Positions 1-40,739 of a DNA stretch of 40,739 nucleotides are shown piece after piece (the stretch's first letter is position 1; each line of letters begins with the position of its first letter). The DNA comes from a virus. The notes under the pieces were generated by a model that did not search any database, was not told the origin of the DNA, and worked only from the letters and a program-made list of their open reading frames with translations. The translations under genes and the position numbers were made by a program. The stretch spans positions 1 to 40,739 of the IMG/VR virus record IMGVR_UViG_3300048916_000152. One strand, written 5' to 3'.

Positions 1-308
1 GGGCTTGTTCTTGTACGCGTCGAGGTTCGCTTGCAGAACGACGATCTGTTTGCGGAGATCATCGGCCTTCATCGAATCGCCCTTGGCGTCGTGACCGCCA
101 ATGCGCGACTCAACCTGCGAAAGAGTTGCAACCTGCTGCGCGGGCTTCAACTGCGAGAAGACGTTCTTGTCCGGCACAGAGAGTCCGAACAGTGGAGCCA
201 ACTTCGCGAGACGGGCGTACTTCGTCTGCGTGTCCGTGGGCTTCGGAACGTAAATCATGCTCGGCGTGACAATCGGCCGACCTTGCAGAGAGATTCCCTG
301 CGGGTCGT
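1..308. repeat. Terminal redundancy, left copy
   Basis: These bases recur at 40432-40739. Aligned base for base there are no gaps and four substitutions: 100 (A/G), 124 (A/C), 175 (C/G) and 238 (G/C). All four fall in third codon positions of the minus-strand gene that crosses the junction and leave the amino acid unchanged. The overlap shows that the molecule is circular or terminally redundant. Confidence 0.97.
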
Positions 309-831
309 TCGCCAACGCCTGCGCCATGTAGTTCTTGGCGTTCTCGCCGGTGTTCGGAAATGCGTCGTAGTCCTGACCGAGCGTGCGGTTGAACTGGACA
401 AGCTCCATACCGTGCTTGTCGCGCTCGTTCTGCATCCTCTCGGACTCGTCGTGCATGTCCTGATCGAGCTTCGTCATTTGTGCGACGGTGGCTGCGGTCT
501 GAGCTTCTTTGAACGTCACAGCGTTATCGCGCTGCTGCATAGCCGTTCTGCGAATCTGCTGTGCCTGCTCGGGATCGATGGCTCCCCCGATTGCGCCGGG
601 GATGCCGCCCTCGAGCAGTCCGGTGAGAGCGCCTTTCAGCACGCGTTTCCACAAGCCCTCCGGTTTCACCGGGGTTCCCTGCGGAGTGTCCGGGTACTGC
701 GGAGTTGCGGGCGCAGCCGCCGGTGCCCCGGCAGCGGGGGCTGCGGAGGCATCGGGGGTAGCTGCGGGTTGGGGAGCGGAATCCGGCGAGCCCGCGTCAG
801 GCGCGGGGGTAGGCGTAGTTTCGTCAGGCAT
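1..831 (-). CDS. Internal virion / DNA-ejection protein, N-terminal part (crosses the genome junction)
   Basis: This is the 5' part of a gene that runs off the left edge and continues at 40431-39619, giving a 547-residue product in the circular molecule. The ATG at 831 follows an AGAGGAA ribosome site. The first roughly 58 residues are rich in Pro, Ala and Asp. A short hydrophobic Gly-rich stretch follows at about 65-85, then a charged helical region at about 87-150. There is no enzymatic motif. Its place after the tail genes, next to two other Ala/Gln-rich proteins, matches the internal core proteins of podoviruses (gp14-gp16 position in T7), which are ejected with the DNA. The function is inferred from position and composition, not from homology I can recognise. 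Confidence 0.75.
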   Translation of the reverse strand, partial: MPDETTPTPAPDAGSPDSAPQPAATPDASAAPAAGAPAAAPATPQYPDTPQGTPVKPEGLWKRVLKGALTGLLEGGIPGAIGGAIDPEQAQQIRRTAMQQRDNAVTFKEAQTAATVAQMTKLDQDMHDESERMQNERDKHGMELVQFNRTLGQDYDAFPNTGENAKNYMAQALANDPQGISLQGRPIVTPSMIYVPKPTDTQTKYARLAKLAPLFGLSVPDKNVFSQLKPAQQVATLSQVESRIGGHDAKGDSMKADDLRKQIVVLQANLDAYKNKP

Positions 832-886
832 GTTTTTCCTCTTGGGTTTTTGTGTTGCGGGAAGGAGTTGAAGGAGGGACTACGGT

Positions 887-1678
887 TTAGCCGAGGCCGA
901 AGAAGCCGCCGACACCGGTGCCGCCGCCAGCGCCAGCATTACCACCGCCGAGCGTTTTGCCGAGCGTGCTTCCGAGCGAGTTGGTGAACGAACTCCAGAA
1001 GCCACCCTGCGAAGCCTTGTACGCTTGCGACAGATTGGCGACTGAGTTACCCGCACCAGAAGCGCCGTTTCCTGCGCCGGTTGCTTCGGCTGCGTAGCTT
1101 TGCGGAGCGAACTGCGCGCCGGTCCCTTGCAGGACACCGAGAGCGTTCCAGTAATTCCGCTGCTTCAGGTCTTCGTTGTTCTGAGTGATTTGGTTCTGAG
1201 CGCCAGCTTTGTCCTGCGCTTCGGAGTTGTCGAGCGACGCAGTCAGTTGGTCGTCGATGCCGGACGGGATGTCACGGCCACCCATGGCGAACCGCTGAGT
1301 GTTCAGCGCCTGCTGCGCGTGCTGGTAATTGCTCGAGATCGTGTCGCTCGCGCCGGTGCGCTGGGCGGCGAGGGAGGCGTCGGAGTAACCCTGAGGGTTA
1401 TCGATCTGCGGCATCAGCTTGCCCTTGATGTAGTCAAGAATCTGTTTCTGATCCTTGTACTGAGCGTCGAAGATCGACTGGAGGTGAGCGCTGAACGCCA
1501 TCTGCTGCTGTTGGTTTTGCAGAGACAACTGCTCCGACTTTTTAGCGGTGTCGTCGCCCTTGCACTGCTCGAAGTCACCGTCGTAGCTGTCGGTGAAATC
1601 CGACTCGGCTTCGATCAGGACGTAGCGATTGAGTTCATCGCTCCATCGGGAGACTGCTTTTGTAAAGACTCGGGTCAT
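887..1678 (-). CDS. Putative internal virion protein, Gln-rich
   Basis: The product has 263 residues. It is rich in Gln, Ala, Ser and Asn, with a helical Gln-rich middle (around 50-75 and 150-175) and a Gly-rich C-terminus ending in GGFFGLG. It has no signal peptide and no catalytic motif. It starts directly behind the stop of the acetyltransferase-like gene (ATG at 1678, previous stop at 1679) and precedes the gene that crosses the genome junction. Composition, size and position fit a T7 gp14-like core protein that leaves the capsid early in ejection. That role is inferred; a minor tail protein is the alternative. Confidence 0.6.
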   Translation of the reverse strand: MTRVFTKAVSRWSDELNRYVLIEAESDFTDSYDGDFEQCKGDDTAKKSEQLSLQNQQQQMAFSAHLQSIFDAQYKDQKQILDYIKGKLMPQIDNPQGYSDASLAAQRTGASDTISSNYQHAQQALNTQRFAMGGRDIPSGIDDQLTASLDNSEAQDKAGAQNQITQNNEDLKQRNYWNALGVLQGTGAQFAPQSYAAEATGAGNGASGAGNSVANLSQAYKASQGGFWSSFTNSLGSTLGKTLGGGNAGAGGGTGVGGFFGLG

Positions 1679-2098
1679 TTATTCCTCCGGTATCTTCCTG
1701 CGAAGAACCCGTACGTTTTTCACTTCTTCAAATCCATGGTCCGCGCAGAGATCGGTAACGCTGTTGTCGCGGCAAAAGAAATAGGTTTCGCGGAAACCCA
1801 AGTCCTTCGCTAATCGGTCAGTGACTTGGCCGATTCGATACAGCGCGAGCGCTTCCTGCCGGGGAGTAATGTCCGGCGCGGATGCGATGGCGTCGTACAT
1901 CAACACCGGCTGCAAGGGGATGAACAAGAGGTTCTCGTCATCAGCCTTCGCCGTGCAGATGACGGTTCGGGGGTAGAGAAGCATGTTGGGATCGAACATG
2001 TTGAGCGGCATACCCCGCTTCATCCAGTCGATCAACTGGTCCCATGCCCGCTTGGGCAGAGAACCGACGGTGAAAACATCGGCGGTGATTTTTTTCAT
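1679..2098 (-). CDS. GNAT-like N-acetyltransferase fold protein of the virion region
   Basis: The product has 139 residues. The C-terminal half (about 85-135) has the layout of the end of a GNAT acetyltransferase: a long helix leading to GFRETYFF, then a short helix CADHGFEEV followed by a strand. The usual acetyl-CoA loop (Q/RxxGxG/A) is only weakly visible as RIGQVTDRLA. Podoviruses often carry such a protein beside the internal core genes. Whether it is active on a substrate or is a structural relic is not visible. It is tightly packed between neighbours: its stop touches the next gene, and its ATG at 2098 abuts the preceding stop at 2099. Confidence 0.5.
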   Translation of the reverse strand: MKKITADVFTVGSLPKRAWDQLIDWMKRGMPLNMFDPNMLLYPRTVICTAKADDENLLFIPLQPVLMYDAIASAPDITPRQEALALYRIGQVTDRLAKDLGFRETYFFCRDNSVTDLCADHGFEEVKNVRVLRRKIPEE

Positions 2099-2509
2099 TT
2101 AGGTGAGGGTGATTACTGCGGTTGCGCCCGGGGCCGGTAGCTGCACGGTGAAGGTGGAAGCGATGGACGTGGAAGACGCGAACGTAAGGACCGCCACGGC
2201 TTTGTTGCTTCGCGAGGAGTTGTAAATCAACGCACAGTCTGCGGCGGTGATCGACGACGAGGGCCACGTTGGGTCCGTAGTCCAATCGATGTACGCGGTG
2301 TCGCCGCTCGCTGCCACGGTGAATCCGCTGAGAGCGTTGCCGCCCGCGGTGTAGCCGGTGCCGCTGACTTCGCCGGTGGCCGTGTACGCGGTGGTCGTCT
2401 TGTCCAAAGCCGCACCCGAGTAGAGCGCGATTTTGTAGACGTCTCCCGGCTGGTGAACTCCGTTGAGAACATCCTGTTTGAAACTGTTACAGACGGCTGC
2501 GGTGCTCAT
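2099..2509 (-). CDS. Phage structural protein, beta-rich
   Basis: The product has 136 residues. It has a pattern often seen in phage virion modules: an N-terminal CNSFKQDVLNGVH stretch, then KIALYS, a threonine-rich ATGEVSGTGYTAGG segment and alternating hydrophobic/small residues predicting beta strands to the end. No catalytic residues or signal peptide are present. Genes with this pattern usually sit near tail genes and are annotated as hypothetical structural or tail proteins. I therefore call it a virion component without assigning a position. Confidence 0.6.
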   Translation of the reverse strand: MSTAAVCNSFKQDVLNGVHQPGDVYKIALYSGAALDKTTTAYTATGEVSGTGYTAGGNALSGFTVAASGDTAYIDWTTDPTWPSSSITAADCALIYNSSRSNKAVAVLTFASSTSIASTFTVQLPAPGATAVITLT

Positions 2510-2519
2510 TCAATTTCCT

Positions 2520-2930
2520 TTAGTGGTAGGTGGGACGGAACGGGGGGAAGCCTGACCTCTGATGCATCGTGGTCGCCGTGTCGCGCGTGGTGGCCGCGGC
2601 GTCCAGAGAAAGCACTGTCAGGTGGTCGGATTCATCCACTGTCGGAATTTCAGAATCGATAGTGGAGGGTGCCAACGCGTTCGCCGTACTTACCGCGGCG
2701 AAACTGTCCGAGACGGGAGTCGTCGAATCTTGCAGGGCGGGAAGAACGGTGCAACCGAGAGCGATCAGCCGGTCCACAACGTCGTCCGCTTTGTTCGAAT
2801 CGTGCGGAATGGCAACACAGAAGTGAGGGTCAGTTTCCTGCTCTCTCCAGTGATGCCATCCACACAGCCTTCGCAAAGATTCGTCGGGCAGAAGAACTGA
2901 AGCGTCGTCGATGGTGAAGTAGATTTTCAT
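2520..2930 (-). CDS. Hypothetical protein downstream of the Hint-domain tail protein
   Basis: The product has 136 residues and is not recognised. The first 65 residues are compact (KIYFTIDDASVLL, then a His/Trp-rich GWHHWREQE and a DDVVDRLIALGC helix). The rest is low-complexity Ser/Thr/Ala. The ATG at 2930 overlaps the stop of the tail gene at 2927 (ATGA overlap), so the two are translationally coupled. It may be a tail accessory or a chaperone for the preceding protein, but nothing in the sequence proves this. Confidence 0.55.
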   Translation of the reverse strand: MKIYFTIDDASVLLPDESLRRLCGWHHWREQETDPHFCVAIPHDSNKADDVVDRLIALGCTVLPALQDSTTPVSDSFAAVSTANALAPSTIDSEIPTVDESDHLTVLSLDAAATTRDTATTMHQRSGFPPFRPTYH

Positions 2931-4573
2931 TTGACCTTCAGGTTGTGAGCTACATCACCGTTGAACAGGATGTAGTGGTGGTCGTCGGGATCGTCGGAGA
3001 GAACGTGCAGTGTGTACACAGTCCCTTTGAACAACACCCGATATCTTTTGCCGTATTTCTGTTCGGCTGATACCCAGTCACTTCCCTGCTCCATCATGTG
3101 GTCGGGGGTGACCAGTCGCCGCTTGTCCTGACCGATCGGCAGCATGAAGCCGACGTAGTCTTTGTGAACAACGAGCACGGCGCGGTGAGTGCCGGTCTTG
3201 TTCACAATCTCGAACGGTCTGTCGTGCGGAAGCGAAGCGAACGGCACGAACCCGCGAGGCGTCTTTATCTCGACGTCGCCGGTGAAGCAGTTCGAACCGC
3301 CTCCACCACCTGCGCCCCCGCCGGACCCGGATGCCGGGGTAGCCGCGGTAGCGTCAGGCCGAATACAGACGTTTCCGTCTGCGTTCGCAATCTGGACCAA
3401 GTTCTGAATCGTCTCGGCTGCGGTGCCGCTCGAGACCGAACTCTTCACAACCGTGACGGAGCCCGTGGCGAGGGTGACGTAGAAGTAAAAGTGATACGTC
3501 GTGCTCGCGGTCAGGCCGGTGATTGCGGGAGCACTACCGGCTGAGATGACGTAGACCGTTCCATCAGGGGCGAAGATTGTGAACGAAGTCCACGACCAAG
3601 TGATGCTCGTGGGAGTGGATGCGAAGCTGAACGTGTCGCTCGCGATTGTCGCGATAGATCCCTGTCCGACAAGCGGAGAGGAGCGCCACGAGTAACCCTT
3701 GTCGAGCGACGTGAGCATGCCGCCCCCGGGCGCGATAACCACGTTCGCGGTTGCGCCGAGTTCGGTGCCAATCAGGACTGCACCGCTGGGCTTGTACGTC
3801 GTGTCCTGTGCGGACATGCACCATACGTTGTTGCAGTAGACGTTCATGCGTCCGCTGAGGAAATACTCAACGCGCATGCGGTACCAACCCTTTGGAAGAG
3901 CAGCCGCGTTATTCGCGACCTTCGGAGTGTCGAGGAACGCGCTCCATGCGCCAGCGTCAGCGCGCAGGATGCTCGCGCGGGGCTGGCCGGAACGCCCGTC
4001 GAAACGGAAGATGTATCCAGCAGGCTGCGTGATAGCGAGTGGATTGTTTACCGCGAAAAGTGCGGAAACGCCGGAAGGAGTCGCGGGGCCGGTGACACCC
4101 GGGTTAATCCAGATGTCGAAGATGTGGCAAGTGACGCTGATTAAGACGCCACTGGAATTGGGAACGGTACAGGTGGCTTTTACCTGTATCTGCGAGAGCG
4201 TCTGACCGGCAACACTGATCGAGGCAGTGTGGGCCAAACCGTCTTCTAGCGCGTTGCCGTTCAGGATAGGTCCGACAAGGCTGCTGAACGTGCTGCCGCC
4301 GTTGGTACTGTAGAACAACTGAAAGCTAACGCCGTCGCCGGGGTTGTCGTTGATCGTTACCGAATATTTGACGTTGAGCGTGTCTAAAGCACCCGCGCCA
4401 CTGAACGTGGTCCACGTCGTCGAGTTGGTGATAGTCCCAGCTATAGTGCGACTGAGGGTATCGTCGGCGCTCGTGGTCGCATCGCCAGCGGTGGTCGTAT
4501 CGTAGGCGTTAGCCTGATTGGTCCACCCTGCCGTGCCGGTAGTCGAAGATGCAGTTGGTTTGAAAACGCTCAT
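2927..4573 (-). CDS. Tail protein with C-terminal Hint (hedgehog/intein) self-processing domain
   Basis: The product has 548 residues. Residues 1-405 are Ser/Thr/Gly-rich beta structure, as in tail fibre or receptor-binding proteins. A glycine linker follows at about 416-427, and residues 429-548 form a Hint domain. The Hint domain shows the N-terminal nucleophile Cys429 in CFTGDVEIKTPRGFVPF, the TxxH block as TPDH (489-492), and a C-terminal block HHYILFNGDVAHN in which His543-Asn544 match the intein splice motif. Only LKVK follows. In Hint families the first Cys performs an N-S acyl shift that cuts or ligates the chain. With no Cys/Ser/Thr after the Asn, cleavage or attachment to a nucleophile is more likely than splicing. 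It overlaps the neighbours on both sides by 4 bp. The tail role is inferred from context. Confidence 0.78.
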   Translation of the reverse strand: MSVFKPTASSTTGTAGWTNQANAYDTTTAGDATTSADDTLSRTIAGTITNSTTWTTFSGAGALDTLNVKYSVTINDNPGDGVSFQLFYSTNGGSTFSSLVGPILNGNALEDGLAHTASISVAGQTLSQIQVKATCTVPNSSGVLISVTCHIFDIWINPGVTGPATPSGVSALFAVNNPLAITQPAGYIFRFDGRSGQPRASILRADAGAWSAFLDTPKVANNAAALPKGWYRMRVEYFLSGRMNVYCNNVWCMSAQDTTYKPSGAVLIGTELGATANVVIAPGGGMLTSLDKGYSWRSSPLVGQGSIATIASDTFSFASTPTSITWSWTSFTIFAPDGTVYVISAGSAPAITGLTASTTYHFYFYVTLATGSVTVVKSSVSSGTAAETIQNLVQIANADGNVCIRPDATAATPASGSGGGAGGGGGSNCFTGDVEIKTPRGFVPFASLPHDRPFEIVNKTGTHRAVLVVHKDYVGFMLPIGQDKRRLVTPDHMMEQGSDWVSAEQKYGKRYRVLFKGTVYTLHVLSDDPDDHHYILFNGDVAHNLKVK

Positions 4574-5592
4574 GCTCTTAGAAGAACCTCGAGCAGCGAG
4601 TTACCGCTGCCATCGCAGAAAACGTCAAATTCCAATCCGGTCACCGGAACTGCGATGGTGTTCGGGGAGGCGGTCCAGTCGGTGGACACGCTTGGGTTGG
4701 GGAGATTGGTGGAGAGAGTCGTGAGGCCGCTGACGACAAGCTGTGCTGTCGCAGCGTGACCGGCAACCGCGCCAGATTGTGCAGCGACTTTCGTCGATTC
4801 CAATCCGGAGGTGTTGACCGCCGTCACCCAATAGAAGTACGACTCGCCGAACTGCGCGTCGTCAGATACGACGATTGCGCCGACGTTCGTCGGGTCGTTC
4901 TTGTACGTCACGAGCAGTGTCGCGGTAGCGGAGTTGTTCGCGGTGTTCCGGTAGACGCGATAAGAATCGATCACGTCCGCGGTTAGTCCGGCCAGCTGGT
5001 TGAACTGGAACTGATAGCCGGTGGGCGTGGGGATGAGCGACTGAGCGATGGTGGGCCCGGGCGGTGCCGAGATCACTCCATCGAGCAGTACGGTGCAGGT
5101 CGGAGACTTCACGAAATCCGCGGGAACGCCGGAAGTGCCGACGGCCTGACCGGTGATCGTGACGGTCTCGCCGGTGGTCTCGAGCAGGAAGTTAATCGGA
5201 GACTGCGTTCCCTCGGCGACTATGACCGGCGTGACGGTTCCCTTGTATCCGGTCAGCCACACGCGCATGCCGCCGAAGTTCGAGTCGGACGTGTCGCGGG
5301 TGAACGTCACCGAAACCAACGAAACCGTCTTTGCCTGAACCTTTGTGGGAGATTCAACAGCACTGACAGACAGGAGTTGGGCCGGAGTACCTGAAGGAGT
5401 CGGCGTACTCGCACCATCTTTGGTCGTGGTGGTAGTTACCGACTTCGACACAGCCTGTTGGACTTGGTTCTTCTTGTGAACTTCCTCGAGGTCCAGCAGT
5501 TTGCGTCGAGGGAAGACGTGATCGGGAACGGTGAGCTTCTTCCCGATCACGGGGTCCACTGGGTTGTGAAGTGGTACGTTGTCTTCAGGCAT
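4570..5592 (-). CDS. Tail protein with fibronectin type III-like domain
   Basis: The product has 340 residues. The N-terminal 55 residues are charged (HVFPRRKLLDLEEVHKK) and may anchor the protein to the tail. Residues of about 75-165 and 165-275 look like beta-sandwich domains; the second has the fibronectin III signature of regularly spaced Tyr/Trp (YRVYRN, YFYWVTAVNTSGLES). The last part is a short beta domain. Fibronectin-like domains are common in exposed phage tail proteins and bind carbohydrates weakly. It lies between the nozzle and the Hint-domain tail protein, overlapping the latter by 4 bp, and probably belongs to the tail tip or fibre. Confidence 0.65.
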   Translation of the reverse strand: MPEDNVPLHNPVDPVIGKKLTVPDHVFPRRKLLDLEEVHKKNQVQQAVSKSVTTTTTKDGASTPTPSGTPAQLLSVSAVESPTKVQAKTVSLVSVTFTRDTSDSNFGGMRVWLTGYKGTVTPVIVAEGTQSPINFLLETTGETVTITGQAVGTSGVPADFVKSPTCTVLLDGVISAPPGPTIAQSLIPTPTGYQFQFNQLAGLTADVIDSYRVYRNTANNSATATLLVTYKNDPTNVGAIVVSDDAQFGESYFYWVTAVNTSGLESTKVAAQSGAVAGHAATAQLVVSGLTTLSTNLPNPSVSTDWTASPNTIAVPVTGLEFDVFCDGSGNSLLEVLLRA

Positions 5593-7431
5593 TTACGTTC
5601 CTATTGCGAGTCCCAACACTTCGTTCGCCGCGGCTTCCTGCGCGAAAGTGAATTTCATTTGCAGAAATCGCATTTGCGAGGGGATGGGCGTGGCTGCTGC
5701 TTTCAGGTAGTGACGCTTGGTAGTGATCGTCGTGGAGGAAGGGAGCATCGGAGGCTCGTTCACCGGATTGGGCAGCGTGATGAACGACCCGCTCACTTCG
5801 TTTGCGAGGATTGCGAGGGTTGGATAGGTTCCAACCGGCATCACCTCGAGCATGAGAGAGCTAATCGAAGCATTCTGGCCCGGAGGCGCGAGGATGATCG
5901 TGCCAACCGTTGCGAACCCGCTGTACGTTGAGCCATCGTCCGCGAACGTCGAGCCGGTGTCGCGCGCGAGGATGAATCCGTTCTGCGCTGCGCGCCCCGT
6001 CATCAGCCGGAAGTCCGAGGAAGCAACTTCGATTGATGCGATAGCTTTCACGCCGCCAACGACGGTTGCTTTCGGGCACCAGACGTTTGCTACGAGTGAG
6101 AAGCGGAAGACCGTGGTCGAGCCGTTGCTGATGAAGAGTCCCTCATCAACGCCGGAGCGGTGCAGGGCCATGTACGAGACCGTGGGGTCGAACAGTGCGA
6201 GCTGGTCCCGAATCGGGTATCCAACTTCGTTCAGGGAATCGGAGAACGAGAAAAGCTGCTTGCGCTGAGTGAAGATGAAGACCAAGTCTCCGTCCTGCAC
6301 AACGCAGTTCTGATTGGCGACGCCGAAGTTCGACTGGTACTTCACGACATAGAAGTTCCCGATGTCGGTGCCGAGCACGAAGAACCAATCGTCCGTGGTC
6401 CACACAGCAAGACCGTTCGTGGTCGAAACCATCGCGGTGATTTTGCCGGGGAGCTTGAATACGTTCGCGGGCGGGAAAGCTTCTTCCGGCACGCCGTTCG
6501 TAATCTGCGGACCGCCGCCGAAGTACAACTTGTTTCCGACAGCAACCCACATGCGCCCCATGTGGAAGGTGACGAGGGATGCCCCGGCGGGCGGGGGATC
6601 ATTGACGTGCGAGGTAGGAGCGAGGATGAAATCGTTCAGGTTCGCGTCCGTCGTCGAATCGGTGAAGCTCCACGAGCCACCGGCAGAGTTGTTCGCGATG
6701 TCCGTGACGAAGTTGTAGAGCGCGCCACCATCCTTGATTCGATAGATGGAGACCTTGTCCACCCGAGTGTCGGTGGAATAGCTGCCACCGATGGTGAAGT
6801 TCTTTAGCGTCTGCGGGCCGGTGAATGCCGACACAGGACTGGCGGTGGAGACGTGACCATTCGAACTGTCCTTGTAGACGTACACCCAACGGTATCCCGC
6901 TGTAGGCGAGAGCGTGCCGGTGACGAAGCCCACGGTGGGAGCAGTGATCGGAGAAGCGATTCCCCAACCCGTGACGGTTGTTCCGTCCCACTTCTTCAGG
7001 TTGGTGCCGTCGCACATGTAGAGCGTGTCACCGACCTTCTGGAAAGAAGTTTGTGCGGTGGTGCCCTTGGTGAACAGCGAAACGATTGCGCTCGCGGTGA
7101 ACGACGCGACGCGGAGGTCGGTGTCGATCAGGTTCTTGATGACTCCGTTCGTGTTCTTGAAAGATGCGAACGTGAGAGGAGTCTCTGCGCCCAACTGAGT
7201 CGAGCAGAAACGCGGGAATCCCGCGCGACGCTTCACAGTGGAGGTCGGAGAGATTTCAACATTCTGTCCGTCGAGCAGGGCGTCATGCCTTGCTAGGACT
7301 TGCAGGCCGAGCGAGGACACCGGGACGAACAGGGGCGACCGGTTCGTGATGAGACCGGTCCACCAGCGGTTGACGTAGATTCCGTCGCCGCTCTCGGCAA
7401 TCTGCTTCTTAATGTTTAATTGCGGAGGCAT
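5593..7431 (-). CDS. Tail nozzle / tail tubular protein B-like
   Basis: The product has 612 residues. It contains repeated blade-like segments such as VGDTLYMCDGTNLKKWDG, GRMWVAVGNKLYFGG, GLAVWTTDDWFFVLG and GDLVFIFTQRKQLFSF, the pattern of a beta-propeller. A jelly-roll-like C-terminal part follows. This architecture, placed just after the connector gene in the late operon, matches podoviral tail nozzle or stabilisation proteins (T7 gp12, P22 gp10 types), which extend the portal channel and hold the DNA. The N-terminus overlaps the small membrane gene at 7409-7630. Confidence in the tail role is good; the exact family is inferred. Confidence 0.72.
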   Translation of the reverse strand: MPPQLNIKKQIAESGDGIYVNRWWTGLITNRSPLFVPVSSLGLQVLARHDALLDGQNVEISPTSTVKRRAGFPRFCSTQLGAETPLTFASFKNTNGVIKNLIDTDLRVASFTASAIVSLFTKGTTAQTSFQKVGDTLYMCDGTNLKKWDGTTVTGWGIASPITAPTVGFVTGTLSPTAGYRWVYVYKDSSNGHVSTASPVSAFTGPQTLKNFTIGGSYSTDTRVDKVSIYRIKDGGALYNFVTDIANNSAGGSWSFTDSTTDANLNDFILAPTSHVNDPPPAGASLVTFHMGRMWVAVGNKLYFGGGPQITNGVPEEAFPPANVFKLPGKITAMVSTTNGLAVWTTDDWFFVLGTDIGNFYVVKYQSNFGVANQNCVVQDGDLVFIFTQRKQLFSFSDSLNEVGYPIRDQLALFDPTVSYMALHRSGVDEGLFISNGSTTVFRFSLVANVWCPKATVVGGVKAIASIEVASSDFRLMTGRAAQNGFILARDTGSTFADDGSTYSGFATVGTIILAPPGQNASISSLMLEVMPVGTYPTLAILANEVSGSFITLPNPVNEPPMLPSSTTITTKRHYLKAAATPIPSQMRFLQMKFTFAQEAAANEVLGLAIGT

Positions 7432-7630
7432 TCAGTCCCTTTGCGCCTTCGATAAACGAAATGCGCGTTTCGTGGTTGTCCACTTTCTTGTCGAGATTCA
7501 TCAGCCAGCTTTTGTGGCCGCTGACTTCATTCGTCAGCTTGCCGTAGACGAAGACAGCGATCAGAAGCTGGATGATGACCGTTACGAGCAGGGCGAGGAG
7601 AGCGATCAGGGTTGCCGGTTGAAAGTTCAT
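7409..7630 (-). CDS. Small membrane protein with coiled coil
   Basis: The product has 73 residues. One transmembrane segment spans about residues 6-29 (ATLIALLALLVTVIIQLLIA). A heptad-rich cytoplasmic or periplasmic tail follows (LMNLDKKVDNHETRISFIEG). The layout resembles spanin-like or holin-accessory proteins, but it sits between head-tail connector and nozzle genes rather than in the lysis cluster. Its start abuts the stop of the connector gene and its end overlaps the nozzle gene by 23 bp. The function is unknown; membrane attachment during ejection or lysis control are both possible. Confidence 0.6.
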   Translation of the reverse strand: MNFQPATLIALLALLVTVIIQLLIAVFVYGKLTNEVSGHKSWLMNLDKKVDNHETRISFIEGAKGLNASAIKH

Positions 7631-8632
7631 TTACCAGTTCCATCCCATCAGGGGAATTTCTGGAGCGATGAACTCGTTCGACGTCTCTGCGTCATCGCGT
7701 CCTAGCGCTTTGCTGATTGCAAGCTGCGCTTTTTCGTACTCTTTCTCGCCGCGCGCGCTTCCCACATATCGGAACGCTGAGGCGAGGAACATCTGCCGGA
7801 CGACGAATGCGTACTCGTCGGGGACCGGAGCCCAAGTTGCTCCCGCGATGGCCGTGAGGACCGGCGCTTTCTTCTGGTAAACGACTGACACGCCGAACGC
7901 GGCCGCGGAGGGCACCGTGTTGAAGCGGACAGACAGGATTCCAGCAGTGCCGGACTCGGTGATTGAAATCTGCTCCGGCGTTGCGACCTGACTTGACGGT
8001 TGCAGAGTGCGCGTAGCCTCGAGATGCCGGACCTGACGCGGGGAGGACGTGGAGAGTTCATCGACGAACGTCGCGTACTCAGCCCACCCGAAATCGGTGA
8101 TGCCAGGAGCGCCGGAATTGGCGAGACCGCTCGATGCGTGCGTGAAGGTGAACGTCTTCGCGTCGATTACCGCGAGAACCGTCCAACCGTTGGACCACTG
8201 CGAAGAGGTCGGAGTAATCGTCTCGACGGAGTTGTACGCAGCAACCGTGTTGCCGGTCATGAAGAAAGGATCTCCGGCAGTCAGGTTGTGCGGGTCCAGC
8301 GTCTTCACCGTGACCGTGAAACCGGACTCGGTGATTCCGTTGTTGGACACGAGGTCGATGCCGACGCCGCCGATCACGCTCGCACCTTTCAGTGTGAACA
8401 CGGCGGCACCGGCGAACTTGTAGTCCTGCCGGTTCTGGCTCGTGAGGAGCAGAGGCATCGTCGCGCGGTTGAACTTCCACGCGAACGGGGGAGACATAAT
8501 TTCCCCCAACACGTCATTCGCCAACGACAGCGCAGGTTCATCGGTGAACCCCGCGACGTTGGCGAGTGGCATCAGTTCGGTGTGCGCCGAACTGAAGTTG
8601 ATTACGGATTGGACGGTGATTGTGGAGGACAT
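7631..8632 (-). CDS. Head-tail connector (tail tubular A-like) with inserted beta domain
   Basis: The product has 333 residues. The N-terminal part (VNDVLGEIMSPPFAWKFNR-like layout, about residues 35-60) and the C-terminal part (PDEYAFVVRQMFLASAFRY... GEKEYEKAQLAISKAL, about 265-310) resemble the helical bundle of podoviral adaptor proteins (T7 gp11, P22 gp4 types). A beta-rich segment rich in Thr/Ser/Gly (about 65-240) separates them. The protein would form the ring between portal and nozzle. The position between capsid and nozzle genes supports this. The assignment rests on layout and context. Confidence 0.6.
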   Translation of the reverse strand: MSSTITVQSVINFSSAHTELMPLANVAGFTDEPALSLANDVLGEIMSPPFAWKFNRATMPLLLTSQNRQDYKFAGAAVFTLKGASVIGGVGIDLVSNNGITESGFTVTVKTLDPHNLTAGDPFFMTGNTVAAYNSVETITPTSSQWSNGWTVLAVIDAKTFTFTHASSGLANSGAPGITDFGWAEYATFVDELSTSSPRQVRHLEATRTLQPSSQVATPEQISITESGTAGILSVRFNTVPSAAAFGVSVVYQKKAPVLTAIAGATWAPVPDEYAFVVRQMFLASAFRYVGSARGEKEYEKAQLAISKALGRDDAETSNEFIAPEIPLMGWNW

Positions 8633-8889
8633 TCTGTCTGCTTCTCGATCACGACTTCGATTGTGCCGTCCTCAAAGACGGCGACCAGTGGATGCTCAAA
8701 CTCAGCAACGACTGCCAGCGGTGCGCCCTGCATACCGAGAACATGCTCGGTAAACGTGGACGCGGCGAGAGCGTCGGCACCGGACGGAGCAAGAGCACCG
8801 GCGACGGGGGTTAGGTTTAACGCCCGTTGCACTAGCTCCTGCCCCGCGGTGTCACGCCGGACAAGGAAAACCTTCGGGGTTCGGATCAT
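8602..8889 (-). CDS. Hypothetical protein in head-tail region
   Basis: The product has 95 residues and is not recognised. It has a strand-rich N-terminus (RTPKVFLVRRD), an Ala-rich helix (ALAPSGADALAASTFTEHV) and a C-terminal strand pair (PLAVVAEFEHPLVAVFEDG). It begins immediately after the stop of the 73-aa gene (stop at 8890) and overlaps the connector gene by 31 bp. The tight packing suggests a real gene of the head-completion region. No function is visible. Confidence 0.5.
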   Translation of the reverse strand: MIRTPKVFLVRRDTAGQELVQRALNLTPVAGALAPSGADALAASTFTEHVLGMQGAPLAVVAEFEHPLVAVFEDGTIEVVIEKQTECPPQSPSNP

Positions 8890-9111
8890 TTAGTTGAGGG
8901 CGTTTTCCTTCGTGGGGAAAGCACCGACTTTGATCTTGGCCGCGGCGGTGGCGGTGTACGGTGAGGCCGCACCGGTGATGGTGAACAGCGTGGTGGTCGT
9001 CGGGTGGCCGCTGACTTCATAGACCGACGCGTTGGCGAAGCTCTTCGCCTTCGCGGGGTCCGCGGTGACGATCACTTTGTTCTGCTGGAACACGATGAAA
9101 ATCGGGTTCAT
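8890..9111 (-). CDS. Hypothetical small structural-region protein
   Basis: The product has 73 residues. A strand NPIFIVFQQNKVIVTADP opens the protein, followed by a helix and a Thr/Ala-rich strand region. A good ribosome site (AAGGAGCAAC in the minus sense) precedes the ATG at 9111. It has no known motif. It is packed head to tail with its neighbours in the late operon, so a small head or tail component is plausible. Confidence 0.55.
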   Translation of the reverse strand: MNPIFIVFQQNKVIVTADPAKAKSFANASVYEVSGHPTTTTLFTITGAASPYTATAAAKIKVGAFPTKENALN

Positions 9112-9123
9112 GGTTGTTGCTCC

Positions 9124-9576
9124 TTATTCGAAGATTTCTGCTGCTCCAGCAGCTTGGAAAAGTTTGTTGAACAGCGCCGGATCGAAGATGTCGTCGCTGG
9201 TGCTGTTTGCGGGACGCTCGAACGGATGGACCTTGGCTTGGCAATACTGGCAAATCATGAAGTTGCCGCTGTCAGCGCCGGAGCCCTTGATGTACACGGC
9301 TCGACAGCTTCCATCGCGTCGCATGTGCGAGCAGGTCTTTTGCAGGTTGATCCTGTTCTGGCGCTCCTGCTTCACGTTCGCGGCGTTCGCCAAGCGCTCC
9401 TGCTGCAACTGCTCTTGGTCGCGCAGTTCCTTCTCGGTGACGACAGGCTTGCGCGCTTCTTTGATGACTTCGACCAACATGTCTTTGAACATGCTGGGGG
9501 TGAATTTCACTTCTGCTTCGGATGTGACTTGCGGTTCGCTCACTTTTTCTCCTTGTTTTGTAACTGCTCGTGCCAT
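9124..9576 (-). CDS. Protein with zinc-ribbon-like Cys/His cluster
   Basis: The product has 150 residues. The first 80 residues are charged and helical, with a Gln/Arg coiled-coil stretch around 50-75. A Cys/His cluster follows: CSHMRRDGSCRA and then ICQYCQAKVHP (about residues 82-117), which looks like a treble-clef or zinc ribbon. The C-terminus is acidic and Ala-rich. It starts 36 bp inside the end of the preceding gene. It lies right after the capsid genes, so it may act in head assembly or maturation. A role in DNA or protein binding is only inferred from the Cys cluster. Confidence 0.55.
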   Translation of the reverse strand: MARAVTKQGEKVSEPQVTSEAEVKFTPSMFKDMLVEVIKEARKPVVTEKELRDQEQLQQERLANAANVKQERQNRINLQKTCSHMRRDGSCRAVYIKGSGADSGNFMICQYCQAKVHPFERPANSTSDDIFDPALFNKLFQAAGAAEIFE

Positions 9577-10088
9577 CTATTGCTCCTTTGTCCCATCGCG
9601 TTACCGAACGCTTTGACTACGTTCCGGTACGAGACCACGTTCTGTTTCATCAGCGCGAGAAGTACCGTGCGCCAGCCGCGGTTCTCATGAAGCGCGACTC
9701 CGTGTTCGTCCACAGTGACCGTGGAGTATTCGGGGAGAATTGTTTTGTAAAAACCGGTGAGATAGGTGAGTCGCGGGCCTTCGCCGTCTCCGTTGTCACG
9801 GAAGATTCGGACAGCAACAGCGTTCTGCACGCCGCCGTCCTGAATCACTAGCGCCGGGACCATCTTCTTGAGCCGCAGGATCAATTCCTTGTAGCTCATC
9901 GGGGTGCCGAGCGCGGCCTGAACATCTTGCAGTTGCGCCTGACCGGGAATCTTGTCCTTGGCGCGCAGCGCGATGTTGTCTTCTTTGATTTTGGCGAGAG
10001 CTTCTTTTTCGTCGAGGCGCTTGTCTCCGAGTTCGAGGTGGTTATCGACCACCAACGGAGCTACACCGCTCTTTGTGAATTTGCTCAT
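9540..10088 (-). CDS. Hypothetical protein downstream of the capsid gene
   Basis: The product has 182 residues and is not recognised. It has a charged N-terminal helix (KRLDEKEALAKIKEDNIALRAKD) and a central alpha/beta region (ELILRLKKMVPALVIQDGG, then AVRIFRDNGDG and YLTGFYKTILPEY). It is the first gene after the capsid-gene terminator at 10113-10142. It is predicted to be a soluble cytoplasmic or virion protein. A similar unassigned protein often follows the capsid gene in this phage type, but I cannot name a family. Confidence 0.55.
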   Translation of the reverse strand: MSKFTKSGVAPLVVDNHLELGDKRLDEKEALAKIKEDNIALRAKDKIPGQAQLQDVQAALGTPMSYKELILRLKKMVPALVIQDGGVQNAVAVRIFRDNGDGEGPRLTYLTGFYKTILPEYSTVTVDEHGVALHENRGWRTVLLALMKQNVVSYRNVVKAFGNAMGQRSNRWHEQLQNKEKK

Positions 10089-10112
10089 GTGTTTTTTGGG
10101 TTCTCAGAAAGG

Positions 10113-10142
10113 AAAAAGTGGGGGCCGATTTTCGCGGCCCCC
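10113..10142 (-). terminator. Rho-independent terminator after capsid gene
   Basis: Read on the minus strand, GGGGGCCG pairs with CGGCCCCC (arms at 10120-10127 and 10135-10142, 7-base loop). A run of five T follows two bases later (10117-10113). It lies 7 bp after the capsid stop. It probably acts as a partial terminator that gives the capsid message a stable 3' end and a higher dose than downstream tail genes. Confidence 0.8.
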
Positions 10143-10149
10143 AATTCGG

Positions 10150-11127
10150 TTATCCGATGGTGGATTCCACACGGATGCGACGCACACCCGGGATTGCGCC
10201 CGGACGCCGTGAAACTCCGAAGAAGAAGTTGTACGACGCTGCTGCCGCGATGACGCCTGCGGGATCGAGGCTGTTGTCGCCCGCAGAGAACTTGGAGACC
10301 TTCACTCCGAAGTTCTTCTGGCCCAGCTTGGTCTTGCCCAGCGAAGACGTAAAGATCGCGTCCTTGCCGATGACCAGACCGCTGTAGGCGATGTTGGCGC
10401 TGGACTGCCACGCGTTGAACGTGGTCAGTGCGTTGGACTGGCTCCATGCCACTCCACCGATGTTGCCGATGAAGTTGTTCTGTACACCCATCTCCAAGGT
10501 CTTGGAGTCGTTGTACTTGTGCATGTCGATGAAGCCGCCCGCGGTGCCGTCGTTGATGAGATCGAACGCGGCCAGCGAGTGAATGACGCCGTAGTACAGC
10601 CCGCCGTCCTTCGGTTTCACGTCAACGCTCTGGAGCGACTGCGCTGCACGCCGCGAGAGAGCCGCGGTCATGAACGAACCGTCGTTCACGTCGATCTGAG
10701 CAGCAGAGGTGCCGTTGGCAGTGCTGTCGATCTCGGCGTTGATGAGGTTGTCCACGGTGAGAGCACCGCGGTAGGCCAAACGCTCGGAGCCTTCGGTGAC
10801 GGTGTCGCTGATCGCAGTCAGCACGACCTTGTCGGAGAAGCTGACGTAGTCAACGAACTGCGACAGGTTCAACGTGCGGACGTTCTGCGTCAGAGCCTGA
10901 CCGGAACCCGGGGTACCTTCGGTTGCGGGCGTGACGTTTGCAGTCATCGCCGAGTAATCGAAGATCTGCATGGCAACGCCGGAGCGGTCCGGCATCTGCT
11001 TGGTGTCACAGCCGGGGTAGAGGAAAAGGGTTTTTTCCAGAGCCGCGATTGCTTTGCGGTCATAGAAAACGGTGGGGTAAGAACCCAATCCAGAGGCAAC
11101 TACTGATGCTGCGGTGGGGAGAGGCAT
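10150..11127 (-). CDS. Major capsid protein
   Basis: The product has 325 residues and forms the icosahedral shell. Features typical of HK97-fold coat proteins are seen: an N-terminal arm, then the E-loop/P-domain region with alternating strands (LNLSQFVDYVSFSDKV, residues about 85-105), a spine helix (SERLAYRGALTVDNLINAEID) and a C-terminal A-domain ending in RPGAIPGVRRIRVESTIG. The sequence style is like the N4 gp56 coat family found in many podoviruses. It follows the scaffold gene, has an AAGGAG site before the ATG, and is followed by a terminator. There is no sign of a cleaved prohead delta domain. Confidence 0.82.
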   Translation of the reverse strand: MPLPTAASVVASGLGSYPTVFYDRKAIAALEKTLFLYPGCDTKQMPDRSGVAMQIFDYSAMTANVTPATEGTPGSGQALTQNVRTLNLSQFVDYVSFSDKVVLTAISDTVTEGSERLAYRGALTVDNLINAEIDSTANGTSAAQIDVNDGSFMTAALSRRAAQSLQSVDVKPKDGGLYYGVIHSLAAFDLINDGTAGGFIDMHKYNDSKTLEMGVQNNFIGNIGGVAWSQSNALTTFNAWQSSANIAYSGLVIGKDAIFTSSLGKTKLGQKNFGVKVSKFSAGDNSLDPAGVIAAAASYNFFFGVSRRPGAIPGVRRIRVESTIG

Positions 11128-11169
11128 GGTGAAACTCCTTCGGGGTGCCGCTTCAAGCGGCTAGAGTGA

Positions 11170-12072
11170 TTACTTCCCCGAGCGAAGCTCTGCGTTTGCC
11201 AACTGTTCTAACTTCTCCAGTGGCATTTCGTATAAGTCTTGCTCGGTTGGCTGAGAACGAACCGGCGCGATGGTCGAACGACCTTTCGTGCTGATTCCGC
11301 TCCCTGCTCTGCGCTGCGGTGTTACAGGAGTCGCCACGGTTTTGCTCGCAATCCGCGATGGTTCCTGATGGTCCGCTGTATCACTCTCAGCGCCTTCATC
11401 TGTTACTGGCGCTTCCTTGGGTTTGCCCACGAGCAATCCGCTCTTGTTCAAATCGTTGAAAGCTTTCTCGAGGCTGTCCACGGACGGACCCAACTTAAAG
11501 GTGTCCATGTAAGCGACGAGTTTCTGTTGATTCTCGGGACAACGGTGGTAGTCGTCCGCGTGTCTTGCTAAAAACTGTTCGGTGGCTTCTTGCGCCTGCT
11601 GCGCCAAGTCGTTCTCGTCGAGACGAGCCAGCTTGCTCTTGAACTGCTCGATAGGCATGCCAAGCAGTCCTTCGATCAGTTTCTTCTGAGTCTTCGACGG
11701 GTGATTGAGAAGCTCCTGCGAAAGCAGCCACTCCTCATCTGCGGTCAGTTCATGCTCGGGCTCTTTGCCCGCAGCGGTCTCGACCTTTTTGTCGCGAGAA
11801 AGCTCGCGAATCTTTTTGGTTGCGTGAGTCTGTGCCTGCGCGAGAGCGTCTACCAGCCCCTCCATCGAATCCGCTTCAAATACCTGTTTGCCGGAGCCGT
11901 CGCCGAGGTCGATCTCTTGGCGAAATGTTTTCTTCTCGGGGGTAACTTCGGCAGCGGGGGTTGCTTCGGGAGTTGGCTCTTCTTCGTGTGCTACGTCGAA
12001 GGCTAACTTCGCGAGTTCGTCAAGCGGCATTGTTTCGATGTCTACTTCGGGCGTTTGCTTCGTGTCTGACAT
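11170..12072 (-). CDS. Scaffolding protein
   Basis: The product has 300 residues. It is highly charged, with Glu/Pro/Ala-rich low complexity at 20-55, a helical middle (EELAADEEWLLSQELL and similar, about 95-190) and a basic Ser/Thr-rich C-terminus with short helices. This composition, just upstream of the capsid gene, is typical of podoviral scaffolds, which line the procapsid and leave before packaging. An ATG exists 18 bp further upstream, but AAGGAG lies 5 bases before the ATG at 12072, so I choose that start. The assignment is from composition and position. Confidence 0.7.
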   Translation of the reverse strand: MSDTKQTPEVDIETMPLDELAKLAFDVAHEEEPTPEATPAAEVTPEKKTFRQEIDLGDGSGKQVFEADSMEGLVDALAQAQTHATKKIRELSRDKKVETAAGKEPEHELTADEEWLLSQELLNHPSKTQKKLIEGLLGMPIEQFKSKLARLDENDLAQQAQEATEQFLARHADDYHRCPENQQKLVAYMDTFKLGPSVDSLEKAFNDLNKSGLLVGKPKEAPVTDEGAESDTADHQEPSRIASKTVATPVTPQRRAGSGISTKGRSTIAPVRSQPTEQDLYEMPLEKLEQLANAELRSGK

Positions 12073-12097
12073 AGTCTCCTTGTGCGCCAATCCGGCG

Positions 12098-12355
12098 CTA
12101 GTACGAAACTGGTTGGAAGTCGTCTGTTTGAACGGTTACAGCGTCGTTGATGCGGGTCTGAAATTCGTTGAAGAGTTTTCGTGCCACGCGCGCGTCGCGC
12201 TGCAACGGCACAATCTTCGCTTCGTCGTCACAATCGAGAGCGGCCGACTCGGCCCCTTTGACGATTGCTTCGATGATTTCGTTCACGACGCGCCAGCCCT
12301 GAGAAGCGAGTGTGCCTCTCAGTTCTGACGCGCGGATCATGTCTGTTTTGCTCAT
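12098..12355 (-). CDS. Hypothetical protein between portal and scaffold
   Basis: The product has 85 residues and is mostly helical (RASELRGTLASQGWRVVNEI, then KIVPLQRDARVARKLFNEF). It has no known motif. Its ATG overlaps the portal stop in an ATGA arrangement, so translation is coupled to the portal gene. Small helical proteins in this slot are common in podoviruses and may help head assembly; this is inference from position only. Confidence 0.6.
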   Translation of the reverse strand: MSKTDMIRASELRGTLASQGWRVVNEIIEAIVKGAESAALDCDDEAKIVPLQRDARVARKLFNEFQTRINDAVTVQTDDFQPVSY

Positions 12356-14421
12356 ATCTGTCCGTGGACTGGCGGTGCTGACTCAACTTGATTCCCGGGT
12401 TGCGGGGCTTGCTGAGGTTGGTCAGGCGGTGGCTGCGGTGTTTGATCGCCGCCGGTGAGGGCCGACGCCAGAGGTTTGACTTCCTCTGGCGTTTTACCCT
12501 TGGACTCGTCCAGCAGGTGCTTCACGACGCTCACGCCTGCGCGGCCGGTTGCCGTCTCTTCTGCGAGGTCCAGATCGTTCTGGTGTTTATCGGACTCGAG
12601 TTGTAGACGACCTTGTGCCTGAATTGCGGCGGGGTTCATTTGCATCGCGCGCTGGATATCTTCGTCCGTTGCGTCGATGATGAGGCCGTTCGAAGGCCAG
12701 TTCGTGAGGTCGATCACGGTCTTCAAGAACTCCACATAGTCCAGCTTCTTTTTCTGGACCAGCAGTGAGTTCTGAACCGCTTCTGCTTGGAACAACTGAA
12801 TGAGTTGCGGAACCAAACCGATCATCGCTTTGCGCGCGGCCAGTTTGGTGCTGCTCAAAACCTCGAGGACGTACTGACCGTTGTAGATGTCGAGAACGTC
12901 GCTGCCCTGATAGGCTTGGCCCTCTTCTTCGGTCAGGATGGCTTCGATCTGTTCCGGCTGAAGCTTGTCCTTGCAGAGTTGCAAGAAGGCTTCGAGGACC
13001 GGGATGAAAACCATGTCCGCGTAGTTATCGATGAAATACTGCATCCGGGTCTCAACGCCGGACGTGTACTCTTGCGAGCCCGCGGCCGTGCGGAGAGCCT
13101 GATTCGGCAGGTTGCCGCCGGTGTTCGCGCCCACGCGCCGGTTAGCGCGCTGCTCCGAACTTGAAATTGCTCCGAGGGCTTCTGCGGAGACGCTGATTTG
13201 ATTCAGCGGCGTAAGCTCGCCGGAATCGTTCACCACGCGGCCCGGGGCAGAGTTGATGTTCTGCGACTGCGCCCCGATACCGTTCTTGCGGTGGTACATC
13301 GGGTTCAGCGCGAGGCTGAGTGCGTCGATCCATGCGTTTACGACGCCGGTCTGGAAGCGCTGTTCGCCTTCGAGCAGTTTGCCGATGCCGAAGCAGTACC
13401 ACGAGCCGATTACGTCGATGAAGCCGCACGAGTTGAAGTTGACGCGGCCGAACTCGTTCTCTTCGTTGCGGATTACGATCTTCCGCTGGAGAACGGTGAT
13501 GACTCGGTCATTGGAGGTCCACTCGAGAATCTCGAGAGGCTGCTCCATCGGGTCCGCACTCGCGGGTTTGTCCTCGCGCTCGGCCTGATAGGTCCGATAG
13601 GTGTCACCCTTCGTGCTGCCGATGGTGTCGTCAGTTGGTTCCGACGTGCCCTCGGCGAGAATGGCCGCTAACTCTACGCGAGTCGGGACGTTCTTGTAAG
13701 TCGGGTCGTCACGCAGTGAGTCGAGATCGTTCGCGCTGATGAAACTCTGATGGATTACCGCGCGCCCGTTGCGAATGTCGTGGTTGCGAAGCGAGGAGTC
13801 CACCAGTAGGTGGCGCAGTTCGACGAACTCGAACGACGGAATCGAAAGATCCTTTTTCTCAGGATGCTTCGTTACTTTTCCGTCTTCCTTAACGTACTTC
13901 GCTACTTCGTGAGTGCCGGTCTGCCAGCCCCACTTCCCTACGCCCTGACCAAACTCCAAGATCGATTTCAGAATCTTGCGGAACTCTTCTTTCGCGCCCG
14001 CCTGCTTGAGCGCCCACTGAAGAATCTTTGCAGCAGCGCGAGCGGCCTCCGGCTTCGTCTTTCCGACGGCCTTGAGGCTGAACGGCTGGGCGTCGCTGAA
14101 GAACGCCATGTGGACCTGAGAGATGATGTTCTCGATGGCCTCGAGGATCAGAGGCATGCCGAGATGCGCGCGAGGCTTGTCGCTGTTGGGCCAGTTCTGC
14201 GGCGTAACGTACGCGCGGAACAAGTCTTCGATGCGATTCCACTCTTGCGGCAGTGATTTCGAGTCGATGTACGCTTCGAAGACCGCTGCGTCCTGAACGA
14301 CCAGTTTCAACGCATGAAGGTCTTCAATCGCCTCGTCTCGAGCGACCTCGGCTTCTGTCCGAGTGATGGGCTCGTACGCTCGGCCCTCGTTGATCGCCTG
14401 TTTTAATTGCTCTAAGCCCAT
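12352..14421 (-). CDS. Portal (head-tail connector) protein
   Basis: The product has 689 residues, within the usual range of podoviral portals. It forms the dodecameric ring through which DNA is pumped and ejected. It is helical at the N-terminus, with an Arg/Glu-rich clip region. A mixed middle contains FEFVELRHLLVDSSLRNHD and NSCGFIDVIGSWYCFGIGK, a pattern typical of portal wing/stem regions. The C-terminus is Pro/Gln-rich, as in other short-tailed phages. It lies between the terminase large subunit and the scaffold, the canonical portal position. I see no nuclease or protease motif fused to it. Confidence 0.8.
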   Translation of the reverse strand: MGLEQLKQAINEGRAYEPITRTEAEVARDEAIEDLHALKLVVQDAAVFEAYIDSKSLPQEWNRIEDLFRAYVTPQNWPNSDKPRAHLGMPLILEAIENIISQVHMAFFSDAQPFSLKAVGKTKPEAARAAAKILQWALKQAGAKEEFRKILKSILEFGQGVGKWGWQTGTHEVAKYVKEDGKVTKHPEKKDLSIPSFEFVELRHLLVDSSLRNHDIRNGRAVIHQSFISANDLDSLRDDPTYKNVPTRVELAAILAEGTSEPTDDTIGSTKGDTYRTYQAEREDKPASADPMEQPLEILEWTSNDRVITVLQRKIVIRNEENEFGRVNFNSCGFIDVIGSWYCFGIGKLLEGEQRFQTGVVNAWIDALSLALNPMYHRKNGIGAQSQNINSAPGRVVNDSGELTPLNQISVSAEALGAISSSEQRANRRVGANTGGNLPNQALRTAAGSQEYTSGVETRMQYFIDNYADMVFIPVLEAFLQLCKDKLQPEQIEAILTEEEGQAYQGSDVLDIYNGQYVLEVLSSTKLAARKAMIGLVPQLIQLFQAEAVQNSLLVQKKKLDYVEFLKTVIDLTNWPSNGLIIDATDEDIQRAMQMNPAAIQAQGRLQLESDKHQNDLDLAEETATGRAGVSVVKHLLDESKGKTPEEVKPLASALTGGDQTPQPPPDQPQQAPQPGNQVESAPPVHGQI

Positions 14422-14441
14422 CGTTCGTCTCTTTCAGTTCG

Positions 14442-15980
14442 TTAGCAGGAGAATCCGTCGCCCATCAGTGGGCCATCGGTTTTCTGCGGGAATAGGAGGT
14501 GCTCGCCGCGGCGTCCGTCGCCGGTTACGAACCACGGAAGGCGGGGAGCAGCGAGGGGCGTGCCGGCCGATTCTTGGAAGTAATCGACGAGCATCGCGAC
14601 GGCATCGGGCCTGTCGTCGTGACGGCCTTTCGGGAACTGTGTGAATTGCTCAACGAGCAGTTCGAAGTCCGAGATACCAGCAGTGAAGAAGAGCCGGTCC
14701 TGTTTCAGCCATTTCTCAACGGCTGCGATGCGAATGTACTTTGCGTCTTTCTGCTGCGAATATTTGCGGAGTTGAAGAGGAAGGTGGATTCCCTTCTCCG
14801 CGGCGGTTGCTTTCGCGTACGCCATGAAATATTCGGCCGAGGGCGTCTGCTCAACCCAAATGACTTGGGGCAGATGCTTGAGAGCCATCTGAATCAGAAC
14901 GACAACAAGTTGGAACGGCGAGAAGGTCGAACCTACGACGTCCGTTACCCAAATCTTGCTATTGCCCATCTTGCCCGCGGCGATGACGCTGTGGTCCGCG
15001 TCCGCGCGCTTGCTCGATGCGAGGTCCAGAGTGAATACCGTCGGAGATTCCTTGGGGAACTCCGGGTCTTTCGAGGACTTCACTTTGCTCAGTAGCAGGG
15101 ACTCAGGGAAGAGATGCTGCTTCGCAGTGATGATCTTGTTGAGATACTGCGCTGCAAAGGTCTCGGGATCGTCACGCTGTATTTGCGCCAGAAGGTCTGC
15201 CGTGAAGCCAATCTTTCGGCCATCCGGCGTGACACGTTCGGGAAAGAGAAGACCAGTAGGGCCATCAAAGCAGCCCTTAATGGAGACAGTCCACTCGCCT
15301 TGATTGCGGCGAATGATACGTCCGTAAATGTCGGCATGGTGGTATCGGGTTCCGGTGACAATCGTGTAGCATCCCGGGTCGAGCAGGGGGATGAAGTGAG
15401 TGAACTCGTTCTCGAGCTTGTCGAGGAGTTCGATATTGCGGAAGTTCTGCGCGTTGACCAAGTCATCGCCGAACAGGAAGTCGTAGTGCTGGCCGGTTGA
15501 AATCGCTTTCGGAGAGGCGACGGTGACCGTGCCTTCCTTGAGGTGCTTACGCACACGAGCGAGGACCGTGAACTCTGAGACGTCGTTGGTGCGCTCGTCG
15601 TCCGGCGCAAACTGCGGGAACAACTCGAGCAGTCGCGACTTGGGGTTGGTGCCGTTGAAGTGAGATTTCACTTCGCGCAGCCAGATCTTCGTCAGCTTCA
15701 GGTTTCCCTGCATGAGCAGGATGCGAACGTCCGGGTCGTTCAGGATGATCTGAACGATGAGAACGATCACGCCCGAGGTCTTGAAGTGACCGCGGGACCA
15801 GAGAAGCAGGATGTTTTTGATCGCGCTCCAGTCGCGGATCGGTTGGCCCTCTTGCGGGGCCGGGAAAGCTTTGAAGAACGCCTCGTGGACGTCCTTCGTG
15901 TTCTGGAAGTCGTAGCCGAGAATCTCCGACAGGTAGAACGGGTCTGTCTTACATTTCTGTCGGGCTTCTGCTTTCGTCAT
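14442..15980 (-). CDS. Terminase large subunit (packaging ATPase-nuclease)
   Basis: The product has 512 residues and drives DNA into the procapsid, then cuts it. The ATPase domain shows a Walker A variant WSRGHFKTS (61-69) and Walker B DFLFGDD (167-173). The RNase H-like nuclease domain shows LDLASSKRADADHS (Asp319, Asp328), WVEQT (Glu378) and the C-terminal DDRPDA acidic pair (Asp455-Asp459). The GHFKTS form and overall size resemble the T7-like and related podoviral terminases. The ATG overlaps the small-subunit stop by 4 bp. Confidence 0.92.
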   Translation of the reverse strand: MTKAEARQKCKTDPFYLSEILGYDFQNTKDVHEAFFKAFPAPQEGQPIRDWSAIKNILLLWSRGHFKTSGVIVLIVQIILNDPDVRILLMQGNLKLTKIWLREVKSHFNGTNPKSRLLELFPQFAPDDERTNDVSEFTVLARVRKHLKEGTVTVASPKAISTGQHYDFLFGDDLVNAQNFRNIELLDKLENEFTHFIPLLDPGCYTIVTGTRYHHADIYGRIIRRNQGEWTVSIKGCFDGPTGLLFPERVTPDGRKIGFTADLLAQIQRDDPETFAAQYLNKIITAKQHLFPESLLLSKVKSSKDPEFPKESPTVFTLDLASSKRADADHSVIAAGKMGNSKIWVTDVVGSTFSPFQLVVVLIQMALKHLPQVIWVEQTPSAEYFMAYAKATAAEKGIHLPLQLRKYSQQKDAKYIRIAAVEKWLKQDRLFFTAGISDFELLVEQFTQFPKGRHDDRPDAVAMLVDYFQESAGTPLAAPRLPWFVTGDGRRGEHLLFPQKTDGPLMGDGFSC

Positions 15981-16399
15981 TGAAATTCTTCTTCACTGTC
16001 GTCAGCACTCACCGGCGTTTCGGGGCCGGTTGGGGGAGCCTCTTGGGGCTTTGTGTTGTAGCCCATGACGGTGCTGACCATCTGCGCCCACTTGTGCGCT
16101 TCGTTTCCGTCACGCGCGCTTTGGAATCGTTCCCACGCTGACGCGGCCAGCTCTTCGCGCGATGGAATCTTGCGAAGCACGTTGACGCCGAAGTATTCGT
16201 CGAGCAGGTACTTCACCTTGGGTTTGCGGAGCGACGAGTTCGCCATGGAATCGGCGCTCGCGTCGTCTTTGCAGTTCCACGCGACGTGTGCAGCCGCGCG
16301 CTTCTCGTTACCGTTCTCCAATAGTTCAGCGACGAACTTCTTGTCGCCGTCGGAGAGCGCGAGGAACACGGGATGTGTGAGAACGTCTTTTTTTGTCAT
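15977..16399 (-). CDS. Terminase small subunit
   Basis: The product has 140 residues. It should recognise the packaging start on phage DNA and regulate the large subunit. The N-terminal half has a helix-turn-helix arrangement (KRAAAHVAWNCKDDASADSMANSSLRK region, with the turn near 38-55) and the pattern seen in many terminase small subunits. The C-terminus is acidic and Pro-rich. It is coupled to the large subunit by an ATGA overlap. The ATG at 16399 has no purine-rich ribosome site: only 8 bases separate it from the CCA end of the upstream tRNA. Confidence 0.8.
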   Translation of the reverse strand: MTKKDVLTHPVFLALSDGDKKFVAELLENGNEKRAAAHVAWNCKDDASADSMANSSLRKPKVKYLLDEYFGVNVLRKIPSREELAASAWERFQSARDGNEAHKWAQMVSTVMGYNTKPQEAPPTGPETPVSADDSEEEFQ

Positions 16400-16407
16400 C
16401 AGGAAAT

Positions 16408-16483
16408 TGGCAGACCGGGAAGGACTCGAACCTTCGTCGCACGGTTTTGGAGACCGGCATCGTTGCCGCTAGACCACCGGAAT
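16408..16483 (-). tRNA. tRNA-Trp-like (anticodon CCA)
   Basis: Read on the minus strand, a T-arm GAAGG-TTCGAGT-CCTTC, an anticodon loop CTCCAAA (CCA at 34-36) and an encoded 3' CCA are clear. The acceptor stem pairs only in part (outer bases A-T, then two mismatches, then four pairs) and the D-arm is irregular. It could therefore be a divergent but working tRNA or a decaying one. It lies in the late operon just before terS. Confidence 0.6.
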
Positions 16484-16486
16484 GTT

Positions 16487-16558
16487 TGGAGCGGACAGCG
16501 CGAGTCGAACACGCGTCTCCGGTTTGGAAGACCGGGGCACAGCCGCTATACCATGCCC
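16487..16558 (-). tRNA. tRNA-Gly (anticodon TCC)
   Basis: Read on the minus strand, GCGGGCA pairs fully with TGTCCGC in the acceptor stem (one G-U). The anticodon stem is CCGGT/ACCGG with loop CTTCCAA (TCC). The T-arm is GCGTG/CGCGC with TTCGACT. CCA is encoded. It decodes GGA (and other GGN) codons. It is separated by 3 bases from the tRNA-Trp-like gene. Confidence 0.85.
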
Positions 16559-16568
16559 GCTTTTCGAA

Positions 16569-16664
16569 TCATTCGCCGCCGAACATGTAGGCCAGCAGCA
16601 CCAATACATACGGAGTCGCAAGACCGAGGACGAAACCGAGAGCGATAAGGCCGAATGTGTGCAT
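16569..16664 (-). CDS. 31-aa membrane peptide coupled to upstream gene
   Basis: The product has 31 residues, almost all one transmembrane helix (FGLIALGFVLGLATPYVLVL then LAYMFGGE). The ATG at 16664 overlaps the previous stop in a TAATG arrangement, so ribosomes can restart directly. It ends 10 bases before the tRNA-Gly. Size and hydrophobicity resemble phage mini-holins or regulatory membrane peptides. It is too short for standard gene finders. The function is unknown; reality is supported by coupling and clean membrane topology. Confidence 0.55.
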   Translation of the reverse strand: MHTFGLIALGFVLGLATPYVLVLLAYMFGGE

Positions 16665-17011
16665 TACTGACGCTCGACGTACTGCGCGGTGACGCGGTAC
16701 GAGCCGCCGTTGACCGACGGAGTCATGCTCCACGCGAGGTTCGGCTTCGACTGCTGCAACGGCACGTCGGCGAAGTTCAGGAAGATCGGATACGACGGGG
16801 CGAGGGCGGCGTTCGGGAAGTCCAGAGACAGAACCGTTTTGTTGCCATCGCTGATGGTGAGAACCGATGCAGCGGCGTTCTGCGTGGTGATGGTCAGCGA
16901 CACGAGGTCACGATAGACCTTGCTATCATTCGAGGCCGGGAGGATCGTGGTTGCGCCGGTGCCGTTGACGGCAGTCTGTACTACGGGAGCCGGTTGAAGA
17001 GTTGCGGACAT
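16664..17011 (-). CDS. Hypothetical beta-rich late protein
   Basis: The product has 115 residues. It is rich in Thr, Ala, Ser and Val with alternating strands (LVSLTITTQNAAASVLTISDG, in part) and is likely a single beta-sandwich domain. A further-upstream ATG exists at 17062, but AAGGAAGG precedes the ATG at 17011, which also starts right after the stop of the Cys-rich gene (17013). I therefore prefer 17011. Beta-sandwich proteins of this size are often capsid decoration or tail proteins; that is inference. Confidence 0.6.
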   Translation of the reverse strand: MSATLQPAPVVQTAVNGTGATTILPASNDSKVYRDLVSLTITTQNAAASVLTISDGNKTVLSLDFPNAALAPSYPIFLNFADVPLQQSKPNLAWSMTPSVNGGSYRVTAQYVERQ

Positions 17012-17012
17012 G

Positions 17013-17252
17013 TTAGTCGCCTTCCTTTGGATCAAATTCGTTGCAGCATCCTTCGGGTTCAACCGGCGCGAAGCCGTTCTTTGATCCGAGGTCTTTCTTT
17101 ACTGAGGCGTCGTCACAACCTTTTTTCGGCGTGAAGTGCTCGCAGTTCTCGCACTTGAATGGCCCGTTCTCGGGCGGCATGTATCCGACGATTGGAGTTC
17201 CCTCGTCACCGTCAGGCTCACCGAGTTTTACAAACGAGTCGGGCTTCTTCAT
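17013..17252 (-). CDS. Small Cys-rich protein
   Basis: The product has 79 residues. It has CENCEHF at 34-40, a single Cys near 46 and a Cys pair GCCNEF near the end, all in a hydrophilic acidic chain. The pattern suggests a metal-binding (zinc or iron-sulfur) module; similar small proteins occur in many phage late operons without a known role. The ATG at 17252 overlaps the glycosyltransferase stop by one base (TAATG). A longer upstream reading exists but would overlap that gene heavily. Confidence 0.6.
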   Translation of the reverse strand: MKKPDSFVKLGEPDGDEGTPIVGYMPPENGPFKCENCEHFTPKKGCDDASVKKDLGSKNGFAPVEPEGCCNEFDPKEGD

Positions 17253-18619
17253 TACTGCTCCTTGTGCGCGTACCATGCGCGCATGTCTTCGGGGCCGACA
17301 GCGTGCATGGTCACGGTGTTTTTCTTGAGTAGGCTCGGATCGAAACCGTTCGGGAAGAACCAGTGGTTTGCGAATCCCGGCCGGTGGCCGATGAGCATGG
17401 TCGGGTAGAAGTCTTGCTGTGACAGAATCTGCCACACGCTAACATCTTCAGCCCAATGCCCGGGGTCTTTCATCGCAGCGACGAACGGAAGAGCGCGCCG
17501 GGACATGATGTATCCGCAGCCGCCGCTCATTGAGTTGCCGTTCATGTAACCGCCGTACTCAGGCCGGTGCTTGAGAATCTCGGCGACCAGTCGGTCAACA
17601 TAGACCGCGGTGTCGTCGTCGCACTTGAAAACGTAATCGAAGTCGTGATCGATCGCGTACTGTGCGATGGCCTTCATCTTTAGGGAGAGACCAACGTAAT
17701 CATCGGGCGCGTCGAGAACGACCTCATCAGCCTTCGGATTGCAAGAAGGCGGGGCGGGTGTTCCGTAGAAGAACTTGGCTTCGACCCCTGAATGATTTGC
17801 CACGTCCTTCCACCACGTTTCACGAATCGCATCGATGCGACTGTCTGTGCCGCTGATGTGAACGCCGGGACGTGGCTCATTGACTGTGCCTGACTCGAAG
17901 TCGCCGTAGCTGGTTTTCCAGCAGACAGGGACCGCGATAAGAATCTTTGGGGGTTTCGCGAGCGGGGTTACCGCGCGCGAGCGGCCTTCGCCGAGGTGCT
18001 CAACGTGAGGCTCGTCGTCTGCCCACGCGATGTTGTAGCCGATGTCGAGGTACTTCTTTGAGATCAGCTTCTCGTGGTCGCAGCTTCCGAGGGAGTAGCT
18101 GACGTGCTTTCCGTAGGAGCCGCCGATGCGCTGGTAGTCGCCTTTGCGACGCAGGCCGGGATTCCAACTCAGCCCGCCCCAATACTCGCCCCAATAGGGC
18201 TGCGCGATCTTGAACGGGAAGCGCGGGTCCAGATGATACGGGTGGCACCACTCGTCGCCGCGTAGGCTGACAGTGGAGATGCCGGGGTACGCTTCAAGAA
18301 TCTCGAAGCTGCGCTTGATGAAGCCCGGGCGCACGAACTTCCAATCGTCTTCGCAGTGGAAGATCCATGGAGTCTCGACGTGGCTGTACGCTTCGTCGAT
18401 GGAGAACAGTTGACCGATGCGCTTGCCGTTCGGAATCCAGAGGACGCCGCCGAGCGCTGCGCGCATGCCGTCGATCCATGCAGGCATCGGCTTCGCGCTG
18501 TCTTCGATGATGATGGTTCGCGCGGGCTTCTCGTCGGCCATCTCGATGAAAGACTCGAGAGTCTCGCGCAGGAGGTCGTGCCGGTCACAGGATGTAACGA
18601 CGAGAGTGTAAGGACTCAT
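17252..18619 (-). CDS. Two-domain glycosyltransferase (GT2-like + GT31-like)
   Basis: The product has 455 residues from the ATG at 18619, which overlaps the protease stop by 4 bp (ATGA). A longer reading up to 18862 lies inside that gene and is not used. Residues 1-215 form a GT-A fold like family 2: TLVVTSCDRHDLLRETLESF at the start and the metal-binding acidic motif HCEDDW (88-93). Residues 225-455 resemble family 31 beta-1,3-glycosyltransferases: ILIAVPVCW, SRIDAIRETWW, KCDDDTAVYVDRL (DDD at 334-336) and GHWAEDVSVWQIL. It would transfer two sugars in sequence onto a virion protein, DNA base or host surface glycan; the acceptor is not visible. It sits between lysis and packaging genes. Confidence 0.8.
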   Translation of the reverse strand: MSPYTLVVTSCDRHDLLRETLESFIEMADEKPARTIIIEDSAKPMPAWIDGMRAALGGVLWIPNGKRIGQLFSIDEAYSHVETPWIFHCEDDWKFVRPGFIKRSFEILEAYPGISTVSLRGDEWCHPYHLDPRFPFKIAQPYWGEYWGGLSWNPGLRRKGDYQRIGGSYGKHVSYSLGSCDHEKLISKKYLDIGYNIAWADDEPHVEHLGEGRSRAVTPLAKPPKILIAVPVCWKTSYGDFESGTVNEPRPGVHISGTDSRIDAIRETWWKDVANHSGVEAKFFYGTPAPPSCNPKADEVVLDAPDDYVGLSLKMKAIAQYAIDHDFDYVFKCDDDTAVYVDRLVAEILKHRPEYGGYMNGNSMSGGCGYIMSRRALPFVAAMKDPGHWAEDVSVWQILSQQDFYPTMLIGHRPGFANHWFFPNGFDPSLLKKNTVTMHAVGPEDMRAWYAHKEQ

Positions 18620-18951
18620 AGGAGGGCGCGGTAGGAACGGAACTGACAGAGGCGAACGATTTCTTCGTCGAATGCTTTGCCGTGTGACTTCAGCTTTCGA
18701 CCAGAGGCCCACAGTTTGATGTGGACCATCTCGTGAATCAGGGTGAGGCGAGCCCAACCTTGTCTGCCGCCTTTCCAGAGCGTCCGACAGTGGGGGTTGA
18801 TGCGGATACCGAAGACGTCTTCGATCTGGTAAGTCTCGCCGTGAGCGGCACAGGCTTCCCAAACGAGTTGGACTTCGTCCGGTAGTTCGCCGCCGAAGAA
18901 CTCAGCGTTGTACTTGTTGTACCAACGCTTGAGCAGCGAATCGGAATACAC
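18616..18951 (-). CDS. SprT-like zinc metalloprotease
   Basis: The product has 111 residues. The active-site helix is LTLIHEMVHIKLW, with HExxH at 73-77 and a further candidate zinc ligand His90 in KSHGKAFDEE. An N-terminal helix RWYNKYNAEFFGGELP is the classic start of the SprT family, which in eukaryotes removes DNA-protein crosslinks. The phage version lacks a C-terminal zinc ribbon. It lies inside the lysis region, so it may act on virion, DNA-bound or envelope proteins. The protease assignment is firm; the substrate is unknown. Confidence 0.8.
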   Translation of the reverse strand: MYSDSLLKRWYNKYNAEFFGGELPDEVQLVWEACAAHGETYQIEDVFGIRINPHCRTLWKGGRQGWARLTLIHEMVHIKLWASGRKLKSHGKAFDEEIVRLCQFRSYRALL

Positions 18952-18954
18952 GGG

Positions 18955-19365
18955 CTAGTCCTTGTCTTTGAACTTCTCCACGGTGCGCGCCACGGTGTAG
19001 CCGAGGAATGCGTCGCGGAACAGTTCGGTGTAATCCTTCAGGTCGAGGGGCTGCATGTTGCCGCCGCCGAGGTGGTTCAACATCGGGAGGATCAGGTTCA
19101 GCGCGATGCAGGTCGTGATGACGTACAGGAAGTACGGCCGTGCGCGCCGGACGAACGTGTCGGTGCTCGACGTCTCGGTGCGAATGTTCTGACCGGCGAT
19201 GTCGTTCAGGCGAACCTCGAGGTCAGCGTCAGCCTTTACGGCTTCAGCTTGGAGGTCGGCGAGATGCGTCTCGTACTCGATCTTCTTCGTGGGATCGAGG
19301 TGGACAGCATCGATGATGTCCTTGATGCCGCCGCTGGTGAGTAGTCCGATGAGTTTCTGGAACAT
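18955..19365 (-). CDS. Holin (3TM / gene-transfer-agent type)
   Basis: The product has 136 residues. An N-terminal amphipathic region and a charged helix (KIEYETHLADLQAEAVKADA) are followed by RRARPYFLYVITTCIALNLI, a clear membrane segment at about 75-97. A second weaker hydrophobic stretch is near 115-128 and the tail is charged (EKFKDKD). This layout, especially RPYFLY after a polar helix, fits the 'Holin of 3TMs' family. It would make membrane lesions that time lysis. It overlaps the preceding membrane/coiled-coil gene by one base. Confidence 0.75.
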   Translation of the reverse strand: MFQKLIGLLTSGGIKDIIDAVHLDPTKKIEYETHLADLQAEAVKADADLEVRLNDIAGQNIRTETSSTDTFVRRARPYFLYVITTCIALNLILPMLNHLGGGNMQPLDLKDYTELFRDAFLGYTVARTVEKFKDKD

Positions 19366-19598
19366 TACTGCACGAGCCTTTTCACTTCATCTTTCACTTC
19401 GTTCACCGCTTTCGCCTCGAGAGCGCTGAGGCGCTGGTGCATGTGCTGGAAGTTGTTCTGCGCGATCTGGGCGAGGGCGGCGACGTGCTGTTTCGCGAGT
19501 CGGCCTTCGTTGATGATCCAGCTACCGGACAGAACGCCGAGGGCGAACCCAAGGGTGATTGCGAACGTGACTAACAGGAAAATGAGTTGCGGGGTCAT
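19365..19598 (-). CDS. Membrane-anchored coiled-coil protein (lysis accessory, Rz/antiholin-like)
   Basis: The product has 77 residues. One N-terminal transmembrane segment (LIFLLVTFAITLGFALGVL) is followed by a helical heptad region (AALAQIAQNNFQHMHQRLSA and on to the C-terminus). This is the topology of inner-membrane spanins or of antiholins. It lies between the DUF5675 protein and the holin and overlaps both by a few bases. Together with the lipoprotein at 20362-20559 it could form a two-part spanin; that pairing is inference. Confidence 0.6.
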   Translation of the reverse strand: MTPQLIFLLVTFAITLGFALGVLSGSWIINEGRLAKQHVAALAQIAQNNFQHMHQRLSALEAKAVNEVKDEVKRLVQ

Positions 19599-20059
19599 GC
19601 TTTCTCCTCGTTGATGATCGTTACTTCAGAAGGTTCGCGAATTTCCCACTTGGGGTCATCCGGTGTGTGGCCCTCAGCCGGTACGGCGAGCTTGGCCCAC
19701 AGCATCGCGAGAGCGACGCGGCTGTTCAGCACTTCGTCGGTGGCGCGATTGGTTCCTACAAGAATGCAGCCTTCGGTGTCGGCGTCGGTGTTGCCGGAGT
19801 GGATGCGAATGCCGCCGAACCCGGGAACGTCGAGCAGGTGGAACATCCAGCGCTTGAACCGGACGGACCAATCGATCACCAGCTTGTAGGTGCCGACGGG
19901 TATCGCGGTCTTCCCTGCTACCTTCCACTCGCTCACCGGCGCGCCGGGGATCTCCCGGTTCTTGTCCTCAAGCGTGAAGCAGAAGAACTGACCGTCGATG
20001 GTCAGCTTGCCGATGCTTGAGTTGTCGGTGAATACGAGTCGCCGGATTTCGATGTTCAC
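19595..20059 (-). CDS. DUF5675 protein, candidate cell-wall enzyme
   Basis: The product has 154 residues. It opens with a strand-rich EIRRLVFTDNSSIGKLTIDG and FFCFTLED, then GTYKLVIDWS, and carries the signature RIHSGNTDADTEGCILVG with His87 and Cys98. The His...GC spacing recalls L,D-transpeptidase catalytic loops, and such proteins are frequent in phage lysis cassettes. It has no signal peptide, so it would need the holin to reach the wall. The start is GTG, overlapping the stop of the 51-aa gene as GTGA. Family membership is fairly clear; activity is inferred. Confidence 0.7.
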   Translation of the reverse strand: MNIEIRRLVFTDNSSIGKLTIDGQFFCFTLEDKNREIPGAPVSEWKVAGKTAIPVGTYKLVIDWSVRFKRWMFHLLDVPGFGGIRIHSGNTDADTEGCILVGTNRATDEVLNSRVALAMLWAKLAVPAEGHTPDDPKWEIREPSEVTIINEEKA

Positions 20060-20211
20060 TTCTTACGATCCTTCAGGCGAGCGACGCCGTGCTCGAGCAG
20101 GTTCTTCTTGCGTGAGTTCTTGCTGATGCCGAAGCTGTCACGCGATTCCCCGCGCTTCGTGCTCGGCACGCAGTTCATGAGACCGGCGATGGTGGAGATC
20201 TGATTGAACAT
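20056..20211 (-). CDS. 51-aa basic protein
   Basis: The product has 51 residues. It starts MFNQISTIAGLMNCVPSTKR and ends in a Lys/Arg-rich helix (SRKKNLLEHGVARLKDRKK). It has no known motif. The stop overlaps the GTG start of the DUF5675 gene (GTGA), which supports translation. The ATG lacks a clear ribosome site. A DNA- or RNA-binding role is possible from charge alone. Confidence 0.45.
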   Translation of the reverse strand: MFNQISTIAGLMNCVPSTKRGESRDSFGISKNSRKKNLLEHGVARLKDRKK

Positions 20212-20280
20212 AAATTTGTGGGGGCTTTGGCTCACGCACTAGGTGCCCCCTGTACCTCTCTGGTGGTGTTCATCAGAGAC

Positions 20281-20355
20281 TGGTGGACCGGCAGGGACTT
20301 GAACCCTGAACCTCCGAGGTGCAAGCTCGGCGCTCTCCATTGGAGCTACAGGCCC
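20281..20355 (-). tRNA. tRNA-Ala-like (anticodon TGC)
   Basis: Read on the minus strand: anticodon stem CCGAG/CTCGG with loop CTTGCAC (TGC at 34-36), T-arm CAGGG-TTCAAGT-CCCTG, D-arm GCTC/GAGC and encoded CCA. The acceptor stem GGGCCTG/CCGGTCC has one mismatch and one G-U. It would decode GCA and other alanine codons if charged as Ala. Confidence 0.75.
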
Positions 20356-20361
20356 AAATAT

Positions 20362-20559
20362 TTACTGGTCCTTCTCGTCGAGCGGAAGGACTTTGACTTC
20401 GTACGTCTTGCCGTCGCGCTGACACAGCGACGTGGTCTCGCGCGTCTTAACGTCAACCGCTACGAGCGAGCAGACTTGGTGAGTCGGCGTCGTGATGGCG
20501 TGCTTCTTTGCAGCGCAGCCGGTCAGAAACAAGAGCGCGATGGCGAGAGTCGTTCGCAT
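20362..20559 (-). CDS. Small lipoprotein (outer-membrane spanin-like)
   Basis: The product has 65 residues from the ATG at 20559, two bases after the HNH stop. The signal peptide MRTTLAIALLFLTGC ends in a lipobox (LTGC), so the mature protein starts with a lipidated Cys. The mature chain is about 50 residues and polar. A small lipoprotein near lysis genes suggests an o-spanin that would pair with an inner-membrane partner such as the 77-aa protein and fuse the two membranes. This implies a diderm host. The spanin role is inferred. Confidence 0.65.
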   Translation of the reverse strand: MRTTLAIALLFLTGCAAKKHAITTPTHQVCSLVAVDVKTRETTSLCQRDGKTYEVKVLPLDEKDQ

Positions 20560-20561
20560 GT

Positions 20562-20963
20562 TCAGAACTTTCCAGCGAGCCACGCGCCGCCGGCGGCGAG
20601 CCGCGCGAGCACGTTCGTTCGCATGTAGTCACTCTGCGTATTCAAGAACGCGAGGAGCGCTTGGTATTCGGTATCGAGCAGGGCGTGCTTGCGTCGATTG
20701 CAGGACGTGCAGATCGGGTAGTTGTTCGTCAGCGTCCAAGTGCCGCCGCGTGCAAGCGGCGTGGTGTGGTCTACCTGAAACCCCTTGGGGGTCAGGCGCA
20801 CCGAGCAGAAGTAACAGGGCTGCTCGATCAGTGGAACCATGTACGCCAGAAACTCATCGACGCTGTACGGGACGACGTCACCGTACTTCTTTGCCCTTGT
20901 CTTCTGGCTCGAGTAGATCGCGCGGAGGCGCTTGCGAGTTCTTTCGAGCAGGGCTGGCGTCAT
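20562..20963 (-). CDS. HNH endonuclease
   Basis: The product has 133 residues. The zinc-bound beta-beta-alpha-metal nuclease core is visible: PCYFC (Cys50, Cys53), QVDHTTPLARGG (Asp65-His66), the central Asn at 80-81, and ICTSCNRRK (Cys85, Cys88, Asn89). In phages such enzymes often help packaging or are free-standing homing nucleases. It is the first gene of the late minus-strand operon. The ATG lacks a Shine-Dalgarno: the leader is pyrimidine-rich and carries a 13-bp inverted repeat 13 bases upstream. Confidence 0.85.
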   Translation of the reverse strand: MTPALLERTRKRLRAIYSSQKTRAKKYGDVVPYSVDEFLAYMVPLIEQPCYFCSVRLTPKGFQVDHTTPLARGGTWTLTNNYPICTSCNRRKHALLDTEYQALLAFLNTQSDYMRTNVLARLAAGGAWLAGKF

Positions 20964-20975
20964 AGGTGGAGGAGA

Positions 20976-21023
20976 TAGCGGGGGAGACTGGCGGGACCGG
21001 GGAGGCGGTGGTCTCCCCCGCTA
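20976..21023. promoter_or_regulatory. 13-bp perfect inverted repeat in the late-operon leader
   Basis: Arms TAGCGGGGGAGAC (20976-20988) and its exact complement at 21011-21023 enclose a 22-base GC-rich loop. It sits 13 bases before the first late gene. It could be an RNA hairpin (terminator-like without a T-run, or an antitermination element) or a protein-binding dyad. Confidence 0.6.
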
Positions 21024-21136
21024 GGGGCGGTTTTACTTTTGACTTCTCAGCGCTCAGTTGTAAGTGTCTCGCGCGAAAGGCCGAAAACCGCGAAAAGGCC
21101 AAAGATCGAAGAGCCCTACGAGGCGAGGACTCTTTG

Positions 21137-21185
21137 ATTGACCGTGCGTGAGTGCGTTTGCATGCGGCACGCACAGGGCGTCAAT
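21137..21185. terminator. Imperfect nested hairpin between mini-protein gene and late operon
   Basis: ATTGAC (21137-21142) pairs with GTCAAT (21180-21185). Inside it GTGCGTG (21144-21150) pairs with CACGCAC (21168-21174). It lies 5 bases after the stop of the 32-aa gene at 21190-21288. No T-run follows, so it may be a factor-dependent terminator or an RNA end. Confidence 0.4.
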
Positions 21186-21189
21186 CGTT

Positions 21190-21288
21190 TCACTTCACGA
21201 ACAGTTGAAGTATCTCGACGATGGTGGTGCAGATCAGGTAGGCGAGGATGACCGTCACTACCGGATGACTTCCCATGAACTTGAACAT
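21190..21288 (-). CDS. 32-aa membrane peptide coupled to upstream gene
   Basis: The product has 32 residues: a short polar start (MFKFMGSHP) and then one membrane helix (VVTVILAYLICTTIVEILQL) ending in Lys. The ATG overlaps the previous stop as TAATG, exactly as for the peptide at 16569-16664. It is likely made together with the 89-aa protein. The function is unknown. Confidence 0.5.
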   Translation of the reverse strand: MFKFMGSHPVVTVILAYLICTTIVEILQLFVK

Positions 21289-21557
21289 TAGGCGGCGTCC
21301 TCGATCATGCGGACTGCGTTGTCCCACGAGCCGTTCCAACCTTGGTCGGCGGGCACCCTGCGTTGTTCGCGGGTGCCGTGGTTGCCGATGGTTGGTTTGT
21401 GGAAACGCTGATGGCTACCAGCCAGCGACGGGTTGATCTCGTTCGTGTCGCAGTAGAAGTGTTCGAAGTCGCGCGTGTTCGTGTTGCCGACGCGCGCGCT
21501 GAACGCTAGGTAGCTGTCGAAAGCCCGTTGATCGTGTGAGGTCTGGAACCCTTGCAT
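21288..21557 (-). CDS. Hypothetical protein, probably leaderless
   Basis: The product has 89 residues and is not recognised. It is polar and rich in His, Asn, Arg and Asp, with SYLAFSARVGNTNTRDFEHF in the middle. A promoter (TTGACT, 18 bases, GATACT) ends 7 bases before the ATG at 21557, so the message should start at or one base before that codon. The in-frame ATG at 21593 would lie inside the promoter. It has its own promoter, opposite to the early operon, which makes it a candidate lysogeny or establishment gene. Confidence 0.6.
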   Translation of the reverse strand: MQGFQTSHDQRAFDSYLAFSARVGNTNTRDFEHFYCDTNEINPSLAGSHQRFHKPTIGNHGTREQRRVPADQGWNGSWDNAVRMIEDAA

Positions 21558-21594
21558 GAGTAGAAGTATCCCACTATCTCGTGATTTAGTCAAG
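21558..21594 (-). promoter_or_regulatory. Promoter for the 89-aa gene
   Basis: On the minus strand the -35 is TTGACT (21594-21589), the spacer is 18 bases and the -10 is GATACT (21570-21565). The ATG follows 7 bases later, leaving no room for a leader. The spacer contains ATCACG, a half-site also present near other promoters of this phage. Confidence 0.6.
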
Positions 21595-21852
21595 GGTTTG
21601 AGCGACGTAATTTAAACGTGTGGAAAAGCCGCGCCAAACATGGGTCGAATGTGATCCTGCGTTTTCGGCTATGCAGGGTGCAGGGGCGGGAGGGGCTGGG
21701 GGGAGCCCGCCCCCGGCTCCCCGAAATCCGAAAGCATGCTCTAAGCCGCTGAAAACAGAGGAGTTATGCCGATCTCTTGCTTTTAAGAACAGTCGTTGGC
21801 TATCGGGCCCGGGCAGGTCTCGGGTACCCGGGCCCGCGTCATTCGGGCCGAT

Positions 21853-21871
21853 GGCTACAGTATAGCTACAG
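21853..21871 (+). repeat. GCTACAG direct repeats, 11 bp apart
   Basis: Two copies of GCTACAG spaced by one helical turn (GCTACAG at 21854 and again at 21865). The same pair with the same spacing occurs beside attP at 37356-37376. Confidence 0.6.
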
Positions 21872-21973
21872 ATTCCCTCTAAGTCGTTGATTCTTTAGGT
21901 GATTACCTTGGATTAAATATCCGATGCAGTTCCTGCCTGTGGAAAACTAGTGCCGCATTTTGTCATGTAACTT

Positions 21974-21998
21974 TATCACGTTTGTTTTGTGCGTGATA
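21974..21998. promoter_or_regulatory. Operator-like dyad upstream of the early promoter
   Basis: TATCACG (21974-21980) and CGTGATA (21992-21998) form a perfect 7-bp inverted repeat with an 11-base spacer, 20 bases before the early promoter -35. CGTGATA or close forms also occur at the promoters near 21580 and 31661. It is a plausible binding site for the phage repressor. Confidence 0.5.
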
Positions 21999-22017
21999 CA
22001 GGTGACAATCTTTGTCG

Positions 22018-22052
22018 TTGACGAGACTAAGTCACGTCACTAGATTACATGC
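22018..22052 (+). promoter_or_regulatory. Early promoter, leaderless
   Basis: The -35 is TTGACG (22018-22023), the spacer is 17 bases and the -10 is TAGATT (22041-22046). The seventh base after the -10 is the A of the ATG at 22053. The transcript should therefore start at the codon itself. There is no ribosome site. Confidence 0.6.
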
Positions 22053-22793
22053 ATGGCACACACAAACCGCAAACCTGCAAACTATCGGTCTCTGCTCACA
22101 GTGGAGAACGCGAAAACAATCAAGGGCGAATCACTTGGATATCTGACGGGTATCCTGTACCTCGCACCTGCTAACGAATCGGGCGTGATGAACACCTGCC
22201 CGATGGCAACGGCAGGCTGTAAAGCAGACTGCCTCTTCACTGCTGGCCGCGGCCGGTTCGATTCAGTTCGGAATGCGCGCATAGCGAAAACCCTCTTCTA
22301 CGTTAACAGCCGCGAAGCTTTCATTGAATCGCTTCGCTTCGATATCGCCAAGCTTGCGCGCGATGCTGCAAAGCAAGGTCTGCTGCCCGCCGTGCGTATC
22401 AATGGCACGTCTGATATCGCCAAGCTTGCGATGCAGATGGCCGCTGAGTTTCCCACTGTCCAGTTCTATGACTACACGAAACTCCCCAAGGCATGGCTAC
22501 GCACTGCCTACAACTATTCGCTGACGTTCTCTCACAGTGGCGAAAACCTAGATGACTGCTTGGAAGCTTTGCGCCACTGCATAAACGTGGCAGTGGTTTT
22601 TGACACGCGTCGCGCGCAGGAACTACCCAAGCAGTGGCATGGATTCGAAGTTATAGACGGCGATGCTCACGACTTGCGGTTTCTGGATTCGCGCGGCGTC
22701 GTTGTCGGATTGCGCGCTAAGGGCGATGCGAAAAAAGACACCACTAGCGGTTTCGTGGTCTCAGTCGCTTCGCTGGTAGCTGCCCGGGCCTAG
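22053..22793 (+). CDS. GP88-family phage protein
   Basis: The product has 246 residues. The N-terminal pattern NAKTIKGESLGYLTG, the Cys cluster CPMATAGCKADCLFTAGRGRF (about 49-69) and the conserved NGTSDI (about 116-121) match the GP88-like family, common in actinobacterial and soil phages. The biochemical role is not established. It heads the early operon behind a leaderless promoter. Its TAG stop supplies the first base (22793) of the first hammerhead ribozyme. Confidence 0.75.
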   Translation: MAHTNRKPANYRSLLTVENAKTIKGESLGYLTGILYLAPANESGVMNTCPMATAGCKADCLFTAGRGRFDSVRNARIAKTLFYVNSREAFIESLRFDIAKLARDAAKQGLLPAVRINGTSDIAKLAMQMAAEFPTVQFYDYTKLPKAWLRTAYNYSLTFSHSGENLDDCLEALRHCINVAVVFDTRRAQELPKQWHGFEVIDGDAHDLRFLDSRGVVVGLRAKGDAKKDTTSGFVVSVASLVAARA

Positions 22794-22858
22794 GTCGAAA
22801 CGCGCGCCTAGAGATCGACGGGCGTGCGTCTAGCCGTTATGCGGCTACTGAGGAGACC
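22793..22858 (+). ncRNA. Type II hammerhead ribozyme, copy A
   Basis: Order 5' to 3': stem II strand GGTC (22793-22796); GAAA (22797-22800); stem III of 8 bp (22801-22808 with 22821-22828, one G-U); T22829 and C22830, the cleavage base; stem I of 6 bp (22831-22836 with 22842-22847, loop TTATG); CTGAGGA (22848-22854); stem II strand GACC (22855-22858). All conserved hammerhead core bases are present (CUGANGA, GAAA, UH). Predicted cut is after 22830. AGGAG within the core is the ribosome site for the ATG at 22861. Confidence 0.93.
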
Positions 22859-22860
22859 AC

Positions 22861-23154
22861 ATGCAGAAGAACGACGTACAGGAACGGGAATTAAAGCGGG
22901 CCATAGCCAAGGCAGTTAGGACAGGCGAATCCCGAATCAATGCGGCACTGGCCCGCTACTACCTACTGACGCGCTACGGCGTGCAGATGGATGAGCACGA
23001 AGAGGGCGTGAGCCTGATGCAGCGGTATCACGACGGATATTTCACTGACGTGCAGTTTGGGGATATCGACTGGCCGAACGCCACGGAAAACTTTGCGGAA
23101 TCAATCGACAGTTTCATCGGGCGTCGGCGTGCGTGGCGCTTCTGGAGTAACTAG
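22861..23154 (+). CDS. Early protein of unknown function, ribozyme-spaced operon
   Basis: The product has 97 residues, mainly helical (RELKRAIAKAVRTGESRINA, then a Tyr-rich ARYYLLTRYGVQMDEHEEG). The C-terminus is basic and Trp-rich. No family is recognised. It is preceded by ribozyme copy A, whose core supplies AGGAG five bases from the ATG, and followed by copy B, whose GGTC begins in its TAG stop. Early phage proteins of this size often modify host functions; nothing specific can be read here. Confidence 0.7.
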   Translation: MQKNDVQERELKRAIAKAVRTGESRINAALARYYLLTRYGVQMDEHEEGVSLMQRYHDGYFTDVQFGDIDWPNATENFAESIDSFIGRRRAWRFWSN

Positions 23155-23211
23155 GTCGAAACATGGCGTGCGCGCGCCATGTCTGCGGGTTAGGCCCGCA
23201 CTGAGGAGACC
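23154..23211 (+). ncRNA. Type II hammerhead ribozyme, copy B
   Basis: GGTC (23154-23157); GAAA (23158-23161); stem III of 7 bp (23162-23168 with 23175-23181, loop TGCGCG); T23182 and C23183; stem I of 6 bp (23184-23189 with 23195-23200, loop TTAGG); CTGAGGA (23201-23207); GACC (23208-23211). Predicted cut is after 23183. The stems differ in sequence from copy A but pair equally well. AGGAG lies 6 bases before the ATG at 23215. Confidence 0.93.
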
Positions 23212-23214
23212 ACC

Positions 23215-23457
23215 ATGGCATTCGATAGACCGAAGTTTGTACTGACCACCACTGACAACCAATGCTGCGAATACGGCGTGGAGTTTTTCGCTTCGAAGCT
23301 TGACGCTGCGCGATGGGCCGCGACTGATGCAGGCGTCGAGTTTACCGGCACCACTGAGGCTGAGGCTGAGGAGTTCATCGAGACGGAACTGTGGGAACAC
23401 AGCGACAACGACGGAGACACCGAGTACCGATTGTTCGACGTACCCGAGCGTGTGTGA
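23215..23457 (+). CDS. Small acidic early protein
   Basis: The product has 80 residues and is strongly acidic (EAEAEEFIETELWEHSDNDGD). It has strand KFVLTTTDNQCCEYGVEFFA and helix KLDAARWAATDAG, suggesting a small alpha/beta fold. No family is recognised. It lies between ribozyme copies B and C. Acidic early phage proteins can mimic DNA and block host DNA-binding enzymes; the charge allows that idea but does not prove it. Confidence 0.7.
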   Translation: MAFDRPKFVLTTTDNQCCEYGVEFFASKLDAARWAATDAGVEFTGTTEAEAEEFIETELWEHSDNDGDTEYRLFDVPERV

Positions 23458-23459
23458 CA

Positions 23460-23519
23460 GGTCGAAACGTGGCGTGCGTGCGCGCTGCGTCTGCTGGTAT
23501 CGCCAGCACTGAGGAGACC
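23460..23519 (+). ncRNA. Type II hammerhead ribozyme, copy C
   Basis: GGTC (23460-23463); GAAA (23464-23467); stem III of up to 9 bp with several G-U pairs (23468-23476 with 23481-23489); T23490 and C23491; stem I of 6 bp (23492-23497 with 23503-23508, loop TATCG); CTGAGGA (23509-23515); GACC (23516-23519). Predicted cut is after 23491. Here the ribozyme starts 3 bases after the TGA stop. AGGAG lies 5 bases before the ATG at 23522. Confidence 0.93.
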
Positions 23520-23521
23520 AC

Positions 23522-23758
23522 ATGAAAAAGCTTTACGAAATTTTTGTGCAGGACTACGGGACGGGAGACGAGCAGACGAACAGCGTCTACCTCACCGAGA
23601 CCGAAGTAGAAGAAGTGCGGCGTGCGCTCGAGAAGGCGAAGTGTGGTGATGAGCCTGTCGTTGCAGACTTCACCATCCTTGCCATCAGTGACAACACGGA
23701 CATCTCTGACTTACGCGAAGCGCTTGAGGGCTTTCTGGACGTGGACATTTTCGCCTAG
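23522..23758 (+). CDS. Small acidic early protein
   Basis: The product has 78 residues and is acidic, with strand KLYEIFVQDYGTGDEQTNSV, helix TEVEEVRRALEKAK and an acidic end (REALEGFLDVDIFA). It resembles the preceding small protein in size, charge and strand-helix layout but without clear sequence identity. No family is recognised. It sits between ribozyme copies C and D. Confidence 0.7.
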   Translation: MKKLYEIFVQDYGTGDEQTNSVYLTETEVEEVRRALEKAKCGDEPVVADFTILAISDNTDISDLREALEGFLDVDIFA

Positions 23759-23820
23759 GTCGAAACCGTGGCGGCGTGTGCCCGCCATGGTCTAGCGGTT
23801 AGGCCGCTACTGAGGAGACC
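23758..23820 (+). ncRNA. Type II hammerhead ribozyme, copy D
   Basis: GGTC (23758-23761, sharing its first G with the TAG stop); GAAA (23762-23765); stem III of 9 bp with one G-U (23766-23774 with 23782-23790); T23791 and C23792; stem I of 6 bp (23793-23798 with 23804-23809, loop TTAGG); CTGAGGA (23810-23816); GACC (23817-23820). Predicted cut is after 23792. AGGAG lies 5 bases before the ATG at 23823. Confidence 0.93.
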
Positions 23821-23822
23821 AA

Positions 23823-24041
23823 ATGACAGCCGAAGATCGAGAGATTACCAAGGGCACCCACAGCCTTTCGGAATTGTGGGAACTGGCGTGCGCGTGGGAC
23901 CACATCGCGCCTGACAGCAAGTTCGTGGTCTGGAGTCCGCGCAATCCGTGGGCGAAGAAACACAACTTCGCTATGGGTTGCTTTTTGAAGTCGCGCGACG
24001 TGCGGGCGTGCGGGGATTTATTTGAGGGGGTGCAGCAGTGA
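23823..24041 (+). CDS. Small early protein
   Basis: The product has 72 residues. Motifs include SLSELWELACAWDHIAPDSK and WSPRNPWAKKHNFAMG; it is Trp- and Asp-rich and probably a small alpha/beta domain. No family is recognised. It is the last gene with a hammerhead leader (copy D). Its TGA overlaps the GTG of the next short gene, so from here the operon returns to ordinary overlap coupling. Confidence 0.7.
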   Translation: MTAEDREITKGTHSLSELWELACAWDHIAPDSKFVVWSPRNPWAKKHNFAMGCFLKSRDVRACGDLFEGVQQ

Positions 24042-24139
24042 AGTTTTTGTACATGGTTCTCGTGAAGTGGAACGGCCAATGGACGGTGCTTGGACGGAAC
24101 CAAGCCATGAAGATGTTGCTTTCAAAGGAGGCAGTGTAA
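24038..24139 (+). CDS. 33-aa peptide, GTG start
   Basis: The product has 33 residues, starting KFLYMVLVKWNGQWTVLGRN after the initiator. GTG overlaps the preceding TGA as GTGA, and the TAA is directly followed by the next ATG. It looks like a single beta hairpin with a helix. It is too short for most gene finders, but its perfect packing between two genes supports it. Confidence 0.55.
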   Translation: MKFLYMVLVKWNGQWTVLGRNQAMKMLLSKEAV

Positions 24140-24391
24140 ATGCAAAAGCTAGTGATCGAAATCGTAGTGAAGCAGGAACCGGCCGTTCAGGAGCCGGTGC
24201 GTGAAGTGCCTAAGCGTGAAGTGCGCCTGATGCAAGGCGCGCATTACGTCCACATCGTTCATCGTGGTTACACCCTATGCAACCGTTACCGTCCAGCCGT
24301 TGCCTTGCGAGAGACGACACAGTCGGTGGCGACGTGCAAGGGCTGCATCGTGGGAGCGGTCAAGGAGATTATCAAATGGCGACGAAGCTAG
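24140..24391 (+). CDS. Hypothetical early protein with Cys/His residues
   Basis: The product has 83 residues. It starts with strand KLVIEIVVKQEP, then a Pro/Glu/Val-rich stretch, then HYVHIVHRGYTLCNRYRPAV and TCKGCIVGAVKEI. The Cys and His positions (C near 47, CKGC near 66-69) hint at a small zinc site. AAAGGAGG precedes the ATG. No family is recognised. Confidence 0.6.
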   Translation: MQKLVIEIVVKQEPAVQEPVREVPKREVRLMQGAHYVHIVHRGYTLCNRYRPAVALRETTQSVATCKGCIVGAVKEIIKWRRS

Positions 24392-24639
24392 AGGGCGAGC
24401 AGAAGCTTCGCCGGTTGGTGAAGGTCTACGGTCTGGGGGAAGTTGAAGTCAGCTTCTCCCAGATCGACGGGATTGAGATGCGGGTGCCAGGAACACGCAC
24501 CTACATCTCGCTCCCATGGCAGCGTGCAATCGAACAGAGTCTGACCCCGGCGTCCGTGAAGAGCTATCACATGGGCAAGCCGGTGGAGTTGCTGAAGGCG
24601 ATGCTCGAGAAGCGCAGCAAGCGAGAGGAGGGAATATGA
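24376..24639 (+). CDS. Hypothetical early protein
   Basis: The product has 87 residues from the ATG at 24376, which has AAGGAG nine bases upstream and overlaps the preceding gene by 16 bp. A longer in-frame reading from 24277 lies inside that gene and is not used. It is an alpha/beta chain with LRRLVKVYGLGEVEVSFSQI and a basic helical C-terminus. No family is recognised. Its stop overlaps the next ATG (ATGA). Confidence 0.6.
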   Translation: MATKLEGEQKLRRLVKVYGLGEVEVSFSQIDGIEMRVPGTRTYISLPWQRAIEQSLTPASVKSYHMGKPVELLKAMLEKRSKREEGI

Positions 24640-24794
24640 ACGCTAAACGCATCGTAGCCGCAGCCATTTACTACCCACCGATTATCGTCGGCATTATCTT
24701 GGTGGGTGTGCCGCTGCTGTTGGTCGCGCCCATCGCGCTACCGGTCATGGGACTGGAGAAACTGTGGGATTGGGCCAAGCAGGAGGTCCAATGA
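24636..24794 (+). CDS. 52-aa membrane protein
   Basis: The product has 52 residues with one long or two short membrane segments (IYYPPIIVGIILVGVPLLLV, then APIALPVMGL) and a helical polar tail. GAGGAGG precedes the ATG. Both ends overlap neighbours in ATGA form. It is probably an inner-membrane protein acting early, for example in exclusion of other phages; this is inference from timing and topology. Confidence 0.6.
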   Translation: MNAKRIVAAAIYYPPIIVGIILVGVPLLLVAPIALPVMGLEKLWDWAKQEVQ

Positions 24795-25051
24795 ACCTCG
24801 CTGATCTCGGCAACGGGTTGTTCGAACTGTTGGGCTCTGCCCTGCTGTGGCTCAACGTGCGTGCGCTCTACAGGGCGAAGCGATTCAGCGGCGTCGCCAT
24901 CGCGCCTACTGCGTTCTTCTTCGCGTGGGGGTTGTGGAACTTGTTCTACTACCCGCATCTCGGACAGTGGCTGTCGTTCACCGGCGGTTGCTCCATCGTG
25001 ATCGCGAACGGTGTGTGGTGCGGGCAGATGGTTTACTACAGGAAGGAGTGA
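24791..25051 (+). CDS. Three-helix membrane protein
   Basis: The product has 86 residues with about three membrane segments: ELLGSALLWLNVRALY, VAIAPTAFFFAWGLWNLFYY and FTGGCSIVIANGVWCGQMVY. The motif WNLFYYPHLGQWLSFTGG is a recurring pattern in small phage membrane proteins of unknown role. AGGAGG lies 5 bases upstream of the ATG. It is the last gene of the early operon, before the terminator at 25074-25104. Confidence 0.65.
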   Translation: MNLADLGNGLFELLGSALLWLNVRALYRAKRFSGVAIAPTAFFFAWGLWNLFYYPHLGQWLSFTGGCSIVIANGVWCGQMVYYRKE

Positions 25052-25073
25052 CGTGCGCGCGAATCAAATAATG

Positions 25074-25104
25074 AAAGCCTCGAGTAGCCGCTCGAGGCTT
25101 TTTT
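25074..25104 (+). terminator. Terminator of the early operon
   Basis: AAAGCCTCGAG (25074-25084) pairs with CTCGAGGCTTT (25091-25101) around a 6-base loop and runs into T's. It also lies at the end of the convergent minus-strand gene that stops at 25103, so it may serve both directions. Confidence 0.85.
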
Positions 25105-25456
25105 ATGCGCGCTTGCGGTCCTTGTTGCCGTGGGCTTTGATCGCTGAGGGTTTGTAGGTGACGCGTACGAACCACTGGCCCGGGTTCGACGTCTCGTACT
25201 TGATGACCTCGTAGTCTTTGTCGAGTCCGCTTTCTTGCAGGAGCTTCCGTAGCCGGTCAGAGACCGTGCGCCACGGAGACTTCATGCCTAACTCTTTGCA
25301 GTCGGCTTTGTCGAAGAGGATCCCGATCTGTTGCTCGGGCTCCATCTTCTGGTTGAGGATTATCGCTTTCAACTTCAGATAGGGCTCGAAGTCGTCCAGC
25401 GGTGTCTCTTTGGGTTTCCGCTTCCGTTCTGGAAGATTGGTGTCGAGCAGTTTCAT
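25103..25456 (-). CDS. Hypothetical protein, candidate lysogeny regulator
   Basis: The product has 117 residues. It is strongly basic at both ends (PERKRKPKE and HGNKDRKRA) with a helical middle (LKLKAIILNQKMEPEQQIGI, then WRTVSDRLRKLLQESG) and a strand pair (YEVIKYETSNPGQWFVRVTY). This mix could be a winged-helix DNA-binding fold. It is a single gene with its own promoter, convergent with the early operon, the position where a lysogen-expressed gene is expected. No repressor family is recognised, so the regulatory role is a guess. Confidence 0.6.
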   Translation of the reverse strand: MKLLDTNLPERKRKPKETPLDDFEPYLKLKAIILNQKMEPEQQIGILFDKADCKELGMKSPWRTVSDRLRKLLQESGLDKDYEVIKYETSNPGQWFVRVTYKPSAIKAHGNKDRKRA

Positions 25457-25485
25457 GGGGAGGATCTTCCTTTCTTGCGCCGATT

Positions 25486-25515
25486 AGTATGGGACCGGCG
25501 CGTGTCCAAAGTCAA
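25486..25515 (-). promoter_or_regulatory. Promoter for the 117-aa gene
   Basis: On the minus strand, TTGACT (25515-25510), 18 bases, CATACT (25491-25486). The elements and spacing match the promoter at 21565-21594. TTACGTCA lies 10 bases upstream of the -35 (25532-25525). The leader is about 22 bases and contains AAAGGAAG. Confidence 0.55.
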
Positions 25516-25575
25516 GTAATATTTTGACGTAACTCTGTCCCGCTCGGTTGCCCCTGTCCCTTGTCTCGCGCATAA

Positions 25576-25620
25576 GAGACCGGCCGCACCCCCGAGATTC
25601 TAAGAGGGGGTGCAGGTCTC
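25576..25620. repeat. Interrupted inverted repeat (14 bp)
   Basis: GAGACC (25576-25581) pairs with GGTCTC (25615-25620), and GCACCCCC (25586-25593) with GGGGGTGC (25606-25613). The arms are separated by a GGCC bulge on one side and one A on the other. There is no T-run, so a terminator is unlikely. Confidence 0.6.
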
Positions 25621-25812
25621 TATGTCTGTCCCATTTTCTTAGGGGGGATATAAAGGGGGGAGCCAGTGGGACAGATTGAAAACAAAAGACTTACACTGTT
25701 AGAAACCCCCTGTTTTTGACCCCTCCGATCCCCGCGCGCCCCTCATTCTAAAGGACTTCCAGCTTGTCTCACCCTAACGTGGGACACTCGCGGGACAAAG
25801 TCACGCAGACCC

Positions 25813-25846
25813 TTGACACCGTAAAATCCCGTGTTAAAGTCACATC
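25813..25846 (+). promoter_or_regulatory. Replication-gene promoter, leaderless
   Basis: TTGACA (25813-25818), a 16-base spacer and TAAAGT (25835-25840). The seventh base after the -10 is the A of the ATG at 25847, so the message should begin at the codon. There is no ribosome site. Confidence 0.65.
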
Positions 25847-27655
25847 ATGAGTTTCAAAGATATCGCTATACCCTTAGCCGCCCGGGGAATCCCGGTAGTG
25901 CCGGTAGAGGCAGGTGCGAAGCGTAGCCGACTGAACGGCTGGCCCACCCTTGCCACCATAGATGTCCAACAGATTGTAGCTTGGGACCAAGTAGACCCCG
26001 CGGCGAACGTGGGATGCGTCGCGAAGAACTCCATGGACGGTATCGCAATCATTGACTGCGATATCCCCGGCATCCCTGATCTCATCGAGAGCGCAACCGG
26101 CCAGAAGCTGCCGAACACGTTCACGGTCCTATCTGCCGCGCGCCGGTGCCCACATCTTTATTACACGCACACGGAGAAGTCGCGCGCCCTCGGCAACCGT
26201 TCCCTGCCCGGGAAGTTTGACTTCAAGGCCAACAACTCGTACGTCGTTGGCCCCGGCTCCGTCCTCTCTACCGACGGTGGCCCGCGATCCTACGACGTCG
26301 CCAACGATGCGCCCATCGCGCCGATGCCGGACTGGCTCTGCGATTGGATTGCCGGTGTCACCGAAGCGGCGAAGAACATCGAGTCGCGTGACCGGCGCAG
26401 CGTCGCTGAGAACTTCGACATGGGTGCGTTCCTCGCGCACTACGGTCTCGGCTACACGACGAAAGGCCCGTGGTTCATCACGGACGTTTGTCCCATCGCC
26501 GGACGCAAGCACGAGCAGTCATCCACCACCGGCTTCTACTACGACGGCCTGAGCCTCGGGTTCAAATGCTTCGCCTCTTCTTGCCCGGGCTCCACGATGA
26601 GCGTCGGCGAAGTCATCAAGCACCTGAACAAGAGCGACGGCACCGTTGTCGTGGCCCCGTACACCGGCGAGATATGGCCGAAGCACGAACCAGCGATCGA
26701 TCCTGAGGTTGCCGGTGCGGACTGGTTCGAACCTCTATCTTCGTTCCGCGCGCGCCCCATCGCACCGCGCAAGAAACTTCTCCGTGACTTCGCAACGTCA
26801 GCCACGGTCCTCTACAGCGAGAGCGTCAATCAGGTGTTCGCGCAGCGCGGACTCGGCAAGTCGCTGTTCACCCTCGGCCTTATCAACTGCCTCGCGAACG
26901 GCGGGAAGTTCCTGCGGTACGAGAGCGAAGGCGGGATGAAGGTTCTGCACTGCGACGGCGAGCTTCCTGAGTCGCTGTTGCAGAAGCGCATGGACTCGCA
27001 GATATCGAACCCCGAGCGGATCGTTCTGATGCATGCGGGCTCGCTGCCCAATCAGTCGTTCCCGAAACTGTCCGAACCTCAGTGGCAGTCGGAGTTCATC
27101 AAGCGAATCGAAGTGCTACAGCCGGACGTCATTGTGTTCGACACACTGACCGCCTGCTTCCGCTTCGACACGAACGACAACAAGCTTTGGGATGCGGTGA
27201 ACCAGTTCTACATCACCCTGCGTCGCAAGGGCTATTGCGTAATCGTCATCCATCACGCCGGTAAGAACGGTACGCAGCGCGGCATCACCAACGGCGACGA
27301 CAACCTCGATCTCTCGATCAAGTTGAACGCCGCTTCCGGTTGGGCTCCCGGCGACGGCTGCAAATTCAACCTCACCTACGAGAAGGTCCGCGAAGGCGAC
27401 GGGAAGCTCGTCGAGTTCAGCGCACTCCTCGACGAGCAGGGCAAGTGGGTTATCGCCGACCCCGCGGAAGACCCCGAATACAAGGAAGTGATCGACCTCT
27501 ACATGCAAGGCAAGACCGTTCGCGACATCGAGCGCGCCACTTCGATCAGCCGCAGCAGCGTCGCGCGCTGGATTAAGAAGGCCATCGACAGCGGAATGGT
27601 CGAGGCCCGCACCGCAACTTTCGGAAGCAAAAAGAAAAAGGGAAAGGGAGAATAA
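25847..27655 (+). CDS. Bifunctional prim-pol primase / helicase
   Basis: The product has 602 residues. Residues 1-170 form an archaeo-eukaryotic-type prim-pol domain: GIPVVPVEAGAK, GIAIIDCDIPG (Asp70, Asp72 as metal ligands), RRCPHLYY (His103) and KANNSYVVGPGS. A Cys/His stretch at about 215-246 may bind zinc. Residues 320-510 form a RecA-like ATPase: Walker A AQRGLGKSLF (333-339) and Walker B DVIVFDTLTA (428-433), then VIVIHHAGK. The end (553-585) is a helix-turn-helix, ERATSISRSSVARWIKKA, likely for origin binding. It would start and drive fork movement. The message is predicted to be leaderless. The stop overlaps the next ATG. Confidence 0.88.
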   Translation: MSFKDIAIPLAARGIPVVPVEAGAKRSRLNGWPTLATIDVQQIVAWDQVDPAANVGCVAKNSMDGIAIIDCDIPGIPDLIESATGQKLPNTFTVLSAARRCPHLYYTHTEKSRALGNRSLPGKFDFKANNSYVVGPGSVLSTDGGPRSYDVANDAPIAPMPDWLCDWIAGVTEAAKNIESRDRRSVAENFDMGAFLAHYGLGYTTKGPWFITDVCPIAGRKHEQSSTTGFYYDGLSLGFKCFASSCPGSTMSVGEVIKHLNKSDGTVVVAPYTGEIWPKHEPAIDPEVAGADWFEPLSSFRARPIAPRKKLLRDFATSATVLYSESVNQVFAQRGLGKSLFTLGLINCLANGGKFLRYESEGGMKVLHCDGELPESLLQKRMDSQISNPERIVLMHAGSLPNQSFPKLSEPQWQSEFIKRIEVLQPDVIVFDTLTACFRFDTNDNKLWDAVNQFYITLRRKGYCVIVIHHAGKNGTQRGITNGDDNLDLSIKLNAASGWAPGDGCKFNLTYEKVREGDGKLVEFSALLDEQGKWVIADPAEDPEYKEVIDLYMQGKTVRDIERATSISRSSVARWIKKAIDSGMVEARTATFGSKKKKGKGE

Positions 27656-28233
27656 TGAGCGCCACCACCGCACCATCACACACACCAAACTTCGACCACG
27701 CTGGCTACATGCGAGCAGTGGTCATCACCGACAACCTGCGTCAGAACGTGAAGAACTGCGTTCGCGCTCTGCGGAAGATGGAGTTCGATGCCATCGCATT
27801 CCGCGGAATGAGCGGAGCACTGCTGGCACCGGCAGTTGCGCTCTCCATGAAAAAGAATCTGCTCATGGTTCGCAAGCCTGCGGACGACAGCCACAGCATG
27901 ATGATGGTCGAAGGTGACAAGGCGGCTCGCCGTTACGTCATCATCGACGACCTCATCTCCACCGGCGCAACCGTTCGCACAATTTTCAAAGAGATCAGAG
28001 AGTTCGCTCCGCAGGCCGAGTGCATCGGCTGTCTCGAAGCGCACTACCTCTTCATCGATGCGGAAGAGAACTTCGGCAAAGCGAAGGGTGACCACTTCGC
28101 CACGCGCTGGCTCGACAAAGCGCGCGAGATGTACCCGCCGCCGGTGGTCAAGGTGCCGTTAGTCATCCAGCAATACACGGACTTCTACAAGACACCCATG
28201 ATGCTGCTGCCCGCTTCCGAAGGGAGCTTCTAA
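27655..28233 (+). CDS. Phosphoribosyltransferase
   Basis: The product has 192 residues. The PRPP-binding motif RRYVIIDDLISTGATVRTIF (93-112) is a clear type I phosphoribosyltransferase signature, preceded by the flexible-loop region and FRGMSGALLAPAVAL. It would join a nucleobase or related compound to PRPP. Among phages such enzymes supply nucleotides or modify NAD metabolism. The base is not visible from sequence. It overlaps the primase-helicase stop by one base (TAATG). Confidence 0.8.
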   Translation: MSATTAPSHTPNFDHAGYMRAVVITDNLRQNVKNCVRALRKMEFDAIAFRGMSGALLAPAVALSMKKNLLMVRKPADDSHSMMMVEGDKAARRYVIIDDLISTGATVRTIFKEIREFAPQAECIGCLEAHYLFIDAEENFGKAKGDHFATRWLDKAREMYPPPVVKVPLVIQQYTDFYKTPMMLLPASEGSF

Positions 28234-28463
28234 TGGCGAGCCGATTCAAAAACATTCGCGTGAAAGATCTTCTCGCGGTACCCGAGCGCAGGACGCTCAA
28301 GACCCTGTACGAAGTCACGCACCACCGTGGCTGGTCCAGCGCGCCGGTCACTCGGCTCGTCGTGGCGACTGACGAGATCGAACTACTCAAGGTTCTCAAA
28401 GAGCAATTCGAGATGACCACTCTCGTATCCATCAACGTCAAGCAAACGAATATCTGGAGCTAA
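28233..28463 (+). CDS. Hypothetical replication-module protein
   Basis: The product has 76 residues and is basic, with SRFKNIRVKDLLAVPERRTL and a final alpha/beta segment (TRLVVATDEIELLKVLKEQF). No family is recognised. It is packed between the phosphoribosyltransferase (one-base overlap) and the zinc-ribbon protein, so it is most likely co-expressed with replication genes. Confidence 0.6.
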   Translation: MASRFKNIRVKDLLAVPERRTLKTLYEVTHHRGWSSAPVTRLVVATDEIELLKVLKEQFEMTTLVSINVKQTNIWS

Positions 28464-28466
28464 CTG

Positions 28467-29027
28467 ATGCCCATCCTTGAAATCAACACGAACTGCATGT
28501 GGGAATGCCGAGATTGTGGTTCCGATCTCGGCAGCAGCACTGTCGAAGCGATGAAGCACGTCTGTGAACCGCGGCCCGCGGAAGCAGTGGAAGTCTGCGG
28601 CGTCAAGATCATGGGGAACATGGTCTGGTTCATGGACTCCGACGAAGCTCCGCGCCAAGTCTCGAGTCTCGAGCGCAAGCTGATCGAAGCGCTCACCGCA
28701 GCCCGCACGGACGGGATGAGAGAGCAGGCCGCGCTGGACCGCAAGCTGGTCGAAAGCGAGTACCAGTATCTCCGCGGCTCCATGGACCGTGTCTATCTGA
28801 CTCGGCGCAACCTGCTCACGCTGCTGTCGAAGCTGGACCGGAACATGCTCAACCCGAACGCGTCCGCTTGCACCATCGTGAAGCGCGACAACGTCCACCC
28901 GAAATACCCGCAGACCTCACCCGCGATCTTCGTGACCGCTGTAGAGGACGACGACTACTACTCCAATCGTCGCCCGGGCCCGATGCATCCCGCGGACGAG
29001 CTCTCTTCTGATGGGAGGACGCGATGA
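28467..29027 (+). CDS. Protein with N-terminal zinc ribbon
   Basis: The product has 186 residues. The start TNCMWECRDCGSDL has a CxxC knuckle, with a possible partner His/Cys at MKHVCEP (about 30-36). A helical coiled-coil region follows (LERKLIEALTAARTDGMREQ and on), then an acidic, Tyr-rich end. It may be a DNA-binding accessory of replication. No family is recognised. Its stop overlaps the next gene by 4 bp. Confidence 0.6.
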   Translation: MPILEINTNCMWECRDCGSDLGSSTVEAMKHVCEPRPAEAVEVCGVKIMGNMVWFMDSDEAPRQVSSLERKLIEALTAARTDGMREQAALDRKLVESEYQYLRGSMDRVYLTRRNLLTLLSKLDRNMLNPNASACTIVKRDNVHPKYPQTSPAIFVTAVEDDDYYSNRRPGPMHPADELSSDGRTR

Positions 29028-29314
29028 CCACCCCAGCGAAGAAGGCGGCGCAGGAGATAGCGAAGGAAGCAGACACATTGCTTGCGGATTCTCGCCGCAA
29101 CTCATATTTAGTACGAGAGCAAGCATTGGCGAAACTTCGTCCGCTAGTCGAGGCCATCATCTCCCGCCACTATCAGCCGGTGGTGGGCGGCGTGATTAAG
29201 ACGATTGAGGACTATGCGTTCGCGTTGCACGAGTCTGAAGATTACGAACTGGCGAAAGTTGTAGCCGCAGCAGCGGAGCGCGTCCGCGCCTTCCTTGATC
29301 GGAGAAAAGCATGA
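29024..29314 (+). CDS. Small helical protein
   Basis: The product has 96 residues, nearly all helical and Ala-rich (AAQEIAKEADTLLADSRRNS, then VREQALAKLRPLVEAIISRH). No motif. It overlaps both the preceding gene and the polymerase gene by 4 bp (ATGA), indicating strict co-translation with the DNA polymerase; a polymerase accessory factor is a reasonable but unproven idea. Confidence 0.6.
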   Translation: MTTPAKKAAQEIAKEADTLLADSRRNSYLVREQALAKLRPLVEAIISRHYQPVVGGVIKTIEDYAFALHESEDYELAKVVAAAAERVRAFLDRRKA

Positions 29315-31239
29315 GCCATCTGCATCTCGACTTCGAAACGCGCAGCAAAGCGAACATCGACTTCGGCTACGACCTCTACGCCCGGAATGCCGAGGTTCTC
29401 ATGCTCGCGTGGGCTTTTGATAACGAGCCCGTCAACCTGTGGGTTCCCGTCGAAGGTGACCTGATGCCGCCGGTCCTGTATGACGGTCTGCAAACCTCCA
29501 GCGTGCAGAAGGTCGCGTGGAACTCCGCGTTCGAGCGTGCCATCTTCCTGCACTGCCGCGACATTGATATCCCCCGCGAGCAGTGGCTGGACCCGAAGTT
29601 CATGGCCCGCTACGCCGGAATGCCCGCGCACCTGAAAGACGTGTCGCGCATCCTCGATCTCGGCGACGACGGTAAGGACAAAGACGGCCGGCGTCTCATC
29701 AAACTGTTCACGATTCCGAACAAGAAAGGTGTGTTCAATCAGCCGAAGGACCACCCGGAAGATTGGGAACTGTTCAAAGCGTACGCGAAGCAGGACGTGG
29801 TCGCGGAGCGTAGCGCCCTGATCGAATTGTCGAAGGCGTACTCACTCCCGCCGCGCGAGAACAAGATTGCCATGCTCGACTGGAAGATCAACGAGCGTGG
29901 CATGCCGGTGGACTTGAAGTTCGTCACGCAGAAGAACATCGAAGTGAACGCGGAGAAGGCCCGCCTCATGGAGAAGTTCAAAGCACACACCGGCCTCGAG
30001 AATCCCAACAGCGTCACTCAGCTACTGCCGTGGCTGAACGCGCGCGGCTACAAGTTCAACTCTCTCGGCGAAGCGAAGGTAAGAGCCGCACTGAGCAACG
30101 GCTGCACCGCGGAAGTGAAGCGCGCTCTCGAGTTGCGACTCGCTACGTCACGCTCAAGCACGTCGAAGCTCACCGCGGCTCTGGCCCGGACGAGCGCCGA
30201 CAGCCGCGTGCGCTACTGCTACACCTACTACGGCGCGCACACCGGCCGGTGGAGCGGACAAGGAGTACAGCCGCAGAACCTGCCGCGCAACGTGGTGAGC
30301 ATTGGAGAAGTCGAAGCCGACATGCGCGCTATCTTCCGCGCGCCCGAGGGCAAGGTGCTCTCGGTCTCCGATCTCTCGCAGATCGAAGTACGAGTGAACG
30401 CATGGCTCGCCGGTTGCGAAACACTGCTCGACATCTTCCGTCGCATCGACGAAGGCGAAGAGTGCGACGTCTACAAAGACTTCGCAGCGAACACGATGTA
30501 TCAGATCCCCTACGACCAAGTCACGAAGCAGATGCGGCAGATCGCGAAGTCTGCGGTCCTCGGCGCTGGATTCGGATGCGGCCCGGGCGACCTGCTCTTC
30601 TCGTGCTGCGGCCAGCCGGTAGCGAAGGGACACACTGAGCGTTGCGAGCAGGACGGCGACGAAGTTAAGACCGGCCTGTGGGGTTACGCGCACAACATGG
30701 GCATCGACATGTCGAAGGAAGATGCCAAGCAGGCCGTGTACGCGTTCCGCGATGGTTACTACGAGATTCCGCAGTTGTGGAAGAACCTCGAGTACGCCGC
30801 GTATCAATGCGTGCTGAATCCCGGCAAGTGGATTGACGGCGGCGACTTGAAGTTCGTCGCGCGCAAAGAGCGCATGGTGATCGAGCTTCCCACCGGACGC
30901 CGACTCTACTATCGCAACCCGCGCGTCGTGCAGGGCGAGTGGCCTGATGGACGCCCGAAGCAGATGCTGACCTACGACGGCAAGTACCACCGCGAAGCAA
31001 CGTACGGCGGCAAGCTCTGCGAGAACGTCGTGCAGGCAATCGCACGCGACGTGATTGCGGAAGGTATGCTGCGCGCCGACGCCCGCGGCCTCGACATCGT
31101 CGGACACACGCACGACGAAGTCATCTGCGAAGGCGCGGTCCTCGATCAGTTGAACGAGTGCCTCACCGAACCGATGCCGTGGGCTCCGGGCATTCCGCTC
31201 GCTGCCGATGGATACGAAGCGGAGGTCTACAAAAAGTAG
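29311..31239 (+). CDS. Family A DNA polymerase with 3'-5' exonuclease
   Basis: The product has 642 residues. The exonuclease domain opens with HLDFETRS (Asp7, Glu9). In the polymerase domain, motif A is SDLSQIEVR (353-361), the O helix is RQIAKSAVLGAGFG (409-422) and motif C is HTHDEV with HDE at 601-603. In the O helix the position equal to E. coli Pol I Phe762 is Leu417 and that of Tyr766 is Phe421. It replicates the phage genome with the prim-pol/helicase. A Leu at the 762 position has been linked in viral ecology work to temperate or slow-replicating phages, in agreement with the integrase here. Confidence 0.93.
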   Translation: MSHLHLDFETRSKANIDFGYDLYARNAEVLMLAWAFDNEPVNLWVPVEGDLMPPVLYDGLQTSSVQKVAWNSAFERAIFLHCRDIDIPREQWLDPKFMARYAGMPAHLKDVSRILDLGDDGKDKDGRRLIKLFTIPNKKGVFNQPKDHPEDWELFKAYAKQDVVAERSALIELSKAYSLPPRENKIAMLDWKINERGMPVDLKFVTQKNIEVNAEKARLMEKFKAHTGLENPNSVTQLLPWLNARGYKFNSLGEAKVRAALSNGCTAEVKRALELRLATSRSSTSKLTAALARTSADSRVRYCYTYYGAHTGRWSGQGVQPQNLPRNVVSIGEVEADMRAIFRAPEGKVLSVSDLSQIEVRVNAWLAGCETLLDIFRRIDEGEECDVYKDFAANTMYQIPYDQVTKQMRQIAKSAVLGAGFGCGPGDLLFSCCGQPVAKGHTERCEQDGDEVKTGLWGYAHNMGIDMSKEDAKQAVYAFRDGYYEIPQLWKNLEYAAYQCVLNPGKWIDGGDLKFVARKERMVIELPTGRRLYYRNPRVVQGEWPDGRPKQMLTYDGKYHREATYGGKLCENVVQAIARDVIAEGMLRADARGLDIVGHTHDEVICEGAVLDQLNECLTEPMPWAPGIPLAADGYEAEVYKK

Positions 31240-31266
31240 GGGGTGCCCTATGCGTAGCTAAAAACG

Positions 31267-31301
31267 AACCCCACGCCGGTCACTCCGACGTGGGGTTTTT
31301 T
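31267..31301 (+). terminator. Terminator after the polymerase gene
   Basis: AACCCCACG (31267-31275) pairs with CGTGGGGTT (31289-31297) and runs into T's to 31301. The mirror side has only a CGTTTT run, so it may also work weakly for the convergent gene ending at 31300. Confidence 0.85.
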
Positions 31302-31515
31302 ATTCCCTTATGGATTCTATGAACGCTTCCCGATGTTGGTCCCAAGCCTCAAGGGTTTCCAACATGTACTTCGCGATCATGGCCGTTGTATCAGTGCATT
31401 TTGGATCACTAAGAAGAGCCTCGCAGCCACTCCTCACTGCTTGGGAATGCGCTCGCGTGCGCCAATATAACTCCTCTACACCCTTTCGGACGTCAACGTC
31501 CGCTGCTTTGGACAT
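31300..31515 (-). CDS. Small helical protein, convergent to the replication operon
   Basis: The product has 71 residues, entirely helical and polar (SKAADVDVRKGVEELYWRTR, with Cys at about 30 and 40, then LETLEAWDQHREAFIESI). No family is recognised. Codon use and the lack of any overlapping plus-strand gene support it. GGGAGG lies 14 bases upstream of the ATG, a wide spacing. Like the gene at 25103-25456 it is isolated on the minus strand between plus-strand operons. Confidence 0.5.
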   Translation of the reverse strand: MSKAADVDVRKGVEELYWRTRAHSQAVRSGCEALLSDPKCTDTTAMIAKYMLETLEAWDQHREAFIESIRE

Positions 31516-31643
31516 GGTTCGGTCATTGGGCCTCCCACCGAATGCGGTTACCAGCTACTCCCGATAGTAACTGATGTCGCACCTCCCGCCGCGGATGCAT
31601 AAAACACCCCGCTTTTCTGACACAAATAAAATCACACAGACCC

Positions 31644-31691
31644 TTGACACGGCTAAATAACGTGATAATCTTACGTCACTAACAAACACAC
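31644..31691 (+). promoter_or_regulatory. Promoter of the RHH operon
   Basis: TTGACA (31644-31649), followed by a TGATAATCT region (-10 as TAATCT at 31666-31671, spacer 16). The leader is about 14 bases without a Shine-Dalgarno. CGTGATA (31661-31667) and TTACGTCACT (31671-31680) overlap the -10 and start site; related strings occur at other promoters of this phage. Confidence 0.6.
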
Positions 31692-31886
31692 ATGCAAAAC
31701 ATACAAATCACTCTCTCCGAAGCCGACGTAGAGGAACTGGACGCAGCCATCGCTGAAACCGAACCGGACTCCGTTACCGGCCAGCGCATCAGCCGTCGCC
31801 TCTTCGTCACCGAAGCTGTCCAATCCTGCCTCGCCAGCCGTCGCTTGGCGCGGCTCTTCCCGGGTTCTCCAGAGGAAACCGAATAA
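31692..31886 (+). CDS. Ribbon-helix-helix-like DNA-binding protein
   Basis: The product has 64 residues: strand QNIQITLSEADVEELDAAIA, a second part RISRRLFVTEAVQSCLASRR and a short acidic tail. This is the size and order of an RHH (Arc/CopG) repressor, which binds as a dimer through the N-terminal strand. It is first in its operon, just behind a promoter with operator-like strings, so autoregulation is likely. The stop is directly followed by the nuclease ATG. Confidence 0.6.
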   Translation: MQNIQITLSEADVEELDAAIAETEPDSVTGQRISRRLFVTEAVQSCLASRRLARLFPGSPEETE

Positions 31887-32768
31887 ATGTCCAAGCTCAC
31901 CCAAGTATACGGTGGAAGGGCGTACATCGAGTTCCACTCAGGTCGCGGCGACAAGCATTACTACGTCGTCTCGATTCCTGAACTCGATCTCTACGACCTC
32001 TTCCAGCCAAGCGTAACGGGCGTCTTGTCGATGCAAGACAAGTCCGGCGCGCTGGTGCATTGGGCGACCAACTGCCTGTATGAGTACGCGAAGGCCGCGG
32101 TTGCATCACTGCCCGAACCCATCAAACGCGGTGCCATCACCGCCATGCTCACTCGCGCCATGAAGGATTGGCGTCGCGTGAAGGACGAGAAAGCCGACAT
32201 CGGCTCTGTCGTTCACCGTGTTCTCGAGCAGGAGCTTCTGGCTCGCGCCGGTAAGGCCGACCACCCGAAGTTGCCACTCGTCGCGGACCCCATTCTTGCC
32301 CCCGGGCTCGATGAAGAAATGATCGCGCAAGCGAACAACTGCATCAAGGCCGGTTTCCAGTTCTTCGACGAGCACCACATTGAACTGATCGCAACGGAAG
32401 CCGTGCGTTGGTCTCCGAAGTATGGATACCTCGGCACCGGCGACCTCGTCGCGATGTACGACGGTGTGCGCGCTTCGCTCGACTACAAGTCCGGCAAACG
32501 AATTTACCCCTCAGTGTGGCTCCAACTCGCCGCCTATCAAAAGGCGTGGGAAGAGGAGTTCCCCGAACAACCAATCGAGAAGCGTGTCGCGATCAACGTC
32601 GGACGCGACGGCATTCTCTCAACCATGGAGCGTGACAACACAACCATCCAGCAGGACTTCGCGGCGTTCCTCGGACTCCTCCGCATCTGGCGGTGGAACG
32701 AAGAGAACAAGGACTACAAACCCAAACCGGCACCACAGATCGTCGGCCCGTTCTACCAAAACGCGTAA
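31887..32768 (+). CDS. PD-(D/E)XK nuclease (RecB/Cas4-like)
   Basis: The product has 293 residues. The catalytic set is visible: helix with GSVVHRVLEQEL (His110), Glu171, GTGDLVAMYDG (Asp186), SLDYKSGK (Asp199, Lys201) and the QLAAY motif (213-217) typical of RecB-family exonucleases. The N-terminal 100 residues are less conserved (SVTGVLSMQDKSGALVHW). It likely processes DNA ends during replication or recombination, or degrades host DNA. It is co-transcribed with SSB-like and DUF6197-type genes. Confidence 0.85.
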   Translation: MSKLTQVYGGRAYIEFHSGRGDKHYYVVSIPELDLYDLFQPSVTGVLSMQDKSGALVHWATNCLYEYAKAAVASLPEPIKRGAITAMLTRAMKDWRRVKDEKADIGSVVHRVLEQELLARAGKADHPKLPLVADPILAPGLDEEMIAQANNCIKAGFQFFDEHHIELIATEAVRWSPKYGYLGTGDLVAMYDGVRASLDYKSGKRIYPSVWLQLAAYQKAWEEEFPEQPIEKRVAINVGRDGILSTMERDNTTIQQDFAAFLGLLRIWRWNEENKDYKPKPAPQIVGPFYQNA

Positions 32769-32798
32769 ATCCAAAACACAAAAAGAGGAGAAAAGGAA

Positions 32799-33125
32799 AT
32801 GGCGAGACAAACAGTAGTTGAGACGTTGAAGGCGGCACTGAAGAAGTTCCGCAACGGCAAAGCGTGGACGCAGGGCGCGATGGCGAAAGACAAGAACGGC
32901 GAATACACCTCGCCCAAGCGTAAGAACGCGGTGTCGTTCTGCGCTTATGGCGCGGTGGAAGCGGCGGGGGGCCGCAAAAAGCTCGCCCTCGCGTTCTTGG
33001 ACGCAGCGGCACGGAACAGCGGCAGAGACTGCGCCATCGATTTCAACGACCACGATGGCCGGACCTTCGCTGAGGTCAAAGATCTTTTCAAGAGCGCAAT
33101 CAAGTCGGCCAAAGCAGCGGCCTAA
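32799..33125 (+). CDS. DUF6197-like protein
   Basis: The product has 108 residues. The pattern WTQGAMAKDKNGEY, VSFCAYGAVEAAGG and IDFNDHDGRTFAEVKDLFKS matches the DUF6197 layout seen in many actinobacterial and phage genomes (W..G..A.d..G, FC..GA, fND..g.....V). Its biochemical role is unknown. A GGAG-rich leader (GAGGAGAAAAGGAA) precedes the ATG. It lies between the nuclease and the SSB-like gene. Confidence 0.7.
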   Translation: MARQTVVETLKAALKKFRNGKAWTQGAMAKDKNGEYTSPKRKNAVSFCAYGAVEAAGGRKKLALAFLDAAARNSGRDCAIDFNDHDGRTFAEVKDLFKSAIKSAKAAA

Positions 33126-33161
33126 ACCCAAAACACAAACCCAAAAGGAGCTTCAAACAAC

Positions 33162-33692
33162 ATGGCTTTTATCGTTGAGCAAAAACCTGCCGGTGAATCG
33201 CAGTTCGTCCTGATGGACGAGGGATTCAACAACGCTGTCATCTCCGAAGTCCGCGATCTGGGAATGGTCCCTGTCAACCCGAGCTTCCTCGCAGCGAACC
33301 GCGAGAAGGCGAAGAAGGAAGGCAAAGACCCGAACAAGGTCAAGACGCAGGAGCGCAAGTGCCGAATCATCTACAAGGGTGACGGCGAAGCCGAAGCGGC
33401 CGAGACCCTCACGGTCTCCCTGCACGACAAGGCGACTCTCGCCAAGCGTGTGAAGTCGCTCACCGGCACGGCCCCGGGCCAGAAGTTCGATCTCGAGACG
33501 CTGGTCGGCACGCCGGTCACGGTCCAGATCGAGCACTACGTCAAGCAGAACGGCTATGACGGAGCCAAGGTCGTTGCCGTCGCGCGTCGCAAGGAAGCGA
33601 AGGCAGCAGGCAAAGCTGTGGTGAAAGCCACCGCACCTGCCGCCGCTCCGGCCACCAACACGGAGATCACCGACGACGACCTCCCGTTCTAG
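33162..33692 (+). CDS. Single-stranded DNA-binding protein-like
   Basis: The product has 176 residues. The body is beta-rich and fits an OB-fold: AFIVEQKPAGESQFVLMDEG, KCRIIYKGDGEAEAAETLTV and TPVTVQIEHYVKQNGYDGAK. An Ala/Pro/Lys-rich linker (about 145-165) then leads to an acidic tip ending in DDDLPF, the hallmark by which SSBs recruit partner enzymes. It would cover single strands at the phage fork. Assignment rests on the tip, composition and neighbourhood. Confidence 0.75.
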   Translation: MAFIVEQKPAGESQFVLMDEGFNNAVISEVRDLGMVPVNPSFLAANREKAKKEGKDPNKVKTQERKCRIIYKGDGEAEAAETLTVSLHDKATLAKRVKSLTGTAPGQKFDLETLVGTPVTVQIEHYVKQNGYDGAKVVAVARRKEAKAAGKAVVKATAPAAAPATNTEITDDDLPF

Positions 33693-33702
33693 GCCCAATC
33701 CC

Positions 33703-33743
33703 ATCGGGAGAGTCCGCTAGTCACGGCTCTCCCGATTCTTTTT
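33703..33743 (+). terminator. Terminator after the SSB-like gene
   Basis: ATCGGGAGAG (from 33703) pairs with CTCTCCCGAT (to 33736), with a 14-base loop, then CTTTTT. A short zinc-ribbon gene starts 12 bases later, so read-through or a separate start is needed for the genes downstream. Confidence 0.8.
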
Positions 33744-33755
33744 GAAAGGACTCAA

Positions 33756-33881
33756 ATGCCGTGGCTTCGATGCTGTCCGCACTGCAAGAAACAACTGAGC
33801 AAAGAACGTCTCTCCGATTTCCTCCGCTGCGTCTGCGGTTGGGTATGGGGAGAACAACCGAAAGCGCCGGAAAGGAACTGA
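33756..33881 (+). CDS. 41-aa zinc-ribbon peptide
   Basis: The product has 41 residues with two metal knuckles, CCPHC and CVCGW, in a basic chain (MPWLRCCPHCKKQLSKE at the start). A GAAAGGA site lies before the ATG at 33756 and the TGA is directly followed by the ATG of the HNH gene. It is too short for many gene finders. Small zinc ribbons in phages often bind RNA polymerase or DNA; no specific partner is visible. Confidence 0.65.
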   Translation: MPWLRCCPHCKKQLSKERLSDFLRCVCGWVWGEQPKAPERN

Positions 33882-34412
33882 ATGGCCTGTAAACACGAAG
33901 GCGGTACCGGACCCTGTAAGCGTAGCGCGAAGCGCAACTGTTACGCGCAGCAACGTCAGTACCACGCGGAGCGTCGCGCGACCCCGGAAGGCGGCTACAG
34001 ATTGCATATCGACAACTGCCGCGCGCGGGGGCTCGAGAACGAACTGACCATGGAGCAATACCAGTGGCTACGCACGCAGCCCTGCGCGTATTGCGACGAA
34101 CCGGCATCCGGTGTTGACCGCGTGAAGAGCGAGTACGGATACACCCTGCTCAACTCCGTGCCCTGCTGCTGGTCCTGCAATCGCTCCAAGAACAACCTCG
34201 ACGTGAAGGCTTTCGTCATCGCGATCAACGCGGCTTCGAAGCACTCCCCGTCGTACGAAATTTTCAAGCAGAGATGGATAAAAGTCCGGGAGGAACTGTG
34301 CCGCTCTACGAATACGAATGCAACACGTCCGGTTGCGGAGAACGAACTGAACGCATCGTCAGCATCAAGCTTGCCGACAAGCAGCGATGTCTTCGATGCG
34401 GACAGCGCTTAA
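33882..34412 (+). CDS. HNH endonuclease with overprinted tail
   Basis: The product has 176 residues. The N-terminus is basic and Cys-containing. The nuclease core is CAYCDEPASGVDRVKSEYGY (Cys68, Cys71, Asp79), LLNSVPCCWSCNRSKNN (Asn91, Cys96, Cys99, Asn100). The GVDRV...GY...N...CC..CN pattern is a recurrent phage HNH/treble-clef type. From about residue 139 the reading overlaps the next gene in another frame and becomes Ser/Asn/Ala-rich without structure, so the tail is probably not functional. Confidence 0.8.
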   Translation: MACKHEGGTGPCKRSAKRNCYAQQRQYHAERRATPEGGYRLHIDNCRARGLENELTMEQYQWLRTQPCAYCDEPASGVDRVKSEYGYTLLNSVPCCWSCNRSKNNLDVKAFVIAINAASKHSPSYEIFKQRWIKVREELCRSTNTNATRPVAENELNASSASSLPTSSDVFDADSA

Positions 34413-34501
34413 CGCTTCAGATCTCTAGGCCCGCGGGATTCCCAGTAGGTAAATACGGAAAAGGTGGAGGACTCAGTGCAAACCAAACGAATCGGGATTG
34501 A
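34298..34501 (+). CDS. FmdB-like zinc-ribbon protein, GTG start
   Basis: The product has 67 residues. Read from the GTG at 34298 it starts PLYEYECNTSGCGERTERIV after the initiator, the standard FmdB regulator opening, with a second CxxC knuckle QRCLRCGQRL. GGAGG lies 5 bases before the GTG. An ATG at 34274 would add eight residues without homology. The first 115 bases lie inside the HNH gene in a different frame. The role is unknown; FmdB-like ribbons are widespread in phages. Confidence 0.7.
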   Translation: MPLYEYECNTSGCGERTERIVSIKLADKQRCLRCGQRLTLQISRPAGFPVGKYGKGGGLSANQTNRD

Positions 34502-35054
34502 CGTGGATGATGTGCTCGCAGACTTCGTGTCTGCATTCCGCGCGATCTGCAACAAGCTGTACGGTACGCCGCTCGACACGGAGCCGGTGGATTGGGCGTG
34601 GTCGAACTTCAACCTCACGAAAGAGCAGTTGGACAAAGCGTGGGAAGTCGTTCGCTCGACCTCGCAGTTTTGGTACCTGCTCCATCCCGTTGACTCTGCC
34701 AGCTACTTCAGCATGCAGAGGCTGAGGAACAAAAAGCTGTTCTTCATCACGTCCCGCTTCGATACCCGAGGAGCCAGTGCGGAAGATCAGACCGCAGCGT
34801 GGCTCGCTCACAACTACGACCTGATGTACCCAACCGCCATCGTCGGCACGCCGAAAGGCATTACGGCGAAGGCGCTCGGCCTCACTCACTTCGTGGATGA
34901 CCGGCCCGAGAACTGCTTGGACGTTCTGGCCCACGTTCCCGAATGCCAAGTGTTCATTAAGGACACTTCGCACAACCGCCACTTCAAACACCCGGGGATC
35001 TCCCGCGTGACTTCGTTCGACGCTTTCTCACTGCTCGTAGGAGGGCAAAATTGA
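34476..35054 (+). CDS. HAD-type 5'-nucleotidase (deoxyribonucleotidase-like)
   Basis: The product has 192 residues from the GTG at 34476, which has GGAGG five bases upstream; another GTG at 34464 lies within that site region and is less likely. The HAD nucleophile motif is GIDVDDVLADF (Asp9, Asp11). FFITSR is motif II and LTHFVDDRPENCLDV is motif IV. This is the layout of 5'(3')-deoxyribonucleotidases (NT5C type), which remove phosphate from nucleoside monophosphates and so tune nucleotide pools. It overlaps the FmdB-like gene and the next gene by a few bases. Confidence 0.82.
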   Translation: MQTKRIGIDVDDVLADFVSAFRAICNKLYGTPLDTEPVDWAWSNFNLTKEQLDKAWEVVRSTSQFWYLLHPVDSASYFSMQRLRNKKLFFITSRFDTRGASAEDQTAAWLAHNYDLMYPTAIVGTPKGITAKALGLTHFVDDRPENCLDVLAHVPECQVFIKDTSHNRHFKHPGISRVTSFDAFSLLVGGQN

Positions 35055-35518
35055 TCGCAAATGAAAACACCAAAAACCCCGGCCTGCCGTCGATTGGTGG
35101 TGGCCCAACCCGAGCGACGACGCTCCCGACGGACGCGGCTGGTCGCAAGTCTTTTCCGATTGCTTCCGGTTTTATGGACTACTTCCCGGACGCCATCGCT
35201 GCTATCGCTCACCTTTCGTGGAAGGGCAACGAACAGCACAACCCGGGCCAGCCGCTTCATTGGGCGCGCGGCAAGTCAACGGATGAAGCGGACACGCTCA
35301 TGCGCCACTTCCTCCAGCGCGGCACTCTCGACAGCGACGGCATCCGTCACTCCGTGAAGGTCGCATGGCGCGCTCTCGCTCTCTTGCAGAAAGAGATCGA
35401 AGCGGAGCAGAAGGCACCAGCGCCGTTGACGTACACATACACGGGCCCGATTCCGATTGCTCCGGGCTACTACGACAAGCCGGTGAGGTTGTCAACAGCC
35501 GTGGACCTTAGCAAGTAA
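35051..35518 (+). CDS. DUF5664 / dATP-dGTP diphosphohydrolase-type protein
   Basis: The product has 155 residues. The pattern YFPDAIAAIAHLSWKGNEQH, LHWARGKSTDEADTLMRHF and RHSVKVAWRALALLQKEIE matches the DUF5664 family, annotated as the N-terminal domain of dATP/dGTP diphosphohydrolases. It would hydrolyse purine deoxynucleoside triphosphates, or act as a sensor of them. There is no PurZ-like gene, so 2-aminoadenine DNA is not indicated. Start ATG... TGATCG overlap couples it to the nucleotidase. Confidence 0.72.
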   Translation: MIANENTKNPGLPSIGGGPTRATTLPTDAAGRKSFPIASGFMDYFPDAIAAIAHLSWKGNEQHNPGQPLHWARGKSTDEADTLMRHFLQRGTLDSDGIRHSVKVAWRALALLQKEIEAEQKAPAPLTYTYTGPIPIAPGYYDKPVRLSTAVDLSK

Positions 35519-35529
35519 CTCAACCACGT

Positions 35530-35581
35530 TACCTTCGTGCTACGTCGGATGTCAGTTTACGGCGTAGTACGAAGGTACTAC
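35530..35581. promoter_or_regulatory. Two mutually exclusive hairpins before the excisionase gene
   Basis: TACCTTCGTGCTACG (35530-35544) pairs with 35563-35577 (15 bp, one G-U in RNA). The second arm also takes part in a perfect 7-bp hairpin GTAGTAC-GAAG-GTACTAC (35564-35581). Only one can form at a time. It lies in the leader of the excisionase gene, after the nucleotide-metabolism genes, and could be an attenuator or a protein-binding site. Confidence 0.5.
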
Positions 35582-35731
35582 TATCGTCGCATTCAAGGGG
35601 ACACCTCCCCGCTGGACCAATCGCTGTGGCTACGCTGCTGGATGTCACCCCAGTACGCACGGCAATCTGCGAATCCTGTCTGCGACTCACGATCATCGGC
35701 GTACCGTGCAGGTGCGCGAGGACCAGACAAG

Positions 35732-35941
35732 ATGTCAAAACCAAACGCAGTTAGCCCCCGCTTACTAGGTACTGAGGCTGCGGCCGTTTATTTAGGCATC
35801 TCCCCACGCTCTCTTAGGTCGTTAAACTACGATGGAAAACTGACCGCTATTTTTCCATTTTTTCCGTCGCGTAAGATTATGCTGTTTGATATACTTGACC
35901 TCGACGACTGGATATCACGTCAGAAAGGTCTAACAGCATGA
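35732..35941 (+). CDS. Excisionase-like helix-turn-helix protein
   Basis: The product has 69 residues from the ATG at 35732. A longer upstream frame exists to 35537 but runs through the leader hairpins. The core LLGTEAAAVYLGISPRSLRS is a MerR/Xis-type helix-turn-helix, followed by the wing-like FFPSRKIMLFDILDLDDWIS. Proteins of this type bend DNA at att sites and set the direction of integrase. It lies two genes before the integrase and overlaps the next gene by 4 bp. Confidence 0.72.
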   Translation: MSKPNAVSPRLLGTEAAAVYLGISPRSLRSLNYDGKLTAIFPFFPSRKIMLFDILDLDDWISRQKGLTA

Positions 35942-36297
35942 AACGCGTCGTTCACACAACACTGGCTTTCCTTGCACTCACCCTCGCGGTGGGGGCTAAG
36001 GACAAGCCAGTTTTTTCTTTAACGGCTCACGTTCTTTCAGCCGGGGTGGCCCGGACACACAGCGTCTACCGCCATGGCGCGGGGTCAAACAGCACCGGCG
36101 TCTCCCGGCAGCAGTTGACCGAGATTCAGATCGGGAACCTCATCTACTCCTCAGAGAGTCAGTGCAAACTCGTGGACGTCGGCAAAGAATACCCCGCGGC
36201 CCTCGACGACAAACACAAGATTCTTCAACTGGACATGGGATATGAGAACAAGATTTGCAGGTACCGCGTGAGCGCGGTGAGGGAGGACAAACAGTGA
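35938..36297 (+). CDS. Secreted protein between xis and int (lysogenic cargo candidate)
   Basis: The product has 119 residues with a signal peptide (KRVVHTTLAFLALTLAVGAK) and no lipobox. The mature part is beta-rich, with TEIQIGNLIYSSESQCKLVD, VGKEYPAALDD and KICRYRVSAVRE. The layout resembles small secreted proteins frequent in Acidobacteriota genomes, which is the main host hint here. No phage function is apparent, and it is inserted between excisionase and integrase, coupled to both by overlaps, so it is a good 'moron' candidate expressed from the prophage. Confidence 0.65.
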   Translation: MKRVVHTTLAFLALTLAVGAKDKPVFSLTAHVLSAGVARTHSVYRHGAGSNSTGVSRQQLTEIQIGNLIYSSESQCKLVDVGKEYPAALDDKHKILQLDMGYENKICRYRVSAVREDKQ

Positions 36298-37397
36298 AAG
36301 GCGACGGCACGATCTATAAGCGCGGGAAAGTCTGGTGGATGAAGTTCTACCGAGACGGCCGCGCTTTTTCTATGTCTGCTCAGACCACGGTGAAGGAAGT
36401 GGCAAAGAACCGGCTGCGCGACGAAGTCACGAAGGCGCGCGGTTCGCAGTGGCTTGACCCCAAGCAGCGCGCCGTCACCGTCGGCGAACTGATCGACGAC
36501 CTCATCATCTGGTATCGCACAGTTGGAGGCAAGCCGGTCATGGCGACGGCATGCGAGACCGCATGGAACCTCCACCTGAAATCTCACTTCGGTCACGTTC
36601 GCGCGGAAGCACTCGGCACGAACCATCAGCGCGAGTACCGCGAGAAGCGCCTGAGTGAAGATGCAGCACCGGCAACAATCAATCGGGAGATCCAGTACCT
36701 CCGCAGAGCGTACAAGATCGCCCTGCGCGCGGAGCCCGCGAAGGTCACCCGGGTACCGCGGTTCGAAATCACCAGCGAGGACAACGCCCGCAAGGTGTTC
36801 CTCGACGAAGTCACCATGGACAAGATGCGGACCGCGGCTTCGTCTCTCGGCCTCTGGCAGAGAGTAGCCGTGGAGATTGCATTCACCTACGGATGGCGTC
36901 GGAGCGAACTCTTCTTCCTACGCGTGCGCGATGTGAATCTGGTCCAACGGCTTCTCCGGCTCGAGACCTCGAAGAACAAAGAGCCTCGGGAAGTCCCGAT
37001 CACGGAGAACCTCAGCGTCCTACTGCAAGCGCTCATCGTCGGCATGCAGCCGGACGAGAAGCTGATGCCATGTTCGCCGTCGGGCTTCCGTCACACATGG
37101 AACAAGATTTGCGACCTCGCCGGAGTGAAGGCTGGTAAGAAGGATGGTTTCGTTCTTCACGACGCGCGCCGGTCCAGCGCCCGCAACAAGTCTGCTGCCG
37201 GGGTGTCATCCCGAGTCATCATGCAGATGCAGGGCTGGAAGTCGGAAGCCATGTTTCGCCGGTACGCAATCGTCGATCAGAGCGACATGAAGCGCGCGCT
37301 CGAGATGGAAGCGCAACAGCGCGAAGCCAACAAGCAGAACGAAGCTGTTCCCGAACAGCTACAGTACAGCTACAGTGGGACCGTTTACAAAGCCTAA
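36294..37397 (+). CDS. int: Tyrosine integrase
   Basis: The product has 367 residues from the GTG at 36294, which overlaps the preceding TGA; an ATG at 36255 lies inside the cargo gene and is not used. The N-terminal arm-binding part is TIYKRGKVWWMKFYRDGRAF. The SAM-like core domain spans about 60-155. The catalytic domain has Arg202 (YGWRRSEL), Lys227 (SKNKEPREVP), His289 and Arg292 (LHDARR), Trp315 (GWKSE) and the nucleophile Tyr324 (RRYAIV). It inserts the phage at a tRNA-Arg gene through the attP 23 bases downstream. Two arm-like repeats lie within its last codons. Confidence 0.92.
   Translation: MKGDGTIYKRGKVWWMKFYRDGRAFSMSAQTTVKEVAKNRLRDEVTKARGSQWLDPKQRAVTVGELIDDLIIWYRTVGGKPVMATACETAWNLHLKSHFGHVRAEALGTNHQREYREKRLSEDAAPATINREIQYLRRAYKIALRAEPAKVTRVPRFEITSEDNARKVFLDEVTMDKMRTAASSLGLWQRVAVEIAFTYGWRRSELFFLRVRDVNLVQRLLRLETSKNKEPREVPITENLSVLLQALIVGMQPDEKLMPCSPSGFRHTWNKICDLAGVKAGKKDGFVLHDARRSSARNKSAAGVSSRVIMQMQGWKSEAMFRRYAIVDQSDMKRALEMEAQQREANKQNEAVPEQLQYSYSGTVYKA
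37356..37376 (+). repeat. Integrase arm-site candidates, left of attP
   Basis: Two copies of CAGCTACAGT at 37356-37365 and 37367-37376, spaced 11 bp, inside the end of the integrase gene. A third copy is at 37550-37559 on the other side of the attP core. Confidence 0.6.
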
Positions 37398-37419
37398 TCG
37401 CGTCTAACTCCTTTAGATG

Positions 37420-37464
37420 TGGCGGGACCGGCAGGAATCGAACCTGCAACCCTCGGATTAGAAA
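37420..37464 (-). other. attP core: 3' half of a tRNA-Arg(TCT)
   Basis: Read on the minus strand this is the anticodon loop (TTTCTAA, anticodon TCT) through the T-arm (GCAGG-TTCGATT-CCTGC), the 3' acceptor strand CGGTCCC and CCA. The matching 5' half of a tRNA is absent. It lies directly after the integrase. Integrases of this type recombine inside such cores and rebuild an intact tRNA-Arg at the host site. Confidence 0.85.
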
Positions 37465-37549
37465 GGAGAGAAAGATCAAGGGGTTGCGAGCTTTATCAAC
37501 GACTTACGTTACACTTTGCGGCACCCGGAGGCGGGGGTCGGCGGGGTAA

Positions 37550-37559
37550 CAGCTACAGT
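37550..37559 (+). repeat. Integrase arm-site candidate, right of attP
   Basis: A third exact copy of CAGCTACAGT, 86 bases beyond the attP core. Confidence 0.55.
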
Positions 37560-37573
37560 TTAGGTACAAAAAG

Positions 37574-37607
37574 AAAAGGCCCACGGATTCGCGTCCGTGG
37601 GCCTTTT
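37574..37607. terminator. Bidirectional terminator at the end of the late operon
   Basis: AAAAGGCCCACGGA (37574-37587) pairs perfectly with TCCGTGGGCCTTTT (37594-37607), 14 bp with a 6-base loop. T-runs exist on both strands. It separates the plus-strand lysogeny module from the minus-strand late operon, whose last stop is at 37615. Confidence 0.92.
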
Positions 37608-37614
37608 TGTTTTT

Positions 37615-39618
37615 CTACTGCGCTGCTGCGAGCTTGCGATAAGCGCGCCGGAAAGCTGCCTGACGAGGGGAACCTTCCGACTGAACTTCTTCGCGGCCAT
37701 CAGCGTAACGCTTCACGATCTTCTCGTTCGGACCGGCTACAAGGTCCACCGCGTCAACCGTGTTCGCAATCGGCGTTTCCTTACCACTGCGCGTATCGAT
37801 GCGGACACGCTGCACGCCTTTCGCCTTCTCACTCTTCACGCGGTTCTGAGCTTCAACGGATGCGGAAGATTCGCCGCTCGCGTTGTTCTGCGTCTTCTCC
37901 GCGGGCGCTGGTTGGCGTCCGGAGTCGATGCTTACCGTCTTACCGCCGCCACCGTTCCCACCCGCGGGCGGGGGAGACGAGGGAGGAGTGGAGTTGTCGT
38001 CGGGTTCAACCGGCTCGAACTCACCGAGGTTCTTCAACGCGCGGTTCAAACGAACTCGCGTCAAAGCGCGCGGTGACACAACACTGTCCGCACCGGGGAT
38101 CTGTTTGAGGATTCCCGGGGCCGTCGGCTTCAGGTTCTCTTTCGGGAGACGTTCCTGCGCGGCCGAGGGAAGTTCGTTCTTCTCGGTCTGCCGTAAGCCT
38201 TCCTTGATTCGCTGCGCGCGGTAGTTGTTGTCGCTACCGGCTTTCTGTAGCTTCGCTGACTCTTGCGCGGTGACCTTCAGTGGCCGGTCACCTTGGTTCA
38301 ACATCTGCCGGATGTCGTTGGTATCGACTCCGTGTTTGTCGAGCGCATCCAGCGCGCGAACGCCGGTGTCAGCTTTCTGGAAGTGGCCGACGATCTTGCC
38401 GGACTCCGTGGGGTCCGCTTTCAGCACCGCGCGTAGAGGCGAGTTCCGGTTGTGGAAGTCGTCCATATACTCGTGGAACTGAGCGCGTGCGTCGTTCAGC
38501 TTCTGTAGACCGGCAGCGCCACCCTGCTCGAGAGCAGCTTTGTTCATCTGCGCGTCGATCTTGGCCCGCGCGTCGTACATCTCGGACAGGTTGAAACGCG
38601 GAGCCTGTCCAGCAGCTACGCGCTGAGTCTCGTTCGCGATGTCCTTGGAGATGTTGCTGCGCTGTTCCTGCAATTCCCGGAACGTGGTGGTCTCGGCCGG
38701 GATAGCCGGGGTAGCTTCAACCCAACCCTTGCCCTGTTCGAAGTGCTCCGGCACAGCAGGCACTTCGGGTTTCAGAACGATGGGCTGTTTGAAGTCCGGG
38801 AACGCCGCGCTTGCTTTCGCGTGAGCAGCGGACTCCGCGTCAGCGACCTTTTGATGGATCGCCTTCGCTTTGTCGGGGAACTCTTTCAGTTCCGCGAGCC
38901 GAGCGTCGCCGGTGTTCGTGACTTTCTTCGCGAAGTTGTTGGAGTGTTCGTCGAACGCTTCTTTTGCGCCACCGTGCGCTGCGGTAGCGCCGAGGATCGC
39001 CTGACCAGTTCCACCCAAGATGTCTCGGGTGTTCTCCGGCGTGAAGCCATTCTTCGATGCGTCAAGACCGCCTTTGACGGCCTGCTTCGCGCCCTGCGCG
39101 CCGAACGTGACTCCAGCAGTGGTGCCCACAGCGCGAGCGACTTTGCCGAGCGCGCCCGGGGCTTTCCCGGCCGAACCGGCAGCTAGAGTGCCGATTGCAA
39201 TCGGGCTGGTAAAACCCGATGCAGTGTCAGCAGTGTCTTGCAGTGCGCCACGAGTGAACTCGCGGATCGCGGCGTGGCCCGGAGTCTCTTCAGGAAACGA
39301 GGAGAGAGCTTCGTCCAACTGCGACGGGGTCATGCCGGTGAGCGCACCAACAAAGGTGTCTTTGCTGATGAGCCCTTTGTTCAGCCAGTCCCACGCTTTC
39401 GCGAGACGGCCCTTCTGCTCGGGCGTCGCGGGAGCGCCGTCCTGCGCGGGCGGCTGCTGTGCGGCAAGAGCAGACGCTGGAGTCTCGGTGGGTTCACCGT
39501 TGTCATCCAGATACTGCTTCGCCGCGGGCTGCGCCGGTGTAGCCGGTGTCGCCGGTGCAGCGGGTTGCGCCTGCTGCACCGGATTGCCGTTGTCGTCGAG
39601 GTACTGTTTGTCAGCCAT
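37615..39618 (-). CDS. Large internal virion / DNA-ejection protein
   Basis: The product has 667 residues and is the last gene of the late operon. The motif KQYLDDNG occurs twice near the N-terminus (4-11 and 34-41), separated by a Pro/Ala/Gln linker. A Gly/Ala-rich, weakly hydrophobic region follows at about 135-220 (SPIAIGTLAAGSAGKAPGAL and similar), then long charged helices. No lysozyme or transglycosylase motif is seen. Large helical Ala-rich proteins at this position are ejected in podoviruses to form a trans-envelope channel. The role is inferred. It starts directly after the stop of the junction-crossing gene. Confidence 0.7.
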   Translation of the reverse strand: MADKQYLDDNGNPVQQAQPAAPATPATPAQPAAKQYLDDNGEPTETPASALAAQQPPAQDGAPATPEQKGRLAKAWDWLNKGLISKDTFVGALTGMTPSQLDEALSSFPEETPGHAAIREFTRGALQDTADTASGFTSPIAIGTLAAGSAGKAPGALGKVARAVGTTAGVTFGAQGAKQAVKGGLDASKNGFTPENTRDILGGTGQAILGATAAHGGAKEAFDEHSNNFAKKVTNTGDARLAELKEFPDKAKAIHQKVADAESAAHAKASAAFPDFKQPIVLKPEVPAVPEHFEQGKGWVEATPAIPAETTTFRELQEQRSNISKDIANETQRVAAGQAPRFNLSEMYDARAKIDAQMNKAALEQGGAAGLQKLNDARAQFHEYMDDFHNRNSPLRAVLKADPTESGKIVGHFQKADTGVRALDALDKHGVDTNDIRQMLNQGDRPLKVTAQESAKLQKAGSDNNYRAQRIKEGLRQTEKNELPSAAQERLPKENLKPTAPGILKQIPGADSVVSPRALTRVRLNRALKNLGEFEPVEPDDNSTPPSSPPPAGGNGGGGKTVSIDSGRQPAPAEKTQNNASGESSASVEAQNRVKSEKAKGVQRVRIDTRSGKETPIANTVDAVDLVAGPNEKIVKRYADGREEVQSEGSPRQAAFRRAYRKLAAAQ

Positions 39619-40739
39619 TTATTGACCCACCCATCCGTGTCCGTCCCAAACGCCGGTCTTGCCGTTTGCGAACTTCTTCGTCTCTCCGACCTTGTGAGTC
39701 GTGTTGGTGTTGGTGTTGGGAGTGGTGTCGCCGGTGGCGAGCTTGGTGTTCTGCGCGTTGCGGCCAACTCCGGGAACGCCGCGGCCGACGACGGTGACCA
39801 TGTTGTCGAAGGCGTTCAGCTTCTTGAGTTGCAGTTCCCTGTCGTCCCCTTCAACCGGCAGCGCGTTCTTGATTGCGCGCCGAACAGTTTCCGAACCCTG
39901 ATTGCCGAGACCAGCAGCGCCACGAATCGACAGAGCGCGCTCTTGCATCTGAGCGAGCCAAGTGAGGTAGCTCTTCTGTCCAGAGGTCAGTTGTTTGTTG
40001 GCGAGGCTGGATTGGATGGCGGCACGAATCGACGAGAAGGTCGAATCTTCCTGCACGCCATCGAGCGCGGCACGGATTTGCGCGACGGAAGCGGCGTCGA
40101 AGCCTTCGACGGGGATCTTCTTGATTTCCCCGCGAAGAGCGCGCGACGCAGTCTTGATGTCTTCCAACTGCGCGGCCGCGCCAAGCTGCTTCGTTGCGGA
40201 AGCAGGAGCGAGACCCTTGTCCCAAGCGACGTACGCCGGGACGTTGACCTCGTTGTTGTTTTCGTCGAGAACGGCGACGTTCTTGTACGACTGGTTCGCG
40301 CGTCCGCGAGCTTCCGCTACGCGAATCTGCGACTTCTCTTTGTCGCCAGCGATCTTTACGTCTTCCGAGGCTTGCGACTTCAGAAGGTCGAGAGTGCGCT
40401 GACCTTGGTCGTAAACCGCGGAGTCGAACTCGGGCTTGTTCTTGTACGCGTCGAGGTTCGCTTGCAGAACGACGATCTGTTTGCGGAGATCATCGGCCTT
40501 CATCGAATCGCCCTTGGCGTCGTGACCGCCGATGCGCGACTCAACCTGCGAAAGCGTTGCAACCTGCTGCGCGGGCTTCAACTGCGAGAAGACGTTCTTG
40601 TCCGGGACAGAGAGTCCGAACAGTGGAGCCAACTTCGCGAGACGGGCGTACTTCGTCTGCGTGTCCGTCGGCTTCGGAACGTAAATCATGCTCGGCGTGA
40701 CAATCGGCCGACCTTGCAGAGAGATTCCCTGCGGGTCGT
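39619..40739 (-). CDS. Internal virion / DNA-ejection protein, C-terminal part (crosses the genome junction)
   Basis: This is the continuation of the gene at 1-831; together they encode 547 residues. The ATG at 40689 is an internal methionine (residue 192), not the start, because the reading continues upstream through the redundant end. This part is helical and charged (DLRKQIVVLQANLDAYKNKP, then long Ala/Lys/Gln segments) and ends in an Asn/Thr-rich linker and GVWDGHGWVGQ. It is part of the presumed DNA-ejection complex. Confidence 0.75.
   Translation of the reverse strand, partial: DPQGISLQGRPIVTPSMIYVPKPTDTQTKYARLAKLAPLFGLSVPDKNVFSQLKPAQQVATLSQVESRIGGHDAKGDSMKADDLRKQIVVLQANLDAYKNKPEFDSAVYDQGQRTLDLLKSQASEDVKIAGDKEKSQIRVAEARGRANQSYKNVAVLDENNNEVNVPAYVAWDKGLAPASATKQLGAAAQLEDIKTASRALRGEIKKIPVEGFDAASVAQIRAALDGVQEDSTFSSIRAAIQSSLANKQLTSGQKSYLTWLAQMQERALSIRGAAGLGNQGSETVRRAIKNALPVEGDDRELQLKKLNAFDNMVTVVGRGVPGVGRNAQNTKLATGDTTPNTNTNTTHKVGETKKFANGKTGVWDGHGWVGQ
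40432..40739. repeat. Terminal redundancy, right copy
   Basis: Near-identical copy of bases 1-308, with four synonymous differences. The reading frame of the internal virion protein gene continues from here into the left end without a shift. The unique genome is therefore about 40,431 bp. Confidence 0.97.

Follow-up and report, generated by a model that had tools for sequence, protein, structure and literature searches.

Type II hammerhead ribozymes form arrays in phages and prophages, where they are clustered between genes, and for the phage arrays a processing of the transcript into single-gene mRNAs has been proposed (Perreault et al., 2011; PMC3088659). In that work phage hammerhead arrays cleaved both in vitro and in vivo in E. 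coli, 4 of 18 consensus hammerheads were inactive in vitro, and a pseudoknot between loop I and the 3' tail was the majority form of type II, which feature is nevertheless not a defining one. One of those arrays—the triple one at ardA in an Agrobacterium tumefaciens prophage—carries several hammerheads in series between small genes, and cleaves in vitro and in E. coli (PMC3088659). A 2017 review (PMC6155905) still treated the role of prokaryotic hammerheads as unsettled.

The locus that we compare with these systems lies in a 40.7-kb viral record, the whole of which is referred to below as the window. The proteins of the left side, with an SU10-like portal and a head-closure protein, are encoded on the minus strand; the plus-strand genes of the right arm include a gp88-family gene, a Prim-Pol/helicase, and PolA. 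Between gp88 and the replication genes stand four small open reading frames (97, 80, 78, and 72 aa; here A to D), which, because they follow gp88 and open the replication arm, may plausibly be considered early. None of the four matched any family, and the possibility that they were copies of one another was rejected on comparison. The structural arm contains three tRNA genes (Trp, Gly, and Ala) at 16408-16560 and 20281-20355 on the minus strand; and in one viral contig (L031, 6081-6146, minus strand) we noted a tmRNA match restricted to the two ends plus an 18-nt middle, which might be a remnant or an attachment site. The reading that we favor for the elements between the small genes, to which we assign a probability of roughly 0.78, is that these would be self-cleaving spacers by which a polycistronic mRNA is divided up gene by gene, the ribozyme core doubling as the ribosome-binding site. 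The features concerned are as follows:

22053..22793, plus strand: gp88-family gene (open reading frame; Pfam GP88, E 2.4e-43; PHROG 1617)
22793..22858, plus strand: predicted hammerhead copy 1, type II (pattern, fold, model R1 56.5 bits, E 1.3e-17); stem II 5' strand 22793-22796, GAA 22797-22799, stem III hairpin 22800-22829, C17 22830, stem I hairpin 22831-22847, CTGAGGA 22848-22854, stem II 3' strand 22855-22858
22850..22855, plus strand: Shine-Dalgarno GAGGAG in the core of copy 1, 5 nt to the ATG at 22861
22861..23154, plus strand: small gene A, 97 aa (open reading frame; no family)
23154..23211, plus strand: predicted hammerhead copy 2 (pattern, fold, model R1 55.6 bits, E 2.7e-17); GGTC 23154-23157, GAA 23158-23160, stem III 23161-23182, C17 23183, stem I 23184-23200, CTGAGGA 23201-23207, GACC 23208-23211
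23203..23208, plus strand: Shine-Dalgarno GAGGAG in the core of copy 2, 6 nt to the ATG at 23215
23215..23457, plus strand: small gene B, 80 aa, acidic (open reading frame; no family)
23460..23519, plus strand: predicted hammerhead copy 3 (pattern, fold, model R1 48.6 bits, E 9.1e-15); GGTC 23460-23463, GAA 23464-23466, stem III 23467-23490, C17 23491, stem I 23492-23508, CTGAGGA 23509-23515, GACC 23516-23519
23511..23516, plus strand: Shine-Dalgarno GAGGAG in the core of copy 3, 5 nt to the ATG at 23522
23522..23758, plus strand: small gene C, 78 aa, acidic (open reading frame; no family)
23758..23820, plus strand: predicted hammerhead copy 4 (pattern, fold, model R1 55.6 bits, E 2.8e-17); GGTC 23758-23761, GAA 23762-23764, stem III 23765-23791, C17 23792, stem I 23793-23809, CTGAGGA 23810-23816, GACC 23817-23820
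23812..23817, plus strand: Shine-Dalgarno GAGGAG in the core of copy 4, 5 nt to the ATG at 23823
23823..24041, plus strand: small gene D, 72 aa, downstream of copy 4 (open reading frame; no family)

All four elements have the same order of parts: GGUC, GAAA, a hairpin, UC, a second hairpin, CUGAGGA, and GACC. The hammerhead core—CUGANGA, GAAA, U16.1, and an H17 other than G—is exact in every copy, H17 being C in each, and every copy is predicted to fold into a three-way junction with a GGUC/GACC stem II, a stem III of 9-11 bp, a 7-bp stem I, and an unpaired CUGAGGA. The folds and the model alignment agree on a type II topology in the four copies, with stem II open and stems I and III closed; the stem II sequence is identical throughout. 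The pattern GGTCGAAA..CTGANGAGACC matched four times in the window and in none of 100 dinucleotide shuffles, at the positions that a preliminary description had given for four tandem type II hammerheads, one ahead of each of four consecutive small genes, which arrangement the folds and a covariance model (R1, below) also bear out; the cleavage positions predicted there (22830, 23183, 23491, and 23792) are likewise those given by the core rule. We consider the identification of the four elements as type II hammerhead ribozymes confirmed at the level of sequence and fold, their cleavage being predicted.

The Rfam check proposed in that same description did not succeed: RF02276 (Hammerhead_II) returned copy 1 only, with 19.1 bits (E 0.62) against a gathering score of 37, and gave no match to copies 2-4 in the window. 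Since most relatives are also missed—only 4 copies among 22 related loci were accepted by RF02276—we attribute this failure to a limit of the Rfam model. Because Rfam fails for this hammerhead subfamily, we relied on model R1, whose 57 diverse copies all come from phages other than that of the window. R1 retrieved from the window exactly the four copies (56.5, 55.6, 55.6, and 48.6 bits; E from 1e-17 to 9e-15), the next-best match scoring 13.1 bits; further matches at 17720, 7323, and 39283 were rejected as chance, with 9-13 bits. In all, R1 found 311 copies in about 200 loci.

That the stems conserve pairing rather than sequence, as had been stated for the four copies, held in the folds and in the pair counts of the viral relatives. 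An exact-pattern scan of viral contigs yielded at least 119 stretches, and both hairpins were paired in 132 of the 141 exact-pattern matches listed, which figure includes the four copies of the window. The aligned copies gave a covariation score of 0.778, compared with 0.154 when shuffled; these copies, however, had been chosen for pairing, and the unbiased test is therefore a second viral scan, constrained by nothing beyond the core and the loop I motif. Among its 94 distinct matches stem II was paired at all three free positions in 87 and stem I at all five positions in 86, while H17 was C, A, or U except for a G in 2. The stem II variants among copies include GC, AU, CG, and UA swaps. A scan of genome contigs returned mostly chance matches, together with 33 distinct copies that were properly paired; the single copy with G at N7 among those 33 (L312) has its ATG 1 nt past the element.

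The catalytic core served as the control. With core G8 changed to C, the pattern had 7 matches in all viral contigs, 0 of them with paired stems, and with core G5 changed to C it had 8, of which 2 had paired stems. Paired stems are thus tied to a catalytic core left intact, which is what selection for cleavage would be expected to produce. The two paired exceptions, L435 and L439, have perfect stems together with the G5-to-C change; the stems of L439 are identical to those of L099, so that its core change is probably a recent inactivation or a read error.

These counts bear on two explanations in which the RNA would not cut itself. The elements might be noncatalytic structured leaders, acting by masking and exposing the ribosome site or by binding a protein, with which proposal the location of the Shine-Dalgarno inside the element and the Rfam score under threshold would agree; but single G5 or G8 changes nearly abolish the motif across the viral collection, H17 avoids G, and the full core is kept in most relatives even though these have no Shine-Dalgarno in the element, so that we judge such leaders to be very improbable. 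The elements might otherwise be spacers processed by proteins, whether RNase E or RNase III, the latter being known to cut between the T7 early genes, or else terminators, as the long GC-rich stem III hairpins between genes could suggest. Against this explanation stand the lack of a T-run past the stems and of any terminator call within the four elements, as well as stems that vary freely around fixed unpaired core bases, and we find it scarcely credible.

The subfamily to which the four copies belong has a compact anatomy. Stem II is 4 bp long, the stem I hairpin measures 17 nt in 269 of 303 copies, which length leaves a loop of 3-5 nt, and the base preceding stem II is A in 296 of the 303. 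Of the 159 copies found without a loop constraint, 157 have U at base 7 of loop I and 157 have A ahead of stem II, the exceptions to both rules being the same two copies, L050 and L086. This coincidence, in the only two covarying cases, points to a tertiary contact, and suggests that loop I likely touches the stem II region, standing in for the pseudoknot of Perreault. We found no pseudoknot of at least 4 bp between loop I and the 3' tail, and by inspection the loops and tails of the window copies had no consistent complementarity. In L050 and L086 a loop I of AGAUA and a pyrimidine ahead of stem II replace UNANG with A, as an alternative tertiary module. In another group of contigs, from Gastranaerophilales and the gut (L313, L316, L326, L327, L330, L338, L347, L348, L355, L372, and others) and also in L003 and L022, the loop of stem III is itself conserved (GGCTAAC-G-GTGCAAGCTG), an uncommon trait in that stem, and one that might represent a binding or receptor motif.

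The elements are tightly packed between their genes. Copies 1, 2, and 4 start on the G of the upstream TAG stop codon (that of gp88, gene A, and gene C, respectively), and copy 3 begins 2 nt past the TGA of gene B. With the stop overlapped at one end and the Shine-Dalgarno contained in the core at the other, the ribozyme fills nearly the entire intergenic space; neither overlap had figured in the preliminary description. In the relatives, the last base of the upstream stop codon mostly falls from -4 to +1 relative to the element start, an upstream open reading frame stops nearby in 84% of the copies versus about 24% of the controls, and a downstream start is present in 90% versus about 39%.

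As to the phage itself, no relatives were found by way of the primase-polymerase, and the comparison of the region with deposited phages by DNA similarity gave one 67% piece, inside gp88. Among 80 gp88 relatives a hammerhead was present in L177 only, and R1 applied to about 0.70 Mb of phage DNA chosen solely for containing a gp88 relative likewise gave one match, L177. The hammerhead of this distant gp88 relative (6702-6759) has a 3-bp stem II (TGC/GCA) and lies directly 3' of the gp88 stop, just where copy 1 stands in the window.

Each of the four window copies has G at N7, a core position that is otherwise free, and this G makes of the core a Shine-Dalgarno, CUGAGGAG, ahead of each ATG. The motif GAGGAG is composed of core G5, A6, N7, G8, and A9 plus the first base of stem II, and we found no second Shine-Dalgarno before genes A-D. 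The association extends to other phages. In a deduplicated set of 267 distinct viral copies, from which the window was left out, an ATG lay within 12 nt in 20 of the 23 copies with G at N7 versus 25 of the 206 with another base (Fisher p = 1.4e-13), and a separate Shine-Dalgarno was missing in 20 of 23 versus 64 of 206 (p = 2.4e-7); the G-bearing copies had been enriched by a targeted scan, which selects on N7 and not on the distance to the ATG. The loci with G at N7, the window included, fall into 17 groups sharing no DNA of 200 bp or more, which groups are not fully independent, and in about 14 of those 17 at least one copy has a close ATG. A contrast within a single phage is provided by L047, where a copy with U at N7 has a separate AAGGAG and its ATG at 22, whereas a copy with G has its ATG at 5; L126 and L127 are exceptions to the pattern. 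A natural hammerhead core acting as a ribosome site was not reported in the freely accessible literature searched; the use of the core as a Shine-Dalgarno thus appears to be undescribed and to recur in many unrelated phages.

The overlap may reflect either regulation or compaction, and we offer both readings. Working hammerheads might share bases with the ribosome site merely for compaction, cleavage having no effect on translation, to which reading we concede a real chance, if not quite an even one. The sequence CUGANGAG is one base away from GAGGAG and N7 is the sole free core position, so that compact phages would gain a ribosome site free; the overlap is, moreover, associated with short leaders, and stop codons overlap the element too. 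In addition, the energy for opening the site differed by only 0.2-2.4 kcal/mol before and after cutting in a secondary-structure calculation, which small difference also implies that any genuine switch would have to draw on the tertiary fold. Against an overlap without consequence, the six shared bases include core residues and the ribosome cannot bind together with the ribozyme fold, so that some interaction is physically to be expected. The regulatory reading—in which the core would be the ribosome site in the window phage and in about a dozen other lineages, and a gene could be translated only after, or instead of, cleavage—we put forward tentatively, as somewhat doubtful; if true, it would amount to a built-in cut-then-translate switch spacing phage genes. 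Since most relatives have a separate Shine-Dalgarno outside the element, a coupling of cleavage to translation is not a general rule.

The preliminary description had also called four hammerheads in a row exceptional, which judgment does not stand: phage type II arrays have been known since 2011 (PMC3088659), and up to 12 copies occur in one phage locus. Very long arrays found with R1 within a few kb comprise about 12 copies in L126, 11 in L238, and about 7 each in L226 and L246, with a hammerhead in nearly every intergenic gap of these four; neighboring copies have a median spacing of 480 nt, or about one small gene. Arrays of this kind raise the possibility that the single-gene RNAs are religated into circles or spliced, the GACC of one copy and the GGUC of the next rebuilding a hammerhead around the ends with 5'-OH and cyclic phosphate. 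The stem II common to all four window copies would fit with such a reaction, and ligation was raised by Perreault et al. (2011; PMC3088659), who nevertheless saw no such products. Within genomes, adjacent copies share stem II in 51 of 92 pairs against 22.6 expected, but stems I and III are also shared above chance, and L126 contains many different stem II sequences; on balance we regard religation as improbable. A shared stem II as a sign of circularization we rejected, because the sharing of stems I and III likewise exceeds chance, as duplication would give.

Returning to the self-cleaving spacer, we propose that on the rightward transcript of gp88-A-B-C-D each element would fold on leaving the polymerase and cut itself between stem III and stem I, after the C at 22830, 23183, 23491, or 23792, so that one polycistronic mRNA would yield single-gene mRNAs. 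The stem I hairpin, bearing the 5'-OH directly, would open each unit, and a stem III hairpin with a 2',3'-cyclic phosphate would close it; both ends might be expected to retard decay and to furnish every gene with a standard leader. Because GAGGAG would belong both to the catalytic core and to the ribosome site, the two states should exclude each other: the folded ribozyme and 30S initiation would compete for the same six nucleotides, and cutting, in parting the two strands of stem II—with GGUC left on another molecule—would free the ribosome site. A natural array would in this way tie predicted cleavage to translation within one six-base stretch, in which single-base changes would cleanly separate the two functions.

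The early mRNA of T7 is processed between genes by RNase III; both there and here a polycistronic phage mRNA would be cut, in T7 by a protein enzyme, and in the window by an RNA predicted to cut itself. RiboJ-type insulators consist of an engineered sTRSV hammerhead plus a hairpin before the ribosome site and standardize the mRNA leader. Like the window copies they place a ribozyme just upstream of a ribosome site, but they are engineered, originate in a satellite RNA, and leave the site outside the ribozyme. In synthetic hammerhead switches the Shine-Dalgarno is hidden in the ribozyme until cleavage; both systems would free the site by cutting, the switches being engineered, ligand controlled, and furnished with the site in an extended stem, whereas here it lies in a natural core whose cleavage is predicted.

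The type II hammerheads of bacteria and prophages (PMC3088659; RF02276) have the same permuted topology and core, the same intergenic setting in phages, and often the same disposition in series flanking single genes. The window form differs in its 4-bp stem II, in its 7-bp stem I hairpin with a UNANG loop and an A ahead of stem II in place of the loop I pseudoknot, in an Rfam score below threshold, and in the G at N7 that turns the core into a Shine-Dalgarno. With the ardA array it shares the several hammerheads in series between small genes; the genes differ, and no ribosome-site overlap was described at ardA (PMC3088659). Since the family is large and mostly invisible to Rfam, phage annotation misses a common element that is probably engaged in mRNA processing. 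Arrays of type II hammerheads in phages were, then, already known, and four copies are not exceptional; what is new, to judge from the literature searched, is the use of the core as a Shine-Dalgarno and its repeated occurrence across many lineages, along with the compact UNANG/A variant and the size of a family that Rfam for the most part misses.
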